A stretch of 64,000 nucleotides of DNA. It comes from Flagellimonas spongiicola (GTDB taxonomy: Bacteria; Bacteroidota; Bacteroidia; Flavobacteriales; Flavobacteriaceae). Below, piece by piece: positions 1-64,000 of the stretch. The DNA is taken from assembly GCF_023502425.1 (NCBI RefSeq), contig NZ_JAMFMA010000002.1:1054001-1118000 (forward strand), given 5' to 3'. The first letter of the stretch is position 1. Every line of letters starts with the position of its first letter. Made by a program: the position numbers and the translations under genes. Below the pieces are notes generated by a model, which was not told the origin of the DNA, did no database searches, and saw only the letters and a program-made list of their open reading frames with translations.

Positions 1-2572
1 CAGATGGGAAAATGTTGAACATTCCTGAGTACCATGCAGCGTTTAAAACTTTGTCGAATTCATAAACTGTTGCGGAGGTATTGATTCCACTAGCATCCGG
101 GTTAGCAATAGGTTGTCCAGTAACTCCGTCGCCTTCCTCAAATACGCCTGATAAGGTTTCATTGGACTCAAAGTTCACCGGCAGACTAGTAGCAGGAGCC
201 GGTGGAGCTGCCGCTTCTTTATAGAAATAAATGTTATCGACATAAACAGTTCCCAATATATCAACTACATCCAAAATCAATTGACTAAAATCTGTAGTAG
301 TGGCTGTAAGACCTGCAGCTTGAAGGTCTGCAATCGAGACATCGATGGATGTCCACATTCCGGCAGATAAGGTGGTACGCTCATCGCCTCTAGTATCTGG
401 ATTGGCCCCGGCAAAACCGTCTCCACCGAAATCCACAACTCCGGTGATGAAATCAAATCCAGTCGCTGTCCATACATCAATATGGAAATTGGTCATCATG
501 GAAAGGTCCACACTAGTAGCTATGGTTTCAATTCCGGCAAAATCCAAGTCCGTATAGAGTTTAGTGTCATCTCCGGCAACTTGCACATCCATTACACCAC
601 CTCCGGCACTGAACCCAGCATAGAAGGTATCAACCGTGATATCGGTGTAAACATTACTGAACAAGGAGATAACATCTGCTGCATCTCTTGCTGGTGGAGC
701 AGGAGCTGCAACTGTTGGTGTGTCGCCACCAGCTGCACCGTCATTGTAAAAATAGATATTGTCCACATAAACGGTTCCTATTACATCAACCACATCCAAA
801 ATCAACTGACTGAAATCTGTTGGTGTTGCTGTAAGGCCTGCAGCTTGTAAGTCGGCAATTGAAACATCGATGGATGTCCACATGCCCGCTTGCAAGGTAG
901 TTCTTTCATCACCTCTTGTATCTGGATTTGCACCTGCAAAACCATCACCTCCGAAATCTACAACCCCGGCAATGAAATCGAATCCAGTGGCTGTCCAAAC
1001 ATCCATATGGAAATTGGTCATCATGGAAAGATCAACACTGGTAGCTATGGTCTCAATTCCGGCAAAGTCCAAGTCTGTGTAGAGCTTGGTATCATCACCA
1101 GCAACTTGCACATCGCTTACACCTCCACCAGCACTAAATCCGGCAAAAAAGGTATCTACGGTAATGTCTGTGTATTCATTACTGAACAAGGATATTACGT
1201 CTGCTGCATCCCTAGATGGAGGAGCTGGAGCCGCAACAGTTGGCATATCACCGCCTCCAGAACTTTCGTTGTAGAAATAAATATTATCCACATAAACAGT
1301 TCCTACTACATCAACTACATCTAAAATCAATTGGCTAAAGTCTGAAGGTGTAGCCGTAAGACCTGCAGCTTGTAAATCAGCAATGGAAACATCGATGGAT
1401 GTCCACATTCCGGCCTGAAGCGTGGTTCTTTCATCGCCTCTGGTATCAGGATTCGCTCCTGCAAAGCCATCACCTCCGAAATCCACAACTCCGGCAATGA
1501 AATCGAATCCTGTAGCTGTCCAAACATCCATATGGAAATTGGTCATCATGGAAAGATCAACACTGGTTGCTATGGTTTCAATACCTGCAAAATCCAAATC
1601 CGCGTACTGTTTTACATCATCACCTGCTACTTGCATATCAACAACACCAGCTCCAGCACTAAATCCAGCAAAGAAAGTGTCTACGGTGATATCTGTATAT
1701 TCATTACTGAACAAGGAAATAACATCTGCGGCATCTCTCGAAGGTGGGGCAGGTGCGGCTTCTGTTGGGGTATCTCCGCCACCAGAGGATCCCATTTGGG
1801 CAATATCATCCAAATAGAAGGTTCCAGCTGTGGTTCCTGGGCCGTCTACAAACATGGTAAAGCGTGAGAAACTATCGGTTGAAGTAAAATCAAATGACAA
1901 CATTTCCCACCCAGAACCGCCATGGCTTGCACTGATTTCAGTATCGGCGCCAGTTCCTTCTTCTAATTTAACCAGAACGTCAATAGCAGTTTCTGCCCAG
2001 AAGTTCATGGTTATGGTTTGGTCTGTACTAAGATCTATGGCAGTTCCCAAGTTGAAGAAGATGCCTTCAAATTCGGCTCCGCTATTGGTAATTGCACCAA
2101 CATTGGAAGCCACGTCATTACTGCCACCAGGTGCGGGATTGGCCACTACCTCGAATGCTGCTCCACTAAAAGTGGAAGCTTGATAGTCCACATTGTTGCC
2201 ATCAAAAGTAATTGGCAACATGGGTGCAGCAGGAGGTGTTGGGATTGCGATTACAATTTCATCTTCAAAAGTATCTGTTGCGCCTGCAATGTTTGAAGCG
2301 GTTAAACGTACTGTGTATGTGCCGTTGGTATAGGTTTTAACCGGCTCAATTTCGGTTGAAGTTGTTCCATCTCCAAAATCCCATTGATAATTTTGAGCGT
2401 TTTCTGAGATATTTAAAAATGATACGGTACCCGTGCCAGATACGATTCGTTGGGTAAACCCTGCGACTACTTCGGGTAAAATGTTCCCTTCATCATCTTC
2501 TTCACATCCAAATAAGGATATGGCCAAAATCAAGAGTGATAGGATCTTGGCTTTTGTCGTTATATATTTCAT
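1..2572 (-). CDS. PKD-domain surface lipoprotein with three tandem 175-aa domains, 3' end missing
   Basis: The reading frame is open from ATG at 2572 to the left edge (857 codons) without a stop, so the C-terminus is missing. It starts with a lipoprotein signal (Cys in LFGCEEDDE); the acidic residues after the Cys match the Bacteroidota surface-export signal. A PKD domain follows (about residues 33-95, with WDFGDGTT), then a beta-sandwich-like domain starting LPITFDGN. Three near-identical 175-residue domains come next, each ending VDNIYFY, and then a second LPVNFES domain. Family knowledge: PKD lipoproteins beside GH16 enzymes in flavobacterial laminarin loci act as surface glycan-binding proteins. 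It lies 27 bp after the GH16 gene on the same strand and is probably co-transcribed. No catalytic motif is visible. Glucan binding is inferred. Confidence 0.8.
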   Translation of the reverse strand, partial: MKYITTKAKILSLLILAISLFGCEEDDEGNILPEVVAGFTQRIVSGTGTVSFLNISENAQNYQWDFGDGTTSTEIEPVKTYTNGTYTVRLTASNIAGATDTFEDEIVIAIPTPPAAPMLPITFDGNNVDYQASTFSGAAFEVVANPAPGGSNDVASNVGAITNSGAEFEGIFFNLGTAIDLSTDQTITMNFWAETAIDVLVKLEEGTGADTEISASHGGSGWEMLSFDFTSTDSFSRFTMFVDGPGTTAGTFYLDDIAQMGSSGGGDTPTEAAPAPPSRDAADVISLFSNEYTDITVDTFFAGFSAGAGVVDMQVAGDDVKQYADLDFAGIETIATSVDLSMMTNFHMDVWTATGFDFIAGVVDFGGDGFAGANPDTRGDERTTLQAGMWTSIDVSIADLQAAGLTATPSDFSQLILDVVDVVGTVYVDNIYFYNESSGGGDMPTVAAPAPPSRDAADVISLFSNEYTDITVDTFFAGFSAGGGVSDVQVAGDDTKLYTDLDFAGIETIATSVDLSMMTNFHMDVWTATGFDFIAGVVDFGGDGFAGANPDTRGDERTTLQAGMWTSIDVSIADLQAAGLTATPTDFSQLILDVVDVIGTVYVDNIYFYNDGAAGGDTPTVAAPAPPARDAADVISLFSNVYTDITVDTFYAGFSAGGGVMDVQVAGDDTKLYTDLDFAGIETIATSVDLSMMTNFHIDVWTATGFDFITGVVDFGGDGFAGANPDTRGDERTTLSAGMWTSIDVSIADLQAAGLTATTTDFSQLILDVVDILGTVYVDNIYFYKEAAAPPAPATSLPVNFESNETLSGVFEEGDGVTGQPIANPDASGINTSATVYEFDKVLNAAWYSGMFNIFPS
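221..1795 (-). repeat. three in-frame 525-bp tandem repeats inside the PKD lipoprotein gene
   Basis: The word atcgatggat recurs at 341, 866 and 1391 and the Tyr codon of VDNIYFY at 221, 746 and 1271, giving an exact period of 525 bp (175 codons). Units are about 221-745, 746-1270 and 1271-1795. The translated units differ at only a few residues (for example DMPTVA/DTPTEA, FYAGF/FFAGF, LSAGMW/LQAGMW), while many third codon positions differ. The repeat is therefore a protein domain array and not a recent DNA duplication. The spacing keeps frame exactly. Confidence 0.95.
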
Positions 2573-2599
2573 TTTAGTATACATTAGTTGAGTTAGTTT

Positions 2600-3436
2600 T
2601 TATTGTTCGTAAACACGTACATAATCCACTATCATGGATTGTGGAAATTGAGTTTCAGCGTTAGGGCTTCCAACAAAGGTTCCGCCTACTGCCAAATTCA
2701 TGAGGATGTAAAAGGGCTTATTGAACACCCAAGTTCCTGTTACGTCTTCAGGAGTAATTTGATTGTACAGGACATCATCAACGTAATAGTTGATGTACTC
2801 AGGTCCCCATTCGATACCAAAAACATGGAATCCTGTGTCGAATCGGTCATTTTCCAATACATATTCTTTGGATATTGCTTGACCGCCTGAGTATCCTGGC
2901 CCGTGTACGCTACCTATCAAAACTGTTGGGTTTTGACCTCGATATTCCATGATATCGATTTCCCCGGCACCAGGCCAAGGATTTTCGTCTATATCGGCGC
3001 CTAACATCCAGAATGCTGGCCAAATCCCTTGTCCGTATGGTAGTCGAATTCTAGCTTCGAATCTACCGTACTGTTGTTCAAACAGATCTTTGGTCAATAA
3101 TCTAGCTGATGTGTATTGGGAGTTTTCAAATGCCTCTTGTTGAGCTGTTATCAACAAGACGCCGTTTTCCACTGTTACGTTTTCCGGACGACTAGTGTAG
3201 TATTGCAGTTCCTGATTGCCCCATCCGTTTACACCAGTTCCAATGTCATATCCCCATATGGATGCATCCGGTCTGCCTTCGACATCGAAATTGTCTTCCA
3301 TAACCAAATTGGTGAATGTGGCCACGGTTTGGGTCTCATCTGCTGAACAAGCCGTAAGCAGTATGGTGAATAGTGCAACGAGGCACCATAATCCCGATAT
3401 TCTTTGAATTTTACTGTATTTGTTATTTACATTCAT
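2600..3436 (-). CDS. GH16 beta-1,3-glucanase (laminarinase-like) lipoprotein
   Basis: A 278-residue protein with a lipoprotein signal (TILLTAC, Cys30, followed by SADE, suggesting surface export) and one GH16 domain. The catalytic motif GEIDIMEYRG is at residues 158-167, so E159 is the likely nucleophile and E164 the acid/base, with D161 between. The extra residue (ExDxxE) is the form seen in laminarinases and related beta-1,3(4)-glucanases. The conserved GIWPAFWMLG is at 137-146. The length is that of a bare catalytic domain, so binding must come from partners such as the adjacent PKD and repeat-domain lipoproteins. It sits in a run of four minus-strand genes with gaps of 12-34 bp. Exact specificity is inferred. 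Confidence 0.9.
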   Translation of the reverse strand: MNVNNKYSKIQRISGLWCLVALFTILLTACSADETQTVATFTNLVMEDNFDVEGRPDASIWGYDIGTGVNGWGNQELQYYTSRPENVTVENGVLLITAQQEAFENSQYTSARLLTKDLFEQQYGRFEARIRLPYGQGIWPAFWMLGADIDENPWPGAGEIDIMEYRGQNPTVLIGSVHGPGYSGGQAISKEYVLENDRFDTGFHVFGIEWGPEYINYYVDDVLYNQITPEDVTGTWVFNKPFYILMNLAVGGTFVGSPNAETQFPQSMIVDYVRVYEQ

Positions 3437-3469
3437 AACCTTATTTTTTTGCTAATGATTTAGGACGTC

Positions 3470-4879
3470 TTATTCCGTGTAGAAATAAATATTGTCGAAT
3501 ATGAAGTTGGGTCCACCAGTAAGAATCAATGCTCCTAAATTGTTTTTTTGTGATGCGATATCACCATCTAGTGCAATGTCAAAAGATGTCCATTGTCCAA
3601 CAGTCAAACCGGTCAAATCAAACCTACGATCTGCATCGTCTCCAGTAGGTAGCCCGGTATTAACATCGGTCTCAAGTGTTAGATTGGCTCCAATATCCCT
3701 GATTTGGATTCCCACTTCGGTACCGGCTTCCTGAACATACACATCCACATGCATGAATGTTAGCCCAGATGCGTCTACAGTGTTTTCAAAAATGATTCCT
3801 GTAAAATTGTTATTGGTGTACGCCAATACATCGCCTCCACTGGTTGAGGTAACCGAAACCTCTGTTGTGGAACCGCCAAAGCCAGGAGAGAAATTACTGG
3901 CCGTATCATTGGTATAAGCGTCGCTGAAAATGGACTTCACATTAGCAGCTGGCGTTGTAGGCTCAGGTGCGGTTTGTAAGGCGCCATTAGAGGTAACTTC
4001 AAGTGAACCATTAGCACGTACATTGCCAAGTATGGCTGAAATGGTCGAAGTACCTTCTCCAACAATTGAAATTTCACCGAGTTCACTTACCAGTGCCACA
4101 TTTTCATCCGTGGAAGAAAAATCGAAATAAGAAGGTGCTACGGTTACAGTTTGGTTTACACCATTGTCCAAATTAAAGGTTTGCGTAAGTCCCGTAATTG
4201 GAATGTTTGAACCTGTAAATGCTTGTTCCACCAATTCTGCTCCAGCAAAAATTGCCGGATTGGGTTGGGCAACTGTACCTAATTTTTCGAATTGTACTTC
4301 ATCCAACCAAAGTATATAGCCTCCTTCGTCTCCTTCAAAAGAGGCGCCTTCGGCTAACCAGAACATACCGGTTTCGTTGACCAATTTGGAGGCGTCAGGT
4401 ATAGGTATTACATATTTTTCCCATCTGGTACTCACTGCCAAATTGTTCAAGGTCACTTGAAATTTATTACTGGTTTCTGCAGAGATTCCAAATCCAATTG
4501 CATTGATGCTTGCGGCTTGAGAAGCTTTGGCATAAAATGTAAGTGCGTCAAAACTGGATAAATCCCTATTGACTGTTGTGTTGAACGCCGCACCGACAAA
4601 ACCATTTCCAAAGGCAGGGACATCAAAACGCATTGCAGCGCTGCCCATAAATACGTTGTCGTCGGTTGCTACGCTGAATGCTTCAGGGTCTGCTCCGGCG
4701 TCAACAAATGGAAAATAATCCAATCCTGCAGAAAAGGCATCAATAAAAACATCGCCATTGGCAGGGAAAGTCGCGAATTCCACATCATCCGAAAAATCTC
4801 TTTCGCAACCGGATAGAACAACAATTCCCAGGCATAGAAAAAGTACGGATCTTAAGCTGATATAATTCTTATTTTTCAT
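3470..4879 (-). CDS. PUL surface lipoprotein with Ig-like domain and a C-terminal repeat-type domain
   Basis: A 469-residue lipoprotein (GIVVLSGC, then ERDFSDD). An N-terminal beta-sandwich-like region of about 200 residues resembles carbohydrate-binding modules (FDALTFYAKAS, WEKYVIPI). A bacterial Ig-like stretch with VAPSYFDFSSTDENVA follows, and the last about 150 residues (VKSIFSDAYTND to FDNIYFYTE) match the 175-residue repeats of the neighbouring PKD protein. An in-frame ATG at 4903 would overlap the upstream stop; the ATG at 4879 is preferred because it directly precedes the signal peptide and shares the ACTAAAATG leader seen at 2572. A role as surface glycan-binding protein is likely but inferred; no SusD-like helical repeats are visible. 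Confidence 0.75.
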   Translation of the reverse strand: MKNKNYISLRSVLFLCLGIVVLSGCERDFSDDVEFATFPANGDVFIDAFSAGLDYFPFVDAGADPEAFSVATDDNVFMGSAAMRFDVPAFGNGFVGAAFNTTVNRDLSSFDALTFYAKASQAASINAIGFGISAETSNKFQVTLNNLAVSTRWEKYVIPIPDASKLVNETGMFWLAEGASFEGDEGGYILWLDEVQFEKLGTVAQPNPAIFAGAELVEQAFTGSNIPITGLTQTFNLDNGVNQTVTVAPSYFDFSSTDENVALVSELGEISIVGEGTSTISAILGNVRANGSLEVTSNGALQTAPEPTTPAANVKSIFSDAYTNDTASNFSPGFGGSTTEVSVTSTSGGDVLAYTNNNFTGIIFENTVDASGLTFMHVDVYVQEAGTEVGIQIRDIGANLTLETDVNTGLPTGDDADRRFDLTGLTVGQWTSFDIALDGDIASQKNNLGALILTGGPNFIFDNIYFYTE

Positions 4880-4892
4880 TTTAGTAGTCTTT

Positions 4893-7800
4893 TTATTTGC
4901 CAATATTGATATGTATGTATGTCATAATTTCCCACTCACTTCCATTATCAAATCCAACTGGACTGATTATGGGTTCATTGGCAAATTCGAGTGCTGCGTT
5001 TGGTGCATAGCGGGGTGAAAATTCATCCAATGATCTCCATATTCCACGTATACCAACTTGTGTGCTGGGCAGAATAAACCAATCTGGTTTACCTAAAGTT
5101 GTGGATACATCCAACATCAACTGTAGCGGAAACGTAAGGTTGAAATCCCTGTGGTAATCAAAAGGTCCCCAGTCGTTGACCTTGACATGTGTGCGGAATT
5201 TCATGTTTTTGTAAATGGCTCTGATATCACCACCAAATCTTTTAATAAGTCGATCGCTGTCACCATTTCCTTGACCATTTCCATAGTAGAAGTTTCCAAT
5301 TATCCCTAAATCCGGACTTACTTTGGATACCATCCTTGAATGGATTTCCCATAGATCCTCAGCAGGAGCTGAGTTTGGGAATGCAAAGAACTGCCTGTTG
5401 GCCAGGAAACCAATGTGTGCATCCTGAGTTGTTGGAAGATGACGGTAAACGAATCCAAGGTTCATGGCAAATTTTGCATCTTCTGCCCTGTCGTTGTCCC
5501 ATTCATACATCCAAGTTCCTGGCGTTGGGTCAAATGTCAAAAGGATTTCACCGCCAGTAGTCTCCCGATTTCCACGAACTGAAAAAGGATCGTCTATGAT
5601 GTTCCTTAATCTTCCTGGAGCAGTTACATCATTTGGCATTGCATCTACCAAAGGTTTTTGCCACAAGAAATTTGGTGCAATTTGAAAATTACCTGTTGCA
5701 TATGTGAAACCAGTTAAGAAGTTGACTTGGTTACCACTACCGGTGTCTTTCAATTTCCAACCTGTGAAGGTCAAGGTCTGGTCGGCGCCACCATTGGCTA
5801 CAAGACCCATGGAAGCCGCCTGTCCATACCAATTGAATTTACCTGCTTCATAGGTGAGTTTTATTTTTCCACCCCAATTATCACTGGCTTGGACTTGATC
5901 TTCGAAAACTACATAGTTACCGGTTGTGCCCCTTACATCTTGGAACGTGCTTCCATTCAGTGGATTACCGGCCCAAATTCCACCTAACATTACGCCAAAC
6001 TTTCCAAACTCTCGCTCAATTGCAATTGTTGCTCTTTCGGTTGGCCATGGCGGAATAACACCACTACGTACTTGATTTACGTCCAAGACACGTCGACCAT
6101 TTTCGTCAAATGTGATATCGGTTTCGAAATCCCGGTGGTAGATACCCGTTACATCAAACTTGCCAAGGTGCCTTTTATATTTGAAGAGCATGGTTGGGTT
6201 TGCACCCCACCATAATTGTGGTCCTACAGCGGCTTTTAATCCTTTCAGAACTCCTTTGCCGTCTACTTCAGCTCCTAGGATTTCACCATTGTAAATGTCT
6301 AGGTTTGGCCCATAATTTGCTTCTGGATAGAGTCCAAAGAAATCTCCTTCATAACCCCAGTGGTAGTGACCTGTTCTGTAAAAACCTCTTAGGTCAAAAT
6401 TTTTGGCTTTCCATTCAAATTCTGCATTGTAGACCCGAATTCGATTCACATCTTGAACCAAAACGTTCCCTTGGTCGGTATTCACTTCCAATGGACGCGA
6501 ATTGTTCTCATAAAAGATTTCGTTAATTGGGTTTTGGGCCACATTGCCCACCACGTTGACATTAACTTCTGCACGCATATTTGGAGCAGGATTCCCTTCT
6601 ACACCGATGAAATAGGATTGCATGTGATCAAAACCTAATTGATTGGGAAAAGTGTTGGGGTCATCTGGGTCAGCATTGTCTGGTGTAGTTAGTAAACTAC
6701 CACCAGTACTGAAGGTTGAGAATTTTGCTTGAAGGTTACTTATCCTTAACAAGTTACTTTGCTCTCCAGTCAAAGCTGCCTTATCGCCCCGAGCCTTCAA
6801 AACTGCATCCATCAATTGGATGTTGTCAAAATAGTTGGAAACAAATGCTTGATCAACACCATCATCATATGGGTTTAACTGATGCGCTTCTTTCAAAGCA
6901 TAGTATGCAGCTCTAGGATATAATTCGTAAAGACCTCTAGGGTTTGTTGCGCCTTTTGCGCAAATTCCAAACCACTCTTCATTCATATTGTTTTCTCCTT
7001 CAGCGGGTAAATCCCTGGCGTATCCGCCATTGGACCAAGAAGCATTGTTGTCATGGACATCGGCGTTCTTTCTGTCATCAAAACCATACTTCCACCAACC
7101 ATCACTGAATTGGAAGGTAAAACCACCTATGGAATTACCAACGTTTCCAACTCCTGCCGCATTTTCATAAATTTCTTTCCAATTTCCTACCATATAATAG
7201 GCTTGGGAATATTGGTCTTCCTTGTTTTCAACGGCGCTAAATGCATCGGCTCCAAACTCGGTGAACATAACCGGTTTGTTCAGCTTGTCTTTAACCACCT
7301 GGAACATATCACCAAAGGAAACTCCCCGATAGGTATTGGTTCCATAGATATCCACATCTTTGCATTCTTCTGCAACGATATCTATGAAGAGTACATCACC
7401 ATTACAAATGGCGACAGGATGGGAGGTATCCATGGATTTCATCATTTTAGCTGCTTCGTTCATAAGACGATACATTGGACGACCCCTGCTTTCTCCTATA
7501 AATTGAATCCGCCCTTCATCATCCGGGAAATCTTCCGTTTCCGCTCCGGCCCAGAAAAGGCCATAGTTGTTTTCGTTTCCTAATAAATAAAGAAGCAAAC
7601 CTGGAGTGTCTTTGTAACCTTCTACCAATTCCTTCATTTCCGTCATCAGAAAGTCCATTGTAGTTGGGTCGTCATAAATGGTAACTGGAGTCCATACACC
7701 ATTAAGGGTTAACCCGTAGCGACCAAAAGAATGGTTCAGCATAGTGTATATGCCGTAATTCTCATAGATGTATTGAATCCATTTAGCAGGCACTCCTGTA

Positions 7801-8078
7801 TATTGACGAATCACATTTACACCCATGTTTTTTAGTAGAGACATCTCATGATCGAGACCTGCACGGATAACATCATCGGATTTTGTCCAGAAATTGGCAT
7901 TCACTGTATTGGTGCCGATTGGGATATAGTCCCAATTCATACCATTGATCATGAAGTCTTCTCCATTGACCACCAATTTCATTCCTTCTCCATCTTGTAC
8001 AACTTGAACCTGACCGGTTTGGGCATAAATACCAGTTGAGAACAAAACAAGAAGCAATTGCAATACAATTTTTTTCAT
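4893..8078 (-). CDS. clan GH-A TIM-barrel glycosidase fused to an outer-membrane beta-barrel
   Basis: A 1061-residue protein with a signal peptide (cleavage after YAQ, about residue 20). Residues about 25-400 look like a clan GH-A TIM barrel (GH2_C/GH5-like). NGMNWDYIP opens the fold, LLGNEN at 165-170 gives acid/base E169, and MFTEFGAD at 271-278 gives nucleophile E274. After a linker (about 400-500), residues about 510-1061 alternate hydrophobic and polar residues in many short strands and end in YIHINIGK, typical of outer-membrane porin-like barrels. An enzyme anchored by its own barrel is unusual. It is the first gene after the regulator and heads the GH16 run. Substrate is inferred to be a beta-glucan from context; the GH family number cannot be assigned. 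Confidence 0.75.
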   Translation of the reverse strand: MKKIVLQLLLVLFSTGIYAQTGQVQVVQDGEGMKLVVNGEDFMINGMNWDYIPIGTNTVNANFWTKSDDVIRAGLDHEMSLLKNMGVNVIRQYTGVPAKWIQYIYENYGIYTMLNHSFGRYGLTLNGVWTPVTIYDDPTTMDFLMTEMKELVEGYKDTPGLLLYLLGNENNYGLFWAGAETEDFPDDEGRIQFIGESRGRPMYRLMNEAAKMMKSMDTSHPVAICNGDVLFIDIVAEECKDVDIYGTNTYRGVSFGDMFQVVKDKLNKPVMFTEFGADAFSAVENKEDQYSQAYYMVGNWKEIYENAAGVGNVGNSIGGFTFQFSDGWWKYGFDDRKNADVHDNNASWSNGGYARDLPAEGENNMNEEWFGICAKGATNPRGLYELYPRAAYYALKEAHQLNPYDDGVDQAFVSNYFDNIQLMDAVLKARGDKAALTGEQSNLLRISNLQAKFSTFSTGGSLLTTPDNADPDDPNTFPNQLGFDHMQSYFIGVEGNPAPNMRAEVNVNVVGNVAQNPINEIFYENNSRPLEVNTDQGNVLVQDVNRIRVYNAEFEWKAKNFDLRGFYRTGHYHWGYEGDFFGLYPEANYGPNLDIYNGEILGAEVDGKGVLKGLKAAVGPQLWWGANPTMLFKYKRHLGKFDVTGIYHRDFETDITFDENGRRVLDVNQVRSGVIPPWPTERATIAIEREFGKFGVMLGGIWAGNPLNGSTFQDVRGTTGNYVVFEDQVQASDNWGGKIKLTYEAGKFNWYGQAASMGLVANGGADQTLTFTGWKLKDTGSGNQVNFLTGFTYATGNFQIAPNFLWQKPLVDAMPNDVTAPGRLRNIIDDPFSVRGNRETTGGEILLTFDPTPGTWMYEWDNDRAEDAKFAMNLGFVYRHLPTTQDAHIGFLANRQFFAFPNSAPAEDLWEIHSRMVSKVSPDLGIIGNFYYGNGQGNGDSDRLIKRFGGDIRAIYKNMKFRTHVKVNDWGPFDYHRDFNLTFPLQLMLDVSTTLGKPDWFILPSTQVGIRGIWRSLDEFSPRYAPNAALEFANEPIISPVGFDNGSEWEIMTYIHINIGK

Positions 8079-8247
8079 AGTAATGTTAGTTTTAGTTTGA
8101 AGTTCACCGGAATGGAAAGTGCGTTGTGTTCAACCATGAACCTTTGGATTTCCAATATTCGGAACGGTTAAACTTATCTTAATAAAATGAGGTATCCTTA
8201 AAAAGAACCTCTACAAAAAGCATACATCTCAAAAAAGAGTCAATAAA

Positions 8248-8264
8248 ATTGTGAAAATCACAAT
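8248..8264. promoter_or_regulatory. 17-bp inverted repeat upstream of the PUL operon
   Basis: ATTGTGA-AAA-TCACAAT is a perfect 7-bp inverted repeat in the 296-bp gap between the regulator and the glycosidase-barrel gene. It could be an operator or a weak terminator for the regulator transcript (minus strand reads into AATTTTATT). No full TTG/TAnnTTTG promoter was found in this gap, and nothing else clear is seen there. Confidence 0.4.
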
Positions 8265-8374
8265 AACCCCTGAATTTCTTGGGCTTCCCCCGGGATTTTT
8301 ATCTTTTCAAAAAGAGGGTGTAATCAACGGTTGTATAGGTAATGTTGAGGTGGGAAAATCGCGTTGTATGGTTT

Positions 8375-11188
8375 TTAAAGCTTGAGGATATAATCTACGA
8401 GATTCTCGTCATGCTGTAAATCCATTTTTTTACGAAGTCTATACCGCTTTATCTCAACACTTCTTGGAGAAATGTTGAACATAGGTGCGATTTCCTTGGA
8501 TGAAAGATTGAGTCTTAAATAAGCACATAATCGAATATCGTTTGGGGATAGATTGGGATGCGCTTTCTTGAGCTTTTTGAGAAATTTACGGTCAGCATTA
8601 TTGAAAGCCTCCTTGAACATTTCCCAATCATCATTTTGATTTAGATTTTTATCAATAACGTTGACAATGTGCTTCACAGAGTTTTTGTCTTCAACATCAC
8701 TGACCAATTGGTTTTTAATTTTAGCCAACAGTTCATTTTTCTTGATAATGCTCATTGTTGAAGCTGCAAGTTCATTGCTTTTGCTCTTGAACTCATCTTT
8801 TAGCTGCTGATTTTTGAGTTTGACAATCTCCTTTTCACTATTCGCCTTCGCCAACTCGAGTTCACGTTTGTTGCGCTCAATGATTTTTTTCTGTTTTCGA
8901 TGATAATATCGTCGGTAGGAACTATGGATTGCTATTGAACCTAGGACACCGCTGATGATATACAACAATATGAACAAGTTGGATTTGTACCAAGGACGTG
9001 CTATCTTAAAGGAATAGGATGCTGTATTTTTGGATAGATTATCTCCTACCTTGGCTCGGACCTTAAAGGAATAATTCCCTGGCGGTAGATTTTCAAAGGT
9101 TACTTCATGGTCTAATGACCAATTGCTCCAATTGTCATAGATGTTTTCCAGTTTGTATTGATAATAAGGTCTCTGGAATTTTTTATAGCTCGCGGCATGA
9201 AAAGAAACAGTCAAATTGTTGTGGTCACTATCAAAATCCCCTGCATTGGTTAATTCCAGAAGTGAGTCATTGGTCAAGCCTGTATTTTTTCCTGCAAGCG
9301 CAATTTTATCAAGCTGCACTTCAAATTCTTGGTCTTGAATGGCATTCAAGTCAATTGTAAAATATCCAGAACGAGCTCCAATTAGGTACATTCCGTTGGA
9401 AATAGGTTCAACACTCTCATAACCAATTATACCATCTCGCATATCTTCCGATAAAGGAATCTGATTTATTTGAGGTGTGCCGTCCAGTCCATCTTTGGAT
9501 ACATATCCAATTGATGAATTGGTGAACGTCCATAACCGATTATTCGCAGCGTCATTTATCAGCTTTCCAGATACGTATTCATCATGTTCAAACAGTGGAC
9601 TTAGAAAACTGTCCTTGTTGAATTTATCATTATCCCAGTCATATTTTAGCACACCATTTTTATAACCATATATAAGCTCATCTTGATATTTTACTATTCC
9701 TGAATTGGAACTTTTAATGGTTTCGTCGATGTGGAGCTGAACCACGTTTTCAAACGCATCGTCCAATTGCAGTTTGTACAAACCCTTGTATTCATGATTG
9801 ACAAAAATGTTGTTATCAAATACTTCAAATTGCCTAGAGGAATTATCGAAGCCGTTTATTTTATTCCGTAGTTCCCAATTTCCATTTCTTTTTTCTAAAG
9901 TATACAGACCATCATAATTCCCTTGAATTAACCTATTCGGATGATTATCAAGTGTTCCAATTTTCCAGGTACCTTGGGTGCCATCAATTTTTGAAATAGA
10001 GGTGTTTTGGATTATAAAGGTGCCGTTGTGATGTCCGCAGAAGAGTGTGCCATGAATATTTTCCAGCGACCATACTTGACCTTCGGTGCCCTCCATAAAA
10101 GTAAAGTCGGAATCATTTGTAAGCGTTTTGTAGAATAGTCCTTGATTAGTGCCTAAGTACAAAATGTCGTTTGTAACCGCAGCGGCATAAACACTCCCCA
10201 CCAATCCTTCACGATCTAGGTATACATGATATGGAGAAGTGGCATTCACACTGGTCACGCCAACATCCAATCCTAACCATATATTATTTTCTAAATCTTC
10301 AAAAAGTGATAGAACGGTATTGTTTTGAAGGCCTTTCAATTGATCAATGTGTTGAATAATCGTACCTTCAGAATCCATCAAAATAAGCCCATGCGAAATT
10401 GTGCCTAAGGCCAAATTTCCGTTGCTCAACCGTGCCCCACTATAGAGACTTATTTGATCTAGAAGTGGACTGGCTTCTGTTTCCCATTTCGATAAGCTGT
10501 TATCTTCAAATTTGTAGAAGCCCTTATTCCTTGTTAGAAACACCAAAGAACCATTTTCTTGAAATAGGTTGATGATTTCCTCACTTTGAAGGATTTCGTC
10601 TGCCAAGACAAGAAGCTCTTGTCCATTTTCAATCTTAAATACGCCCTCATTAAGTTTTTGAAAGTAAACTGTATTTTCAATAGGAAATGCTTTTGGAATA
10701 AAAGCTTCGGATTTGATGATGCTTGCGGTATTGGTTTCCAGGTTATAGGTGTAAATACGATAATGGGATTGGAAGACCATTCGTTCACCAAAATCAAGTA
10801 TTTGCCAAAATTCTTCATCCTCCAAAATGGTGTCTGAAAGATTTGAGGATAAGCTGGTGTATTCAAGTACGTTGAACTTATTACGTTCCCAATAACCAAA
10901 TTCCATGTAGCATCCGGTGTAGATGCGGTCACCAACAATTTTCAGGGAACGGATTATCGATTCGTTTGGCGATGGGTAAAGGGTCCATTTAGCTCCATTG
11001 TATTCCAAGAGTCCACGATTGTTTGCTACATAGATAACTTTGTCATCACCTTGGTCCAAATCCCAATTTTGACTTTCCGCATGATAATCAGACGGGCTAA
11101 AATTCTGAATAGGAGGGATTTCTTGTGATATGCCCTGAGCGAAGCAAACCAATGAGATAACCAGAAAAGCAAATTTGGGCCTTATCAC
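8375..11188 (-). CDS. membrane-spanning propeller sensor with LuxR-type HTH (PUL regulator)
   Basis: A 937-residue protein with a signal peptide (ISLVCFAQGIS), a long periplasmic region of two-component-regulator-like beta-propeller repeats (WLGLDVGV, LYLGTNQGLFY), a triple-Tyr (Y_Y_Y) domain (about 660-745, ending NYSFKVRAKVGDN), one transmembrane helix (LFILLYIISGVLGSIAI), a cytoplasmic coiled coil rich in Lys and Glu, and a C-terminal LuxR-type HTH (SSKEIAPMFNISPRSVEIKR). It is built like the hybrid two-component sensors of Bacteroides PULs but has no kinase or receiver domain, so signal passes directly to the DNA-binding end. It lies upstream of and in line with the glucanase genes. Sensing of a glucan oligosaccharide is inferred. 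Confidence 0.88.
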   Translation of the reverse strand: MIRPKFAFLVISLVCFAQGISQEIPPIQNFSPSDYHAESQNWDLDQGDDKVIYVANNRGLLEYNGAKWTLYPSPNESIIRSLKIVGDRIYTGCYMEFGYWERNKFNVLEYTSLSSNLSDTILEDEEFWQILDFGERMVFQSHYRIYTYNLETNTASIIKSEAFIPKAFPIENTVYFQKLNEGVFKIENGQELLVLADEILQSEEIINLFQENGSLVFLTRNKGFYKFEDNSLSKWETEASPLLDQISLYSGARLSNGNLALGTISHGLILMDSEGTIIQHIDQLKGLQNNTVLSLFEDLENNIWLGLDVGVTSVNATSPYHVYLDREGLVGSVYAAAVTNDILYLGTNQGLFYKTLTNDSDFTFMEGTEGQVWSLENIHGTLFCGHHNGTFIIQNTSISKIDGTQGTWKIGTLDNHPNRLIQGNYDGLYTLEKRNGNWELRNKINGFDNSSRQFEVFDNNIFVNHEYKGLYKLQLDDAFENVVQLHIDETIKSSNSGIVKYQDELIYGYKNGVLKYDWDNDKFNKDSFLSPLFEHDEYVSGKLINDAANNRLWTFTNSSIGYVSKDGLDGTPQINQIPLSEDMRDGIIGYESVEPISNGMYLIGARSGYFTIDLNAIQDQEFEVQLDKIALAGKNTGLTNDSLLELTNAGDFDSDHNNLTVSFHAASYKKFQRPYYQYKLENIYDNWSNWSLDHEVTFENLPPGNYSFKVRAKVGDNLSKNTASYSFKIARPWYKSNLFILLYIISGVLGSIAIHSSYRRYYHRKQKKIIERNKRELELAKANSEKEIVKLKNQQLKDEFKSKSNELAASTMSIIKKNELLAKIKNQLVSDVEDKNSVKHIVNVIDKNLNQNDDWEMFKEAFNNADRKFLKKLKKAHPNLSPNDIRLCAYLRLNLSSKEIAPMFNISPRSVEIKRYRLRKKMDLQHDENLVDYILKL

Positions 11189-11315
11189 AAATGTTTCGTT
11201 TCAATGGAATTGTATCCTTGAATTTTGAAACCAAGGTTCTAGAATTCGGATTACATTCCTACTGATTAAATTACGCAAAACATTTTATAATGACCTCAAT
11301 TGGTCAGAGTACTGC

Positions 11316-12713
11316 TTAATTTTTCAATTTTGGATATGCTCGAACCCAATGATGTAGAAACCTAACTTGGCCCATTCTATTCTTGAAAACGGTATACTTT
11401 CGTATTGGTTTTCCACCTTCAAGGACTACAATGTCGCCATTGGAATTCTTCCGAATTGGATGTGATTGATCACCACTTACACTAAGTACCAATTGCTTAT
11501 TTGATTTGGATATTTTGAAAACTGCGCCGATGCCCTGGGAGTATGTTCCAACTAAATCATTGGCCTCGGTTTCGGTAAATTCAGTTAGTTTGGATGTTGG
11601 GCTTTTAACAGGGGTGCAATCGCTTTTAAGAATGGTTTTCACTGCATTGGTAATTACTTCCCATTGATTGAATTCCGAACCGTTGGCTAAAACCACGATG
11701 GAGAATTCGCTTTCGGGGACACTCAAAAATGCAGCATTGTAGCCTGGTAAACCCCCGCTGTGCCAAATCGCTTTGTTTTTGCAATATTCGGAATGGAATA
11801 GACCATATCCATACGCCCAATATTCTCCTGTCATTTGTTTGTCCGCGTAGATTTGTAATAGTTGCTTCCTTAAATCATTGCTCTTCTTTTCTGGGTGTTC
11901 TTGATTGAGCCAAAACAAGAATTTGTTGAGATCGACGGCGGTTGTAAAGGCCATGCCAGACGCCCTTCCATTAGCATTGTCGGCAATGGATTTGCTGGTA
12001 TTGAAATTATGATTTGACCCGGAATGGCCATAAGCCAATTGATGATCTTTTAAGTTGGCGACTCCATAAAAAGTTGAATTCATTTGCAATGGTTGAAAAA
12101 CAAGTTGTTGCATTGCTTCATTGAAGTTCAAACCTGTAATCGCTTCAATAATCGCACCTGCCATATCGTATCCGTTATTGGAATAACTGAAAACCAAATC
12201 CGGATCACCGATAAAAGCACTTGCACCATATTTTTTTAGCATTTCTATTTGCCTCGACCGACCCGTTGGGCCATAATTATCTGAATCATCCTTTAAACCT
12301 GCGGTATGGGTCAATAATTGACGCGTGGTCAATGCTCCGATTCGTGGATGTAACCCTTTGAGATAGGAGGCAATGCCCGTATCCAAATCTAGTTTGCCTT
12401 GTTGCCCAAGTTTTAGTGCTGCAAATGCAAGAAAAACTTTCCCCGTAGAAGCATTACGAAACAATGTTTTAGTACTGGCTTTAATTCGCTCGCTATGGTT
12501 AGCGTAACCCAGGGTTTTATGGTATGTCCCATTTTTATAACGAATAGAAACCTGCACTGCTGGGGTGGTTCCTGAATTGCATGATTGCACTAATTGTGTT
12601 TCAAATGTTGCAAAGGATTCCCTAATCGAATTTTCGAAATCTACTTGTGCATGACCTGACCAACTGAAGCATGTCAATAACAGAATTAAAACGATAGATT
12701 TTGATAAGTACAT
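11316..12713 (-). CDS. secreted serine hydrolase, class C beta-lactamase fold
   Basis: A 465-residue protein with a signal peptide ending near HAQ (residue 23). It has the three motifs of the beta-lactamase/DD-peptidase superfamily: S89-T-G-K92 (nucleophile and general base), Y177-S-N179, and H318-S-G320. The C-terminal about 100 residues form a DUF3471-like beta domain. Members include esterases, D-aminopeptidases and peptidoglycan hydrolases; real beta-lactam hydrolysis is not implied. It is upstream of the PUL regulator on the same strand with a 127-bp gap and may be unrelated to it. Substrate unknown. Confidence 0.85.
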   Translation of the reverse strand: MYLSKSIVLILLLTCFSWSGHAQVDFENSIRESFATFETQLVQSCNSGTTPAVQVSIRYKNGTYHKTLGYANHSERIKASTKTLFRNASTGKVFLAFAALKLGQQGKLDLDTGIASYLKGLHPRIGALTTRQLLTHTAGLKDDSDNYGPTGRSRQIEMLKKYGASAFIGDPDLVFSYSNNGYDMAGAIIEAITGLNFNEAMQQLVFQPLQMNSTFYGVANLKDHQLAYGHSGSNHNFNTSKSIADNANGRASGMAFTTAVDLNKFLFWLNQEHPEKKSNDLRKQLLQIYADKQMTGEYWAYGYGLFHSEYCKNKAIWHSGGLPGYNAAFLSVPESEFSIVVLANGSEFNQWEVITNAVKTILKSDCTPVKSPTSKLTEFTETEANDLVGTYSQGIGAVFKISKSNKQLVLSVSGDQSHPIRKNSNGDIVVLEGGKPIRKYTVFKNRMGQVRFLHHWVRAYPKLKN

Positions 12714-12819
12714 TGATTGCTGAAGTTTAAATTATACCTCCAAAAGTCCTTTTTTGAACCCCATGAGACTTCCTGTTTGTAAAGAACAAGAGATGAGTTT
12801 AGGAATAATTTAACGCCTA

Positions 12820-13851
12820 ATGCCCAGCTTAATATGGTATTTTTATCGTGTTTTCTTTGAATTGATTCCGTTGGTACTTCTTACAATTTTTACGGGTATA
12901 GCAATTGCTTGTGGTTTGTTTTTAATCGGTTATGTTTTCCTGATTCGAAAAGACAATCAAACCTCAGATATTTTATTGGGATTGCTTTTCATTGCCGTTG
13001 TCTTACGGTTATCCAAATCTTTGTTCGCTTTTGTGTTTAGTGTGAATTCCCTAACAGGCATTTCTTTTGGGTTGTTGGGTGCAATGACAATTGCGCCATT
13101 ACTGTTGCTTTATTTTGAATCCAATAGAAAAGGTTTCGTAAAATTTAGTTATTGGCATTACTTACATTTTGTGGTGCCTATTTTGGCTTTTGCATTATTG
13201 ATTTCGGATAATATAGGAGCAAGACACAGTTATTTTTTCGGACATCGTTTATTTGGAGTATACTTGATATGGATCGGATTTAATTATATAATCCGAAACC
13301 GGAGTAGATTTTCCTTTACAAGCTGGCATAGACAATTGTATTTCTGCGTAGTTGGTTTGTGGTTGTTGTTTTCTTATCAGATGTGGTTTGATGGTGCATT
13401 TAACTACGGATTGGGCATTGTTGGGGCGTCCGTAATCCTATACTACCTTTTTTTTATGGTAGTGAAGTCGCCCAAATCATTGCTAAGAAATGGTTCAACA
13501 GAGGTGCCCCCGGACTTGGTAGCGAAGGTTAAAAATTCCTTCGAGATTGAAAAAATCTACCTTAAACGGGGAATAACAGTGGCCGAGTTTGCAGCTTCAC
13601 TTGGTGCGCCAAATTATTTGGTTTCAAAAGCGATTAATGTCGCTTATCATAAAGGATTTAAAGATGTAGTCAATGGTTACCGCGTAAAGGATGTTTCAAC
13701 TAAACTATTGGATCCGGATTTTGCAGATGATAAGATAGAGAACTTGGCTTATGATGTCGGATTCAACACGGTATCTGTTTTTTATACGGCATTCAAGAAA
13801 GAAACCAGTATGGCTCCAAGAGACTTTCAAAAGGCCCACGGTTTAAAATAA
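12820..13851 (+). CDS. AraC-family regulator with N-terminal membrane domain
   Basis: A 343-residue protein. The first about 220 residues hold six or seven hydrophobic helices (VLLTIFTGIAIACGLFLIGY, then DILLGLLFIAVVLRL and others); the last about 100 residues form an AraC HTH_18 domain (ITVAEFAASLGAPNYLVSKA, then FADDKIENLAYDVGFNTVSV). This layout is common in Flavobacteriaceae and suggests a membrane-embedded sensor acting on DNA from the membrane. It is divergent from the serine hydrolase (106-bp gap) and could control it. The signal is unknown. Confidence 0.85.
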   Translation: MPSLIWYFYRVFFELIPLVLLTIFTGIAIACGLFLIGYVFLIRKDNQTSDILLGLLFIAVVLRLSKSLFAFVFSVNSLTGISFGLLGAMTIAPLLLLYFESNRKGFVKFSYWHYLHFVVPILAFALLISDNIGARHSYFFGHRLFGVYLIWIGFNYIIRNRSRFSFTSWHRQLYFCVVGLWLLFSYQMWFDGAFNYGLGIVGASVILYYLFFMVVKSPKSLLRNGSTEVPPDLVAKVKNSFEIEKIYLKRGITVAEFAASLGAPNYLVSKAINVAYHKGFKDVVNGYRVKDVSTKLLDPDFADDKIENLAYDVGFNTVSVFYTAFKKETSMAPRDFQKAHGLK

Positions 13852-13889
13852 ATTCAACATGATTACCTTAGCGTAAACAATAAGTTATA

Positions 13890-14330
13890 ATGGAGAGGAA
13901 GATTAAAAATGTGTTTGTAAAAGGGCCGATTGACCCGCAATTTATTGCAGATTCCATCGCCAATCATCAGCATAAGACACAAATTGGAGCCCATGATATT
14001 TTTTTGGGACAAGTGCGAGCAGATAAAATAGATGGGAAAACAGTAGGCGCTATTGAGTATAGTGCTTATGAAGAAATGGCGAATCTGAAATTTCATGAAA
14101 TAAAGGAAGCGGCCTTCGAAAAATACGAACTAACATGTATGCATATCCATCATAGTATAGACAAAGTTCCCGTTGGGGGCTTGTGTTTGTTCGTTTTTGT
14201 TTCTTCTCCCCATCGAAGGGTTGCCTTTGACGCCATTCGATTTGTGGTGGAAGAAATAAAGGCCCAGGTTCCGGTTTTTGGAAAGGAGCTCTTTGAAGAC
14301 GATTCATACCAATGGAAGGTTAATACTTAA
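13890..14330 (+). CDS. moaE: molybdopterin synthase catalytic subunit MoaE
   Basis: A 146-residue protein of usual MoaE length. MoaE binds precursor Z (cyclic pyranopterin monophosphate) and, with sulphur from thiocarboxylated MoaD, makes molybdopterin in the cytoplasm. Conserved features seen: GAHDIFLGQVR, YSAYEEMA, HHSIDKVPVGG, SSPHRR and the catalytic-lysine region EEIKAQVPVFGKE (K124, K132). It is followed 7 bp later by moaC, so the two are co-transcribed. MoaD, MoaA and MoeA are not in the window. The product is needed for the molybdoenzyme at 31725-33923. Confidence 0.95.
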   Translation: MERKIKNVFVKGPIDPQFIADSIANHQHKTQIGAHDIFLGQVRADKIDGKTVGAIEYSAYEEMANLKFHEIKEAAFEKYELTCMHIHHSIDKVPVGGLCLFVFVSSPHRRVAFDAIRFVVEEIKAQVPVFGKELFEDDSYQWKVNT

Positions 14331-14337
14331 GTAAGTT

Positions 14338-14763
14338 ATGGTTGATATTACCCAGAAGCAGTCCACGCATAGAATGGCCTTGGCACAAGCTATTGTAAAA
14401 GTTAGTGATCAAGCCACTATAGAAGCTATCAAAAACAAAACGGTACCTAAGGGCGATGTGTTTGCCATGAGTAGGGCTGCCGGTTTCTTAGGGGTTAAAA
14501 AAACCTCCGATTTGTTACCTGATTGTCACCCCTTACCTGTGGAGCATTGCGTTATTGACTACAATATTGAAGACTTGGAGATCACGGTGAGTGTGATGGT
14601 GAAAACGTTTTACAAAACAGGTGTTGAGGTAGAAGCCATGCACGGCGCAAGCGTTGTGGCCTTAAACATGTATGATATGCTCAAGCCTATTGACAAGGGC
14701 GTGGAAATCCATCACATTAAATTATTGAAGAAAACAGGAGGTAAATCGGATATTAACAGATAG
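14338..14763 (+). CDS. moaC: cyclic pyranopterin monophosphate synthase MoaC
   Basis: A 141-residue MoaC, slightly shorter than the E. coli protein (161) at both ends. It converts the MoaA product into cyclic pyranopterin monophosphate. Conserved signatures: KGDVFAMSRAAGF, SDLLPDCHPL (H64), EVEAMHGASVVALNMYDMLK with D113 and K116 matching the catalytic Asp and Lys of E. coli MoaC, and the terminal KTGGKS. It directly follows moaE. Converges with the downstream dehydrogenase gene. Confidence 0.95.
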   Translation: MVDITQKQSTHRMALAQAIVKVSDQATIEAIKNKTVPKGDVFAMSRAAGFLGVKKTSDLLPDCHPLPVEHCVIDYNIEDLEITVSVMVKTFYKTGVEVEAMHGASVVALNMYDMLKPIDKGVEIHHIKLLKKTGGKSDINR

Positions 14764-14794
14764 TCTTCCTTATTTCTGGGAATGTGTTTTTTGC

Positions 14795-15733
14795 CTAGCC
14801 AAGGTTTTTAAGCATTTCCGCAGTAGTGTCATCCAAATTGAATTCAGGTTTCCAATTCCAATCCTTTAGTGCTTGACTGTCATCAATACTACTAGGCCAT
14901 GAATCTGCAATTTGTTGTCTAAAATCCGGCTCGTAGGAAATCTTAAATTCCGGAATATGGTTCTTGATACTGTCTGCAATATCTTCAGGTGTAAAACTCA
15001 TACTTCCTAAGTTATAGGAAGAGCGAACACTTAGATTTTTGGCATCTGCTTCCATGAGGTTTAGGGTTGCCCTAATGGCATCGTCCATATACATCATTGG
15101 GAGTTTGGTCTCAGGGCCTAAAAAACACTTATAAGACTGGTTTTCCAATGCCTTATGGTAAATTTCAACCGCATAATCCGTAGTTCCTCCACCGGGCATG
15201 GTTTTCCAACTAATGAGCCCAGGATATCTTACACTACGCACGTCTACATCAAATTTCTTGAAATAATACTCACACCAGCGTTCCCCAGATTGTTTGCTGA
15301 TCCCATAGACAGTACTCGGTTCCATAATAGTACTTTGTGCGGTATCTTCCTTTGGGGTATTTGGACCAAAAACGGCAATGCTACTTGGCCAAAAGATTTT
15401 ACTGATTTTTCCTTCCTTGGCTAGATTGAGTACATTGAACAATGAGCTCATATTTAAATTCCAAGCTCGCATAGGGAATTTCTCTGCGGTTGCACTCAAC
15501 ATGGCTGCCATCAAATAGACCTCATCAATTTCGTAATGCATGACCACATCTTCAATAGCTTCGTAATTGGTGGCATCCAAAAGTTCAAAAGGACCTGATT
15601 CCATAAGGGTATCATTACCTTCTCGAATATCACTGGCTACTACACTTTCAGACCCATGTTTTGCACGAAGCGCCATGGTTAATTCTGTCCCAATTTGTCC
15701 GCAGGCGCCAAGAATTAGAATAGGTTTTTGCAT
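14795..15733 (-). CDS. SDR-type L-threonine 3-dehydrogenase
   Basis: A 312-residue extended short-chain dehydrogenase of the UDP-galactose-4-epimerase-like threonine dehydrogenase family. Visible are the NAD-binding GACGQIG (9-15), Ser117/118, Y143 and K147 of the YxxxK pair (VYGISK), and the family signature YPGLISWKTMPGGGTTDYA. It oxidises L-threonine to 2-amino-3-ketobutyrate with NAD+. The partner Kbl ligase is not in the window. Cytoplasmic; stands alone between convergent moaC and a divergent lipoprotein gene. Confidence 0.92.
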   Translation of the reverse strand: MQKPILILGACGQIGTELTMALRAKHGSESVVASDIREGNDTLMESGPFELLDATNYEAIEDVVMHYEIDEVYLMAAMLSATAEKFPMRAWNLNMSSLFNVLNLAKEGKISKIFWPSSIAVFGPNTPKEDTAQSTIMEPSTVYGISKQSGERWCEYYFKKFDVDVRSVRYPGLISWKTMPGGGTTDYAVEIYHKALENQSYKCFLGPETKLPMMYMDDAIRATLNLMEADAKNLSVRSSYNLGSMSFTPEDIADSIKNHIPEFKISYEPDFRQQIADSWPSSIDDSQALKDWNWKPEFNLDDTTAEMLKNLG

Positions 15734-15797
15734 TTAAAATGACGTTAATTAAGTTAGTGCGTAAATATAGCCTTTATTAAAATTTGTACATTCGCTT

Positions 15798-16295
15798 ATG
15801 CGAAAATTGTCATGGATTTTAGGCTTGTTTTTTCTTGTGGTTGCATGTAAGGACAACAAGCCGGTGGAAGTGGAAACACAGTCTGAAAAAGGTGTTTTCA
15901 ATTACCAAAAGCTACCCAAGCGAACGGCATTGAACGAAGAAGCAACTGCACTTACTGAAAGTTGGCCAGAGTTTATGATATTCAATACCAGTTTTGATGT
16001 TTTGTATTCCGCACGTAATAACGAGGATTTGGCATTGGCCATTGATGATCTGATTGAAAAGGAAATTACTTTGGGGAAATCGGAATATCCAGGACTGCTT
16101 GATGCATTTCAGGTAAAAAGTAGGCAGCAAGTTGTGAAAACATACTTGCTTAAGGTTAAAGCACATATTTTGAACAACAGTGAAACAACGGGACCCACTA
16201 TAGAAATGCTCAATGCGTACAACGCTATGCGTAAACAATTCAACGTGGTCTTAAATAGTCAACTGGACGAAAATTTGATATTGGATGAAAATTAA
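15798..16295 (+). CDS. small uncharacterised lipoprotein
   Basis: A 165-residue protein with a lipobox (FFLVVACKDNK) and a mostly helical body (DLALAIDDLIEKEITLG, QQVVKTYLLKVKAHIL). No known domain recognised. Because Lys rather than an acidic pair follows the Cys, surface exposure is uncertain. It overlaps the next gene by 11 bp, so the two are translationally coupled. A TTTG box at 15783 preceded by TA at a spacing of three could be its promoter. Confidence 0.7.
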   Translation: MRKLSWILGLFFLVVACKDNKPVEVETQSEKGVFNYQKLPKRTALNEEATALTESWPEFMIFNTSFDVLYSARNNEDLALAIDDLIEKEITLGKSEYPGLLDAFQVKSRQQVVKTYLLKVKAHILNNSETTGPTIEMLNAYNAMRKQFNVVLNSQLDENLILDEN

Positions 16296-16779
16296 ATTAA
16301 CCTTGACACTATTGTTGCTTGCAAGTGTAACAGTAGTTGGCCAAAACGGAAAAAAAGCAATTGATGAATTGTTGGACGCTTGGCATTTAGCAGCTTCGAA
16401 AGCTGATTTTGATGGGTACTTTTCCAAAATGACCGATGATGGGGTTTTCATTGGCACCGACGCTACGGAAAATTGGCAGAATCAGGAGTTTCGTGAATTC
16501 TCAAAACCCTATTTTGATCGTGGTAGAGCTTGGAGTTTTACTGCGGTTGAACGAAATATCTACCTGAATGACACCAATGATCTAGCTTGGTTTGACGAAC
16601 TCCTGGACACCCAGATGGAGTTATGTCGAGGTTCTGGGATACTCAAAAAAGAAAATGGGCAATGGAAAATTGCCCATTATGTACTTTCTATTGCGGTTCC
16701 CAACGAGAATGTTGCGGAATTGATTCAAATCAAAAAAGAGAAGGATAGCCTTATTATGCTTGGATTAAAGCGTAAATAG
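16285..16779 (+). CDS. secreted NTF2/SnoaL-like protein
   Basis: A 164-residue protein with a signal peptide (LLLLASVTVVGQ) and an NTF2-like cone fold: an N-terminal helix LDAWHLAASKADFDGYFSKM, then VFIGTDATENW, then AWFDELLD and ILKKENGQWKIAHYVLS. The pattern matches SnoaL_3-type proteins with a fold but no fixed reaction. It overlaps the upstream lipoprotein gene and is probably exported with it. Function unknown. Confidence 0.82.
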   Translation: MKIKLTLTLLLLASVTVVGQNGKKAIDELLDAWHLAASKADFDGYFSKMTDDGVFIGTDATENWQNQEFREFSKPYFDRGRAWSFTAVERNIYLNDTNDLAWFDELLDTQMELCRGSGILKKENGQWKIAHYVLSIAVPNENVAELIQIKKEKDSLIMLGLKRK

Positions 16780-16782
16780 CTA

Positions 16783-17478
16783 TTATTTCTCTTCAGTAGC
16801 TCCTTCTTTTCTTGCTTGAAGCGCTTGCTTGCTTAGACTTGCCAAATTAAAATTAGGATCCAGTTGTAAAGCTTGGTCCATAGAGGCAATAGCATCATCT
16901 ATTTTGGTTTTATCCTTGTTATAGATTATCAAACCTTGTAAGTGATAAAAAGCCGCTTTTAAAGGAACTTCGTAAGGTTGTTGTCTTTCGTAGAAAGCGT
17001 ATTTCATATCATCTTTGGAATTGGCAATGCCATATTCAATATTGCTGCTGGCCCCATCATTGTCTCCCGTTTGGATTTTTAAATCTGCTAATTCATAAGC
17101 TAGATAGGCTGAAGGGTTTCTACTGAACAAGACGTCAAAATGTTCCAATGCTCGTTTGGGTTGATTCAAAGCTTTTAAGGAAACTGCCTTTACTTGAACC
17201 GCTAAATCAGAATCATCGGCGTTTTTTTCAATACCTATTGTATTCAATGCCTGCATATGTTGACCATTGTTCATGTACACAAAGGCCAATGTATCACGTC
17301 GCTGTTTGGACGGTGACAATACATTTAAATGCGTCAAGGCACCTATCACACCAGTAATATCCCCTTGCAATCGCATTTCTTTGTAATAGGCTTCGTAGTG
17401 CGCCGCTAAATCGTTGTTGGTTTGTGCAATTCCATTGATACCCATAAACAGTAGCACCAACACAATAACTTTTTTCAT
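16783..17478 (-). CDS. periplasmic TPR-repeat protein
   Basis: A 231-residue protein with a signal peptide (LVLLFMGINGIAQ) and about four tetratricopeptide-like helical pairs (LAFVYMNNGQHMQALNTIG, LKALNQPKRALEHFDVLF, IDDAIASMDQALQLDPNFN). TPR proteins are scaffolds; no partner can be named. Its stop is only 3 bp from the stop of the convergent NTF2-like gene. A TAGTTTTG box at 17499-17506 may be its promoter -7 element. Confidence 0.82.
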   Translation of the reverse strand: MKKVIVLVLLFMGINGIAQTNNDLAAHYEAYYKEMRLQGDITGVIGALTHLNVLSPSKQRRDTLAFVYMNNGQHMQALNTIGIEKNADDSDLAVQVKAVSLKALNQPKRALEHFDVLFSRNPSAYLAYELADLKIQTGDNDGASSNIEYGIANSKDDMKYAFYERQQPYEVPLKAAFYHLQGLIIYNKDKTKIDDAIASMDQALQLDPNFNLASLSKQALQARKEGATEEK

Positions 17479-17498
17479 GTCTATTGATTTTAGTGCGC

Positions 17499-17506
17499 CA
17501 AAACTA
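17499..17506 (-). promoter_or_regulatory. possible -7 box of the TPR gene
   Basis: The minus strand reads TAGTTTTG, a full match to TAnnTTTG, 20 bp before the start codon. No TTG at the expected distance, so support is partial. Confidence 0.4.
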
Positions 17507-17555
17507 TAAAAATTATCGGTATTAAGCTGTTAAAGAATACTATATGCCTAAAAAC

Positions 17556-17582
17556 AAAAAGATGTCCAGTGGACATCTTTTT
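17556..17582. terminator. intrinsic terminator after the gene at 17604
   Basis: A 12-bp perfect stem, AAAAAGATGTCC / GGACATCTTTTT, with a 3-base loop. It lies just downstream of the minus-strand gene at 17604-18017; the U-tract is present in both directions. Confidence 0.85.
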
Positions 17583-17603
17583 CATTAGCAGTTTTTTTGT
17601 GGC

Positions 17604-18017
17604 TTAAAGTGCCATTAAAGCAATATCCTTGTCCGTATGTTGCTTTAGCAAACTGGCATAAAATGCTAAGCTTTTTACATCTGTGCCCAAACATGACTTT
17701 AGAAAGGATTCCAAGTCCTTGTAAAACAGATTCATCGGCATTGTGGACACTACCATATTAATGGTTTTTGGATCGTATTCCCGATCATCCAATACTACAT
17801 CCATTTTAACCCTATGATTGTGATAATCAATTTCTACATCTGCCGCGTTATAATGTTTCCTAAGAATAGACCGATGTAAGTCCTGAAATCTTGATGTTAT
17901 GTTATCCCTTGTACTACTTTTTGTAATCAAATTTTCCATCTCCATCAAGATTCTTGTTGTTAATCTTGAATTTCCCATGACTCCTCTAATTAAATCGTAT
18001 ACAAAATTAACGCTCAA
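17604..18017 (-). CDS. conserved-looking cytoplasmic protein, unknown
   Basis: A 137-residue protein without signal peptide or membrane segment; helical at the N-terminus (LTTRILMEMENLITKSS), with a beta-rich middle (VEIDYHNHRVKMDVVLDD) and a helical end. No family recognised. A TAATTTTG box at 18002-18009 (minus) would make the internal ATG at 17978 (MGNSRLTT), preceded by AGAGGAG, the better start. It ends in a strong terminator, supporting a separate transcript. Confidence 0.6.
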   Translation of the reverse strand: MSVNFVYDLIRGVMGNSRLTTRILMEMENLITKSSTRDNITSRFQDLHRSILRKHYNAADVEIDYHNHRVKMDVVLDDREYDPKTINMVVSTMPMNLFYKDLESFLKSCLGTDVKSLAFYASLLKQHTDKDIALMAL

Positions 18018-18099
18018 GCTATTAAAGTATTAGAAATCAATGATTTAATTAACTTAATTTTATCTTAATTGTTGTGAAACCGCGTTAGGGTGTGGTCAA

Positions 18100-18912
18100 T
18101 TATTCACTTATTGGAGTGTTGAACTTATGGTATTTATCAAGAAAATTCTTACTAATTACCCTTTTGCCGGAATGTAGCGTTTGGGAAGGCAAATAGTCAG
18201 GTGCTGGAATGCCCATTTTTTCTGCTTGCAGGGTGTAAAATTCCTTTTTTGTAGGATGATCGGGATATACACCGTTAAAGACTTCTCCCCAATAGTTCCT
18301 TGTGAGAATTGTAATGATCATATGAATGCAATCCTCTAAATGGATTAGATTGATAAAGTCATTCCCATTTTTGAGACCTTGTCTTCCGGATAACATGGTT
18401 ACGGGATTTCTATTGGGACCGATTAAGCCTCCAAACCGAATAATGGAAGTTTGCAAACCTTCTAATGATTGAATTAGATCTTCGGATTGCAGTAATTGTT
18501 TACCGGATTCAGTAGTGGGTTTTGGGGCTGTTTGTTCGGTGACCTCACCGGTGACATCACCATAAACTGAAGTGCTACTTACAAAAAGTAGTTTGGATGG
18601 GCCATGTTTTGCAACGGCTTTGCTTAAAAGCTGAATTTTTGAGACATAGTTCTCCTTTTGACCAGCACCCCTTAGTCTGGGAGGAACATTTACGATAAGT
18701 ATATCCAATTGGGATAGAAAATGCGCTATATCTCCAACAATTTGAGTTTTGGTGAGTGAGATTTGGTAGGGTATTATACCTGATTCACTTAGCACATCTA
18801 TTTTGGTTTGGCTTGTTGTTGTTCCATGGACAATGTAATCCAATTGAACCAATTTTTTAGCCAATGGGAAACCAAGCCAACCACAACCTAAAACGCCAAT
18901 GTTATTAGTCAA
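18100..18912 (-). CDS. NAD(P)-dependent epimerase/dehydratase-like SDR
   Basis: A 270-residue Rossmann protein: GVLGCGWLGFPLAKKL at 6-21 binds the nucleotide, LFVSSTSVYGD forms the Ser/Tyr region, and FINLIHLEDC is typical of YeeD/YfcH-type atypical SDRs. The usual YxxxK lysine is not obvious after SVYGD, so catalysis may be altered or absent. It overlaps the upstream M28 peptidase gene by 8 bp and is translationally coupled to it. Substrate unknown. Confidence 0.8.
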   Translation of the reverse strand: MTNNIGVLGCGWLGFPLAKKLVQLDYIVHGTTTSQTKIDVLSESGIIPYQISLTKTQIVGDIAHFLSQLDILIVNVPPRLRGAGQKENYVSKIQLLSKAVAKHGPSKLLFVSSTSVYGDVTGEVTEQTAPKPTTESGKQLLQSEDLIQSLEGLQTSIIRFGGLIGPNRNPVTMLSGRQGLKNGNDFINLIHLEDCIHMIITILTRNYWGEVFNGVYPDHPTKKEFYTLQAEKMGIPAPDYLPSQTLHSGKRVISKNFLDKYHKFNTPISE

Positions 18913-21187
18913 ATGTTTCCGTTTTTATGACCATTATGGCATCATTCAAGACAAACGGCATTGGGATACTGTTTTTTGGACGCTCCGGTATGGTAAATTC
19001 ACTATGCGATAAAAGATCATTGGAAGATTCATAAAAGGAAAGTTCCAACTTTTCATTTTTTGGAAAGCTGATTTCCAACTCTGTGTAGTCGTTGTTGCTA
19101 ATATAATGCGTTACCAGTTTACTTCTTCTACGTGCCAGAAATGCTTCGGAAAGTGCTATGCCATTGACTTTGGCGGAGCTGATTTCGATACCTTCATTGG
19201 TGTATACATCCAGTCGATTGACATTTCGTTTTGGAGTAACACAGAGTTCTAGTATACGTTGATCTCCAATTACAGTATCACGAACCGTGTCGATCCAAGG
19301 AGCGGCTATATCTTTTTTGGGAATTTCCCTGATATACGAAAACCGCGATAAGTATTTGCTGGAGAGTGTTTTGAAATCAGCTTCAGTTGGTGCCTTTTTC
19401 GTATCTCCTAAAAATTGATTGTTCCAGTCAATTAAACTATGATCATAAGTGGCCCACATTGCATTGTCATTATCCGTGTTGTGCACGTATAACAAGCTGC
19501 TCGGTTTTGGTCGGTCTTCAGAAAAATCGGAGTTGATATGCGCTGCAATACCGAAGGAAAAGAACAGTATCAGAAAAACGTAGGCAAAACGCTCCTTGTT
19601 TTTTAACCCGCCCAAGAACGGAAGCGACAGGAAAAATAACAATGTTGTGAATACCGTTACGGCCACCATCATTTTTAGTCCGAGGCCAACTGGGAACATT
19701 TTGATGAATGGTGCATGCACAAATACAGCAGGTAAAATCAAGAAAAGTAGTAACAACGGGCTGGGTTTATCTTGATTGATTAGTACCATTAAGGCGGCCA
19801 GTGTTCCAAATAATGGAACAATAAAGAAACTTGCACCTTGTAGATAAATGGCTGCAAGACCACAAATAATCAGCCATAGAAACAAAGGAGCGACCAACAA
19901 ATTGGCTGTTTTGATTTTGCGGAATTTATGATAAGCCCAAAAACATACGGCCAGTGACAGCATAACGTACACCAAAATCAGCAAATGCCCATTATATGTA
20001 AACCCATGGAGCATGTCCTTGAATTCCACATACCACCAAGTGATCATGGTCCACGCAAAGTAGCCCAATAGACCATTGATTACTAGTGTAATCAGCATTG
20101 GGGCAAATCCTTTAAGGATTTCCTTCAGCTTCAATTGTTCTTTCTTGATTCCAAAAAACAGAAGCAGGATCAACGCCAATACCGCTAAACCAAACATTGG
20201 CCATATCCAACCGAATGGATAGGATACCAGCCTAAAAAAGGGAAGGTTAAAATAGATGTAATCTTCTGAACTCCGGAGATCGGTCAAATCTGCATCAGCA
20301 AAATAGTGCATTAGCGGCATCAGATAACTTCCTTGATGTGCCAAGGTATTTCGGTCTAGACGGTCATAATTGTCCATTACGGTATGATAGTCGAAGTGAT
20401 CGTCTATAAAAGCAAAGTTGAAACCTTGGATGTCCCCATCTTCCCTGAAAACAGTTAAGTCCGTATCATTTGGAAGCATTTTATAAATACTGTAAGCCAA
20501 AGAATTAGCAACCGGGAATTTTGGATTGGCTTCTACAAAGTGCTGAATGAGTTTTCCATTGCCTTGGTTGGTTTCAATGAGCATATAGCTAGGTCCGCCA
20601 CTGCCTCTGGCCTCAAAATTAAGAACAAGGCCAACATCTTTGACCCAAGGATGTTTGTCCACAAATAGGTCTGCACCATTAAGCCCCAATTCCTCTGCAT
20701 CGGACATAAGGATGATGATATCGTTAACAGGCGTTTTATCCTCAGCCAAAAACGCACGGACACCTTCCAAAATGGTGGCCACTCCACTTCCCGCGTCACT
20801 TGCTCCCAAGGAAGAATGTGGACTACTATCGTAGTGGGTAAGTAACATCAGGGCCTTACCAGCTCCAGAACCTTTAATACGGGCAAGAATATTTGTGGCC
20901 TTACTGAGATTGGCCCAGTCTCCAGCCGTGTAACCTTCCTGGGTTGAGGTTTCCAATCCCATTTTGTTCAATTCCTGAATAATATATGCCCTGACATCGG
21001 AATGGGCTGGAAAGCCAACAGCATGTGGCTCTTTTGCGATTTGTTCAATGTGGGATAATGCACGATCGGTGGAGAATGATTGCAGCGCAATATCCGCATC
21101 ATGAGCATAGTTCGGCATTAAGGCCTTAAAGCTCCAATAGACCGCAAAAACCAATAGTAGTAAGGCAAGATTTCTTGAAAATTTCAT
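18905..21187 (-). CDS. membrane M28-family metallopeptidase
   Basis: A 760-residue protein. After one N-terminal helix (LALLLLVFAVYWSF), an M28 zinc aminopeptidase domain fills about residues 35-300: H118-Y-D120, D131 (GASDAGSG), E165-E166 (SDAEELG), E192 (NFEARG) and H268 (FDYHTVMDN). About eight hydrophobic helices follow (330-580), then a soluble beta-rich tail of about 200 residues. This resembles eukaryotic Fxna/ERMP1-like peptidases and flavobacterial homologues, with the active site probably facing the periplasm. A TATTTTTG box at 21208-21215 may drive it. It leads a two-gene operon with the SDR. Confidence 0.88.
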   Translation of the reverse strand: MKFSRNLALLLLVFAVYWSFKALMPNYAHDADIALQSFSTDRALSHIEQIAKEPHAVGFPAHSDVRAYIIQELNKMGLETSTQEGYTAGDWANLSKATNILARIKGSGAGKALMLLTHYDSSPHSSLGASDAGSGVATILEGVRAFLAEDKTPVNDIIILMSDAEELGLNGADLFVDKHPWVKDVGLVLNFEARGSGGPSYMLIETNQGNGKLIQHFVEANPKFPVANSLAYSIYKMLPNDTDLTVFREDGDIQGFNFAFIDDHFDYHTVMDNYDRLDRNTLAHQGSYLMPLMHYFADADLTDLRSSEDYIYFNLPFFRLVSYPFGWIWPMFGLAVLALILLLFFGIKKEQLKLKEILKGFAPMLITLVINGLLGYFAWTMITWWYVEFKDMLHGFTYNGHLLILVYVMLSLAVCFWAYHKFRKIKTANLLVAPLFLWLIICGLAAIYLQGASFFIVPLFGTLAALMVLINQDKPSPLLLLFLILPAVFVHAPFIKMFPVGLGLKMMVAVTVFTTLLFFLSLPFLGGLKNKERFAYVFLILFFSFGIAAHINSDFSEDRPKPSSLLYVHNTDNDNAMWATYDHSLIDWNNQFLGDTKKAPTEADFKTLSSKYLSRFSYIREIPKKDIAAPWIDTVRDTVIGDQRILELCVTPKRNVNRLDVYTNEGIEISSAKVNGIALSEAFLARRRSKLVTHYISNNDYTELEISFPKNEKLELSFYESSNDLLSHSEFTIPERPKNSIPMPFVLNDAIMVIKTETFD

Positions 21188-21207
21188 AGTTCGATTAAGT
21201 TGGCGTC

Positions 21208-21215
21208 CAAAAATA
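21208..21215 (-). promoter_or_regulatory. possible -7 box of the M28 peptidase operon
   Basis: The minus strand reads TATTTTTG (TAnnTTTG) 20 bp before the start at 21187. No TTG -33 element at a fitting distance. Confidence 0.35.
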
Positions 21216-21309
21216 TGAAATTATAGATCCATAGCATATTCGTTGCTAAATATTTAAATATTTCGTTAAAAAACGCTATATTTATTAATTAACCCTAAAA
21301 GTTAATGGT

Positions 21310-21780
21310 ATGGCAATCAAGAGTTTTCAAGGCGTTCGATCTAAGAGTTCTTCCAAAAAAGAATATGATGCTCCTATTCTTGTGGAGGACTATATGACCA
21401 AAAAATTAGTGACATTTTCACCTGAACAGTCCATTTTGGAGGTTATGGAAGCATTTGCCAAGTATCATATCTCTGGGGGACCGGTTATGGATAAAAATGG
21501 GTTTTTGGTGGGGATCATTTCCGAAGCGGACTGCATGAAGCAAATTTCAGAAAGTAGGTACTTTAATCAACCCATATTGGATAAAAGTGTTGAGCGTTTC
21601 ATGACTAAGAATGTTCAGACAATTCCTCATGACATGAGCATATTTGACGCTGCTGGGGTGTTTGATAAACATAACAGACGTAGGTTGCCTGTTATGAAAA
21701 ACGATATTCTAGTTGGTCAGATTAGTAGAAAGGATATTGTAATTGCCGCGTTAAAGTTAAGTGCCCAAAATTGGAAGTAA
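21310..21780 (+). CDS. two-CBS-domain protein
   Basis: A 156-residue protein made almost entirely of a CBS pair (Bateman module): EDYMTKKLVTFSPEQSILEV to FLVGIISEADCMKQ, and ERFMTKNVQTIPHDMSIFDA to ILVGQISRKDIVIAA. Such modules bind adenine nucleotides and regulate partners; no effector domain is attached. Upstream TATATTTA at 21278 is a one-mismatch -7 box. Partner unknown. Confidence 0.88.
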   Translation: MAIKSFQGVRSKSSSKKEYDAPILVEDYMTKKLVTFSPEQSILEVMEAFAKYHISGGPVMDKNGFLVGIISEADCMKQISESRYFNQPILDKSVERFMTKNVQTIPHDMSIFDAAGVFDKHNRRRLPVMKNDILVGQISRKDIVIAALKLSAQNWK

Positions 21781-21790
21781 GCTTAACGAG

Positions 21791-22144
21791 TTACTCCCGT
21801 TTCACAATCATATAGTAATCGTTGTCCAAAGGCAAATAGCCAAGGTCGTATACAAAATAATAGGTGCTTCCTTTTTTGGTGGTATATAGGTTTGTGATGT
21901 ATTCAAAGTCAAAACCTTTGTCCATTAATCGCATTTTGGTTGTCCTGGTTTTACCCTCTTTTAACGGAAAACTGTTTAATACGCGATAATTTTTCCGAAG
22001 TCTATTATTAATGTTGCGGACCAGGTTTTTGCTATCCTTGTTCAATCGATTGTTATACGCATTTCTGCAGTGATCAGAGCAGTATTTTTTATCTACCCGT
22101 CCTATCAACACATCTCCACATTCCAAGCAGCTCTTTTCGGACAT
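21791..22144 (-). CDS. small zinc-ribbon protein (DUF2116-like)
   Basis: A 117-residue protein whose N-terminus is a zinc-ribbon: C8-x2-C11 (SCLECGDVLIG) and C22-x3-C26 (KKYCSDHCRNAYNN), as in DUF2116-type proteins, followed by a basic helix (NLVRNINNRLRKNYRVL) and a beta-rich end. Likely cytoplasmic and nucleic-acid associated, but this is inference. It lies 10 bp after the pentapeptide-repeat gene. Confidence 0.8.
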   Translation of the reverse strand: MSEKSCLECGDVLIGRVDKKYCSDHCRNAYNNRLNKDSKNLVRNINNRLRKNYRVLNSFPLKEGKTRTTKMRLMDKGFDFEYITNLYTTKKGSTYYFVYDLGYLPLDNDYYMIVKRE

Positions 22145-22154
22145 TTCGTAAGAT

Positions 22155-22727
22155 TTACGTCACAACAATATCGTATTTTTTCAGTAAACCGATTACATTT
22201 TCCTTGCTGAACTTGGTTTTTTTAAGTTGGTTAAGAGCAGGGTCAATGTCTATTTCGATGGATTCCGTAAAATCGGTTTGGTGTAAAACAGTATTTTCAA
22301 ATATGGCTTTTTTTAGATTGCAATAGGGCAGTTGTGCGAAGCTAAGATCACTATCTGTAAAATCTGATTCCTGTAAGATGCAATTCGAAAAGAAGGTTCC
22401 TTTCAATGCCAATCCATTAAAGGAGGTAAGTGTCATATTACAATCTACAAAACGAATGGAAAGCAGTAAATGATTACATTCTTCAAATCGTAAACCGGTA
22501 AGCTTGCAACCCTTAAAAGAGGTTTCCTTAAAAATTGTGTGTTTGATGTTACTGTTGGTAAGATCGCAGTTTACAAACTCACATTCCATAAAGTTTTGAT
22601 TGTCTAAATAGCCCTCCTTGAAAAGACAACCCTCAAAAACACAATTTTCATAATCACCTTTTTTCAATCGGCTTGAGGTGAAGTCTTCATTGACAAATGT
22701 TCTATCGGCGATAAAAGGAGCATTCAT
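22155..22727 (-). CDS. Qnr-like pentapeptide repeat protein
   Basis: A 190-residue protein of A(D/N)LxF-type five-residue repeats through most of its length (YENCVFEGCLFKEGYLDNQ, DFTDSDLSFAQLPYCNLKKA). The length, the break in the repeat array near CNHLLLSIRFVDCN and the short C-terminal helix follow the MfpA/Qnr pattern, whose members are right-handed beta-helices that can mimic DNA and protect gyrase. Quinolone resistance is not shown here. Two-gene operon with the zinc-ribbon protein. Confidence 0.85.
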   Translation of the reverse strand: MNAPFIADRTFVNEDFTSSRLKKGDYENCVFEGCLFKEGYLDNQNFMECEFVNCDLTNSNIKHTIFKETSFKGCKLTGLRFEECNHLLLSIRFVDCNMTLTSFNGLALKGTFFSNCILQESDFTDSDLSFAQLPYCNLKKAIFENTVLHQTDFTESIEIDIDPALNQLKKTKFSKENVIGLLKKYDIVVT

Positions 22728-22779
22728 GGTGATTGTTGTTTGGTATAAAATTAAATAAATGTTAAAAGAAAACTTTTAT

Positions 22780-22811
22780 TTGGAATGAACGTTCTAAAAA
22801 GAATATGTTTG
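22780..22811 (+). promoter_or_regulatory. promoter of the SDR gene
   Basis: TTG at 22780-22782 and TATGTTTG at 22804-22811 with a 21-bp spacer match the Bacteroidota consensus. The two operator copies flank the -7 box. Confidence 0.75.
22782..22795. promoter_or_regulatory. TetR operator copy 1
   Basis: GGAATGAACGTTCT, one base short of the GGAA-N6-TTCC form with a palindromic GAACGTTC core. It overlaps the -33 element of the SDR promoter. Confidence 0.7.
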
Positions 22812-22815
22812 TATC

Positions 22816-22829
22816 GGAATGAACGTTCC
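22816..22829. promoter_or_regulatory. TetR operator copy 2
   Basis: GGAATGAACGTTCC, exactly GGAA-N6-TTCC, 34 bp after copy 1 and at the expected transcription start of the SDR gene. Confidence 0.75.
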
Positions 22830-22860
22830 AAAATAAATAATAATCAATAATTCATTTTAA

Positions 22861-23610
22861 ATGAACAAATTAGAAGGTAAAGTAGCCATAGTAACAGGTG
22901 CAACCAGCGGCATAGGTCTGGCCACCGCAAAAAAGTATTTACAAGAAGGAGCCAAAGTTGTATTGACAGGTAGAAGTCAACAAAAACTTGACGCTCTTAA
23001 AGATGAAATCTCTGGGGACTATCTATTGGTACAGGCAGAGGCATCAAGTTTAGAGGACAGTCGTGGGCTTATAGCCAAAACAATTGCCCATTTTGGTAAG
23101 ATAGATGTTTTGTTTCTTAATGCTGGGGTATTTCGTTTGGAAGGAATCCATGAACTTACGGAAGAGATTTATGATGAGGTAGCGAATATCAACGTAAAAG
23201 GTCCTCTTTTTACGGTTAAAGCAGCATACGATCACGTAAATGAAGGTGGAAGCATTATTTTCAACACCTCCATTGTTAATGTAAAGGGTTTTGCTGGTAT
23301 GGCCGCTTATTCGGCGAGTAAGGCTGCCTTGCGTTCCTTGACCCGTACTTTGGCGTCCGAATTTGGTCCTAAAGGAATCCGCGTAAATGCCATTGCCCCG
23401 GGTCCAATTGATACGCCTATTTATGGAAAACACAATGTGCCGCAGGAAAACATTGACCAAATGGCGTCTGGCTTTCCATCCATGGTTTCCTTGGGTAGGT
23501 TTGGAACTGCAGACGAAATTGCAACGACTGCCTTGTTTTTGGCTTCGGCGGATAGTAGTTACATCACAGGTGCCGAGATACCTGTTGATGGAGGTTTGGC
23601 ACAGGTATAA
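22861..23610 (+). CDS. short-chain dehydrogenase/reductase (glucose-dehydrogenase-like)
   Basis: A 249-residue classical SDR: TGATSGIG at 12-19, NAG at 87-89, catalytic S137, Y150 and K154 (AAYSASK), and a C-terminal ITGAEIPVDGG. It reduces or oxidises an unknown carbonyl/alcohol with NAD(P). Followed by a TetR gene 36 bp downstream and flanked by matching operators, it is the likely target of that regulator. Such pairs often respond to electrophiles or aldehydes, which here is inference only. Confidence 0.92.
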   Translation: MNKLEGKVAIVTGATSGIGLATAKKYLQEGAKVVLTGRSQQKLDALKDEISGDYLLVQAEASSLEDSRGLIAKTIAHFGKIDVLFLNAGVFRLEGIHELTEEIYDEVANINVKGPLFTVKAAYDHVNEGGSIIFNTSIVNVKGFAGMAAYSASKAALRSLTRTLASEFGPKGIRVNAIAPGPIDTPIYGKHNVPQENIDQMASGFPSMVSLGRFGTADEIATTALFLASADSSYITGAEIPVDGGLAQV

Positions 23611-23627
23611 TTTTTTAAATAAATTTG
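23596..23627 (+). promoter_or_regulatory. promoter of the tetR-type gene
   Basis: TTG at 23596-23598 and TAAATTTG at 23620-23627, spacer 21 bp, exactly as in the SDR promoter. The last base of the -7 box is the first base of the operator. Confidence 0.7.
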
Positions 23628-23640
23628 GAACAATTATTCC
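23627..23640. promoter_or_regulatory. TetR operator copy 3
   Basis: GGAACAATTATTCC, again GGAA-N6-TTCC, placed over the transcription start 7 bp before the regulator's ATG; indicates autoregulation. Confidence 0.65.
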
Positions 23641-23646
23641 AATAAC

Positions 23647-24228
23647 ATGCCTAGGACTAAACAGTTCAACGAAGAAGAAGTATTGAAGAAAGCTATGGAG
23701 CTCTTTTGGGAAAAAGGGTTCCATGCTACTTCCATTCAAGATTTGGTCTCGCATTTAGGTATCAATAGAGCCAGCTTGTACGATACTTTTGGAGGAAAGG
23801 ATATTTTGTTTGACAAAGCTTTTGCACATTATAGAAAGGGTGCTACCGATTGGTTGAACGGAATATTTGAAAGTGCGGAGACTGTCAAGGGGGGATTTCA
23901 GAAACTATTCGATTCTGCAATAAAGGAATCTGTGGAAGATGAATGCCGTAGAGGCTGTTTTGTGGTAAATACTACAACAGAATTGGTCCCTGGCGACAAA
24001 GATTTATTGAAGGTATTGAGCGAGAACAAGTCAAATTTGGAATCGCTATTCCTGCTGCAAATCCAAAAAGGTATTGATTCAGGGGAATTTGCATCAAGCA
24101 TGGATGCCAAAGGTGTGGCATCCATGATCTTTACTTTTTATAATGGCCTTCGTGTAGTTGCAAAAGTTGACCCTAATCCTATTGAGTTAAAAAAAATGGT
24201 TGAGGCTGCACTTTCCGTCCTGCATTGA
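23647..24228 (+). CDS. TetR/AcrR-family transcriptional regulator
   Basis: A 193-residue repressor-type protein. The N-terminal HTH is at about residues 8-55 (EEVLKKAMELFWEKGFHATS, then SHLGINRASLYDTFGGKDIL). The C-terminal ligand domain contains CRRGCFVVNTTTEL, similar to the TetR_C_11-type group that senses reactive electrophiles through cysteines (related to NemR/AcuR-like regulators). Three GGAA-N6-TTCC sites at its own and the SDR promoter fit repression of both. Confidence 0.9.
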   Translation: MPRTKQFNEEEVLKKAMELFWEKGFHATSIQDLVSHLGINRASLYDTFGGKDILFDKAFAHYRKGATDWLNGIFESAETVKGGFQKLFDSAIKESVEDECRRGCFVVNTTTELVPGDKDLLKVLSENKSNLESLFLLQIQKGIDSGEFASSMDAKGVASMIFTFYNGLRVVAKVDPNPIELKKMVEAALSVLH

Positions 24229-24230
24229 AC

Positions 24231-24725
24231 TTACTGCTGATAGTTCGTATAAGTGAACAGCAATTCACGCTGTTCGCTTTCCTCTTCCACTAGTACATAA
24301 ACTTTCAACACATCCGTGGTCGTCTTTTCCATCGTCAAGCCCTCAAAATAAACTATGTCTTTTTCAAGTTTTACTAGTTTGAAGTCTACAGTATCGTCTT
24401 GAGCTTCCCAGCCTTTAAGTTTCCCGTCAAAGTGTTTGAGTTGTAAAATGAGGGTGTTCTTATGTTGTTTAATATGACCAAACTCGTAAAAGGTTACTTC
24501 GTCATCATGCAACAAACGAAAGGAAAACATCATGGACCCGCCCATAGGAGGGCTCCAAATTTCCTCGGCAATACCCCCTAAAGCTTCACCTCGCCAGTGA
24601 CCGGCTATCCAAGATACATCTTCCAATGTGGCATTGGGCGAAATGGTATCTTTACTCAGTTGAATTGTGTGTTGCGCATAGCAGCTATGTGCTCCGAACA
24701 GTAAAAATAGAATGACATACTTCAT
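24231..24725 (-). CDS. DUF6265-family secreted protein
   Basis: A 164-residue protein with a signal peptide (ILFLLFGAHSCYAQ) and the DUF6265 signature SWIAGHWRGEALGGIAEEIW followed by PPMGGSMMFSFR. The fold is probably a lipocalin-like barrel; function unknown. Its stop nearly touches that of the convergent tetR gene. Confidence 0.82.
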   Translation of the reverse strand: MKYVILFLLFGAHSCYAQHTIQLSKDTISPNATLEDVSWIAGHWRGEALGGIAEEIWSPPMGGSMMFSFRLLHDDEVTFYEFGHIKQHKNTLILQLKHFDGKLKGWEAQDDTVDFKLVKLEKDIVYFEGLTMEKTTTDVLKVYVLVEEESEQRELLFTYTNYQQ

Positions 24726-24761
24726 GATTGGTGGTTTTACCTCATGACGTATGGAACCCGA

Positions 24762-25460
24762 TTAATTGGACAATTGAAACTTGATATTTACAGAAGTTTC
24801 CACTTTTATTTTTTCAAAATCAATATCCAAAGGTTCCGCTTCAGCCATGTCCATGGCCATTGTTTTCATTTCCATTCTTGGTTGATTATACCTAGGGTAA
24901 TATGGAGTGGAAGTATCCATAATATGGATGGCATTGCCAACAGTTTGTCCTAAAGGTGCAGTTAACGCCTCTGCTTTTTTCTTGGCTTTAGCCACTGCTT
25001 TCGATTTTAACTCCAGTTCTAAGGCTTCCATTTTCGAATATTCGGTTTTTTCCAGATACGTATTGGCAATCCCTAATTTCTCTAATGCCATCAGCACTTC
25101 AGCAGCTTTCTTTCCTGAATGCACCAAAAGCGCATATTGTTTGCTTTTCAAAACCTCCTTCTGTCTTAAAAAATATTTTTTAAAGTTGCTGCTCAAGTCC
25201 TTGATGACTAACTGCTTCTCCAAATCTATGCCTAGATTTCTAAGACTATTTGCCATTTTGTTCTCTTGCTCCTCAACGGATTTTCGCCCTTTAGAGTCTT
25301 TTTCTTGAATAGTGATATTAAGATAGATTTTATCTGGAGTTACCAAGGTGTCAACCCGGGCGGAAGTTTCCAAATAGGGTGAGTCCAAAAAGTTTTTTGT
25401 TTGGGAATATGCAGTCATTGTAAATACAGTAATTAAAAGAATTGTAACTAATTTTTTCAT
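24762..25460 (-). CDS. periplasmic SIMPL-domain (DUF541) protein
   Basis: A 232-residue protein with a signal peptide (LLITVFTMTAYSQ) and a SIMPL domain: ARVDTLVTPDKIYLNITIQE, the long charged helix LELKSKAVAKAKKKAEALTA, and a final SVNIKFQLSN. The family is related to E. coli YggE and often linked to oxidative stress. A TAATTTTG box lies 35 bp upstream. Confidence 0.88.
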   Translation of the reverse strand: MKKLVTILLITVFTMTAYSQTKNFLDSPYLETSARVDTLVTPDKIYLNITIQEKDSKGRKSVEEQENKMANSLRNLGIDLEKQLVIKDLSSNFKKYFLRQKEVLKSKQYALLVHSGKKAAEVLMALEKLGIANTYLEKTEYSKMEALELELKSKAVAKAKKKAEALTAPLGQTVGNAIHIMDTSTPYYPRYNQPRMEMKTMAMDMAEAEPLDIDFEKIKVETSVNIKFQLSN

Positions 25461-25494
25461 GATGTGTTTTTTTAGGTGAATGCAACTTCCATTC

Positions 25495-25502
25495 CAAAAT
25501 TA
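25495..25502 (-). promoter_or_regulatory. possible -7 box of the SIMPL gene
   Basis: Minus strand TAATTTTG. A 6-bp hairpin (CTGGTT-ATAA-AACCAG) at 25537-25552 lies upstream and could be an operator shared with the divergent glycerate kinase. Confidence 0.4.
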
Positions 25503-25624
25503 CGCTTTAAAATGTGAATTTTAGTGCAGTGTTATGCTGGTTATAAAACCAGACTTTGGCGTTGTGGACCGATCATTGTACTTTCAGAAACAATTAAACT
25601 ACGAATTCGCTTTTAATGGTGCCC

Positions 25625-26752
25625 ATGAAATTTGTAATCGCTCCTGACAAATACAAAGGTTCCCTTTCGGGGGCACAATTTTGCAATGCCGTTGAAAATG
25701 GGATCCTGCAAGTGTTCCCGAAATCGAAAATCATCAAAAAACCCTTGGCAGATGGCGGAGACGGCACCTTGGAAGTCGTTCAACAATACCTTAATGCCAC
25801 ACTGGAAACAGTATTTGTCCAAGATCCTTTATTCCGAGAAATAAATGCGACTTATTTGTTATCCCAGGACAAAAAAACGGCTTATGTGGAAATGTCGGAA
25901 GCTTCAGGGTACAAGTTGTTGCAACATTCCGAAATGAATTGCATGCATACAACTTCTCTTGGAACGGGTCAATTAATTGTGAATGCACTGGACCAAGGCG
26001 TCCAAAAGATAATTTTAGGAATAGGAGGAAGTGCTACTAACGACGGTGGTATGGGTTTGGCACAAGCGCTCGGGTATCGCTTTTATGATGGCGAGAACAA
26101 TCCTTTGGAACCCGTTGGAAAAAATTTGGACAAAGTCCAGCGCATTGAAAAAGAGCATTTGCACCCTAGACTAAACGCTGTTGCGGTTCAAGTAGCTTGT
26201 GATGTGAACAATCCCTTTTATGGTGCTAAAGGTGCAGCACATATTTATGGTGCACAGAAAGGGGCCTCTCCAGAAGAAATTGAAATCTTGGATAATGGAT
26301 TGAGACAGTTTGCTCAAGTAATCCATCTAACTTTTGGATTAGATGTACAGGGAATTCCAGGTGCGGGTGCGGCCGGAGGAATGGGTGCGGGAGCAAAGGT
26401 TTTTATGGATGCCGAATTAACTTCAGGAGTTGATTTGATCATGGAATTGGCCAATTTCAAATCCGCTGTGGTAGATGCGGACTGGATAATTACAGGAGAA
26501 GGTCAGTTAGATGGTCAGACCTTGTCTGGGAAAACCATTAATGGGGTCCTTCAAGTAGCTGCTTCACATAAAATCCCAGTTGCCGCCTTGTGTGGTTCCA
26601 TAACGCTTACTATGGATCAAATCCAAGATTTAGGGTTGCAATATGCAGTCTCTATTCTTAATGAAATTGGAGATTTGGAAAAGGCAAAGTCCAATAGCTT
26701 TAGCAATTTGGAATTGGCAAGTTTTAATTTTGCCCGTTTGTTAAACCATTAA
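25625..26752 (+). CDS. glycerate kinase
   Basis: A 375-residue glycerate 2-kinase (GckA/GarK family). It phosphorylates D-glycerate with ATP. Signatures: FVIAPDKYKGSLSG at the N-terminus, LADGGDGTLE, GIGGSATNDGGMG and PGAGAAGGMGAG, and TGEGQLDGQTLSGK. The ATG at 25625 is preferred over 25616 because the family starts directly with M-K-x-V-I-A-P-D-K. Single gene, divergent from the SIMPL gene and convergent with the GNAT. No other glycerate-pathway gene is nearby. Confidence 0.94.
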   Translation: MKFVIAPDKYKGSLSGAQFCNAVENGILQVFPKSKIIKKPLADGGDGTLEVVQQYLNATLETVFVQDPLFREINATYLLSQDKKTAYVEMSEASGYKLLQHSEMNCMHTTSLGTGQLIVNALDQGVQKIILGIGGSATNDGGMGLAQALGYRFYDGENNPLEPVGKNLDKVQRIEKEHLHPRLNAVAVQVACDVNNPFYGAKGAAHIYGAQKGASPEEIEILDNGLRQFAQVIHLTFGLDVQGIPGAGAAGGMGAGAKVFMDAELTSGVDLIMELANFKSAVVDADWIITGEGQLDGQTLSGKTINGVLQVAASHKIPVAALCGSITLTMDQIQDLGLQYAVSILNEIGDLEKAKSNSFSNLELASFNFARLLNH

Positions 26753-26754
26753 AT

Positions 26755-27351
26755 TCAATACGATTTGTTCATTCGATATTCCAATGAAGCTTTTACAGTT
26801 TTCCATTCGTTGTCCAAAATTGAGAATACAACGGTATCCCTATAATTCCCTTGAGGATCAATTCTGTGGTTTCTAAGAATCCCTTCCTGTTTGGCGCCTA
26901 GTCTTAAAATGGCATTGCGAGAAGCCAAATTGTGGTAATGCGTACGAAACTCCACGGCAATACAGCCTAATGTTTCAAAAGCGTGCTGCAACAATAAGTA
27001 TTTACATTCGGTATTGATGCCCGTTCGCTGTACCGACTTTGCATACCAGGTAGCTCCAATTTCCAGCCTTCGATTTTCCGCTTCAATATTCAAATAGCGG
27101 GTGGAACCTACAATTTTATTGGTTTTCTTGTCAATAATGGTAAAGGGAAGTGCAAGACCTTTCTGTTGATTTTCAAATGCTGAATTCAAATACTTGGAAA
27201 TTGTGGCGGCTGACGGAACTGAGGTGAACCATAATTCCCATAAATTTCCATCTGAAGCCGCGTTCAACAAATCATTTTGATGTGACAGGTCCAGCGGGAT
27301 GAGTTTTACCAACTTTCCTTCAAGGGCTACAGGTTTTGTCCACGGTTCCAT
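26755..27351 (-). CDS. GNAT-family N-acetyltransferase
   Basis: An acetyltransferase of about 198 residues (RimJ/RimL-like): KLVKLIPLDLSHQNDLLNAA, IVGSTRYLNI, RLEIGATWYAKSVQRTGINT and NAILRLGAKQEGILRNHR. The in-frame ATG at 27426 would add 25 unlike residues inside the upstream gene; MEPWTKPV at 27351 matches the family start. It overlaps the Ada-metal-binding gene by 32 bp and is the last gene of the alkylation-response operon. Substrate unknown. Confidence 0.85.
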   Translation of the reverse strand: MEPWTKPVALEGKLVKLIPLDLSHQNDLLNAASDGNLWELWFTSVPSAATISKYLNSAFENQQKGLALPFTIIDKKTNKIVGSTRYLNIEAENRRLEIGATWYAKSVQRTGINTECKYLLLQHAFETLGCIAVEFRTHYHNLASRNAILRLGAKQEGILRNHRIDPQGNYRDTVVFSILDNEWKTVKASLEYRMNKSY

Positions 27352-27619
27352 TTGATTGACTTTTGGAATCAAAGATAAGTGTATTGTTTTTCCACTCGAG
27401 GTATTTTTTATGCATACAATGTCCACATGGGCGATAACCTTGCGCTAGTGCTTCATGCTCTGAGGAAAAGAAGACTCGATTTTGCTTGAGCATACGTTTC
27501 CCCGATTTACACTTCAGCGTGCCGTAAATCTTAAGATTGCGATTTCCACCTAAAACCAAGTTCTTGCTTTTTACTGCTTCTAGTAACGTCCTATTTGAAA
27601 TATCGTTATGTGCTACCAT
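27320..27619 (-). CDS. stand-alone Ada-type metal-binding domain protein
   Basis: A 99-residue protein equal to only the N-terminal zinc domain of Ada: KIYGTLKCKSGKRM, NRVFFSSEHEALAQGYRPCGHCM. Cysteines at 37, 65 and 68 are seen. E. coli Ada has four (38, 42, 69, 72), of which 38 accepts methyl groups from DNA phosphotriesters. By spacing to the VFF motif C37 fits Ada C42 better than C38, so the acceptor may be missing. Its ATG overlaps the stop of the 2OG oxygenase (TAATG). Probably acts with the AraC-MGMT protein encoded two genes upstream. Confidence 0.82.
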   Translation of the reverse strand: MVAHNDISNRTLLEAVKSKNLVLGGNRNLKIYGTLKCKSGKRMLKQNRVFFSSEHEALAQGYRPCGHCMHKKYLEWKNNTLIFDSKSQSNGTVDKTCSP

Positions 27620-28314
27620 TATTTCAATGCATCATGAAATATAATACCAAGGGAGTAACGTTGACCTTCCAATACTTCACTCACGCCATGTTTCATCTTG
27701 GTTTTATAGTACCCCCTTTTCCCTTCTTTTGGCAAATAATTGGTCGGAAAAATCAACATAGAGCCCTTGTTGGGCCTCAACACAATAGCCTTGGATTGTG
27801 CACGTGGCACCTGCATTGTTAATACAAATTCACCTCCTTTATATTCGTTATTTGGTTCAGAAAGCATCAATACCGCTTGCATGGGAAAGTACACTTCACC
27901 ATACAAATCTTGATGCAAGGTGTTGTAACCGCCAACACCATATTTTAGAATCAAGGGTGTGGCTAAGCGCTGCTCTTTTGATCTACAAAGTTCCTGTAGG
28001 TCCGTTAATCTTTGAGGGAAATATTCATTAAGCTTCAGCTTTCTATGCCATTCATTCGCAATGGGGACCAAATGAGGATAGATTGTGGTCCTTAGGTTTT
28101 CAATGATCTGTGGTAAAGGATATGTAAAGTACTTATACTCACCCTTTCCAAAACGATAACGTTCCATATGCACTGTTTTACGATACAATTCAAGATTGTT
28201 ATAGTCTTGGATAAGCGAATCACATTCCTCATTGTTGAGAACATAATCAATTATGGCATAGCCATTCCTTCGGATTTCACTTTGAAGTGAGTTCCAATCT
28301 ATTTGCATTTCCAT
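27619..28314 (-). CDS. 2OG-Fe(II) oxygenase of the Ada operon
   Basis: A protein of about 231 residues with a double-stranded beta-helix iron site: HxD in YNTLHQDLYGE, a distal His in MKHGVSEV and the 2-oxoglutarate Arg in GQRYSLGIIFH. It is related to the COG3826-type oxygenases rather than to AlkB, lacking the AlkB NxYxxG and RNxxx motifs. The ATG at 28314 is chosen over 28350, which lies inside the upstream gene. Its place between an AraC-MGMT and an Ada zinc domain suggests oxidative dealkylation of nucleic acid or nucleotides; inference. Confidence 0.85.
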   Translation of the reverse strand: MEMQIDWNSLQSEIRRNGYAIIDYVLNNEECDSLIQDYNNLELYRKTVHMERYRFGKGEYKYFTYPLPQIIENLRTTIYPHLVPIANEWHRKLKLNEYFPQRLTDLQELCRSKEQRLATPLILKYGVGGYNTLHQDLYGEVYFPMQAVLMLSEPNNEYKGGEFVLTMQVPRAQSKAIVLRPNKGSMLIFPTNYLPKEGKRGYYKTKMKHGVSEVLEGQRYSLGIIFHDALK

Positions 28315-28322
28315 AATAAATT

Positions 28323-29165
28323 CTAGTGTTGGGTTTTCGCAGCTTCCCACCCAATTATTGAAGTTTTACGCAGCGGATCCCATCGATAACCACCTAAATT
28401 TCCAGAGGACTGGATGACCCTATGACAAGGAATCAGATAGGCTATCGGATTACTGCCTATGGCAGTACCAACGGCCCTCGAAGCATTTGGTTTTCCTATG
28501 TCTTTTGCTATGGTTCCATAGGTGGCAAGAGCACCTTTTGGGATTTTGAGCAAAGATTCCCATACCTTCAACTGAAATTCAGTACCCTTTAAATGCAATT
28601 TAATTTTTGGTATTTGACTCCAATCGTTGGCAAATATCATCAAAGCATTGACTTGAATTTGATCTACTCTTTGTTGGTAATTGGCCTTTGGGAATTCCTG
28701 CATAAGTTGGTATAGTCCTTTCTCTTCGTCTTCCACAAAGGCCACATGGCACAATCCTTTTGCTGTTGACGCAATGATTACCAATCCAAAAGGACTAATG
28801 GCATAACTGTAGTTAATTGTGAGGTTTTCGCCGCCATTTTTATACTCGCCAGGAGTCATCCCCTCAATGGACACAAATAGATCGTGTAGTCTGCTGGTAC
28901 CAGACAAACCCGTTTCCATAGCGGTATCGAATAGGGTGGTTTCGGATTCCTTTAAGAGTGATTTGGCATGTTCCACACTGGTATATTGAAGGAACTTTTT
29001 TGGACTTACGCCAGCCCATTCCTTGAATAATCGCTGAAAATGATATGGGCTTAGGTGTACTTTTTCTGCAATTACAGCCAATGAAGGCTGATCCTTGAAG
29101 TTGTTTCGAATATGTGAAATTGCAGTAGCAATTCGCTGATAATTCAATTGATCTTGTTCGCTCAT
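28323..29165 (-). CDS. AraC-type HTH fused to O6-methylguanine-DNA methyltransferase (Ada-like)
   Basis: A 280-residue protein: an AraC HTH (about 10-108; IAEKVHLSPYHFQRLFKEWA, then FDTAMETGLSGTSRLHDLF) followed by an MGMT domain (about 120-275). The active-site PCHRV contains C247, with the following GYRWDPLRK. It repairs O6-alkylguanine by suicide transfer and, like Ada, probably activates its own operon. Unlike E. coli Ada, the N-terminal metal-binding domain is absent and encoded separately at 27320-27619. A full promoter lies at 29186-29214. Confidence 0.93.
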   Translation of the reverse strand: MSEQDQLNYQRIATAISHIRNNFKDQPSLAVIAEKVHLSPYHFQRLFKEWAGVSPKKFLQYTSVEHAKSLLKESETTLFDTAMETGLSGTSRLHDLFVSIEGMTPGEYKNGGENLTINYSYAISPFGLVIIASTAKGLCHVAFVEDEEKGLYQLMQEFPKANYQQRVDQIQVNALMIFANDWSQIPKIKLHLKGTEFQLKVWESLLKIPKGALATYGTIAKDIGKPNASRAVGTAIGSNPIAYLIPCHRVIQSSGNLGGYRWDPLRKTSIIGWEAAKTQH

Positions 29166-29185
29166 GACATAGTTATTTTATGCCT

Positions 29186-29214
29186 CAAAAGTAGTGTCGC
29201 ACCCCTAGGTTCAA
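29186..29214 (-). promoter_or_regulatory. promoter of the Ada-type operon
   Basis: Minus strand TTG (29214-29212), 18-bp spacer, TACTTTTG (29193-29186). The start codon at 29165 follows the predicted transcription start by about 14 bases. Confidence 0.75.
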
Positions 29215-29344
29215 AACCCGTTTCTTGCTGAATGCAACGGAAAACTTAGAATTTAAAGCTTTGCTTGGACATATTGCATCGTTCTTACAAAAAGCTGTCA
29301 AACGTTTAGTAAATTTAAATGTTTTGTGTTGAGAAGCTCGCGCT

Positions 29345-30100
29345 ATGAAACTGAAGAATTTCGTATTTCTAATCCTAATTATCGCACTTGTACTGGGCGG
29401 ATTGATTTACTGGCGGGAATATGCCACAAGAGATCAGGTTTCCTTAATACACGTTTTGATTTGGCAGATAGGAGTTTGGGCGCCATGGATTTTGGGTTTT
29501 ATCCTGTTGCGAAAGATGCATCGAAACCTTGTGAATACCAAGATTGGTTTGGCAAAATTAACGTTGATTGGTGTTATATTGGTAGGATTACATTTTGGTT
29601 GGTTCTTTTTGCTAAGCTCCACTGCTAGTCCGTATTTGGATTTACCTGGTTCCAGATTTGGGGTTTATCGCTATTTTTTTGTGTTTTGGACATTGATTGA
29701 TTTAGCACTGCTTTGGTTTATGGTCGATAAACTGAATACCTCACAAGAGCAGGCGGAGAAAATACCATTGCTTTTGGAACTGACCCGAGGTGGCAATAAA
29801 TTTTTTTGTAAACCGTCCGATATACAATGGTTGGTCTCTGAAAATTATTACACTAAATTGGCTACCAACCAAGGGATTTTCATGATGCGTAAACCTTTGA
29901 AAACATATTTGGAGATTCTTCCAATGCATACTTTTCTTAAAATCCATAGATCAACGATCATCAATATGGATTATGTAGTGGAACTTGCAAGAGGAAGCGG
30001 AAGTACCTTGGAAGTCATCATGCAAGACGGCACAAGGCGAAGGGTTAGCAAGAGTTTTATCAAAGACGTCACCCAGCTATTTAAGGAACGTGTTTATTAA
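29345..30100 (+). CDS. LytTR-family regulator with membrane domain
   Basis: A 251-residue protein with about four hydrophobic helices in residues 5-130 (FVFLILIIALVLGGLIYW, LTLIGVILVGLHFGWFFLL) and a C-terminal LytTR DNA-binding domain (about 150-247: DIQWLVSENYYTKLATNQG, FLKIHRSTIINMDYVVEL). No receiver domain, so sensing is likely in the membrane. It precedes the UnbV-molybdoenzyme pair by 114 bp on the same strand and may control it. Confidence 0.88.
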   Translation: MKLKNFVFLILIIALVLGGLIYWREYATRDQVSLIHVLIWQIGVWAPWILGFILLRKMHRNLVNTKIGLAKLTLIGVILVGLHFGWFFLLSSTASPYLDLPGSRFGVYRYFFVFWTLIDLALLWFMVDKLNTSQEQAEKIPLLLELTRGGNKFFCKPSDIQWLVSENYYTKLATNQGIFMMRKPLKTYLEILPMHTFLKIHRSTIINMDYVVELARGSGSTLEVIMQDGTRRRVSKSFIKDVTQLFKERVY

Positions 30101-30139
30101 GACCGTTCACTATCAATTTCCCGTTCATTTACTGCATTG

Positions 30140-30147
30140 TATGTTTG
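30140..30147 (+). promoter_or_regulatory. -7 box upstream of the UnbV gene
   Basis: TATGTTTG, 67 bp before the ATG at 30215. No TTG at the expected distance, which could mean activator dependence (for example on the LytTR protein). Confidence 0.45.
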
Positions 30148-30214
30148 ACCATCCTTCAAATGGGTAAGTTTAAGTGTCCATTTATATAATGAAATTCGTC
30201 AATCAACTTACCCC

Positions 30215-31732
30215 ATGCAATTACATTTTGCACATACACGATTTCTTGTATTCAGTTTTTACCTTTTCTATTCTTTGGTCCATGCTCAAAATTTTGAGTT
30301 TGTAAGAGGAGAAGATATTGGCGTTAAACAGGGTTCACGCGGGGTATCCATTGCAGATTTGGATGGCAATGGCTACTTGGATATCGTTGTGGCCAATCAA
30401 GTAGACTCACTTTCGATGCTTGGGAACACCATTCTTTTTAATAACGGACAGAATTATGTGTTGCAATACATTGCCTCCAACAATGTTAGGGCTTGGAGTG
30501 AATCTGTGCATACCGTTGATGTGGACAATGACCGTGATTTGGATTTATTTTTCACAACACAATTTGGCACCCCCAACTTATTATTCCTCAATAATGGAGA
30601 GGGTCATTTTACCCAAAGTGATGCCAGTCAACTTACATCAGACCAGACCAATTCTCCAGGTGCCTGTTGGTGTGATTTTGATTTAGATGGAGACATGGAT
30701 GTATTTGTGGTCAATAGAGATGGCGAGGACGATGCACTATATATTAACAATGGCAAGGGAAGCTTCTATAGAAAGGAAGTTGGACCTTGGATAGGTAATG
30801 GCGGAGATGGAAGATCTTGCGCATGGGGGGATATCAATGGTGATGGTTTCTTGGATTTATACGTTGCCAACTTTGTGGTGAAGGAAAATGGGCAATTTGT
30901 CGGTAAACATCGCAATTATCTTTACGTCGGAAACAAGGATAACGAGTTTGTAGAGCAGCTTAAAGGTGCTGCGGTTGAAACCTTGACTGCATCATACGGG
31001 GTAACCCTAGTTGATATGGATTATGATCACGACCTAGACATCTATGTGACCAACGTTTCAAGGTCAGATGAAAACGGTTTGTATCAAAACCAAGGCGATG
31101 GCAAGTTTGAACCGTTGACAGAAAGTGTATTGATGAATGGCAGCAATCGACCTTCAAAAGGACAGACTTGGGGGGATTTTAATTCTGATGGGCACTTAGA
31201 TCTTTATGTAGCCAATGGCACGGAAGGGTATCCAGAAATACAAAATTTTCTATTCTCTGGGAACCAAGAGGAGCACTTTCAAAGGATATATGAATCAATT
31301 GTGGCTATCCAACCACATATTTCTGCAGGTACGGCTTCGGGCGATGTAGACAACGACGGTGACTTGGACATCTACGTTTGCAATTGGGGTGGAGAAGCAG
31401 AACTCAATGACTTATATCGCAATGAATCGCCTTCACAGCGTTGGCTGAAAATCAAACTGCAAGGAAATAAGTCCAATTCTTTTGGGATTGGTAGTTGGGT
31501 CATTCTAGAACTATCCGATGGTAGGCAATTAACCAGATATTTTACCAGGGAAACAGGATATGGGAGCGAAAATGCCCCAGAATTACATTTTGGGATACCC
31601 AAGAATACCAGTATTTCACAAATGAAGGTACTATGGTCTTCAGGGATAGTTGATGTTTCAAATAGTATCGCCATAAATGCCACTTATCTCGTAAAGGAAA
31701 ACATCGAATTCAAAAAACTGACAAATGATTGA
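30215..31732 (+). CDS. secreted FG-GAP/VCBS repeat protein with ASPIC/UnbV domain (CRTAC1-like)
   Basis: A 505-residue protein with a signal peptide (YLFYSLVHAQ). It carries at least five calcium-binding FG-GAP/VCBS repeats with DxDxDG-like loops (DLDGNGYLDIVV, DVDNDRDLDLFF, DFDLDGDMDVFV, DINGDGFLDLYV, DVDNDGDLDIYV), forming a propeller, and a C-terminal ASPIC/UnbV domain (about 410-490; RWLKIKLQGNKSN). Family members are exported beta-propellers of mostly unknown role. It overlaps the molybdoenzyme gene by 8 bp, so the two are linked; it could be a scaffold or electron partner at the cell envelope, which is speculation. Confidence 0.88.
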   Translation: MQLHFAHTRFLVFSFYLFYSLVHAQNFEFVRGEDIGVKQGSRGVSIADLDGNGYLDIVVANQVDSLSMLGNTILFNNGQNYVLQYIASNNVRAWSESVHTVDVDNDRDLDLFFTTQFGTPNLLFLNNGEGHFTQSDASQLTSDQTNSPGACWCDFDLDGDMDVFVVNRDGEDDALYINNGKGSFYRKEVGPWIGNGGDGRSCAWGDINGDGFLDLYVANFVVKENGQFVGKHRNYLYVGNKDNEFVEQLKGAAVETLTASYGVTLVDMDYDHDLDIYVTNVSRSDENGLYQNQGDGKFEPLTESVLMNGSNRPSKGQTWGDFNSDGHLDLYVANGTEGYPEIQNFLFSGNQEEHFQRIYESIVAIQPHISAGTASGDVDNDGDLDIYVCNWGGEAELNDLYRNESPSQRWLKIKLQGNKSNSFGIGSWVILELSDGRQLTRYFTRETGYGSENAPELHFGIPKNTSISQMKVLWSSGIVDVSNSIAINATYLVKENIEFKKLTND

Positions 31733-33923
31733 AACAATCCAACGAAGGGATTTTATAAAATTGTCCTTGACAGCCACGGGAGCCCTAGTATTGGGGGTAC
31801 ATTTGGAATCCTGTATCAACAATTCCGAAAAAGCAGAAACATTTGAATTTTCACCACTGGTCCAAATAGACACAGATGGTTGGATTACTTTGATTGCCAA
31901 AAACCCAGAAATTGGACAAGGTGTGAAGACTTCGCTTCCTATGATTTTGGCTGAGGAATTGGGAGCGGATTGGAGTAAGGTCAAGATTGTTCAAGCAGAT
32001 TTTGATGTAAAATATGACGAACAATGGGCCGGAGGAAGTTATGCGATCATTTTGAATTGGGATTTGATGCGTACGGCTGGCGCCATGGTTCGGGATGTAT
32101 TGTTGCAGGCGGCCTCCACAGAATGGGCATTGCCCTTTTCGGAATTAACAACTAAAAACAATCAAATAATCCATGCAAAAACCGGAAAGAAGAGTGCATT
32201 CCAGGATTTTCTAATACAAGCGTCCCAACTCCAATTGCCTGAGGAAGTGGAATTCAAACCCCAATCAGAGTATTATATTGTTGGACAAGACAAACCACAA
32301 TACGGATTGAATGAAATGGTTTGTGGAAAGGCAAATTACGGCATCGATATTAAATTGCCCAACATGCTATATGCCACGGTACGCAAAAATCCGGTGCATG
32401 AGGGCAAGGTACTTCGATTTGATGCCACCAAGACACAGTCAATTCAAGGTGTGGTTGCGGTCCAGGAATTGGATAATCAAAAATATGGTGGTAGACTTTT
32501 GGCTGCCAATAGTCCCAACTTTGTTAACGGTGTGGCCGTAATGGCCGATTCCACTTGGACGGCGTTTAAAGGCGCGAAGGCATTGGAAATTGAATGGGAC
32601 AATTCCAATGCAAGACAGGAGAATTCCAAAGCGATTTTTGAACGATTTTATGAGCAGCTTTCTGATACCAGTATTGAGCGAACGGATGGTGATATTAAAA
32701 TGGCCGAAAGTAATGCCACCAGTATTCACGAAGCCATTTATGAACTACCTTTTTGGGCGCATGTACCCATGGAACCCATGAATTGTACCGTGGATTTTAG
32801 GGATGATTACTGTGAGGTATGGGCACCCACACAGAATCCTGAAGCCCTTCAAAATGGGTTGATAAAACTATTTGGATTGCAACCTGAGCAGATTAAGATT
32901 CATCTGCCCCGAATAGGTGGTGCGTTTGGCAGAAGATATTATGTGGATTACGCGATGGACGCGGCCATTCTTTCCCAAAAAATGAAAAGACCGGTTAAAT
33001 TGCTATGGAGCAGGGAAGAAGACATCAAGCATGATTGGTACAGACCGGGAAGCGTTCAAAAAATAAGAGCAGCATTAGATCAGGAGGGAATGGTCATGGG
33101 ATGGCAACATATACTTGCAAACGCATCACGGAAAACATCCTTGGGAAGAGAAGGTAGGCCAGCGGGAACGGAAATTGATGAATACGAGTTTCCAGCAGGT
33201 TTTGTATCCAACCTTCAGTTGGAATACGGTCATGTACTTAGTGATATACCACTAGGGCAATGGAGGGCAGTATCGGCATCTGCCAATGCCTTTCCAATTC
33301 ATTGTTTTTTGGATGAACTGGCCTATAAAGCAGGTATGGACCCTATCGATTATTTTTTAAAGTTTTTGGGTCCAGCAAGGATGGTTCCGGTGGCAGGGGA
33401 TTACGAATTTGATAATGGTCGGATGATCCATGTCATCGAGAAAGTACGGGCGCTTAGCAATTGGGATGTGCCACTTCCAAAAGGACAGGGTAGGGGGTTT
33501 GCCGCTCGCAAAGGAGCGGGTTCCTTTATTGCGGAAGTGGTCACGGTGCAGGTGGATGACAACAATCGACTTAAAATAGTAAAGGTAGATGCTGTAGTGG
33601 ATTGCGGAATTGTGGTTAACCCTTCTGGTGCTGAGGCCCAGGTTGAAGGTGGTATCTTGGAAGGATTAAGTGCTGCGCTTTATGGGGAACTTACCTTTAA
33701 GGATGGTGCTACGGAACAATCCAATTTTCACAATTACCCGTGGATTCGAATGCGGGATGTGCCGGAAATTGAAGTGGAATTCATTGTGAATGACTTGCCA
33801 CCCAGAGGACTTGGAGAGCCGCCTTTACCTCCAGCAATTCCAGCTTTGGCCAATGCCATTTTTGCGGCAACAGGACAACGGATACGAACGTTGCCATTGG
33901 CGCACTATTTTACTTTCGGATAA
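31725..33923 (+). CDS. Tat-exported xanthine dehydrogenase-family molybdopterin-binding subunit (IorB-like)
   Basis: A 732-residue large subunit like isoquinoline 1-oxidoreductase beta chain. It starts with a Tat signal (QRRDFIKLSLTATGALVLG) ending in LESC, a possible lipobox. Domains: an aldehyde oxidase/xanthine dehydrogenase hammerhead region (about 180-290) and the Moco-binding part (about 310-720) with GGAFGRRYYVDYAMDAA, PLGQWRAVSASANAFPIH, GRGFAARKG and the catalytic GLGEPPLPP glutamate. It needs molybdopterin (cytidine dinucleotide type) and normally a small [2Fe-2S] IorA subunit; none is adjacent. Substrate unknown; probably an aldehyde or N-heterocycle in the periplasm. Confidence 0.9.
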   Translation: MIETIQRRDFIKLSLTATGALVLGVHLESCINNSEKAETFEFSPLVQIDTDGWITLIAKNPEIGQGVKTSLPMILAEELGADWSKVKIVQADFDVKYDEQWAGGSYAIILNWDLMRTAGAMVRDVLLQAASTEWALPFSELTTKNNQIIHAKTGKKSAFQDFLIQASQLQLPEEVEFKPQSEYYIVGQDKPQYGLNEMVCGKANYGIDIKLPNMLYATVRKNPVHEGKVLRFDATKTQSIQGVVAVQELDNQKYGGRLLAANSPNFVNGVAVMADSTWTAFKGAKALEIEWDNSNARQENSKAIFERFYEQLSDTSIERTDGDIKMAESNATSIHEAIYELPFWAHVPMEPMNCTVDFRDDYCEVWAPTQNPEALQNGLIKLFGLQPEQIKIHLPRIGGAFGRRYYVDYAMDAAILSQKMKRPVKLLWSREEDIKHDWYRPGSVQKIRAALDQEGMVMGWQHILANASRKTSLGREGRPAGTEIDEYEFPAGFVSNLQLEYGHVLSDIPLGQWRAVSASANAFPIHCFLDELAYKAGMDPIDYFLKFLGPARMVPVAGDYEFDNGRMIHVIEKVRALSNWDVPLPKGQGRGFAARKGAGSFIAEVVTVQVDDNNRLKIVKVDAVVDCGIVVNPSGAEAQVEGGILEGLSAALYGELTFKDGATEQSNFHNYPWIRMRDVPEIEVEFIVNDLPPRGLGEPPLPPAIPALANAIFAATGQRIRTLPLAHYFTFG

Positions 33924-33943
33924 ATTTTTTGTATATTAAATAC

Positions 33944-34084
33944 ATGAACTTACCAGAAGAGTTTTACCAAATATTGATTTCAATTATCTTATTGAGTGTA
34001 TTAATGGTTTTTGCCAGTTTTTTCACAAAAAAGGGCAGGAACTTCAGAAGCAGTAGAAATAGAAAGGCAAGAAAGCAGTTCTAA
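33944..34084 (+). CDS. 46-residue small membrane protein
   Basis: An ORF of 46 codons plus stop, 20 bp after the molybdoenzyme. It has a short polar N-terminus (MNLPEEFYQ), one hydrophobic helix (about residues 10-27, ILISIILLSVLMVFASFF) and a strongly basic tail (KKGRNFRSSRNRKARKQF). The positive-inside layout predicts an inner-membrane protein with its tail in the cytoplasm. No family recognised; coding status rests on its composition and spacing. Confidence 0.5.
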   Translation: MNLPEEFYQILISIILLSVLMVFASFFTKKGRNFRSSRNRKARKQF

Positions 34085-34340
34085 CAGCATCTACATCCAA
34101 AAGATTCCACCACTAACTCTCTTTTATAATTCGACTAGTCCATTTTTAAATTCTTGCTAATTCGTATAGAAGCTTATTATATATAGTTGCCTTTACATGA
34201 GTTGCACAAACGACTACATCCGTTTACAAACGAAAACAAACGTTTACATACCGATTTATGGTTTTTTACACCCCTAAGTTTGCCCTGTCGATGTAATTCA
34301 GCTCGATAGTATTAACTGTTTAACACGTAAAATTTAAATC
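34085..34340 (+). promoter_or_regulatory. ssb upstream region with CG-phased repeats
   Basis: This gene-free stretch holds four CG steps at exactly 10-bp intervals (34211, 34221, 34231, 34241) within CAAACG and CGTTTAC words, including CGTTTACAAACG at 34221-34232 and AAACGTTT at 34238-34245. A TAAGTTTG -7 box is at 34275-34282. The repeat block would cover about -40 to -80 of the ssb promoter, a position suited to a regulator binding one DNA face. Nothing else seen. Confidence 0.5.
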
Positions 34341-34673
34341 ATGAACTCATTAAGAAACAAAGTACAGTTGATTGGAAACTTAGGAAATGACCCAGAAATC
34401 GTGCTATTGGAAAATGGCTCCAAATTGGCCAAGTTTTCCTTGGCTACCAATGAAACCTACAAAAATGCAGAAGGGGAAAAAGTTACGGATACGCAATGGC
34501 ATAACATTGTGGTTTGGGGCAAAACCGCTGATATAGTAGAAAGCTATTTGATCAAAGGAAAGGAGGTTGCCCTAGAAGGAAAGCTGGTCAATAGATCATA
34601 TGAAACCAAGGAAGGTGAAAAGCGCTACATCACCGAAGTAAAGTGTCATGAACTACTCATGTTGGGTAAATAG
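34341..34673 (+). CDS. ssb: single-stranded DNA-binding protein, short form without acidic tail
   Basis: A 110-residue OB-fold SSB: NKVQLIGNLGNDPEIVLLEN, SLATNETYKN, DTQWHNIVVWGKTADIVE and VALEGKLVNRSYETKEGEK. It ends at the fold (CHELLMLGK) with no linker or acidic DDxPF tail, so it cannot recruit partners as the canonical SSB does; it is likely an accessory paralogue. Usual bacterial SSBs are 140-180 residues. It has its own -7 box and terminator. Confidence 0.9.
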   Translation: MNSLRNKVQLIGNLGNDPEIVLLENGSKLAKFSLATNETYKNAEGEKVTDTQWHNIVVWGKTADIVESYLIKGKEVALEGKLVNRSYETKEGEKRYITEVKCHELLMLGK

Positions 34674-34696
34674 GCACAAATTCGGATAATCGTGAA

Positions 34697-34718
34697 AAAA
34701 GGGGCTTTTGCCCCTTTT
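34697..34718 (+). terminator. intrinsic terminator after ssb
   Basis: Stem AAAAGGGGC / GCCCCTTTT with a TTTT loop, followed by CTTTG; 24 bp after the ssb stop. Confidence 0.85.
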
Positions 34719-34809
34719 CTTTGTTTGGACCCAATATTAACAATAACTTAATAAGGGTTAGCGCAACAATGGGGGTGTTTGTACGTCTAATACAATAGAT
34801 GCAAATGCT

Positions 34810-35226
34810 ATGAAAACGGCTAAACTACTTACGGTATTCTTGATTTGTGGATTGACCTACTCAGTCAATGCACAAGTAGAAGAACGTACACAAAGTTTAC
34901 GTTTTTATGAACAATTGGCCTTGCGTGATGCTACCTACGAGCAAGAACTTCACAAGCTGGAAGCCCAAGATGAGTTGGATTATTGGGTAGATCAGAAAAA
35001 TTTTGAACGTCAATTGGGCAAAGCAAATTTTTTGGCCTATTTAACGTATATGAAGGGTAAGAAAGAAGCCTATCAATCGCATTTACAAACTTGCAATGGA
35101 AGTTGTGCGCATAGTGCGCTTTATTTGGAACGCGCCCAAGCCTATTTATCCGTTACCGATTCTGAACTACTAGCTTGGTCAGAATCCGATAATGGAACTC
35201 GGAAACTCTCGACAAAACAAGACTAA
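34810..35226 (+). CDS. small exported protein, unknown
   Basis: A 138-residue protein with a signal peptide (LLTVFLICGLTYSVNAQ) and a helical, charged mature part rich in Glu and Tyr (LRFYEQLALRDATYEQELHK, DYWVDQKNFERQLGKAN); two Cys sit in LQTCNGSCAHS. No family recognised. The terminator at 35229 follows at once. Confidence 0.7.
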   Translation: MKTAKLLTVFLICGLTYSVNAQVEERTQSLRFYEQLALRDATYEQELHKLEAQDELDYWVDQKNFERQLGKANFLAYLTYMKGKKEAYQSHLQTCNGSCAHSALYLERAQAYLSVTDSELLAWSESDNGTRKLSTKQD

Positions 35227-35228
35227 AT

Positions 35229-35254
35229 AAAAAACCGCCATATGGCGGTTTTTT
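35229..35254. terminator. bidirectional terminator between convergent genes
   Basis: Perfect palindrome CCGCCATATGGCGG flanked by six A and six T. It serves the gene ending at 35226 and overlaps the stop codon of the minus-strand gene at 35253. Confidence 0.88.
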
Positions 35255-35414
35255 ATGCTACTTTCTTTAAAAGGTCAAAACAGGGGCATCGTCCACAACG
35301 TTTGTTTTCGCCTTTTTTATATTTCTTACAACACTTGGTTTTCAGGTTATCCATGGGGAATTCCTTCAATTTTGCCTTCTGTTGCTTCTTTATTTCCTTT
35401 TTCTTTTTTCCCAT
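35253..35414 (-). CDS. 53-residue Lys-rich, Cys-rich small protein
   Basis: A basic N-terminal half (MGKKKKEIKKQQKAKLKEF) and a Cys cluster (KCCKKYKKGENKRCGRCPCF; Cys 28, 29, 40, 43, 45) that could bind zinc or nucleic acid. An in-frame ATG at 35435 lies inside the TATCTTTG -7 box, so the start is at 35414. Own promoter box and a strong terminator support a real gene. Similar short KCCKKY proteins occur in Flavobacteriaceae as far as I recall; function unknown. Confidence 0.65.
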   Translation of the reverse strand: MGKKKKEIKKQQKAKLKEFPMDNLKTKCCKKYKKGENKRCGRCPCFDLLKKVA

Positions 35415-35432
35415 CTTTTCAGTTGGATGGGC

Positions 35433-35440
35433 CAAAGATA
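35433..35440 (-). promoter_or_regulatory. -7 box of the Cys-rich small gene
   Basis: Minus strand TATCTTTG, a strong TAnnTTTG match, 19 bp before the ATG at 35414. It rules out the upstream ATG at 35435 as start. No TTG -33 seen. Confidence 0.55.
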
Positions 35441-35479
35441 ATTATTTTAACTTAATCTAAATAAGTTTGTTTTCAACAA

Positions 35480-36001
35480 TTATTCGCCTGCAGTATCCGA
35501 AGCTGCACTTTCCACTGTTATTTGTTGAATATCCCTATCAAACAAATACAATCCGCCTTTGTCATTTCCAATAAGATTAATCTTATCCAAAACAGTTCGG
35601 GCCAAAGCTTCTTCCTCCAATTGTTCAGCCACGTACCATTGCAAAAAGTTATGTGTGGCATAATCTTTTTCCTGTAAGGTTACGTGTACCAATTCGTTAA
35701 TGCTTTGTGAAACGAAAATTTCATGATCATACAATTCTTGGAACATCTCTTGTAAGCCCCCAAATTCGGTTTTCGGTGCTTTCAATTCCGAAATATGTGC
35801 GTGGCCCCCTCTTTCATTTACGTATTTTACCAATTTGAGCATATGCATACGCTCCTCATCAGAATGGCCATACATGAAACCAGCAACCCCTTCAAGGCCT
35901 TTTACTTCTGCCCAACAAGCCATGGATAAATATACCTGCGAAGATTCTGCCTCTATGCGAATCTGTTCATTTAGTGCTTTTTCTAGTTTTTTTGATAGCA
36001 T
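35480..36001 (-). CDS. ftnA: ferritin
   Basis: A 173-residue non-haem ferritin: a four-helix bundle with ferroxidase residues in RIEAESSQVYLSMACWAE and GHSDEERMHMLKLVKYVNE, then VAEQLEEEALARTVLDKINL. It stores iron as a 24-mer in the cytoplasm. No haem-binding Met of bacterioferritin type was looked for. The gene stands alone between the small Cys-rich gene and a PAP2 gene. Confidence 0.93.
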   Translation of the reverse strand: MLSKKLEKALNEQIRIEAESSQVYLSMACWAEVKGLEGVAGFMYGHSDEERMHMLKLVKYVNERGGHAHISELKAPKTEFGGLQEMFQELYDHEIFVSQSINELVHVTLQEKDYATHNFLQWYVAEQLEEEALARTVLDKINLIGNDKGGLYLFDRDIQQITVESAASDTAGE

Positions 36002-36067
36002 GTATTAAGATTTATTTACTGTAAAATTACAAAAGGCGAGACGAACCCGAAGGATTTTGAAATTCAT

Positions 36068-36907
36068 TTAGAATTGTACGGCTACACCTAAGGTTCCTGG
36101 GCCAAAACGCATATTCCAACTCAGTTTTTTGGATTGTGCATTGTATTTTTCATTGTATTTGGAGTCTAAATAACGGTCAATGGACTCTACTATAAAAATA
36201 CTCAATACCGTGCTGAAGGCTACATCCGAAACCCAATGGAAATCATCCATGATCCGTACAAAACCCGGAATAAAACCAACGGTGTAAATCCCTGCCTTTA
36301 CCCATGGGTTCTTGAATTGCTTTGCAATGGCATAGGCATTGGAAAAAGCAAGCATAGCATGCCCAGATGGAAAAGAATCATAATTAAACACCCGATTTAA
36401 ATGAAATGGATCATATGTACTTGAACTATCCCCACTTTTTGGACGTGCACGACCAATGATCCGTTTGCTGACCTGCTGTAAAAATCCACCTGCTGTTGCA
36501 GAAGATATCAATAGCACGCCAGTTCGTCTTAGTTTTTCATTTTTTGTGAATAAACCAGCAAGGTAAACGCCGCCAGTCATCATATAGTTATTGGCTGGAT
36601 TTCCATATTCATTTCCATAATCCAACACAAACCCAGGGATATCATCACTAAAACCGTTTGTCCAATTGTTTAGTTCATCATCAACTAAAAACAAGGCCAA
36701 GGTACCTGCTGTCAGATATCCAAAGTTTGCCCAATCGTCACCTTGCCAATGAAATGGTCGAGAATATGAATGCCCAATACCACCGAATACTGCACCCATA
36801 TCGTAGGTGAAATTTTTCCAGGTACTTTCTTTTTGGGAAACGATGACATCCTGGGCATTGGTAAAGACGGATGAAAACAATAAAGCAATAAGAATCAAAT
36901 ATTTCAT
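36068..36907 (-). CDS. PAP2-superfamily phosphatase
   Basis: A 279-residue protein with a signal peptide (LLFSSVFTNAQ) and the three PAP2 motifs: KRIIGRARP, the central PSGH in DSFPSGHAMLAF, and RIMDDFHWVSD (R-x5-H-x3-D). Members dephosphorylate lipid phosphates such as undecaprenyl pyrophosphate or phosphatidic acid. Hydrophobic stretches suggest membrane association; the C-terminal strand pattern (SWNMRFGPGTLGVAVQF) might reflect an outer-membrane link. Substrate unknown. Confidence 0.9.
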   Translation of the reverse strand: MKYLILIALLFSSVFTNAQDVIVSQKESTWKNFTYDMGAVFGGIGHSYSRPFHWQGDDWANFGYLTAGTLALFLVDDELNNWTNGFSDDIPGFVLDYGNEYGNPANNYMMTGGVYLAGLFTKNEKLRRTGVLLISSATAGGFLQQVSKRIIGRARPKSGDSSSTYDPFHLNRVFNYDSFPSGHAMLAFSNAYAIAKQFKNPWVKAGIYTVGFIPGFVRIMDDFHWVSDVAFSTVLSIFIVESIDRYLDSKYNEKYNAQSKKLSWNMRFGPGTLGVAVQF

Positions 36908-36937
36908 GGCTGTGGTGTTTTGCGGATTATTCTAAAG

Positions 36938-37840
36938 TTAAAAAAATATTTCCTGGGCTAGTCTATAGGTATTTGCATGTGCCTCAACAATAATCTTGAT
37001 ATCCGGAGAATAGCCGCCGCCCATGCTACACTGCACAGTCAAGTTGGTATCAAAACAGCTTTGAAGCACATAACGGTCCCGTTCTTTGCAACCTTCCAAG
37101 GTCATGCCCAAGGTGCCCAATTTATCGGTGGCCACTACATCTACCCCGCTGAGGTAAAACACAAAATCAGGTTGTACCTTTTCAAATAGTTCGGGCAATG
37201 TTTGTTTCAATAATTTGAGGTAAGCAGTGTCCGAAGTACCTTTCTCCAAGGGGATGTCCAAATCTGAATTTTCTTTTTTGAACGGATAGTTACCTTGACC
37301 GTGCATTGAAAATGTAAAAACAGAAGCATCATCTTGGAAAATTTCCGCTGTGCCGTTTCCCTGATGTACATCCAAATCCACGATCAATATTTTATGGGCC
37401 AATCCTTTGTCGATTAAATAGCGTGCACCTATCGCTTGGTCATTCAACATGCAAAACGCCTCCCCACGGTTCGAATAGGCATGATGGGTGCCACCGGCAA
37501 CATTCATTGCGATACCATTTTCCAAGGCAAATTCACAACCTTTAATAGTACCATCGGCAATGATTCGTTCGCGTTCTACCAAAACTTCACTTAATGGGAA
37601 ACCAATTTTCCGAACCTCGCTTGGTTTTAATTGAAGTTGGACCAAATTTGTAAAATATGTTGGGGTATGCGCTCTTAAAATGTGTTGGTCATCTGGTAGC
37701 TCCGGTTGAAAGAAATTTTCCTCAATGCAGGTGCCTTCGTGTACTAATTGCTGCGGAAGCAAATCGTATTTGATCATGGGAAACCTATGGCCTTCAGGTA
37801 AAGGATGCTTGTAAATTGGGTGATATGCTATTCTAAGCAT
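36938..37840 (-). CDS. histone deacetylase-family deacylase
   Basis: A 300-residue arginase/deacetylase-fold zinc enzyme: the catalytic pair region GGTHHAYSNRGEAFCMLND, zinc ligands in VDLDVHQGNGTAEIF (Asp, His) and YLSGVDVVATDKLG (Asp). Bacterial members deacetylate small molecules such as acetylpolyamines or acetoin-related proteins (AcuC-like). Its ATG overlaps the metG stop (TGATG), so it is translated from the metG message. Substrate unknown. Confidence 0.9.
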   Translation of the reverse strand: MLRIAYHPIYKHPLPEGHRFPMIKYDLLPQQLVHEGTCIEENFFQPELPDDQHILRAHTPTYFTNLVQLQLKPSEVRKIGFPLSEVLVERERIIADGTIKGCEFALENGIAMNVAGGTHHAYSNRGEAFCMLNDQAIGARYLIDKGLAHKILIVDLDVHQGNGTAEIFQDDASVFTFSMHGQGNYPFKKENSDLDIPLEKGTSDTAYLKLLKQTLPELFEKVQPDFVFYLSGVDVVATDKLGTLGMTLEGCKERDRYVLQSCFDTNLTVQCSMGGGYSPDIKIIVEAHANTYRLAQEIFF

Positions 37841-39906
37841 CAGTTGATGGTTTCCCCATTGCCAACTCCTCCTTCGTCAGGGTTGACAAATACCAGTTTG
37901 CCATCTTCGTTTTCGGTCATAAGGATCATGCCTTCACTTTCAACACCACGAAGCTTTCTTGGCGCCAGATTGGCCAAAACCGTAACTTTTTTACCTACGA
38001 TTTCTTCTGGAGCGAAACTTTCTGCTATACCAGATACGATGGTTCTTGTATCAAGTCCGGTCTCCACCTTTAGCACTAACAATTTATTTGCTTTTGGCAT
38101 TTTGGTCGCTTCTATAATGGTGCCAACGCGCATATCCAACTTGGTGAAATCATCAAATGAGATGGTTCCTTTTTGCGGGGTGACTTCTTTTTCCATTTGT
38201 TCGTTTGATTTTTTGGTGGCTTCCAATTTTTCCAATTGTACTTCAATTTCTTTGTCCTCAATCTTTCTAAAGAGTAATTCGCTCGTATTGATTTGGTGAC
38301 CTTCAGGGACTAGGATTTCCGAATTGGAAACACTTTGCCAACTTGCATTGTCCCCTAAATTCAATATTCCATTAAGTTTGGTTGAGGTAAAGGGAAGAAA
38401 AGGTTCGCTCAAAACCGCTAACCCAGCAGCAATTTGTAAAGCCACCCACATAACGGTTTGCACCCGTTCAGAATCTGTTTTTATCAATTTCCAAGGTTCT
38501 TCATCGGCCAAGTATTTATTACCTAACCTCGCCAAATTCATCAATTCTTGACTGGCTTCACGGAAACGGTACCGTTCTAGGGACTGCGATAAGGTTTCTG
38601 GGAAATTCTTCAACGCTGACAACGTTTCCTTGTCAATTTGTGATAGATCCTTGGGTTCAGGAACAATACCATTGTAGTATTTATGAGTTAAAACCGCAAC
38701 TCGGTTGATGAAATTACCAAAAATGGCCACCAGTTCATTATTGTTGCGGGCCTGAAAATCCTTCCATGTAAAATCGTTGTCCTTGGTTTCTGGAGCATTA
38801 GCCGTTAGTGCATATCTGAGAACGTCTTGCATTCCTGGAAATTCTTCCAAATATTCATGCAGCCATACGGCCCAATTTTTGGAAGTTGAAAGTTTGTTTC
38901 CTTCCAAATTCAGGAACTCATTGGCAGGAACGTTTTCGGGCAATATGTAATTGCCATGTGCTTTAAGCATACTAGGGAAAATGATACAATGAAAAACGAT
39001 GTTATCCTTCCCGATAAAATGTAAAAGTTTAGTGCTCTCATCCTTCCAGTATGGTTCCCAATCTTTTCCTTCTCGTGCTGCCCATTCTTTGGTTGATGAA
39101 ATGTAACCTATTGGGGCATCAAACCATACGTAAAGTACTTTCCCATCGCCACCTTCGACCGGTACTGGTATTCCCCAATCCAAATCTCGGGTCACTGCTC
39201 TTGGTTTTAGACCATCATCTATCCAAGATTTGCATTGGCCATATACATTGGGTTTCCAATCAGATTTATGACCTTCTAGGATCCAATCCTTTAAAAACCC
39301 TTCATATCGGTCCAAAGGCAAAAACCAATGTTTGGTTTTTTTCAAAGTTGGAACAGCTCCAGTAATAGTGGATTTTGGGTTGATCAAATCTGTTGCATTC
39401 AATGAAGAACCACAATTTTCGCACTGATCCCCGTAGGCCTCGTTATGTCCGCATACTGGACAGGTGCCTGTAACAAAGCGATCGGCCAAAAACTGCATGG
39501 CCGCTTCATCATAAAGTTGTTCTGTGACCTCTTCAATAAAATCATCCTGTTCATGTAACCGTTCAAAAAAGTCAGAGGCGGTTTTGTGATGGATATTGGC
39601 AGAAGTTCTGGAATAATTATCGAATGAAATACCGAATTCGGCAAAGGATTTTTTGATGATACCGTGGTATTTATCAATGATTTCTTGAGGGGATACCCCT
39701 TCTTTCTTCGCCTTCATTGGGATTGCCACGCCATGCTCATCACTTCCACAAATAAAGGCTACATCATGCCCTTGCAATCGCTGATAACGTGAGTAAATAT
39801 CCGCAGGAACATAGACACCCGCCAAGTGGCCAATATGAATAGGACCATTGGTATATGGTAGAGCTGCAGTTATAGTGAATCTTGATGGCTTCGTATTCTG
39901 AGGCAT
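37840..39906 (-). CDS. metG: methionyl-tRNA synthetase
   Basis: A 688-residue class I synthetase: HIGH-type motif in [14 protein letters not shown], the zinc knuckle [22 protein letters not shown]-type KLSTSKN (KxSTS), an anticodon-binding helical domain, and a C-terminal tRNA-binding OB domain ([20 protein letters not shown]) that also dimerises. It charges tRNA-Met. A full promoter is at 39927-39955. It is followed by the HDAC-like gene in a one-base overlap. Confidence 0.97.
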
Positions 39907-39926
39907 GTTTGAATCAAATTAAGCCT

Positions 39927-39955
39927 CAAAAATACTGATTTAGGAAAAGATGCAA
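39927..39955 (-). promoter_or_regulatory. promoter of metG
   Basis: Minus strand TTG (39955-39953), 18-bp spacer, TATTTTTG (39934-39927), 20 bp before the ATG. Confidence 0.75.
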
Positions 39956-39978
39956 TAGGAATGCCGTAAAAAAGGAAA

Positions 39979-40027
39979 CCTCCGAAGGGTGTAACCAAAT
40001 TTGGGGTGTGGGTTACACTTTCGGAGG
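39979..40027 (-). terminator. long hairpin terminator after the DUF1501 gene
   Basis: Arms CCTCCGAA and TGTAACC pair with GGTTACA and TTCGGAGG around a 14-base loop; the minus strand then reads TTTCCTTTTTTACGG. Located 29 bp after the DUF1501 stop. Confidence 0.85.
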
Positions 40028-40055
40028 ATTCTGGAAATAAACTGTTACAACCAGT

Positions 40056-41768
40056 CTACATGATCATTACTGACTTACTCATTTTTTCTTCCCCAACTCG
40101 GATTTGATAAATATATTTTCCGGTAGAAAGACTATCTCGCATACGTTCCCGTATGTTGATTTCAGCAGAACCTTCCAACATCATTTCATTGAAAACGGTT
40201 CCGACATTTTGGCCTAAAATGTTGTACAATTGGATGTCCACATGGGCTGCAACCGGCATTTCCAAATGAATATGCGGTGCCTGTTGTGTTGGATAATATG
40301 GTCGATGTACGATTTGGGCCAAGGCATCTGGGTCTGGGTCTGTACCATCTGGGCTAGGAGGCGTATCTGGTAATGTAGGTGGGTCATCACTATAGACAAT
40401 GTCTGGGAAGTCCACACCACTACAATTAAATCCTAAATCAACCGGAGCATAAGGGTGGTCCAATAAATGTTGTTCCACTAATGGGATAGGAACGCATAGC
40501 CATTCCGCCAAAACGGTGGCATAGAGATCCCTGAAATCCATGGTGTATTCCAAATTTCCTCGGCTATTTGGGCTGTCAAGTGCCGGATGATCACCAACAA
40601 AAGCACTGCCGTTCAATCCTGAACCAAAGAATAATGTTGGTGCTGCTTTACCGTGATCTGTACCATTAGATCCATTTTCAAAGATTCGACGTCCAAACTC
40701 GGAGAAGGTCATACTCAACACTTGCTCATCTTGTTCAGTAAATGCCAAGTCCTCATAGAAATTGTTTACAGCAATGGACAAATTTGTCATTAGGCGTTCA
40801 TGAGCCAAAGGCTGGTTTCCGTGAGTATCAAAACCACCCATGGAAATCATATAAACTTTGGTGCCCAGGTTTCCTTTGATCAATCTGGCCAATAGAGCCA
40901 ATTGTCTTGCAAATCCATTGTCTTGGTACTGTACTTGGTTTTGTCCTCTTTCGTAAGCTTCATGGATTTTACCTGCGTATTCGTAAGTGGTATTCGCAAC
41001 ACCTCTTAGAAAGCGTAATTGATCGCCGTACATACAATTGTCAAAAGGAGCATTTTCTATGTCATAGAAAAAGCCTGTCTGTGCAATTTCCTCCAATTGA
41101 TCAATGTTGTTGGTTACGAAGGCGTAATTGGTTTCTTCACCTTGAAAGACCAAATTCGATAGGTTACCAATTTGGATGGCCGCTGGGGCTTCCGGTGGAT
41201 TGATCAAATAGTCAGGATAGCATTGTTCAAAATGTCTTCCCATCCATCCAGTGTTCAATCCAGAAAAGCCAGTAGTGGTCAAATCCGTATTGGCATAAAT
41301 ATCGGATCCGGTAAAATGTGATAAACTTTGGTTTTCATAACCTACACCGTGTACAGCTTTAAACTGTCCATCGCCCCACATAGGTTCAAGGGCGCTCATG
41401 TAAGTTGGAACTCCAAAATCATCGGTAAGTTTCAGGACCTTACTTTCTGGGATATAAATGTTAGGTCTTGCATTAGCATAAGTATCATATTGTTGGATTG
41501 GGATAACCGTGCTTAACCCGTCGTTACCGCCCGAGAGTCTGATCAATATCAAAATATTGTCAGTCTCCGCATCTGCAATAGCAGAAGTAAGTGGTGATGG
41601 GGCGGAAGCAGATAGCAGATTACTGCCCAAGAACATGGATCCTGAACCTGCTATACCCAGTGCCTGGATAAAGGACCTTCGGCTCCATGCTTTATGTTCT
41701 TCATTGTGGCCATCATGTTCAAGGCCTTTGTGTGGTGATGTATCGTGGGTATGATGAGTATCGCACAT
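40056..41768 (-). CDS. DUF1501 protein with Tat-like signal and T9SS sorting tail
   Basis: A 570-residue exported protein. RR at 30-31 (SRRSFIQALGIAGSGS) resembles a Tat signal; a His-rich leader precedes it. The DUF1501 (sulfatase-like, COG4102) body contains LIRLSGGNDGLSTVIP, TGSDIYANT and ISMGGFDTHGNQ, and a Pro/Asp-rich linker (about 470-490) leads to a C-terminal type A T9SS domain (DIQLYNILGQNVG, LSTGKYIYQIRVGEEKMSKS). It should be displayed or released through the outer membrane. It pairs with the DUF1800 gene 9 bp upstream. Function of the pair is unknown. Confidence 0.9.
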   Translation of the reverse strand: MCDTHHTHDTSPHKGLEHDGHNEEHKAWSRRSFIQALGIAGSGSMFLGSNLLSASAPSPLTSAIADAETDNILILIRLSGGNDGLSTVIPIQQYDTYANARPNIYIPESKVLKLTDDFGVPTYMSALEPMWGDGQFKAVHGVGYENQSLSHFTGSDIYANTDLTTTGFSGLNTGWMGRHFEQCYPDYLINPPEAPAAIQIGNLSNLVFQGEETNYAFVTNNIDQLEEIAQTGFFYDIENAPFDNCMYGDQLRFLRGVANTTYEYAGKIHEAYERGQNQVQYQDNGFARQLALLARLIKGNLGTKVYMISMGGFDTHGNQPLAHERLMTNLSIAVNNFYEDLAFTEQDEQVLSMTFSEFGRRIFENGSNGTDHGKAAPTLFFGSGLNGSAFVGDHPALDSPNSRGNLEYTMDFRDLYATVLAEWLCVPIPLVEQHLLDHPYAPVDLGFNCSGVDFPDIVYSDDPPTLPDTPPSPDGTDPDPDALAQIVHRPYYPTQQAPHIHLEMPVAAHVDIQLYNILGQNVGTVFNEMMLEGSAEINIRERMRDSLSTGKYIYQIRVGEEKMSKSVMIM

Positions 41769-41777
41769 GGTGTAGGG

Positions 41778-43286
41778 TTATTTTAGTTGGAATTCGGGTT
41801 CTCTTGATAAATGACGTAGTAGGACATACACTTGGGTAGGTACTTCCATACTTACCGCAAGCATCCATAAGCTCAATCCACCAGTTATGTAATCTGGCGA
41901 ATAGTAATTTTCAGGAACATCATCAATTTTGAACGCATCCATTGCTATTTCAAAATCTTCCGGGGTCAATAACCCTTTAGGTGTAAACTTGTTTACCAAT
42001 GCCCGTACAACAATTTCAGGATTACTGGTATTACTGTTCGCAGCACCAACCGCATCCATGGCCAAGGTCCTGAATTGCTCTGGGTCCGCTTGGTAGAATC
42101 GGTCTATGAAAACTTCGGCGGTTAACCAACGCCCAATAATGAAATTGGTATTGATCCATTGCCTATCTCTTTGCCACCCAGCAACATCAAAAGGATCAAA
42201 CATGGTCTGACCAATAAGACTAGAGGCGTCCACAACATTCAATACCGTACCGTCGTCGTAAGTAAATCCGGTTTCTTTAAGTAAACCATTGTACAGATCA
42301 AAAGGACTCTTGATGATAACACCAATGGCGTTTTCATCAAAGAAGTGCTGACTTTTGAAGAGTTGTCTTAATACTGGAGCAATCTCAAAGTTGTTTGCAA
42401 TGAAAGTGGCCGACATACCATTTATAATGGTTTGGGCATTTCCAGCATCATCATCGGAATCTGGATGAACAAAGAACTCGTATAGTTTTTTACAGATGAA
42501 CCAAGCAATTTCATTGGGTCTTTCGGTAAATAGGATGTTGATTACATCGTCGTAGTTCCAGTTACCGGTCTGTCCAAAAATGGTCTTGTTTTCAGTATTG
42601 AATTCTTCTGCATCAAATGTAACCTGTGTACATCCTTCTTCACCTCGATTGGTATATCCGGATATTGCCTTGGCGGTTTCAATGATATCTTCTTCGGTAT
42701 AATTGTTCCCTTCTCCCAAGGTAAATAGCTCATAAAGCTCACGAGCATAGTTTTCATTGGGATTGTTACCACGGTTTCTCACCCCATCCAAATAATACAA
42801 CATGGCAGAAGTAAGACCAATCTCGCTTACAAATGTCCTGAAATTACCAAGCGCATTTCGTTGAAGATTGTTGATATAGTAATATAAAAAGGAATTACAG
42901 TCATAAACGTCGATTTCGGTCACGAAGTGATTACTCCAGAAGAAGCTCAATCGATCACGAAGGTTATTGTCCAGCAATGCATTTCCATAGGCCGTTGCGA
43001 ATTCTTCGCGTTGCGCTCTTCGCATTTGACCTGCAAGGTCATCGTCTTCTGGATAATTGGCATTGGTCCAGTCTGCCCATGCAGGCGCTGGGATTGGTGG
43101 TGTGGCAATCGCTTGGTCCACAAGCGCATCCACGAGCGTATCTGCAGTTTGGCCTACTGCAGCGTTGATGGTTTGAATCGAAGCACTAAAGCCTAGCCTC
43201 CGATACAAATGGGCAGCACGCAACTCATCCAATGGAGTTGTGTACGGTGCCAAGGTTGAGGAATTACAATTGATAAAGTACTCCAT
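41778..43286 (-). CDS. DUF1800 family protein
   Basis: A 502-residue DUF1800 (COG5267) protein: LRAAHLYRRLGFSAS near the start, RLSFFWSNHFVTE, LYYLDGVRNRGNNPNENYAR, ELYELFTLGEGNNYTEEDI and AISGYTNRG. DUF1800 and DUF1501 are nearly always encoded together in Bacteroidota and Planctomycetota. No classical signal peptide is seen at this start, so the export route is unclear. First gene of the two-gene operon. Confidence 0.9.
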   Translation of the reverse strand: MEYFINCNSSTLAPYTTPLDELRAAHLYRRLGFSASIQTINAAVGQTADTLVDALVDQAIATPPIPAPAWADWTNANYPEDDDLAGQMRRAQREEFATAYGNALLDNNLRDRLSFFWSNHFVTEIDVYDCNSFLYYYINNLQRNALGNFRTFVSEIGLTSAMLYYLDGVRNRGNNPNENYARELYELFTLGEGNNYTEEDIIETAKAISGYTNRGEEGCTQVTFDAEEFNTENKTIFGQTGNWNYDDVINILFTERPNEIAWFICKKLYEFFVHPDSDDDAGNAQTIINGMSATFIANNFEIAPVLRQLFKSQHFFDENAIGVIIKSPFDLYNGLLKETGFTYDDGTVLNVVDASSLIGQTMFDPFDVAGWQRDRQWINTNFIIGRWLTAEVFIDRFYQADPEQFRTLAMDAVGAANSNTSNPEIVVRALVNKFTPKGLLTPEDFEIAMDAFKIDDVPENYYSPDYITGGLSLWMLAVSMEVPTQVYVLLRHLSREPEFQLK

Positions 43287-43454
43287 AGCAATGACAGGCG
43301 TTAATTAGGTCCATAGTTTTTGGGGCAACTATATGTTTAGCTTAACGTTGGGTGTGGTTCAGTTGAGCTGACAAATTACAATCTAAACGCAATTATGACC
43401 ATGAACTACCAATTTTTTCGATGAACTGCACTATTTTTTTAATATTTTTCAAAA

Positions 43455-43817
43455 TTGATGGGAAAACACAATGATTTTGGGAGTGAAGGGGAACAGTTTG
43501 CAGTGGATTTTCTCCTAAAAGCAGGTTATGAAATCTTGGAAAGAAACTTTAGATACCTCAAAGCGGAAGTTGATATCATTGCCAAAAAAGATGACATTAT
43601 GGTCATTGTTGAAGTAAAAGCAAGAAATGATGGTTTTTTAGAGGACATGAATACCGTTATCAATCGTAAAAAGATAAAATTATTGACTTTGGCTGCAGAT
43701 CATTATGTAACACAAAATGCAATTGAAGAGGAGGTTCGATTCGATTTGATCACCATAATCAAAAAAAATGGTGGGTTTAATTTGGAACATGTTAAAAATG
43801 CATTCTATTTTTTCTAA
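43455..43817 (+). CDS. YraN/UPF0102 family putative endonuclease
   Basis: A 120-residue protein of the UPF0102 family (restriction-endonuclease-like fold): GSEGEQFAVDFLLKAGYEIL, RNFRYLKAEVDIIAKKDDIM and VIVEVKARNDG give the D-x(n)-ExK nuclease-type site. Biological role not established for the family. Followed by an unrelated ACT-like gene 52 bp on. Confidence 0.9.
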   Translation: MMGKHNDFGSEGEQFAVDFLLKAGYEILERNFRYLKAEVDIIAKKDDIMVIVEVKARNDGFLEDMNTVINRKKIKLLTLAADHYVTQNAIEEEVRFDLITIIKKNGGFNLEHVKNAFYFF

Positions 43818-43869
43818 CCATTTGTGTTAAATGTAACAATTTGTTATTTTCGTTTTCAAACCAAACAAG

Positions 43870-44529
43870 ATGAAGACGATATCTGCGGTAGTTGAGCACT
43901 ACATCAAAAAGAAACCTTTTTTACAAAGCGCATTGGCACAAGGAATCATTAACCTAACCTCCTTATCCCGACAAATTAAACCGGAAATTTCGGACGCCCT
44001 TGGCAAAGATGTAAAAGATGGTGCTATAGTAATGGCATTGAAACGTCTATCAGATGATTTGGAATTTCGCGCAACACATCGCATAGTTAAGGTGTTGAAG
44101 AACATTGGAGAGATTACTGTGCGTTCCTCCTTGACTGATTATACATTTTTGGCTTCAGAAACAATTTTAGGACAGCAGGCAAAATTGTTGGAAGAAGTAA
44201 ATGCAAACCAAGATGTATTTTATACTTCTTCACGAGGGGTGAATGAAATCAATATTGTAATAAGCAATGTTATGGATGATGTTGTTGAAAAATACTTCAG
44301 ACATGAACGCTGCACCCAAAAAGCTGAAAACCTTTCTTCAATCACTGTAAAATTACCCGCCGAGAATGTTTCTGTACCGGGAATTTACTATTTCATTTTC
44401 CAACGCTTGGCTTGGGAAGGAATTGTGTTGTATGAGGTCATCTCCACAACCAATGAGTTTACCATTTTAGTTAATGAAGAGCAAGTAGATGTTGCTTTTA
44501 AAACCATTAAGGATCTAAAGAGTCTTTAG
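43870..44529 (+). CDS. ACT-like two-domain protein (aspartate-kinase-like regulatory fold)
   Basis: A 219-residue cytoplasmic protein. An N-terminal helical segment (FLQSALAQGIINLTSLSRQI) is followed by two ACT-like betaalphabeta units, the second VPGIYYFIFQRLAWEGIVLY to VDVAFKTIKDL, as seen at the C-terminus of aspartate kinases. No kinase domain is present. Ligand (probably an amino acid) and role unknown; the family appears in flavobacterial genomes as hypothetical. Confidence 0.7.
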   Translation: MKTISAVVEHYIKKKPFLQSALAQGIINLTSLSRQIKPEISDALGKDVKDGAIVMALKRLSDDLEFRATHRIVKVLKNIGEITVRSSLTDYTFLASETILGQQAKLLEEVNANQDVFYTSSRGVNEINIVISNVMDDVVEKYFRHERCTQKAENLSSITVKLPAENVSVPGIYYFIFQRLAWEGIVLYEVISTTNEFTILVNEEQVDVAFKTIKDLKSL

Positions 44530-44589
44530 TCAGCACCAATAAACTAAAGCTTCAGGTTTTTCGTTGTTAGAAAAGATGTTTCTTTTCAT

Positions 44590-46554
44590 ATGACCAAAAA
44601 AAGAATGCTATATGGATTTTTGACCTTTTTGGTCATCTATTTATGCTATTTGGCATACATCTTTATTTTATCACCCAAAACCAATCTTCAGTCCATCTAT
44701 TTAATTCCAAAGGATGCCGTATTCATTATAGAATCCGACAAACCCGTGGAAAGTTGGGCTAAAGTCAGTGAAAGTGAAGTTTGGCAGCATTTACAGCAAA
44801 ACAACTACTTTGCCAATCTTACTGAGAACATTCAAAAAGTAGATACGGTCTTTAATGATAATCATCGTTTGTTCGAGTTCTTTGATGATCGTTCGTTGTT
44901 CATTTCCATCCATATGATCAGTAAAAGGGATTATGGTATTTTTTATGTCTTGGATTTAAAGCGTATTGCAAAATTAAACTTGCTCAAAACCTACATCAAT
45001 ACCTTGCTCAATGACAATTTTACCATGAGCAAACGAACGTACCACGGACAAGAAATACTGGAAATATATGATCGGAAGAGTAAAGAGACGATATACTTGG
45101 CCTTTATCAAGAATCAACTTGTAGCTTCTTATACCCACACTTTGGTTGAAGCATCCATTGATCAGTACCAAGAACCTATTTTAGGTCGAGATTTGAATTT
45201 CCTTGAGATAAATTCTAAGATCGGTTATGAGGATTTATTCCGATTGTATCTGCAATATGATTTTCTGGACGAATATTATCACCGGTTTTCCACAGAACCA
45301 AATGAGTGGGTGGATCGTGTAAGTGAGAATCTATTGTTTTCTGGTTTTCATATGAATTTGGATGAAAACAATACAATTACAGCAGATGGCTTTACCAATA
45401 TAAGTGCAGATAACCATAATTACCTTGCTGCCCTGCAACGATCCGGGAAGGCAGAACGCGGAGTACCGCAAATAGCAACCGACCGAACGGCGCTCTACGT
45501 TAGTTATGGTTTTGATAGTTTTAAGGAATTCTACGCCAATTTCGAAGGCATTAAGAAGCAAAATCCTGAGCAATTTGAAAACTATACACAAGGCCTTCAA
45601 AAAGTCGAAAAGTTTTTGAAAATTGATGTTCAGGAAAACTTTGTGAGTTGGATCGGTGACGAAATAGCATTGGTGCAGATCCAATCAAAAATTGAAACGC
45701 GAAAAAATGAAATGGCCTTGGTTTTAAAAACCAATGATTTAGAAGAGGCTAAACGGAATTTGGATTTTGTGCTCAAACAAATCAAGAAAAAGACGCCAGT
45801 AAAGTTTAAGGCCATAACCTACAAAGAACATCAAATTAATTTTCTCTCGATAAAAGGGTTCTTCAAGTTGTTGCTGGGTAATCGTTTTAAATCATTTGAT
45901 AAGCCATACTTTACCCAGATAGGAGCATATGTTGTATTTAGCAATAACCCGAATACCCTAAAGGGTATGATTGAAGATTATTTGGCGGGGAATACCTTGT
46001 CCGCGGTTCCCGAATATCAAAGCTTCAATACCAAATTCAAAAAAGAATCAAGTTTATTTGCTTATAGCAACGTTCCCTTACTTTTTGATAATTTAAAATC
46101 CATTGCCGACGGTGAAATGCGCATTGACATGCAAAAAAACAAGGATTTTATTGTGTGCTTTCAGCAAGTTGGGTTTCAACTTACACCAGAAGATGAACTT
46201 TTTGAAAGTAGACTTGTGGTTAACTTTTCTAAGGTAGATCCAACTCCAACAAAAATTGAAATCTCAAAACCCAAAATTCAAAAGGACACGGAAACCGCAA
46301 TATCTGATTCGGTATTCGACTTAAAACCGATATACCCTGATGATCTTACCGCCAATGAATTTGTTAAGAACTACTCCAATGGCAATATCAGATTCGAGGT
46401 GGAACTAAAAGATGGATTGAAACATGGTCGGTATCGCGAATTTTACAAGAACGGAGCGGAGCGAATGACAGGTAAATTTAGAAAAGATAAGCAAGTCGGG
46501 ACATGGCGGTATTATGATTCTGAAGGGAATCAACTTTTGAAAAAGAAATTCTAA
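44590..46554 (+). CDS. membrane-anchored DUF3352-like protein with C-terminal MORN/YwqK repeats
   Basis: A 654-residue protein with one N-terminal helix (YGFLTFLVIYLCYLAYIFIL), then a long periplasmic region with two DUF3352-type halves (LIPKDAVFIIESDKPVESWA, FLKIDVQENFVSWIGDEIAL). The last about 60 residues form two MORN/YwqK-like repeats (NGNIRFEVELKDGLKHGRY, KFRKDKQVGTWRYYDSEG). The combination of domains is uncommon. No enzyme motif. Function unknown. Confidence 0.75.
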   Translation: MTKKRMLYGFLTFLVIYLCYLAYIFILSPKTNLQSIYLIPKDAVFIIESDKPVESWAKVSESEVWQHLQQNNYFANLTENIQKVDTVFNDNHRLFEFFDDRSLFISIHMISKRDYGIFYVLDLKRIAKLNLLKTYINTLLNDNFTMSKRTYHGQEILEIYDRKSKETIYLAFIKNQLVASYTHTLVEASIDQYQEPILGRDLNFLEINSKIGYEDLFRLYLQYDFLDEYYHRFSTEPNEWVDRVSENLLFSGFHMNLDENNTITADGFTNISADNHNYLAALQRSGKAERGVPQIATDRTALYVSYGFDSFKEFYANFEGIKKQNPEQFENYTQGLQKVEKFLKIDVQENFVSWIGDEIALVQIQSKIETRKNEMALVLKTNDLEEAKRNLDFVLKQIKKKTPVKFKAITYKEHQINFLSIKGFFKLLLGNRFKSFDKPYFTQIGAYVVFSNNPNTLKGMIEDYLAGNTLSAVPEYQSFNTKFKKESSLFAYSNVPLLFDNLKSIADGEMRIDMQKNKDFIVCFQQVGFQLTPEDELFESRLVVNFSKVDPTPTKIEISKPKIQKDTETAISDSVFDLKPIYPDDLTANEFVKNYSNGNIRFEVELKDGLKHGRYREFYKNGAERMTGKFRKDKQVGTWRYYDSEGNQLLKKKF

Positions 46555-46562
46555 TTAGTGGA

Positions 46563-46934
46563 TTAATGCTCAGAAATTTCTTTATCATTCTTGTTCCGTG
46601 CTTTGTAGCCCCATTTGCATAATTGGTCCAGTACGGGGATTAAATCTGTACCTATTTCAGTTAGATAGTATTCAACATGTGGAGGAATAGTTTGAAAATC
46701 CTTTCTTATAATTAAACCGTCTGCCTCTGACTCACGCAATCGTTGTGTGAGCATTTTTTCAGAAATAAAACCGATATCCTTTTTAATCTCTCCATATCTT
46801 TTATTACCTAAGGAAATACTCCAAAGAATATTCACTTTCCATCTTCCTTTTAAAACTTCCATGGCGTGGGGCAAACCACATAAGCTTTCCAGTCTTTTTT
46901 GATTTTCAAAATTGGTAGAGGCTAATTTTCGCAT
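46563..46934 (-). CDS. HxlR-family transcriptional regulator
   Basis: A 123-residue winged-helix regulator: SLCGLPHAMEVLKGRWKVNI (Cys19), RYGEIKKDIGFISEKMLTQR and DGLIIRKDFQTIPPHVEYYL. The N-terminal Cys is typical of redox- or electrophile-sensing HxlR members (YodB/HypR). It is divergent from the DUF1330-like gene; the 92-bp gap carries inverted repeats that may be its operators. Confidence 0.9.
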   Translation of the reverse strand: MRKLASTNFENQKRLESLCGLPHAMEVLKGRWKVNILWSISLGNKRYGEIKKDIGFISEKMLTQRLRESEADGLIIRKDFQTIPPHVEYYLTEIGTDLIPVLDQLCKWGYKARNKNDKEISEH

Positions 46935-46969
46935 TATACGTACTTTATTGTATGTACCCTAAATATAGT

Positions 46970-46994
46970 AAGTATTAACCAAATAGGAATACTT
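46970..46994. promoter_or_regulatory. possible HxlR operator
   Basis: Inverted repeat AAGTATT-N11-AATACTT in the divergent intergenic region; a second element GTAC-N10-GTAC lies at 46940-46957. TACTTTTA at 46990 overlaps the right arm as a one-mismatch -7 box. Confidence 0.45.
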
Positions 46995-47026
46995 TTAATC
47001 TTGAAATCAATTTAATTCAGGAAACA

Positions 47027-47758
47027 ATGAAAAAAACAAATGTATTATTTGCCCTCTTAGTTTCATTCTATATCACTTTTGGATATGGACAAAAGACCAT
47101 GGAAATTCATTTTAATTCGGAAAAAGTGATCGAAATTGCATATGCGAACATCCGGGGGGGAATGGAAGCGCAATTGAACCAGGATTATTTCCCGAAAATT
47201 ATTCCAATTGCTGCAAAATATGGAGGTAAAGTTCTAGGGAGCTTTGAAGTTTTGGCTGTGACCGGGGGAGAGGTAAGACCTCAATTGGTTGCTATTTTTG
47301 AATGGCCGAATCTTCAGGCGCATGCTAATTTGCTCAATGATAAGGAAGCCAAAAAAATCTTCCCAATCAGAGATACTGCCCTTACCGACATTAAGCTGTC
47401 CTATTTTGTTGTAGAAAAGGATGTGGCGGTTACCTTCCAATCAGACAAAGTGTACGAGTTTTTTAGTGGGTGGTTAACCCCGGAGGCACAAACAGCACTT
47501 CCTCAATACTTTGCCAAATCGGAAGCGCCTAAATTAAAGTATGGCCCGCCTAAATTTTTAGTGGATCTTAAACCGGCACCTGGTGTTAAGAAGGAGGATT
47601 ATATCTTAATACCGGATGTTACCGGGATTGTGGAATGGAATAACACCGCCGCGTTTTATGGATTATCAGCAGATCCGGATTTTAAAAAGGTATCCCATCT
47701 GCTTGAAAGTTCAGTATCAAGGTTGGATATGATCCATACGAAGATTTTAATGCCATAG
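47027..47758 (+). CDS. exported protein with two DUF1330-like domains
   Basis: A 243-residue protein with a signal peptide (LLVSFYITFGYGQ). Two dimeric alpha/beta-barrel (DUF1330-like) halves: VIEIAYANIRGGMEAQLNQD to IKLSYFVVEK, and KVYEFFSGWLTPEAQTALPQ to SVSRLDMIHTKI. Cytoplasmic DUF1330 proteins are common; an exported double form is less so. Probably the target of the divergent HxlR regulator. Ends in a terminator at 47782. Confidence 0.78.
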   Translation: MKKTNVLFALLVSFYITFGYGQKTMEIHFNSEKVIEIAYANIRGGMEAQLNQDYFPKIIPIAAKYGGKVLGSFEVLAVTGGEVRPQLVAIFEWPNLQAHANLLNDKEAKKIFPIRDTALTDIKLSYFVVEKDVAVTFQSDKVYEFFSGWLTPEAQTALPQYFAKSEAPKLKYGPPKFLVDLKPAPGVKKEDYILIPDVTGIVEWNNTAAFYGLSADPDFKKVSHLLESSVSRLDMIHTKILMP

Positions 47759-47781
47759 TTAGTGTGTTGATTTGTTCGTGA

Positions 47782-47818
47782 CGGGCAGCTCTTTACAACA
47801 AAGACTGCTCGTTTTTTT
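47782..47818 (+). terminator. intrinsic terminator
   Basis: CGGGCAG-C-TCTTT-ACAAC-AAAGA-CTGCTCG (one G-T pair) followed by TTTTTTTT, 24 bp after the stop at 47758. Confidence 0.88.
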
Positions 47819-47887
47819 TGTGATGAATTTGCCATTTGATTTTAGGATTCCTTAAGCATTCACTAACTTGATTTTTTAAATCAAAAA

Positions 47888-49045
47888 GTGATGAAAAGAA
47901 CCCTATTGTTGATGAGCTTTTTGCTCATAGCGCTGTTGAACTCCACTTACGGCCAAGAGTATAATTTCCCTGATAGAAACAACGTTTGGAAGAAGGCTGA
48001 AAACAATCAGTTTGATTACAATGTGGATAAACTCGAAGCTGCTGTAAACTTTGCGGAATCCAATGAATATTCTGGGTCAAGAGATTTAAAACAGGCGATT
48101 ATCAAAGGATTTGAGCGCGAGCCCTTTCACGATATTTTGGGTCCTACAAAAGAACGTGGAGGTCCTGCAGGATTAATTCTCAAAGACGGGTATTTACTCG
48201 CATCTTGGGGTGATATAGATCGTGTGGACATGACATTCAGTGTCACCAAAAGTTTTTTGTCCACTATGGCTGGCTTGGCGGTTGACCAAGGACTCATTTC
48301 TAACGTTGAAGATAAAATTGGAAAATACGTTTGGGACGGAACATTTGATGGTGCACACAATAGTAAAATCAACTGGGAGCACCTATTACAACAAAACTCA
48401 GATTGGTCTGGAGAACTTTGGGGCTTGGAAGACTGGGCAGATAGACCCCCACGGGAAGGTGGTTTGGATGATTGGAGGTTTCGTAAGTTGAATGAACCCG
48501 GAACCGTTATGGAGTACAACGATGTTCGTGTCAATGTTTTGGCGTACTCACTTACCCAAGTTTGGCGGAAACCACTTCCGCAGATCCTCAAGGAAAATGT
48601 CATGGATAAAATAGGAGCTTCAACAACATGGAGATGGTATGGTTATGATCACGCTTGGACAGTTATTGATGGTATGAAAATGCAATCTGTAACCGGGGGA
48701 GGACATTCTGGGGCCGGAATCTTCATTAGTGCTTCGGACATGGCGCGGTTTGGAATGGTTTTCCTAAACGATGGTAAATGGAAGAATCATCAGATTATCA
48801 GTGAAAACTGGATAAAAAAGGCAACGCAATCTTCAAAACCAAATGTAAATTACGGATACATGTGGTGGTTGAATAAAAAAGGCGAAGAACATTGGTCTGG
48901 CGTACCAGAAAACGTCTTTTATGCGGCTGGTTTTGGTGGTAACTTCATCATTGTAGACCAAGAGAATGGTTTGATAATTGTCACTAGATGGTTGGAACCA
49001 AGAAAAGCTGGAGAATTTGCCAAATTGGTGTACGAATCATTCTAA
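47888..49045 (+). CDS. secreted serine hydrolase, beta-lactamase superfamily
   Basis: A 385-residue protein with a signal peptide (LLMSFLLIALLNSTYGQ). Motifs: SVTKSF (S-x-x-K, nucleophile and base), MEYNDVRVN (Y-x-N) and GAGIFISASDMARFGMVFLN; the third H-x-G type motif is likely SGVPENVFYAAGFGGN. The group includes 6-aminohexanoate-dimer hydrolase-like (EstB/NylB) enzymes. Substrate unknown. Its end overlaps the Dph6-like gene by 9 bp tail to tail. Confidence 0.87.
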   Translation: MMKRTLLLMSFLLIALLNSTYGQEYNFPDRNNVWKKAENNQFDYNVDKLEAAVNFAESNEYSGSRDLKQAIIKGFEREPFHDILGPTKERGGPAGLILKDGYLLASWGDIDRVDMTFSVTKSFLSTMAGLAVDQGLISNVEDKIGKYVWDGTFDGAHNSKINWEHLLQQNSDWSGELWGLEDWADRPPREGGLDDWRFRKLNEPGTVMEYNDVRVNVLAYSLTQVWRKPLPQILKENVMDKIGASTTWRWYGYDHAWTVIDGMKMQSVTGGGHSGAGIFISASDMARFGMVFLNDGKWKNHQIISENWIKKATQSSKPNVNYGYMWWLNKKGEEHWSGVPENVFYAAGFGGNFIIVDQENGLIIVTRWLEPRKAGEFAKLVYESF

Positions 49046-49735
49046 CACAATATCACAAAATCCAAATCGGATGTTTTTGGAAGCATCCGATGGATTGGTA
49101 TAGTTTTTAAAAACTTTTTTACCGAGTTTAAAGTTGATAGGGTTCTTAAAAATTGGACCATCAAAGCAAAATGTGTGGAATTCCCCGTTTTCCCCACATG
49201 GATCAACTTCTACAGGTAATTCTTCCAGAAGTTCCATACTGAGTTGGCGGCCAAGAAATGATTCATCCAATAGCTCGTTATTGAGGCAAACGATTACTGT
49301 GCGGAAACCTTGCGTTATAAATTCTTGATACAATTCTTTAGTGTCTTTTTTCCAGATGGGAAAAATTGCTTCAATGTCTAATTTGGATAACATTTGTTCC
49401 CGATACACTTTTAAATCTTCCAAAAAGATATCCCCAAAGGCGGCATGAGTGTATCCTTCAGCAACCAAACCCAGGATTTTGGCTCGCATCAAAAAATTGT
49501 ATTCTTCCATGCTGGGTTGCTCGGGAACTTCAACTATGTCCAAGGGCAATCCAATGGATTTGGTCTGGGCAATCAAAACATCCCTTTTCAAACCATGCAT
49601 GGACACACGGTCATAATGCGCATTAACCGTTGTTAACAATCGGTCTACTTGATATTTTTCCTGCTGCAGAAGTAGATATAGGGCCATGGCCGAATCTTTT
49701 CCTGAACTCCAATTGAAGTATGTTCTTGCTGGCAT
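49037..49735 (-). CDS. Dph6-type ATP pyrophosphatase (diphthine-ammonia ligase-like)
   Basis: A protein of about 232 residues with an N-type ATP pyrophosphatase fold: PP-loop FNWSSGKDSAMALYLLL, AAFGDIFLEDLKVYREQMLS and DESFLGRQLSMELLEELP, then DPCGENGEFHTFCFDGP, the Dph6 signature. Bacteria do not make diphthamide, so the real substrate is another amide formation. The ATG at 49735 (MPARTYFNWSS) is preferred over 49753. Single gene. Confidence 0.88.
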   Translation of the reverse strand: MPARTYFNWSSGKDSAMALYLLLQQEKYQVDRLLTTVNAHYDRVSMHGLKRDVLIAQTKSIGLPLDIVEVPEQPSMEEYNFLMRAKILGLVAEGYTHAAFGDIFLEDLKVYREQMLSKLDIEAIFPIWKKDTKELYQEFITQGFRTVIVCLNNELLDESFLGRQLSMELLEELPVEVDPCGENGEFHTFCFDGPIFKNPINFKLGKKVFKNYTNPSDASKNIRFGFCDIVLE

Positions 49736-49894
49736 AATTCGAAGATATGTCATTTGGTTGTTTCTATTTTATGAATACAGTAAATTGAAGCATCTGTCTA
49801 TAATGCCGTGTAAATGTCGGGTGAAATACAGCACTATTTTTTGTATAGCTGTGAGTTGCCATTTAACATTGTGCTATTCAAATTAAGATTCGTC

Positions 49895-50707
49895 ATGAAA
49901 CAGCCAGAATTAGGAAAACGAATTAGTCAGCTCAGAAAGGAAAAGGGATTTACCCAAGAAGAGTTGGTTGAGCGATGTAATATTAATGTCCGTACACTTC
50001 AGCGGATAGAAAATGGAGACGTAACGCCTCGTAGCTACACAATAAAGACCATTCTGTCTGCTTTGGACCAAGACCTTGAAAACCTACAAGATAGCAATGG
50101 GCAGCATTCAGATTCTCTACTTGGGCCAATTTCTAAACAGGAATCCAAGTCTGTTCATACGTTATTGACATGGGCTTGGGTTTCAGGTATACTTTTTTTG
50201 ATCATGGCTATATTTGAAGGCATGGCCGACTATCTTAGAGTGGAAGATGGAGAATTGATATTTGGTCTCTGGGGTCACGTCGGAATCAAGTGCTTTGTGT
50301 TGGTGTTCAATCTTCTGTTCTTCTATGGATATTTGGTGGCAGGAAAAATACTCGGCAACTATTTGATGAAAATTGTTGTGGTGATCTACATGGTCACTTT
50401 AGTCGTGTTTTATGGATACGATATCTTTTCTTTATTCAATGAGGTTTTGGAAATTGAAGTGGTTTTCATGGCGGAGGGATTGGTCTTTGGTATTTTGGGA
50501 ATGCTGTTCGGGACCTCGATTTTAAAATCAAGTAAAAAGTTGGGTCCAATTGCTTTTGCTGCAGGCGTCAGTGAATTTATTATGTCTTTTTGTTTGATGA
50601 CGTTGGTGCTGTCAATTCTTGGATTGGTGTTGTTTTTTCCAACGGCAATTTTAGAAATGGTGCTGCTATTTAAAATCGCGCTGTTGGTAAAAGAAAAAAT
50701 GGAATAA
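49895..50707 (+). CDS. XRE-type HTH regulator with membrane C-terminus
   Basis: About 270 residues: an N-terminal XRE HTH (LGKRISQLRKEKGFTQEELV, NVRTLQRIENGDVTPRSYT) and six or so hydrophobic helices after residue 85 (LLTWAWVSGILFLIMAIFEG, IVVVIYMVTLVVFYGYDIF and others). The ATG at 49895 (MKQPELGKR) fits the HTH start; 49814 adds an unlikely leader. Membrane-tethered XRE proteins of this form are frequent in Flavobacteriia; the signal is unknown. Confidence 0.85.
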   Translation: MKQPELGKRISQLRKEKGFTQEELVERCNINVRTLQRIENGDVTPRSYTIKTILSALDQDLENLQDSNGQHSDSLLGPISKQESKSVHTLLTWAWVSGILFLIMAIFEGMADYLRVEDGELIFGLWGHVGIKCFVLVFNLLFFYGYLVAGKILGNYLMKIVVVIYMVTLVVFYGYDIFSLFNEVLEIEVVFMAEGLVFGILGMLFGTSILKSSKKLGPIAFAAGVSEFIMSFCLMTLVLSILGLVLFFPTAILEMVLLFKIALLVKEKME

Positions 50708-50754
50708 TTTTTGTAGCTTTTAGAAGTGTATAACACACTCTAAATCAATCAAAA

Positions 50755-51453
50755 ATGAAAAAATATTCACTCTATTCCGCACTTTTGGCTTTTACCTTGT
50801 TACTCTGTTTTCAAGGTTACGCTCAGAATCAATTGACAGATAATATTTATGGTGTATACTATGTTCCTTCGCTCTACACCAAATTGTATGAGAGTGATGA
50901 AGGGTCTCCGTATTTGAATCCTAAATTCACACCTGCTAAAATCAATGATTCCAAAAAGACTTATTTGGTCCGTATCAACGCGCACAAGGAAACTGCCGAA
51001 GTATGGGTAAGTGAAGACCGGGTCATAGAGCTGTCCAATGAACGTAAAAATAGCATTGCCTTGTCAGATGGTAGCGACAAAAATTATGAAGCTGCTCGTT
51101 ATGTAAAACCCAAAGGAAACTACGGGAATGCCTTTTTTCAGTCCGTAGAAAAAAATGACAAATACAGTTTGTTCCTTAAAGAACGGATCAAGTATTTCAA
51201 AAAGGAAAAAGCAGAAGGTTACAAGGCTGAAAAGCCAGCACGATTTGAAAAAATAAAACCATACTACTATCTAAGGGTTGGCGCCGACGAAAAGAAAGCT
51301 TTGGTTCATTTACCGAGCAGTACTAACAAATTTGTACAAGTCTTTGCAAAAAGCAGGCATAAAGCCCTTAAAGGTTATATAAAGCAAGAAAAATTAAATC
51401 TTACTTCGGAAGACGATTTGATCAAAGTCCTAGATTACATTTACAAATCCTAA
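50755..51453 (+). CDS. exported protein of unknown function
   Basis: A 232-residue protein with a signal peptide (LLAFTLLLCFQGYAQ). Mature part is Lys- and Tyr-rich, alpha/beta (IYGVYYVPSLYTKLYESDEG, YYYLRVGADEKKALVHLPSS). No family recognised. Its stop codon abuts the stop of mfd without any gap. Confidence 0.65.
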   Translation: MKKYSLYSALLAFTLLLCFQGYAQNQLTDNIYGVYYVPSLYTKLYESDEGSPYLNPKFTPAKINDSKKTYLVRINAHKETAEVWVSEDRVIELSNERKNSIALSDGSDKNYEAARYVKPKGNYGNAFFQSVEKNDKYSLFLKERIKYFKKEKAEGYKAEKPARFEKIKPYYYLRVGADEKKALVHLPSSTNKFVQVFAKSRHKALKGYIKQEKLNLTSEDDLIKVLDYIYKS

Positions 51454-54400
51454 TCAAACTTCTGCCGACTCCTTTTTCCGACGAAAAGGGGTCAATACTA
51501 GTAAGGCTTTTTCAATGGATTCAATTTGGTCGAACACTAGTAAAAGTCGTAGTCCATTTCTGGTTTGTTTTTCCTTGAGCTGACACTTACCAGGATTGTG
51601 CTGTACATATTTTAGTATGTTGGTAAAAACCGGACTCTGATAAAATTCCGATTGTTGGTCAGCTATAAAGTATCCAATGAATTTACCTTTTTTCAAGACT
51701 ACTTTTTCCAATCCTATGTCATTTGCAATCCATTTGATACGGACTGAGTTGAGCAAGTCCACTGCAGGAGTGGGCAATTCCCCAAAGCGATCCACCAACT
51801 GATTTTCATAAGATTGAAGTCCTTCTTCATCTATTACCGCATTCAATTGGGTATATAGATTCAAGCGTTCTGTAATATTGTTGATGTAATCATCCGGATA
51901 CAGCAATTCAAAATCTGTGTCAAGTTGGGTATCCTTGATAAATGTTTTAGGTTTATTTCCTTCTACCTCTTCGTAAAGTTCCTTGAACTCATTTTCCTTT
52001 AGTTCCTCAATAGCTTCGGAAAGGATTTTTTGATAGGTTTCAAAGCCAATTTCATTTATGAAACCACTTTGCTCACCCCCTAAAAGATCACCTGCGCCCC
52101 TAATTTCCAAATCCTTCATGGCAATATTGAAGCCACTACCTAAATCCGTGAATTGTTCCAATGCTTCAATTCGCTTTCTGGCATCTGGAGTCATCACCTC
52201 ATAAGGTGGGGTTATGAAAAAACAAAATGCCTTTTTGTTGCTTCTACCCACTCGACCTCGCATTTGGTGCAAATCACTCAATCCAAAATTGTTGGCGTTG
52301 TGTATGAAAATGGTATTTGCATTGGTGACGTCCAAGCCACTTTCTACAATCGTTGTTGAAACCAACACATCAAATTCACCGTTCATGAAACCAATCATCA
52401 GCTGTTCCAATTTCTTGCCCTCCATTTGACCATGTCCAATACCTATTTTGGCATCGGGCACCAGCCGTTGTATCATTCCAGCTACTTCTTTTATATTTTC
52501 TATACGGTTATGGATAAAGAATACTTGCCCGCCTCTTTGAATTTCATAGGAAACAGCGTCACGTATAATTTCTTCGTTAAAACGAATAACCCTACTTTCA
52601 ATGGGATATCGGTTTGGTGGCGGGGTATTGATTACGGATAAATCCCTGGCGGCCATCAAACTGAATTGAAGCGTTCTAGGTATAGGTGTAGCCGTCAATG
52701 TCAAGACATCCACATTTTCCTTGATGGATTTTAATTTGTCCTTCACCGACACACCGAATTTTTGCTCCTCGTCCACAATGAGCAATCCAAGATCCTTGAA
52801 TTGTACGTTTTTATTGACCAGTTGATGTGTGCCGATAATAATATCGATTTTCCCAGTTGCCAATCGTTCAAGAATGTCCCTTTTTTCCTTTGCAGTCCTA
52901 AAGCGATTCAGATAATCTACACTTACCGGCAAATCCCCTAGACGTTTTTTAAAGGTATTGTTATGCTGAAAAGCCAATATGGTGGTGGGTACCAAAATAG
53001 CCACTTGTTTTCCGTTGTCCACCGCTTTAAAAGCAGCTCTTATGGCCACCTCGGTTTTCCCAAACCCAACATCCCCACAGATAAGTCGGTCCATTGGGCG
53101 TTCACTCTCCATGTCCCGCTTTACATCTTGAGTTGACTTCTCCTGATCGGGGGTGTCTTCATAAATGAAAGAGGCTTCCAGCTCATGCTGTAAATAGCTG
53201 TCGGGAGCATATTGGAACCCTTTTTCAAGGCGTCTTTTGGCATATACTTTAATGAGGTCAAAAGCAATTTTCTTGACCCTGCTTTTAGTTTTTTGTTTCA
53301 GCTTTTTCCAAGCTGCGGATCCTAATTTGTAGATTTTAGGAACTGCGCCGTCCTTGCCATTGAACTTTGATATTTTATGCAGGGAATGAATACTGACATA
53401 AAGGATGTCCCGGTCACCATACACTAATTTAATGGCTTCTTGTTTTTTTCCTTCCACATCAATTTTTTGCAATCCGCCAAACTTTCCAATACCATGGTCA
53501 ATATGGGTCACATAGTCTCCAATCTCCAGTTTATTGAGCTCCTTGAGTGTAATGGCCTGTTTTTTGGCGTAACCATTTTTCAATTGGAACTTATGGTAAC
53601 GTTCAAAGATTTGATGATCCGTATAACAAGCCAGCTTTAAGGTGTGGTCAATAAATCCTTGGTAAATAGGAAAAACCACCGTTTTGTAATGCACTTCTTG
53701 TTCAATATCCTGAAAAATATCATTGAAACGTTTTGCCTGTTGTTCAGTAGCGCAGAAAATAAAATTGGAATATCCCTTACTATGATTGTCGTTGAGGTTT
53801 TCTATCAACAAATCAAACTTTTTGTTGAAAGCAGGTTGTGGCTTGGTGTTGAAATCAATTGTTTCTTTGCCAAGTTTCTCCTCAACGTTCACAGATTTAG
53901 ATTCGATTTCAACAAGCTTGAATTGACCCAACTGGGATTTCAACAGCGAGGAAGTGACGAAAAGTTCCTCTGGCTTGGAATGCTTGATTTCCTCGCTTAA
54001 CGCTTTGAAATTGTCCTCGGCTTTTTCAAAAAAGGAATCGATTCGCGCATAGACCAAATCCAAGTGTTTCGCGAAAATCACCGTTTTTGGCGAGATGTAT
54101 TTCAAGAAACTCTCCCTTGTTTCTTGAAGGAACTTATTCTCTACATTTGGAATGATGGTGATTTTCTTCACCTTGTCGGTGGAAAGCTGTGTTTCCACAT
54201 CAAAAGTCCGGATACTGTCCACTTCGTCCCCAAAAAACTCGATGCGGTAAGGTTCATCATGAGAAAACGAAAAGACATCCACGATGCCACCGCGCACGGA
54301 AAATTCCCCTGGTTCGGTTACAAAATCAACCCTTTTGAATTGATATTCAAACAGTACTTCGTTTAAAAAATCCAGGGAAAGCGTATCCTCCAACTTGATT

Positions 54401-54840
54401 TTGAGCGTGTTTTTATCAAGTTCTTTTCTAGTGACCACTTTTTCGAACAATGCATCCGGATAGGTGATGATCACTGCTGGTTTTTTTCTGGAATTGATAC
54501 GATTCAGAACTTCGGCCCTTAACAGTACATTGGCATTGTCCGTTTCTTCAATTTGATAGGGTCTACGATAGCTGCCTGGATAAAAAAGCACATCTTTCTC
54601 GCGAATCAATTGTTCCAAATCATTTAGATAGTATGCCGCTTCTTCTTTGTCGTTTAACAAAACCAAAAAGGGTAAATCGGATTGATTGAAAAGGGAAGCT
54701 ATGGTGAAGGAGAGTGCTGAACCGGTAAGTCCACGAGCTTCAATTTGGACTACCTCTGTTTGGGATTGGTTAATAGTATCCTGCAGTTTCCCGATTTGGG
54801 GAGACTGTTCAAACAATTGGGAAACGGACGATTTGGTCAA
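51454..54840 (-). CDS. mfd: transcription-repair coupling factor Mfd
   Basis: An 1128-residue SF2 translocase that pushes RNA polymerase off DNA lesions and recruits UvrA. Order: UvrB-like N-terminal region (about 1-330), CarD-like RNA-polymerase-interaction domain (LEIGDYVTHIDHGIGKFGGL, about 460-530), RecG-like helicase motor (Walker A CGDVGFGKTEVA, Walker B VDEEQKFG, QMRGRVGRSNKKAF) and the C-terminal TRCF domain. Full family length. Its promoter is at 54857-54887. Confidence 0.97.
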   Translation of the reverse strand: MTKSSVSQLFEQSPQIGKLQDTINQSQTEVVQIEARGLTGSALSFTIASLFNQSDLPFLVLLNDKEEAAYYLNDLEQLIREKDVLFYPGSYRRPYQIEETDNANVLLRAEVLNRINSRKKPAVIITYPDALFEKVVTRKELDKNTLKIKLEDTLSLDFLNEVLFEYQFKRVDFVTEPGEFSVRGGIVDVFSFSHDEPYRIEFFGDEVDSIRTFDVETQLSTDKVKKITIIPNVENKFLQETRESFLKYISPKTVIFAKHLDLVYARIDSFFEKAEDNFKALSEEIKHSKPEELFVTSSLLKSQLGQFKLVEIESKSVNVEEKLGKETIDFNTKPQPAFNKKFDLLIENLNDNHSKGYSNFIFCATEQQAKRFNDIFQDIEQEVHYKTVVFPIYQGFIDHTLKLACYTDHQIFERYHKFQLKNGYAKKQAITLKELNKLEIGDYVTHIDHGIGKFGGLQKIDVEGKKQEAIKLVYGDRDILYVSIHSLHKISKFNGKDGAVPKIYKLGSAAWKKLKQKTKSRVKKIAFDLIKVYAKRRLEKGFQYAPDSYLQHELEASFIYEDTPDQEKSTQDVKRDMESERPMDRLICGDVGFGKTEVAIRAAFKAVDNGKQVAILVPTTILAFQHNNTFKKRLGDLPVSVDYLNRFRTAKEKRDILERLATGKIDIIIGTHQLVNKNVQFKDLGLLIVDEEQKFGVSVKDKLKSIKENVDVLTLTATPIPRTLQFSLMAARDLSVINTPPPNRYPIESRVIRFNEEIIRDAVSYEIQRGGQVFFIHNRIENIKEVAGMIQRLVPDAKIGIGHGQMEGKKLEQLMIGFMNGEFDVLVSTTIVESGLDVTNANTIFIHNANNFGLSDLHQMRGRVGRSNKKAFCFFITPPYEVMTPDARKRIEALEQFTDLGSGFNIAMKDLEIRGAGDLLGGEQSGFINEIGFETYQKILSEAIEELKENEFKELYEEVEGNKPKTFIKDTQLDTDFELLYPDDYINNITERLNLYTQLNAVIDEEGLQSYENQLVDRFGELPTPAVDLLNSVRIKWIANDIGLEKVVLKKGKFIGYFIADQQSEFYQSPVFTNILKYVQHNPGKCQLKEKQTRNGLRLLLVFDQIESIEKALLVLTPFRRKKESAEV

Positions 54841-54856
54841 TCCTGGAAATTTGTTG

Positions 54857-54887
54857 CAAATATAAAGTGAAGTCTATTGGGTTACAA
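54857..54887 (-). promoter_or_regulatory. promoter of mfd
   Basis: Minus strand TTG (54887-54885), 20-bp spacer, TATATTTG (54864-54857), 16 bp before the ATG. Confidence 0.75.
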
Positions 54888-54934
54888 TGCTTCCTAAAAA
54901 TTTATCAGCAAGATCAATTAAGGTCTGGTATTGA

Positions 54935-55567
54935 CTATACTTGAATCACTTCATCTTCTACAATGGCAAAAACCTTGTCCCCTTTTTTAGGATGCAAAGT
55001 ATGCGTACCAGTAAATGCCCCAAAAGCAGGAAAAATAAGCTGATTTTGGGATTGAAAGAAACACGCAAGTCTTAAATTTTGGCGGCCAAACCCCCTTAAT
55101 CTAATGGCTGGATGAATATGTCCGCAAAAATTAAATAGCCCATCTCTTTGTTCAGGATGATGGGTAAGTAAAAACCCTTCAACCACAAGTTCGTTGTAAA
55201 TGGGGATGCCGAGTTGTTCAAATTTTAAGGGGGAAATAATATCATGATTCCCAGAGACCAATATCAGTTCCGAAGGAGTTTTAGCTACCCAGTTTTCAAA
55301 CAGGTCCCATTCCTTGTTTAGTGAAGAGTGGAACAAATCCCCTAAAAAACAGATTTGAAAAGGTTCAAATTCGGCCACGATTTGATCCAAGAGGACATAG
55401 TTCTTGTGGATGGCCTTACGTGGAACCGCCGCGCCAAACTTTCTAAAATGTGCCACCTTACCCAAATGCACATCACTGATCAACAGCATGGATTTCTCCT
55501 TCCAAAAAAGACCCCCCAACGGATGAAGTACAAACTCCTGACCTAAAATTTGTATTTCTTGTGTCAT
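54935..55567 (-). CDS. pdeM: ligase-associated DNA damage response endonuclease PdeM
   Basis: A 210-residue calcineurin-like metallophosphoesterase: SDVHLGKVAHFRKFG, FLGDLFHSSLN, LVSGNHDIIS, LTHHPEQR and FCGHIHPAIRL carry all metal-binding residues. In other bacteria it belongs to a four-gene set with an Lhr-type helicase, an ATP-dependent ligase and a beta-lactamase-fold exonuclease. It overlaps the helicase gene by 4 bp; ligase and exonuclease are not adjacent here. Confidence 0.92.
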   Translation of the reverse strand: MTQEIQILGQEFVLHPLGGLFWKEKSMLLISDVHLGKVAHFRKFGAAVPRKAIHKNYVLLDQIVAEFEPFQICFLGDLFHSSLNKEWDLFENWVAKTPSELILVSGNHDIISPLKFEQLGIPIYNELVVEGFLLTHHPEQRDGLFNFCGHIHPAIRLRGFGRQNLRLACFFQSQNQLIFPAFGAFTGTHTLHPKKGDKVFAIVEDEVIQV

Positions 55568-58011
55568 TTGGTCAACAGTTTAGTCATTCGTTTGATACGA
55601 TCGGCCAGTTTTTCATTTGATAACTTTTCACGCAATCGGTCTGTGATAATCGGAAAGGAAAAAGGGGTAGGATTGGTACATTGTTTCCAAATAATTTCTT
55701 GCCGACCAATACGCTCTAAGGCCAAACGCAGCCGCCCTTCCTCTAATTGATGCTCAAACGTCTCTGTAAACGCTTGTTGGTATAGCAGATTGTCGTCTTC
55801 AATGTCTTTAAATACATCGAACAACAATTGGGAACTACTTTGGAGGTGCTTCATTTTTACCCCTTTTTCAGGGTAGCCCGTAAAGACCATGCCACTAATC
55901 ACGGCAATATCCCTAAATTTTCTTCGGGCCATTTCATTGGAATTTAAACTCTTTTGCAAATCTGACAGCATATAACCAGGGGTAAAGAGGTTATTGTCTA
56001 AAACAGCAGCTATGTCTATGGATTTATCGGACAGTAACTCAAAACCATAATCGTTGAACGCTAATGAGCAGGTGATAGGACTTAACAGGCTTATGCGATA
56101 TGCCAAAAGACTACTCATTCCTTCATGGATGGCCCTACCTTCAAATGGATAAAAAATATGATGGTAGCCATCATTGGTTTTAAAGGTCTCAATGAGGAAC
56201 TGATCCGGTTGTGGCACAATACTCTCTTCTCTTTGTTTGGCAAACATTGGAGCTAGAGCCCTAATCTCTGGAGCCTGGGTGTCAAGTGCTTGTTCGGCCG
56301 AATACAGTTCCTGACGAAGTAGTTCGGACATTTTAGCAGAAAAACTCAGTCGTCCGCCCATCCATGAAGGAATCTTGTTGCTTCTTTTTGGGGAATTTCG
56401 CACTTGGGCAGTCATTCCCTTTATTCTAATGAATTCCAAATTTCGTCCCGCAAAGGTGAAGACATCACCAGGGTTCATTTTGGAAATAAAAGACTCTTCA
56501 ATGGTGCCTATGTATCCCCCTTTTTGATAGCGTACGGACAAGCTGGCGTCTCCAACAATAGTTCCAATTTGAAAACGATGGCGCCTAGCAATGGACAACA
56601 GATTCACTTTGAACTTGCCATCTTCCGTAACTTCTACTTTTTTGTATTCATCATAGCTTTTTAAACTTTGGCTTCCCATGACCAAAAAATTCAATAACCA
56701 TTGCCAGATATCATGTGTCAATGTTTGAAAACAAAACGTCTGTTTCACTTCATTGAAGATTTCATCGGGATAAAACCCATCAGAAACAGCTAAAGTGGTT
56801 AGGTATTGGATAAGAACATCATAACTGTTCAAATAGGGTGTTCTATCTTCTACTGCTGCATTCAAAACTGCTTTTTGCATGGCCGAAGCTTCAATCAGTT
56901 CAATGGCATGTGTAGGTAAAAAGTAGATGACACTTTCCTTCCCCGGTCTATGACCACTCCTGCCAGCACGTTGTAGAAAACGAGCTACGCCTTTAGGTCC
57001 GCCAATCTGAACTACGGTTTCAACTGGTGCAAAATCCACTCCTAGGTCTAAACTGGAGGTACAGACAACCGCTTTAAGGCTTTCATTGCGTATGGCTTGC
57101 TCCACCCAAAGTCGAGTATCCTTATTGATGCTGCCATGGTGCATGGCAATCTCCCCCGCATATTCAGGATGTTTTTCAAGGATTTTTTGAAACCAAATTT
57201 CACATTGGCCGCGGGTATTGGTAAAAAGCAGAGTGGTTTTACTGTTGTTGATGATTGGTACAACTTCTTCCAAGAGGTGTAATCCTAAATGGCCTCTCCA
57301 GGGAAATGTTTCCATTTTGGAAGGAATAATACTCTTGACGGCAATTTTTTTGTTCAAATTGGCCTTTATCAAAACTGAATTTGCCAATTGCGGTGAAGAT
57401 GGCCCTAGTAAAACTTCTCTTGCTTGTTCTAGATTGCCAATAGTTGCGGATATGCCCCAAATTCTCAGATTGGGACAAATGGTTTTTAATCGCGACAATC
57501 CTAATTCCATTTGAACTCCTCTTTTGGAGCCCAATAATTCATGCCATTCATCCACTACTATTGCGGAACAGTTTTTAAAAACAGTTTTATAGCCTTTTGA
57601 TGATAAGAGCAAATGCAAACTTTCAGGTGTTGTGATCAATAGATCCGGCATGGACTTTTTTTGTCTAGCCCTTTCCGATGTCGTGGTATCACCAGTACGG
57701 ATTCCAACCGTCATTTGCGTTTCCAAATCCTTTGTAATGCGCTCTGCAGACTGTCTAATTTCTTGGGATAAAGCTCTTAACGGGGTTATCCAGATGGCTT
57801 TTAGTCCCTTTTTATGCTTGGTTTTGTAGCCAGGGTTTCTGTTGATGTAATCCAAAACTATGGGAAACCACAATGCGTAGGTTTTACCACTACCCGTTGG
57901 TGCGTTCAGTAATCCGTGCTTGCCATCCAAAAACGCACCCCAAGATTGTTTTTGGAATGGAAAAGGTGACCAACCTTGCTGTTGAAACCAAGACTCAGCG
58001 ATATGATACAA
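55564..58011 (-). CDS. ligase-associated DEXH-box helicase (Lhr-type)
   Basis: An 815-residue SF2 helicase: Walker A NAPTGSGKTYALW, DEWH box (VVDEWHELLGSKRG), GISATIGNLEQA, motif VI FLQRAGRSGHRPGK, then the Lhr WH domain and C-terminal region. Family members unwind DNA in the ligase-associated damage response. Translationally coupled to pdeM. No obvious TAnnTTTG before the start at 58011. Confidence 0.93.
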   Translation of the reverse strand: MYHIAESWFQQQGWSPFPFQKQSWGAFLDGKHGLLNAPTGSGKTYALWFPIVLDYINRNPGYKTKHKKGLKAIWITPLRALSQEIRQSAERITKDLETQMTVGIRTGDTTTSERARQKKSMPDLLITTPESLHLLLSSKGYKTVFKNCSAIVVDEWHELLGSKRGVQMELGLSRLKTICPNLRIWGISATIGNLEQAREVLLGPSSPQLANSVLIKANLNKKIAVKSIIPSKMETFPWRGHLGLHLLEEVVPIINNSKTTLLFTNTRGQCEIWFQKILEKHPEYAGEIAMHHGSINKDTRLWVEQAIRNESLKAVVCTSSLDLGVDFAPVETVVQIGGPKGVARFLQRAGRSGHRPGKESVIYFLPTHAIELIEASAMQKAVLNAAVEDRTPYLNSYDVLIQYLTTLAVSDGFYPDEIFNEVKQTFCFQTLTHDIWQWLLNFLVMGSQSLKSYDEYKKVEVTEDGKFKVNLLSIARRHRFQIGTIVGDASLSVRYQKGGYIGTIEESFISKMNPGDVFTFAGRNLEFIRIKGMTAQVRNSPKRSNKIPSWMGGRLSFSAKMSELLRQELYSAEQALDTQAPEIRALAPMFAKQREESIVPQPDQFLIETFKTNDGYHHIFYPFEGRAIHEGMSSLLAYRISLLSPITCSLAFNDYGFELLSDKSIDIAAVLDNNLFTPGYMLSDLQKSLNSNEMARRKFRDIAVISGMVFTGYPEKGVKMKHLQSSSQLLFDVFKDIEDDNLLYQQAFTETFEHQLEEGRLRLALERIGRQEIIWKQCTNPTPFSFPIITDRLREKLSNEKLADRIKRMTKLLTK

Positions 58012-58108
58012 TTCGGATTTTTCCAGTGGTTGCGTTTATGAAAATTACAAGCGGAAAGAAAATTACAATTTCTTTTGGGGATAATTTTACCGTCCTTGGT
58101 TTAAGATT

Positions 58109-58116
58109 TATATTTG
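58109..58116 (+). promoter_or_regulatory. -7 box of the TerB-like gene
   Basis: TATATTTG, 18 bp before the ATG at 58135. The nearest TTG (58096) is only 10 bp away, so the -33 element is unclear. Confidence 0.45.
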
Positions 58117-58134
58117 CCCAACAAATTTTAGTGT

Positions 58135-58557
58135 ATGCCCATTTTAGATCTATACGAGCACAGCGAGCAAAAAAGAAACTTGGCCCATTTTGCCACTTTG
58201 GCAAGTTTGGCTGCTGCTGATGGTATCATTACCGATGACGAAAAAGCCGTTCTGGACAAATTTGCATTTCGATTGAACATCTCTGATGCAGATTATAAGG
58301 AGGTAATGAAAAAGGAGAACAAATATCCGATTGAAACACCACATAGCTCAGAAAGAAGATTGATGCGTTTATTCGATTTCTTTGGAATGGCATTGGCCGA
58401 TAAAAATCTGGACGATGCGCAGAAGGAAATGATAGTGAAGTACGCCGTTGGACTGGGCTATTCTCCTGAAAATGCAGAGAAGTTGGTAAACAAATCCATT
58501 GCGATTTTCACGGGTAAAATCGACTTCGAGGACTATATGTTCTTAATGGAAAAGTAA
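58135..58557 (+). CDS. TerB-like helical protein
   Basis: A 140-residue all-helical protein of the TerB/DjlA-N type: LAHFATLASLAAADGIITDD with the acidic metal-binding pattern, EKAVLDKFAFRLNISDADYK, and a second half EMIVKYAVGLGYSPENAEKL. Similar domains bind metals and appear in tellurite-resistance and stress clusters; no other ter gene is near. Its stop abuts the fbp stop. Confidence 0.85.
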   Translation: MPILDLYEHSEQKRNLAHFATLASLAAADGIITDDEKAVLDKFAFRLNISDADYKEVMKKENKYPIETPHSSERRLMRLFDFFGMALADKNLDDAQKEMIVKYAVGLGYSPENAEKLVNKSIAIFTGKIDFEDYMFLMEK

Positions 58558-59562
58558 TTAGGATTTGGCCATGAATTCTTCGGCCTTTTCCACCATATTC
58601 TTGCTTCCACAGAAAAAAGGAACACGTTCGTGGAGTTCGGTAGGTTGAATCTCCATGATTCTTTGGTGCCCATCACTGGCCAATCCATTGGCTTGTTCTG
58701 CTAAAAATGCCATTGGATTGCATTCGTACAGTAGACGCAGCTTCCCTTTTTGGGCCTTACTGCTCTTAGGATACATATAAATTCCTCCTTTGATCATGTT
58801 TCTATGGAAATCGGAAACCAATGATCCAATATATCTACTGGTATACGGTCTATCCCCTTCTTCTTTTTGACAATACTTGATGTAGTCCTTGACGCCTTGG
58901 GGAAAATGGATATAGTTCCCTTCGTTTACAGAGTAGATTTTGCCATCTTCTGGGAATTGCATGTTTGGATGGGACAGGTAAAAAGTTCCAATGGCAGGGT
59001 TTAAAGTGAAACCGTTTACGCCATGACCGGTGGTATAGACCAACATTGTTGATGTTCCATAGATAATGTATCCGGCAGCAACTTGGTTTTTGCCAGGTTG
59101 AAGGAAATCATCTAATGTAACCGGTGTCCCAACTGGGGTAATCCTTCTATAAATCGAAAAGATGGTACCTACCGAAACGTTTACGTCTATATTAGATGAA
59201 CCATCCAAAGGATCAATGAGCACTACATATTTGTTCTGATGATTTTCATCTTGACTGTTAATGCTAATAAAGTCATCTTCTTCCTCAGAAGCGATACCGC
59301 AAACAATTTCCCTGTTTTTTAATGTTTGTATGAACTTTTCATTGGCCAAGACATCGAGCTTTTGCTGATTTTCGCCCTGGATGTTGGTATCACCCGCAGT
59401 TCCTAAAATGTCTACAAGACCAGCCTTGTTCACTTCATGGTTTACCACTTTTGCTGCTAATCGAATGGCATTGATCAATTTGGAAAGTTCCCCAGTGGAA
59501 TATCGAAATTCAGTTTGGTTTTCAATAATGAATTCACCAAGGGTTTTGTTCTTGCTCGACAT
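58558..59562 (-). CDS. fbp: fructose-1,6-bisphosphatase, class I
   Basis: A 334-residue gluconeogenic enzyme: [11 protein letters not shown] and [20 protein letters not shown] bind the metals; [20 protein letters not shown] and [20 protein letters not shown] bind sugar phosphate. It removes the 1-phosphate from fructose-1,6-bisphosphate. The longer frame from 59739 has an unlike leader; [11 protein letters not shown] at 59562 gives the family length. Divergent from the GNAT gene. Confidence 0.95.
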
Positions 59563-59650
59563 AGAAAATAGGACTGTTTTATTTGATGGCAAATATCGTT
59601 CATTTTGTGATACTATATCGTTTTCGCTTCGATAAAGATTTAGAAATTTA

Positions 59651-59658
59651 TAACTTTG
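59651..59658 (+). promoter_or_regulatory. -7 box of the GNAT-lysC operon
   Basis: TAACTTTG, 18 bp before the ATG at 59677. It overlaps an in-frame ATG at 59656, which therefore cannot be the start. Confidence 0.55.
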
Positions 59659-59676
59659 AGTTTTATTTATAACAAT

Positions 59677-60171
59677 ATGGATTTTTTGATTCGAGACGCA
59701 AAAAAAGAAGATATGACACAGGTTTTGGAGCTGATTCAAGAGCTGGCATTATTTGAAAAGGAACCTAACGCAGTTGAGGTAACTGTTGCAGATTTACAAC
59801 GTGATGGCTTTGGGGATAAAAAGCTGTTTCACTGCTTTGTTGCTGAAAAGATGGACCGATTGGTGGGGATTGCACTTATCTATCCAAGGTATTCCACTTG
59901 GAAAGGGCCAGTGGTTCATCTTGAGGACCTTATTGTAGCCAAAGAAATGCGAGGCAGCGGATTGGGAACAGCGTTGTTGGACCAAGTTGTGAAATATGGA
60001 CATGATTTGGGCGTTAAAAGAATCAGCTGGGAGGTGTTGGATTGGAATGAACCAGCCATCACGTTCTACGAGAAAAAAGGAGCCAATGTTATGCGGGATT
60101 GGGATGTGGTACAACTCAATGAAGCCGGCATTAAATCATATGTTGAAGGTTTAAATGTAACCCTCAATTAA
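59677..60171 (+). CDS. GNAT acetyltransferase, diamine (SSAT)-like
   Basis: A 164-residue acetyltransferase: [60 protein letters not shown] (acetyl-CoA P-loop, RGSGLGTA) and [21 protein letters not shown]. The YSTWKG and LDWN motifs resemble spermidine/spermine acetyltransferases. Its start is set by the -7 box. Followed by lysC after 18 bp. Confidence 0.88.
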
Positions 60172-60189
60172 AGGATATAAGAATAACAA

Positions 60190-61437
60190 ATGAGAGTATT
60201 CAAGTTTGGAGGAGCATCAGTAAAAGATGCAGATAGTGTTAAGAATGTAGTAAATGTATTAAAGGAGGTTGGGCATCAGGACACTTTAGTGGTGATTTCA
60301 GCAATGGGGAAAACCACGAATGCCATGGAGAAAGTGGTGGCTGCCTATTTTAGTGATAAATCAGGTGTGTCAAATCAAATCCAGGAGGTGTCGGAGTTCC
60401 ATGAAATCATACTTTCTGATTTATTCGGAAATGCTTCGCACCCTGTTTATGCTAAAGTAAAAGCCCTGTTTGATGAAGTAAAGGGCTTCTTAACTTGGAA
60501 TAAATCTCCAAAAAAGTCATTTGTCTATGATCAAGTTGTAGGTTACGGGGAACTGGTTTCAACAACCATTGTTAGCGAATACCTTAATGAAGTTGGCTTA
60601 TCCAATGATTGGCAAGATGTCCGAAACTTGATCAAAACAGATAACAATTACCGTGATGCCAATATCAATTGGGAGTTGACCCAGGATAGCGTATCCAAAC
60701 TGGACACTTCCAAACTGTACATTACCCAAGGTTTTTTGGGTAGTGACGATAACAATTTCACTACCACTTTGGGTAGAGAAGGTTCTGATTACACTGCTGC
60801 AATTTTAGCCTATTGTCTTAATGCACAATCCGTCACCATCTGGAAAGATGTGCCTGGGGTATTGAATGCAGACCCGAGAAATTTTGAAGAAACACAGTTG
60901 TTGGATCAGATTTCGTATCGAGAGGCCATAGAATTGGCTTTCTATGGAGCGTCTGTAATTCACCCAAAAACACTACAACCCCTTCAAAGAAAGGAAATAC
61001 CCTTGCATGTAAAATCCTTTGTCAATCCCAAGAATAATGGAACTACAGTTGGTAAGGGGAAAGGTATTTCACCAAAGGTGCCCTGTTTTATAGTTAAAAA
61101 AAATCAGGTATTGATTAAACTCTCGTCATTGGACTTTTCTTTCATCGTCGAAAACAATATCAGTGAGATATTTAAACTGTTCCATGACCATAAGATGAAG
61201 GTGGATTTGATCCAAAACTCGGCGATTAGCTTTTCGGTTTGCTTAGATAACAAGTTCAATGGATTACAGCCCATGCTGGATAAGCTTAAAAGGCGGTTCA
61301 ATGTGGTATGTCACGAAGATGTTTCGCTGTATACGATTCGTCATTTTGATGACAATGCTGTAAAATCATTACAAAATGGCAGATCGGTTCTTGTGGAACA
61401 GCGTGGAAAAGAGACAGTTCAGCTTGTTGTAAAATAA
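60190..61437 (+). CDS. lysC: aspartate kinase
   Basis: A 415-residue monofunctional aspartokinase, first step of the Lys/Thr/Met pathway: KFGGASVKDADSVKNV, LGREGSDYTAAILAYCLNAQ, WKDVPGVLNADPRNFEETQL and YGASVIHPKTLQPL. A C-terminal ACT pair (KLSSLDFSFIVENNISEIFK; ISFSVCLDNKFNGLQPML) may bind lysine or threonine. Second gene of the GNAT operon. Confidence 0.93.
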   Translation: MRVFKFGGASVKDADSVKNVVNVLKEVGHQDTLVVISAMGKTTNAMEKVVAAYFSDKSGVSNQIQEVSEFHEIILSDLFGNASHPVYAKVKALFDEVKGFLTWNKSPKKSFVYDQVVGYGELVSTTIVSEYLNEVGLSNDWQDVRNLIKTDNNYRDANINWELTQDSVSKLDTSKLYITQGFLGSDDNNFTTTLGREGSDYTAAILAYCLNAQSVTIWKDVPGVLNADPRNFEETQLLDQISYREAIELAFYGASVIHPKTLQPLQRKEIPLHVKSFVNPKNNGTTVGKGKGISPKVPCFIVKKNQVLIKLSSLDFSFIVENNISEIFKLFHDHKMKVDLIQNSAISFSVCLDNKFNGLQPMLDKLKRRFNVVCHEDVSLYTIRHFDDNAVKSLQNGRSVLVEQRGKETVQLVVK

Positions 61438-61514
61438 AGTCGCTTTCTTGTAGTACTTCCCCGCAACCCGATAATGGTAATTTTCTATCTTTACGCTTAC
61501 CTAATATCATTTTT

Positions 61515-63332
61515 ATGGGGCTGGTTTCTGCGAAAGAGGTTGCAAAGGTCATACATCTTGACAAGTATGGCTTTATAGGAACCTTTATAGGTTGGTTGCT
61601 AATGGTAGCCACCAAGATCACCACCATCAATCGATTTTACAATCGGAATAAATCCCTGCCTGGCACCAAATTTTTGGATGCCATTCTCGAGCATTATGAA
61701 ATTGACTTTGAAATACCCGAGGAGGATTTAAAACGTCTGCCAAAAGAAGGGCCGTATATCACAATAAGCAATCATCCGTTGGGTGGAATTGATGGCGTAT
61801 TGTTACTAAAATTAATGCTTCAACAGCGCGACGATTTCAAGATTATCGCAAACTTTCTACTCCATAGAATAGAACCGCTAAAACCCTTCATAATGCCAGT
61901 TAATCCTTTTGAAAATCATAAGGATGCCAAGAGTAGTGTGATGGGCTTTAAAAATGCGCTCTTGCATTTACGCGAAGGTCGTCCACTGGGTATATTCCCG
62001 GCAGGTGAAGTTTCCACCTATAAGGATGGTAAACTTGTAGTGGACAAGCCTTGGGAAGAGGCTGCTCTAAAATTAATTCGGAAAGCGGAGGTACCTGTAG
62101 TTCCTATTTATTTCCATGCGCGAAACAGTAGGCTTTTCTATAAATTGTCTAAAATCAACGATGTTTTTAGAACGGCCAAACTACCTTCAGAAGTCACTTC
62201 TCAGCGACGAAGACCAATAAAAGTCCGTATTGGACAACCTATATCTGTGACAGCTCAAAAAGAAGAAGAAAGTTTGGAGTCGTTTACGGAATTGCTACGC
62301 AAAAAGACCTATCTCTTAGCCAATGTTTTCGAGAAAGAACGATTAATTGATCAATTACCAACAACATTAAAAATACCGAAACCTCCTAAAAAAATCGCAA
62401 CTCCAGTTGGTTCAAAGGTGTTGGAGGGTGAAATAGAAAAATTACGAGAAAAAGATTGTCGCTTACTGCAGAGTAAGAACTACGAGGTTTATTTGGCACA
62501 GGCGCAAGACATGCCCTTTATCCTAAATGAAATTGGACGCCAACGTGAAATCACTTTTAGGGCCGTAGGGGAGGGTACCAACAACGCCATTGATCTGGAC
62601 AAGTTTGATTCTTATTACCACCATCTTTTTTTATGGGATGATGAAGGAAAGAACATCGTAGGAGCTTATCGTATGGGCTTGGGTTCCAAGATTTTTACAG
62701 AATATGGAATTGATGGTTTTTACCTTCAGGATTTGTTTCGATTTGAGCCGGAACTCTATGGAATGATGGAAAAATCCATAGAAATGGGTCGCGCCTATAT
62801 TGTTAAGGAGTACCAACAAAAACCCATGCCTTTGTTTTTGCTTTGGAAGGGGATTGTACACACCACACTGAGACATCCAGAGCACAAATACTTGATTGGT
62901 GGGGTCAGCATCAGTAATCAGTTTTCAAATTTTTCCAAGTCGTTGATGATTGAGTTTATGAAATCCAATTATTGGGATCCTTACGTTGCCCAATATATTA
63001 GACCCAAAAAGGAATTCAAAGTACAATTGAAAGATGCTGATAAAGAATTCATATTTGACGAGACTCAAGCTGATTTGAACAAGTTCGACAAATTAATCAA
63101 TGAGGTTGAACCAGGCAGCCTTCGATTACCAGTGCTCATCAAAAAATACATCAAACAAAATGCAAAAGTGGTGGCCTTTAATGTGGATCCACTTTTCAAC
63201 AACTCTGTGGATGGCTTGATGTACATTAAAATTGCCGACTTGCCCGAAAGCACTGTTAAACCGGTTATGGAGGAATTTCAAGCAGAATTGGAACGAAAAA
63301 TGGCAGAAGGACAAGGTCCAGCTGCCATCTAA
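61515..63332 (+). CDS. olsF: bifunctional acyltransferase, OlsF-like (ornithine/amino lipid synthesis)
   Basis: A 605-residue fusion: an N-terminal lysophospholipid acyltransferase (PlsC/OlsA-type; NHPLGGIDG gives the H-x4-D motif, with GIFPAGEVSTY) and a C-terminal GNAT/OlsB-like N-acyltransferase (about 320-560; EITFRAVGEGTNNAIDLDKF, GAYRMGLGS, EMGRAYIVKEYQQKPMPLFL). This is the OlsF layout of Flavobacterium and Serratia, which makes ornithine lipids (or related amino lipids) in one protein. The membrane-associated role is inferred from the family. Confidence 0.88.
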   Translation: MGLVSAKEVAKVIHLDKYGFIGTFIGWLLMVATKITTINRFYNRNKSLPGTKFLDAILEHYEIDFEIPEEDLKRLPKEGPYITISNHPLGGIDGVLLLKLMLQQRDDFKIIANFLLHRIEPLKPFIMPVNPFENHKDAKSSVMGFKNALLHLREGRPLGIFPAGEVSTYKDGKLVVDKPWEEAALKLIRKAEVPVVPIYFHARNSRLFYKLSKINDVFRTAKLPSEVTSQRRRPIKVRIGQPISVTAQKEEESLESFTELLRKKTYLLANVFEKERLIDQLPTTLKIPKPPKKIATPVGSKVLEGEIEKLREKDCRLLQSKNYEVYLAQAQDMPFILNEIGRQREITFRAVGEGTNNAIDLDKFDSYYHHLFLWDDEGKNIVGAYRMGLGSKIFTEYGIDGFYLQDLFRFEPELYGMMEKSIEMGRAYIVKEYQQKPMPLFLLWKGIVHTTLRHPEHKYLIGGVSISNQFSNFSKSLMIEFMKSNYWDPYVAQYIRPKKEFKVQLKDADKEFIFDETQADLNKFDKLINEVEPGSLRLPVLIKKYIKQNAKVVAFNVDPLFNNSVDGLMYIKIADLPESTVKPVMEEFQAELERKMAEGQGPAAI

Positions 63333-63352
63333 AAAACTATCCGTATCTGAGT

Positions 63353-63775
63353 CTAGTTTAGTAGCTCTTCCTTTACAAAATTGGAGCAAAACTCCTTTAT
63401 TTCGTTTCGCGCCTTTAAAAAGGCCGAGTGTTTTTCCGCTTCAGTCCCAGTTACTTTTGATGGATCAAAAAAGTTGTGATGGATGCGCTCAGCATTGGGA
63501 GCGGGAATAAAAGGACAATTTTCCTTGGCATGATCACACACTGTGATAATGTAATCCCATGCAATTCCTTCATACTCATCCACATGATTTGAAGTATGAT
63601 GGGTAATATCAATACCGTCCTCTTTCATGATGGAAACAGCACCTGGATTCAAGCCGTGTGTTTCTATTCCCGCACTATATACATTTGCAAGGGCATCTTG
63701 AAAATAATTAAGGTATCCATGTGCCATTTGACTGCGACACGAATTTCCGGTACAAAGAACCAATACGTTTTTCAT
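63353..63775 (-). CDS. arsC: arsenate reductase, LMW-phosphatase/thioredoxin type
   Basis: A 140-residue protein with the CX5R loop CTGNSCRS (C8, R14) and a redox pair CDHAKENC, the three-Cys pattern of thioredoxin-coupled ArsC rather than of plain LMW tyrosine phosphatases. It reduces arsenate to arsenite. Lies 15 bp after the ArsN-like gene on the same strand. Confidence 0.9.
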   Translation of the reverse strand: MKNVLVLCTGNSCRSQMAHGYLNYFQDALANVYSAGIETHGLNPGAVSIMKEDGIDITHHTSNHVDEYEGIAWDYIITVCDHAKENCPFIPAPNAERIHHNFFDPSKVTGTEAEKHSAFLKARNEIKEFCSNFVKEELLN

Positions 63776-63790
63776 TTTTCTTTTAGTTGA

Positions 63791-64000
63791 TTAATCTATT
63801 CCAATGGTTTTACTTCTTTTCTCAAATAGCAGATTGTCTTTCCATTTGCCAGCAAGTTTGCCAACGCGCTCGCGCCTACCAATGTATCGAAAGCCTACTT
63901 TTTCATGTAGTTTTATACTAGCTTCATTTTCTGGGAATACCCCAGATTGAAGCGTCCAATAACCTGCGTTTTCACTGGTTTCAATAAGTTTTTGCAAGAG
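63791..64000 (-). CDS. GNAT acetyltransferase, ArsN1-like, cut by right edge
   Basis: Only the C-terminal about 70 residues are in the window; the frame is open to the right edge. It carries VFPENEASIKLHEKVGFRYI and GRRERVGKLAGKWKD, as in phosphinothricin/ArsN1 acetyltransferases that detoxify arsinothricin. Neighbouring arsC supports an arsenic island that continues to the right. Confidence 0.75.
   Translation of the reverse strand, partial: LLQKLIETSENAGYWTLQSGVFPENEASIKLHEKVGFRYIGRRERVGKLAGKWKDNLLFEKRSKTIGID

Follow-up and report, generated by a model that had tools for sequence, protein, structure and literature searches.

A predicted glucanase fused to a modelled 24-strand outer-membrane barrel in Bacteroidota: a possible intake gate for glucans

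The window analysed here comprises 64,000 nucleotides of Flagellimonas spongiicola (contig NZ_JAMFMA010000002.1, positions 1,054,001 to 1,118,000). On its minus strand, at positions 4893-8078, lies a gene whose product of 1061 amino acids appears to join a glycosidase to an outer-membrane β-barrel. What would such a fusion do, and on which side of the membrane would its enzyme work? The bounds of the gene are exact in the ORF reading of the window, from an ATG start to a C-terminal YIHINIGK, and the whole is further delineated by alignment and model. A chance ORF or an assembly join is ruled out by conserved synteny and by the 129 ORFs in the fetched loci that match the fusion over more than 980 residues, a number in which the window's own ORF is counted and some genomes are counted twice. 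In 78 of 397 genomes of the same family, the own genome included, the query is covered by one ORF whose match begins at residue 17 or earlier and reaches residue 1060 or 1061. The alignment used below holds 64 rows, taken from the 129 full-length ORFs with a cut at 82% identity.

Residues 1-20 (8019-8078, minus strand) form a signal peptide-like start, MKKIVLQLLLVLFSTGIYAQ, judged by eye, without a lipobox cysteine. The enzyme domain with its tail helices follows at residues 21-434 (6777-8018, minus strand), as delimited by Pfam, the model, structural neighbours and stand-alone relatives. Pfam gave one match only in the entire fusion, to the GH2 TIM barrel PF02836 over residues 34-282 (E 3.5e-6; 26.8 bits against a cut-off of 21). 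The 64-row alignment shows no variation at N168, E169 or E274. In the AlphaFold2 model E169 (7572-7574), the predicted acid/base, lies three residues past β-4 (161-166), and E274 (7257-7259), the predicted nucleophile, closes β-7 (270-274); both codons are on the minus strand. In alignments, E169 falls opposite the glutamate of 'LGNE' in a GH2-type β-galactosidase, and E274 opposite that of 'TEFG' in GH158(Pro). The modelled enzyme half thus has the (β/α)8 barrel of clan GH-A, with Asn-Glu after β-4 and Glu at β-7, and the original prediction of one polypeptide with E169 and E274 as its catalytic pair is borne out.

The family of this domain is less simply assigned. Its top structural neighbours, as modelled, are the β-1,3-glucanases LaGH157 (Z 27.3 over 309 residues) and GH158 (Z 26.6), tied with GH2 (Z up to 27.0). 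The 64-row profile matched BuGH158 at E 3.3e-4, a β-galactosidase at 0.0019 and GH158(Pro) at 0.0039; with the single sequence the best PDB match was the β-galactosidase 1yq2 (E 2.4e-4), not a β-1,3-glucanase. The endo-β-1,3-glucanases of GH157 (LaGH157) and GH158 (BuGH158, GH158(Pro)) have in common with the fusion the clan GH-A TIM barrel, the glutamate pair after β-4 and β-7 and a laminarin context (Z 25-27), although identity in the structural alignments is only 17-19%. Enzymes of these two families are not known to carry an outer-membrane barrel. In the available text of PMC7157763, the acid/base and nucleophile of BuGH158 are given as E137 and E220. The GH2 β-glycosidases share the PF02836 match over its cut-off, but this match is weak, and they differ from the fusion in having N-terminal sandwich domains and in lacking a membrane barrel. 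Neither the sugar-binding nor the immunoglobulin-like N-terminal domain of GH2 was found with Pfam or in the model of the fusion, where the TIM barrel begins soon past the signal peptide. On these grounds, together with the structural tie with GH157 and GH158, a plain GH2 identity, which is the published label, was lowered.

The surrounding genes are those of a laminarin-type locus, in agreement with the glucan context originally proposed. In order, they encode a regulator, the fusion, a lipoprotein, a GH16 protein, a PKD protein, an MFS transporter, a β-1,3-oligosaccharide phosphorylase, GH17, GH30, a second MFS transporter and a second GH17. The regulator (8375-11188, minus strand) is upstream on the same strand and has a Y_Y_Y domain over cut-off and a LuxR-type GerE match slightly below it (22.0 bits against 23.5). 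The partner lipoprotein, LP477 (3470-4879, minus strand; 469 amino acids from the ATG at 4879), starts 13 bases past the fusion's stop codon. The GH16 protein, of an endo-β-glucanase family (2600-3436, minus strand; Pfam/NCBIfam), and a protein with a PKD domain and three repeats (2-2584, minus strand), which runs past the window edge, both have lipobox-like starts by eye. A neighbour of 1159 amino acids matches the solved β-1,3-oligosaccharide phosphorylase 6hq6 over its whole length (1621 bits). The enzyme probably cuts an algal storage sugar, and laminarin or another β-1,3-glucan would be its substrate. The corresponding Muricauda locus is described as a laminarin PUL in a 2026 paper, in the available text of which the gene is named only 'GH2 beta-glycosidase' or 'GH2 beta-1,6-glucosidase' (PMC13188888). 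The own locus contains neither SusC nor SusD, and the closest match of SusC type is about 61 kb off and under cut-off; elsewhere in the genome there are 13 SusC matches over cut-off. A Bacteroidota promoter consensus had no match at 8079-8374, and its 3 matches in the window (4.5 expected) are no excess. Papers found under the locus tags BT3439-BT3442, to which a regulator match had pointed, appear from their listing not to concern this locus.

The C-terminal half was modelled twice. Because the structural matches listed for the whole model were all to the TIM domain, the barrel was also folded and searched alone. In both models residues 444-1058 (4905-6749, minus strand) form a 24-strand β-barrel. 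Confidence is moderate for the full-length AlphaFold2 model (pLDDT 77.0, pTM 0.55), in which the placing of the two halves relative to each other is not fixed, and for the barrel alone (pLDDT 77.3, pTM 0.75). The strand number is even, long loops and short turns occupy opposite sides (mean 23.9 residues after odd strands, 4.8 after even strands), and the final strand ends at the C-terminus. Alternation of inward and outward hydrophobicity is clear in most strands, near absent at 444-460 and 547-557, and weak at 924-936. No Pfam family matched residues 444-1058; the PDB structural neighbours are outer-membrane barrels. The membrane barrel that had been foreseen in the same chain, ending in YIHINIGK, is accordingly recovered by structure prediction, with a length of about 615 residues rather than 550.

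Ushers are 24-strand barrels, and the modelled barrel runs in sequence order along the whole of PapC (barrel-alone residues 37-660 against chain residues 139-633) and also aligns whole-length with FimD. The fold is shared as well with AlgE, Occ porins, maltoporin and chitoporin; identities with all these barrels are 5-15% among the matches listed, and their other domains and roles differ. AlgE, at Z 14.3 over 257 residues, belongs to the top neighbours, which would suit a protein that releases or trims a cell-made β-glucan, in the manner of the secretion barrels AlgE, BcsC or PgaA and their periplasmic domains or partners. Occ porins score like AlgE, however, maltoporin and chitoporin only 1.5-2 lower, and the identified locus genes are glycosidases, a phosphorylase, transporters and binding-type proteins with no glycan synthase among them; a role in export or remodelling is judged highly improbable.

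Since long loops follow the odd strands and the barrel aligns along the whole of PapC and FimD, the N-terminus, and so the enzyme, is predicted to lie on the periplasmic side of the outer membrane. This speaks against the self-anchored surface glycosidase of the original prediction. An enzyme could still reach the surface by passing out through its own barrel and staying tethered, the barrel serving as exporter and anchor. The order of an N-terminal enzyme and a C-terminal barrel is that of type Va autotransporters, and a helix (422-437) stands directly before strand 1 in the model. Against this, autotransporter translocators have 12 strands and not 24, and no autotransporter family match was obtained with Pfam. 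The helix is kept wholly or partly in five stand-alone enzymes (L141, L143, L185, L186 and L146) that have no barrel to thread, and shortened in others; it is thus unlikely to be a linker specialised for the enzyme's passage through the pore. The GH16 protein and two more lipoprotein-like genes of the locus could, moreover, do the surface work, and display by this route appears unlikely. A client of the T9SS was likewise rejected, there being no sorting domain match in Pfam or NCBIfam and the C-terminus being the last barrel strand.

We consider that the fusion has a somewhat better than even chance of being an intake gate in the outer membrane that carries its own glucanase and cuts glucan on entry. 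The GH16 lipoprotein would cleave laminarin or another β-1,3-glucan outside the cell, and the partner lipoprotein and PKD protein would hold it at the surface, a partnership of fusion and lipoprotein being suggested by their synteny. Oligosaccharides may then pass through the 24-strand barrel, with conserved aromatic loops as a selectivity filter, and be shortened at the periplasmic opening by the tethered TIM barrel, which resembles GH157/158. MFS transporters would carry the products inward, to be degraded by the phosphorylase, GH17 and GH30. Conservation reaches 0.95-0.99 in the barrel loops 570-598, 622-628 and 970-982, compared with an enzyme-domain mean of 0.76; the first of these (6285-6371, minus strand; mean 0.95), on the outer side and rich in Trp, Tyr, Asp and Glu, is a candidate sugar-binding or gating loop. 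Pore coupling, as first suggested, stands as a serious possibility. A point against the intake gate is that a 24-strand pore left open would harm the cell and would need a closing element; no plug domain matched in the fusion with Pfam, and neither a TonB box nor any other gate was recognised in the protein. An ordinary SusC/TonB-dependent transporter was rejected, the fusion being without a plug match and not among the 48 TIGR04056 matches. SusC/SusD pairs and the outer-membrane utilisomes described in the available text of PMC7618045 likewise combine a barrel with a neighbouring lipoprotein in a glycan locus; the fusion differs from SusC/SusD in having no SusC profile match, plug match or noticed TonB box, and in its covalently joined, predicted periplasmic enzyme.

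A search for further proteins of this kind found the same fusion across Bacteroidota, including a gut Bacteroides, often in clusters without SusC/SusD. In the named-genome loci, which are the best 80 of 584 relatives, the lipoprotein is the next recognised locus gene after the fusion in all 80; partner-gene counts refer to the 59 for which about 10 kb is available on either side. Among 20 distant genomes, the lipoprotein was recognised in 16 loci, and 13 keep the full series of fusion, lipoprotein, GH16 and phosphorylase in that order, one of them with an intervening PKD gene.

It might be argued that the barrel conducts no sugar and only keeps a periplasmic enzyme fixed at the outer membrane near other transporters. 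SusC stands beside the fusion in 20 of the 80 named loci, and this, with the SusC genes elsewhere in the own genome, means that the barrel need not be the sole entry. Enzyme and barrel also seem to have been uncoupled or coupled repeatedly on a quick tree, where the fused/alone label changes 8 times (shuffled mean 10.4) and is only somewhat clustered. The tree has 75 rows; the pieces L184, L188 and L189, the split gene L192, the fused L195 and distant outgroup rows were left out. On the other side, lipid anchors are far cheaper, and lipobox-like starts are seen by eye in the barrel-less relatives L143, L144 and L185; some barrel loops are conserved above the enzyme-domain mean; and SusC (E 1e-30, at most 24 candidates scored per genome) was found within 20 kb of the fusion in one distant genome, with no match in 19. 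In genome G311, where 24 of 27 candidates were scored, none matched SusC at E 1e-30. A mere anchor is considered improbable.

A broader reading, which we hold tentatively and at a little under even chance, is that the intake gate represents a phylum-wide class of glycan importers outside SusC/SusD, in which a large plugless barrel, the first periplasmic glucanase joined to it on the inside and a surface lipoprotein serving specifically as its lid would make passage and cutting one step. As part of that same estimate, a core of fusion, lipoprotein and GH16 would serve marine flavobacteria and a gut Bacteroides, the fusion having been undone several times, in some lineages with SusC/SusD genes in the same locus. 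In several lineages the enzyme persists alone, which counts against the intake gate; eleven loci carry it without the barrel, and four of these have SusC/SusD-type genes. The partner lipoprotein was unrecognised in all eleven, some of these loci being short. Two further GH2-type TIM proteins were seen with Pfam in L146 and L147. No whole barrel without the enzyme was found in 395 genomes.

If the intake gate is real, a locus without SusC/SusD, with its own barrel joined to an enzyme, would offer glycans a second way in, easily missed because annotation labels the gene 'GH2'. The MFS-GH17 fusion of Formosa laminarin loci would then have a counterpart in the outer membrane. That protein, too, links a transporter with a carbohydrate enzyme and is encoded in flavobacterial laminarin loci, but its transporter is a helical one of the inner membrane and its enzyme is of another family; in the available text its authors state that they know of no other bacteria with a fusion of transporter and CAZyme of this sort (PMC6246565). 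The intake gate predicts that the barrel is needed for uptake and that the enzyme is periplasmic, both testable in culturable strains.

The open reading frame at 4893-8078 on the minus strand encodes a fusion of 1061 residues, with an N-terminus that by eye is signal-peptide-like, ends in GIYAQ and lacks a lipobox cysteine. Its sole Pfam match was to the GH2 TIM-barrel domain (residues 34-282, E 3.5e-6); its C-terminal barrel part had no Pfam match, and the barrel Pfam names found among 64 aligned relatives were scattered and weak (best E 0.017). In an AlphaFold2 model built from 64 aligned sequences, the enzyme half contains eight TIM-barrel strands (44-48, 89-93, 111-116, 161-166, 222-227, 244-248, 270-274 and 316-322), with E169 after beta-4, in 'GNEN', and E274 at the end of beta-7, in 'TEFG'. 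This placement matches the clan GH-A arrangement given for E137 and E220 of BuGH158 in the available part of PMC7157763. Both glutamates were invariant in the fused rows of the alignment (64/64) and were present in all 16 aligned relatives that are barrel-less, cut off or distant. The same 24 strands (residues 444-1058) were obtained in the full-length and barrel-alone models, with small shifts at strand ends. The joining of a GH-A enzyme to an outer-membrane barrel in one chain, as proposed in the original prediction, is almost certain.

The closest structural neighbours of the modelled enzyme half were LaGH157 (Z 27.3), human beta-glucuronidase (27.0), a GH2 galacturonidase (26.6) and GH158 (26.6), which on this predicted fold are ties. 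The best PDB match was BuGH158 by profile (E 3.3e-4) and a beta-galactosidase by single sequence (E 2.4e-4), with GH158(Pro) second in the latter search (E 0.11; 0.0064 for the enzyme domain alone). Laminari-oligosaccharides are named in the titles of GH157 and GH158 structures, which suits the locus more than galactosidase or glucuronidase activity would. The substrate is very probably beta-1,3-glucan.

The minus-strand gene order is regulator (8375-11188), fusion, lipoprotein (start at 4879, 13 bases past the fusion stop), GH16 and a PKD protein with three repeats. Beyond the window, the PKD protein is followed by an MFS sugar transporter, a 1159-residue phosphorylase, GH17, GH30, a second MFS protein and GH17. 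The 1159-residue protein matched the solved beta-1,3-oligosaccharide phosphorylase 6hq6 over its whole length (residues 8-1159, 1621 bits); we take this family to be GH149, in agreement with the published Muricauda locus. Acidic stretches follow the lipobox in the lipoprotein (CERDFSDD) and the PKD protein (CEEDDEGN), and resemble the acidic surface-export signal of Bacteroidota. The repeats of the PKD protein (2-2584), very similar by eye and of about 150-170 residues each, had no Pfam match and also resemble the end of the partner lipoprotein from Bacteroides; they are perhaps carbohydrate-binding modules. Elsewhere in the fetched locus (L140, 5479-8905), a barrel gene of the alginate-export family (PF13372) directly adjoins two cytochrome genes, one for c552 (PF02335) and one of NapC/NirT type, giving a nitrite-reductase-like pair a barrel of its own.

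When the barrel was compared alone with the PDB, the top 50 rows scored Z 11.8-14.3 and included AlgE, Occ porins, ushers, FrpB, maltoporin and chitoporin, those with more than 350 aligned residues being ushers and TonB-dependent barrels (PapC, 373 residues, model 37-660); Foldseek returned BtuB, MOMP, ZnuD and LptD. Loops that follow odd-numbered strands have a mean length of 23.9 residues, and turns that follow even-numbered ones 4.8 (Mann-Whitney p 8.5e-5). Outer-membrane barrels keep their short turns and both chain ends in the periplasm, so the modelled enzyme half probably lies on that side. Conservation was 0.95, 0.99, 0.97 and 0.88 in the outer loops at 570-598, 622-628, 970-982 and 758-783; the enzyme domain scored 0.76, the barrel strands 0.74 and the remaining eight loops 0.46-0.77. 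The many invariant Trp, Tyr, Asp, Asn and Arg residues of the conserved loops resemble sugar-binding sites. This conservation speaks for, but does not prove, a selective channel over a mere anchor. Sugar passage through the barrel is moderately likely. We lean slightly towards an intake gate, in which glucan oligosaccharides would enter through the barrel and be cut by the periplasmic enzyme; its component likelihoods are not independent of one another.

The available part of PMC13188888 describes a Muricauda locus with LuxR, GH2, GH16, GH149, GH17, GH30 and MFS genes, and the endo-laminarinase MlGH17A is characterized there. The paper also names strain 176CP4-71, whose contig (SGIU01000001.1) carries the fusion at 86%. 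The paper's main text contains neither 'outer membrane' nor 'porin', and 'SusC' only in one reference title. The fusion gene is not mentioned in the available part of PMC11005184, and that of PMC11345257 mentions loci of Croceitalea and Croceivirga in which a SusC/D pair is joined by GH16 or GH2, GH17 and CBM proteins. No glycosidase-outer-membrane barrel fusion appeared in titles or abstract starts of open-licence PMC papers, among the matches listed; most similar in concept is the MFS-GH17 fusion of Formosa, whose authors, in the part available, knew no other bacterial transporter-CAZyme fusion (PMC6246565). The protein combines elements that are each known (a GH-A enzyme, an outer-membrane barrel, a fusion of transporter and enzyme) in an arrangement not found described in that literature, among the matches listed.

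Matches to the full query, weak TIM-only ones included, occurred in 57/395 phylum and 127/397 family genomes, and barrel profile matches in 35 of the 395. All whole barrel matches in those 395 lay within ORFs of more than 1000 residues, and were therefore fused; the exceptions, in genomes G291 and G175 and as an additional piece in G260, were partial. The F. spongiicola genome has one barrel copy. In some family genomes (G508, G750, G550, G590) the gene is spread over two adjacent frames or two contigs. In one genome (locus L192, 6683-9840) it is split into overlapping frames of 300 and 765 residues, by either sequencing error or a real break. The fusion is also present in two PLSDB records, one a Persicobacter megaplasmid (61.5%), the other from the gut species Bacteroides finegoldii (NZ_OY725931.1; WP_022275059.1, 55.5% over 98%, annotated GH2 TIM barrel). 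In the 33-kb stretch fetched from the latter (locus L196, 9937-22903) the fusion precedes a lipoprotein relative (34.6%), GH16 (49.4%), fimbrillin, a hypothetical protein and BglX, and no gene of the stretch is annotated as SusC or SusD. That record is labelled plasmid, yet may be chromosomal because its annotated genes include those for valine--tRNA ligase and ribosomal protein S1.

None of the 13 SusC matches over cut-off in the F. spongiicola genome is close to the locus. With matches of any strength counted, the closest SusC-type one (contig C6, 981524-982153) is separated by about 61 kb from the final gene of the locus, and the closest SusD match on the same contig by more than 600 kb. 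Among the 80 named-genome loci (the best 80 of 584 relatives), SusC was in the fetched flank (<=10 kb) of 20 (19 same strand, 19 with SusD), and in 19 of the 59 fetched with about 10 kb on either side. Of 20 distant genomes, 16 had a recognized lipoprotein, 18 had GH16 and 17 the phosphorylase, and the order fusion-lipoprotein-GH16-phosphorylase was complete in 13; SusC lay within 20 kb in one (E 1e-30; at most 24 candidates scored per genome). Given these SusC counts, the locus core does not depend on SusC/SusD, and coexistence also occurs.

Eleven loci (L141-L144, L146, L147, L185-L187, L190 and L191) have the enzyme without the barrel, and the lipoprotein was recognized in none of them (L143, L186 and L187 are short). 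The lone enzyme shares locus and strand with SusC and SusD in L141 and L143; in L191 the pair adjoins it on the opposite strand, and that enzyme is possibly a decayed copy. In L190 (7882-9957) the enzyme domain is joined to GH16 instead, with a SusD-type neighbour. L186 retains a weak barrel remnant behind the enzyme stop (E 2e-4); a profile match at that position (E 7e-20) includes the enzyme tail as well. On a quick tree with three long-branched rows, which does not tell gains from losses, the fused/alone label required eight changes, at least six forced by well-supported branches. Barrel and lipoprotein tend to appear and vanish together while the enzyme persists, as expected of partners. 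A shorter second relative of about 340-350 residues (L145 8148-9209, L193 8923-9957, L194 8914-9939; about 26% identical, lipobox-like start) matched GH72 weakly, under cut-off, in both of those scanned, and belongs to other phosphorylase/GH17/MFS loci of the phylum.
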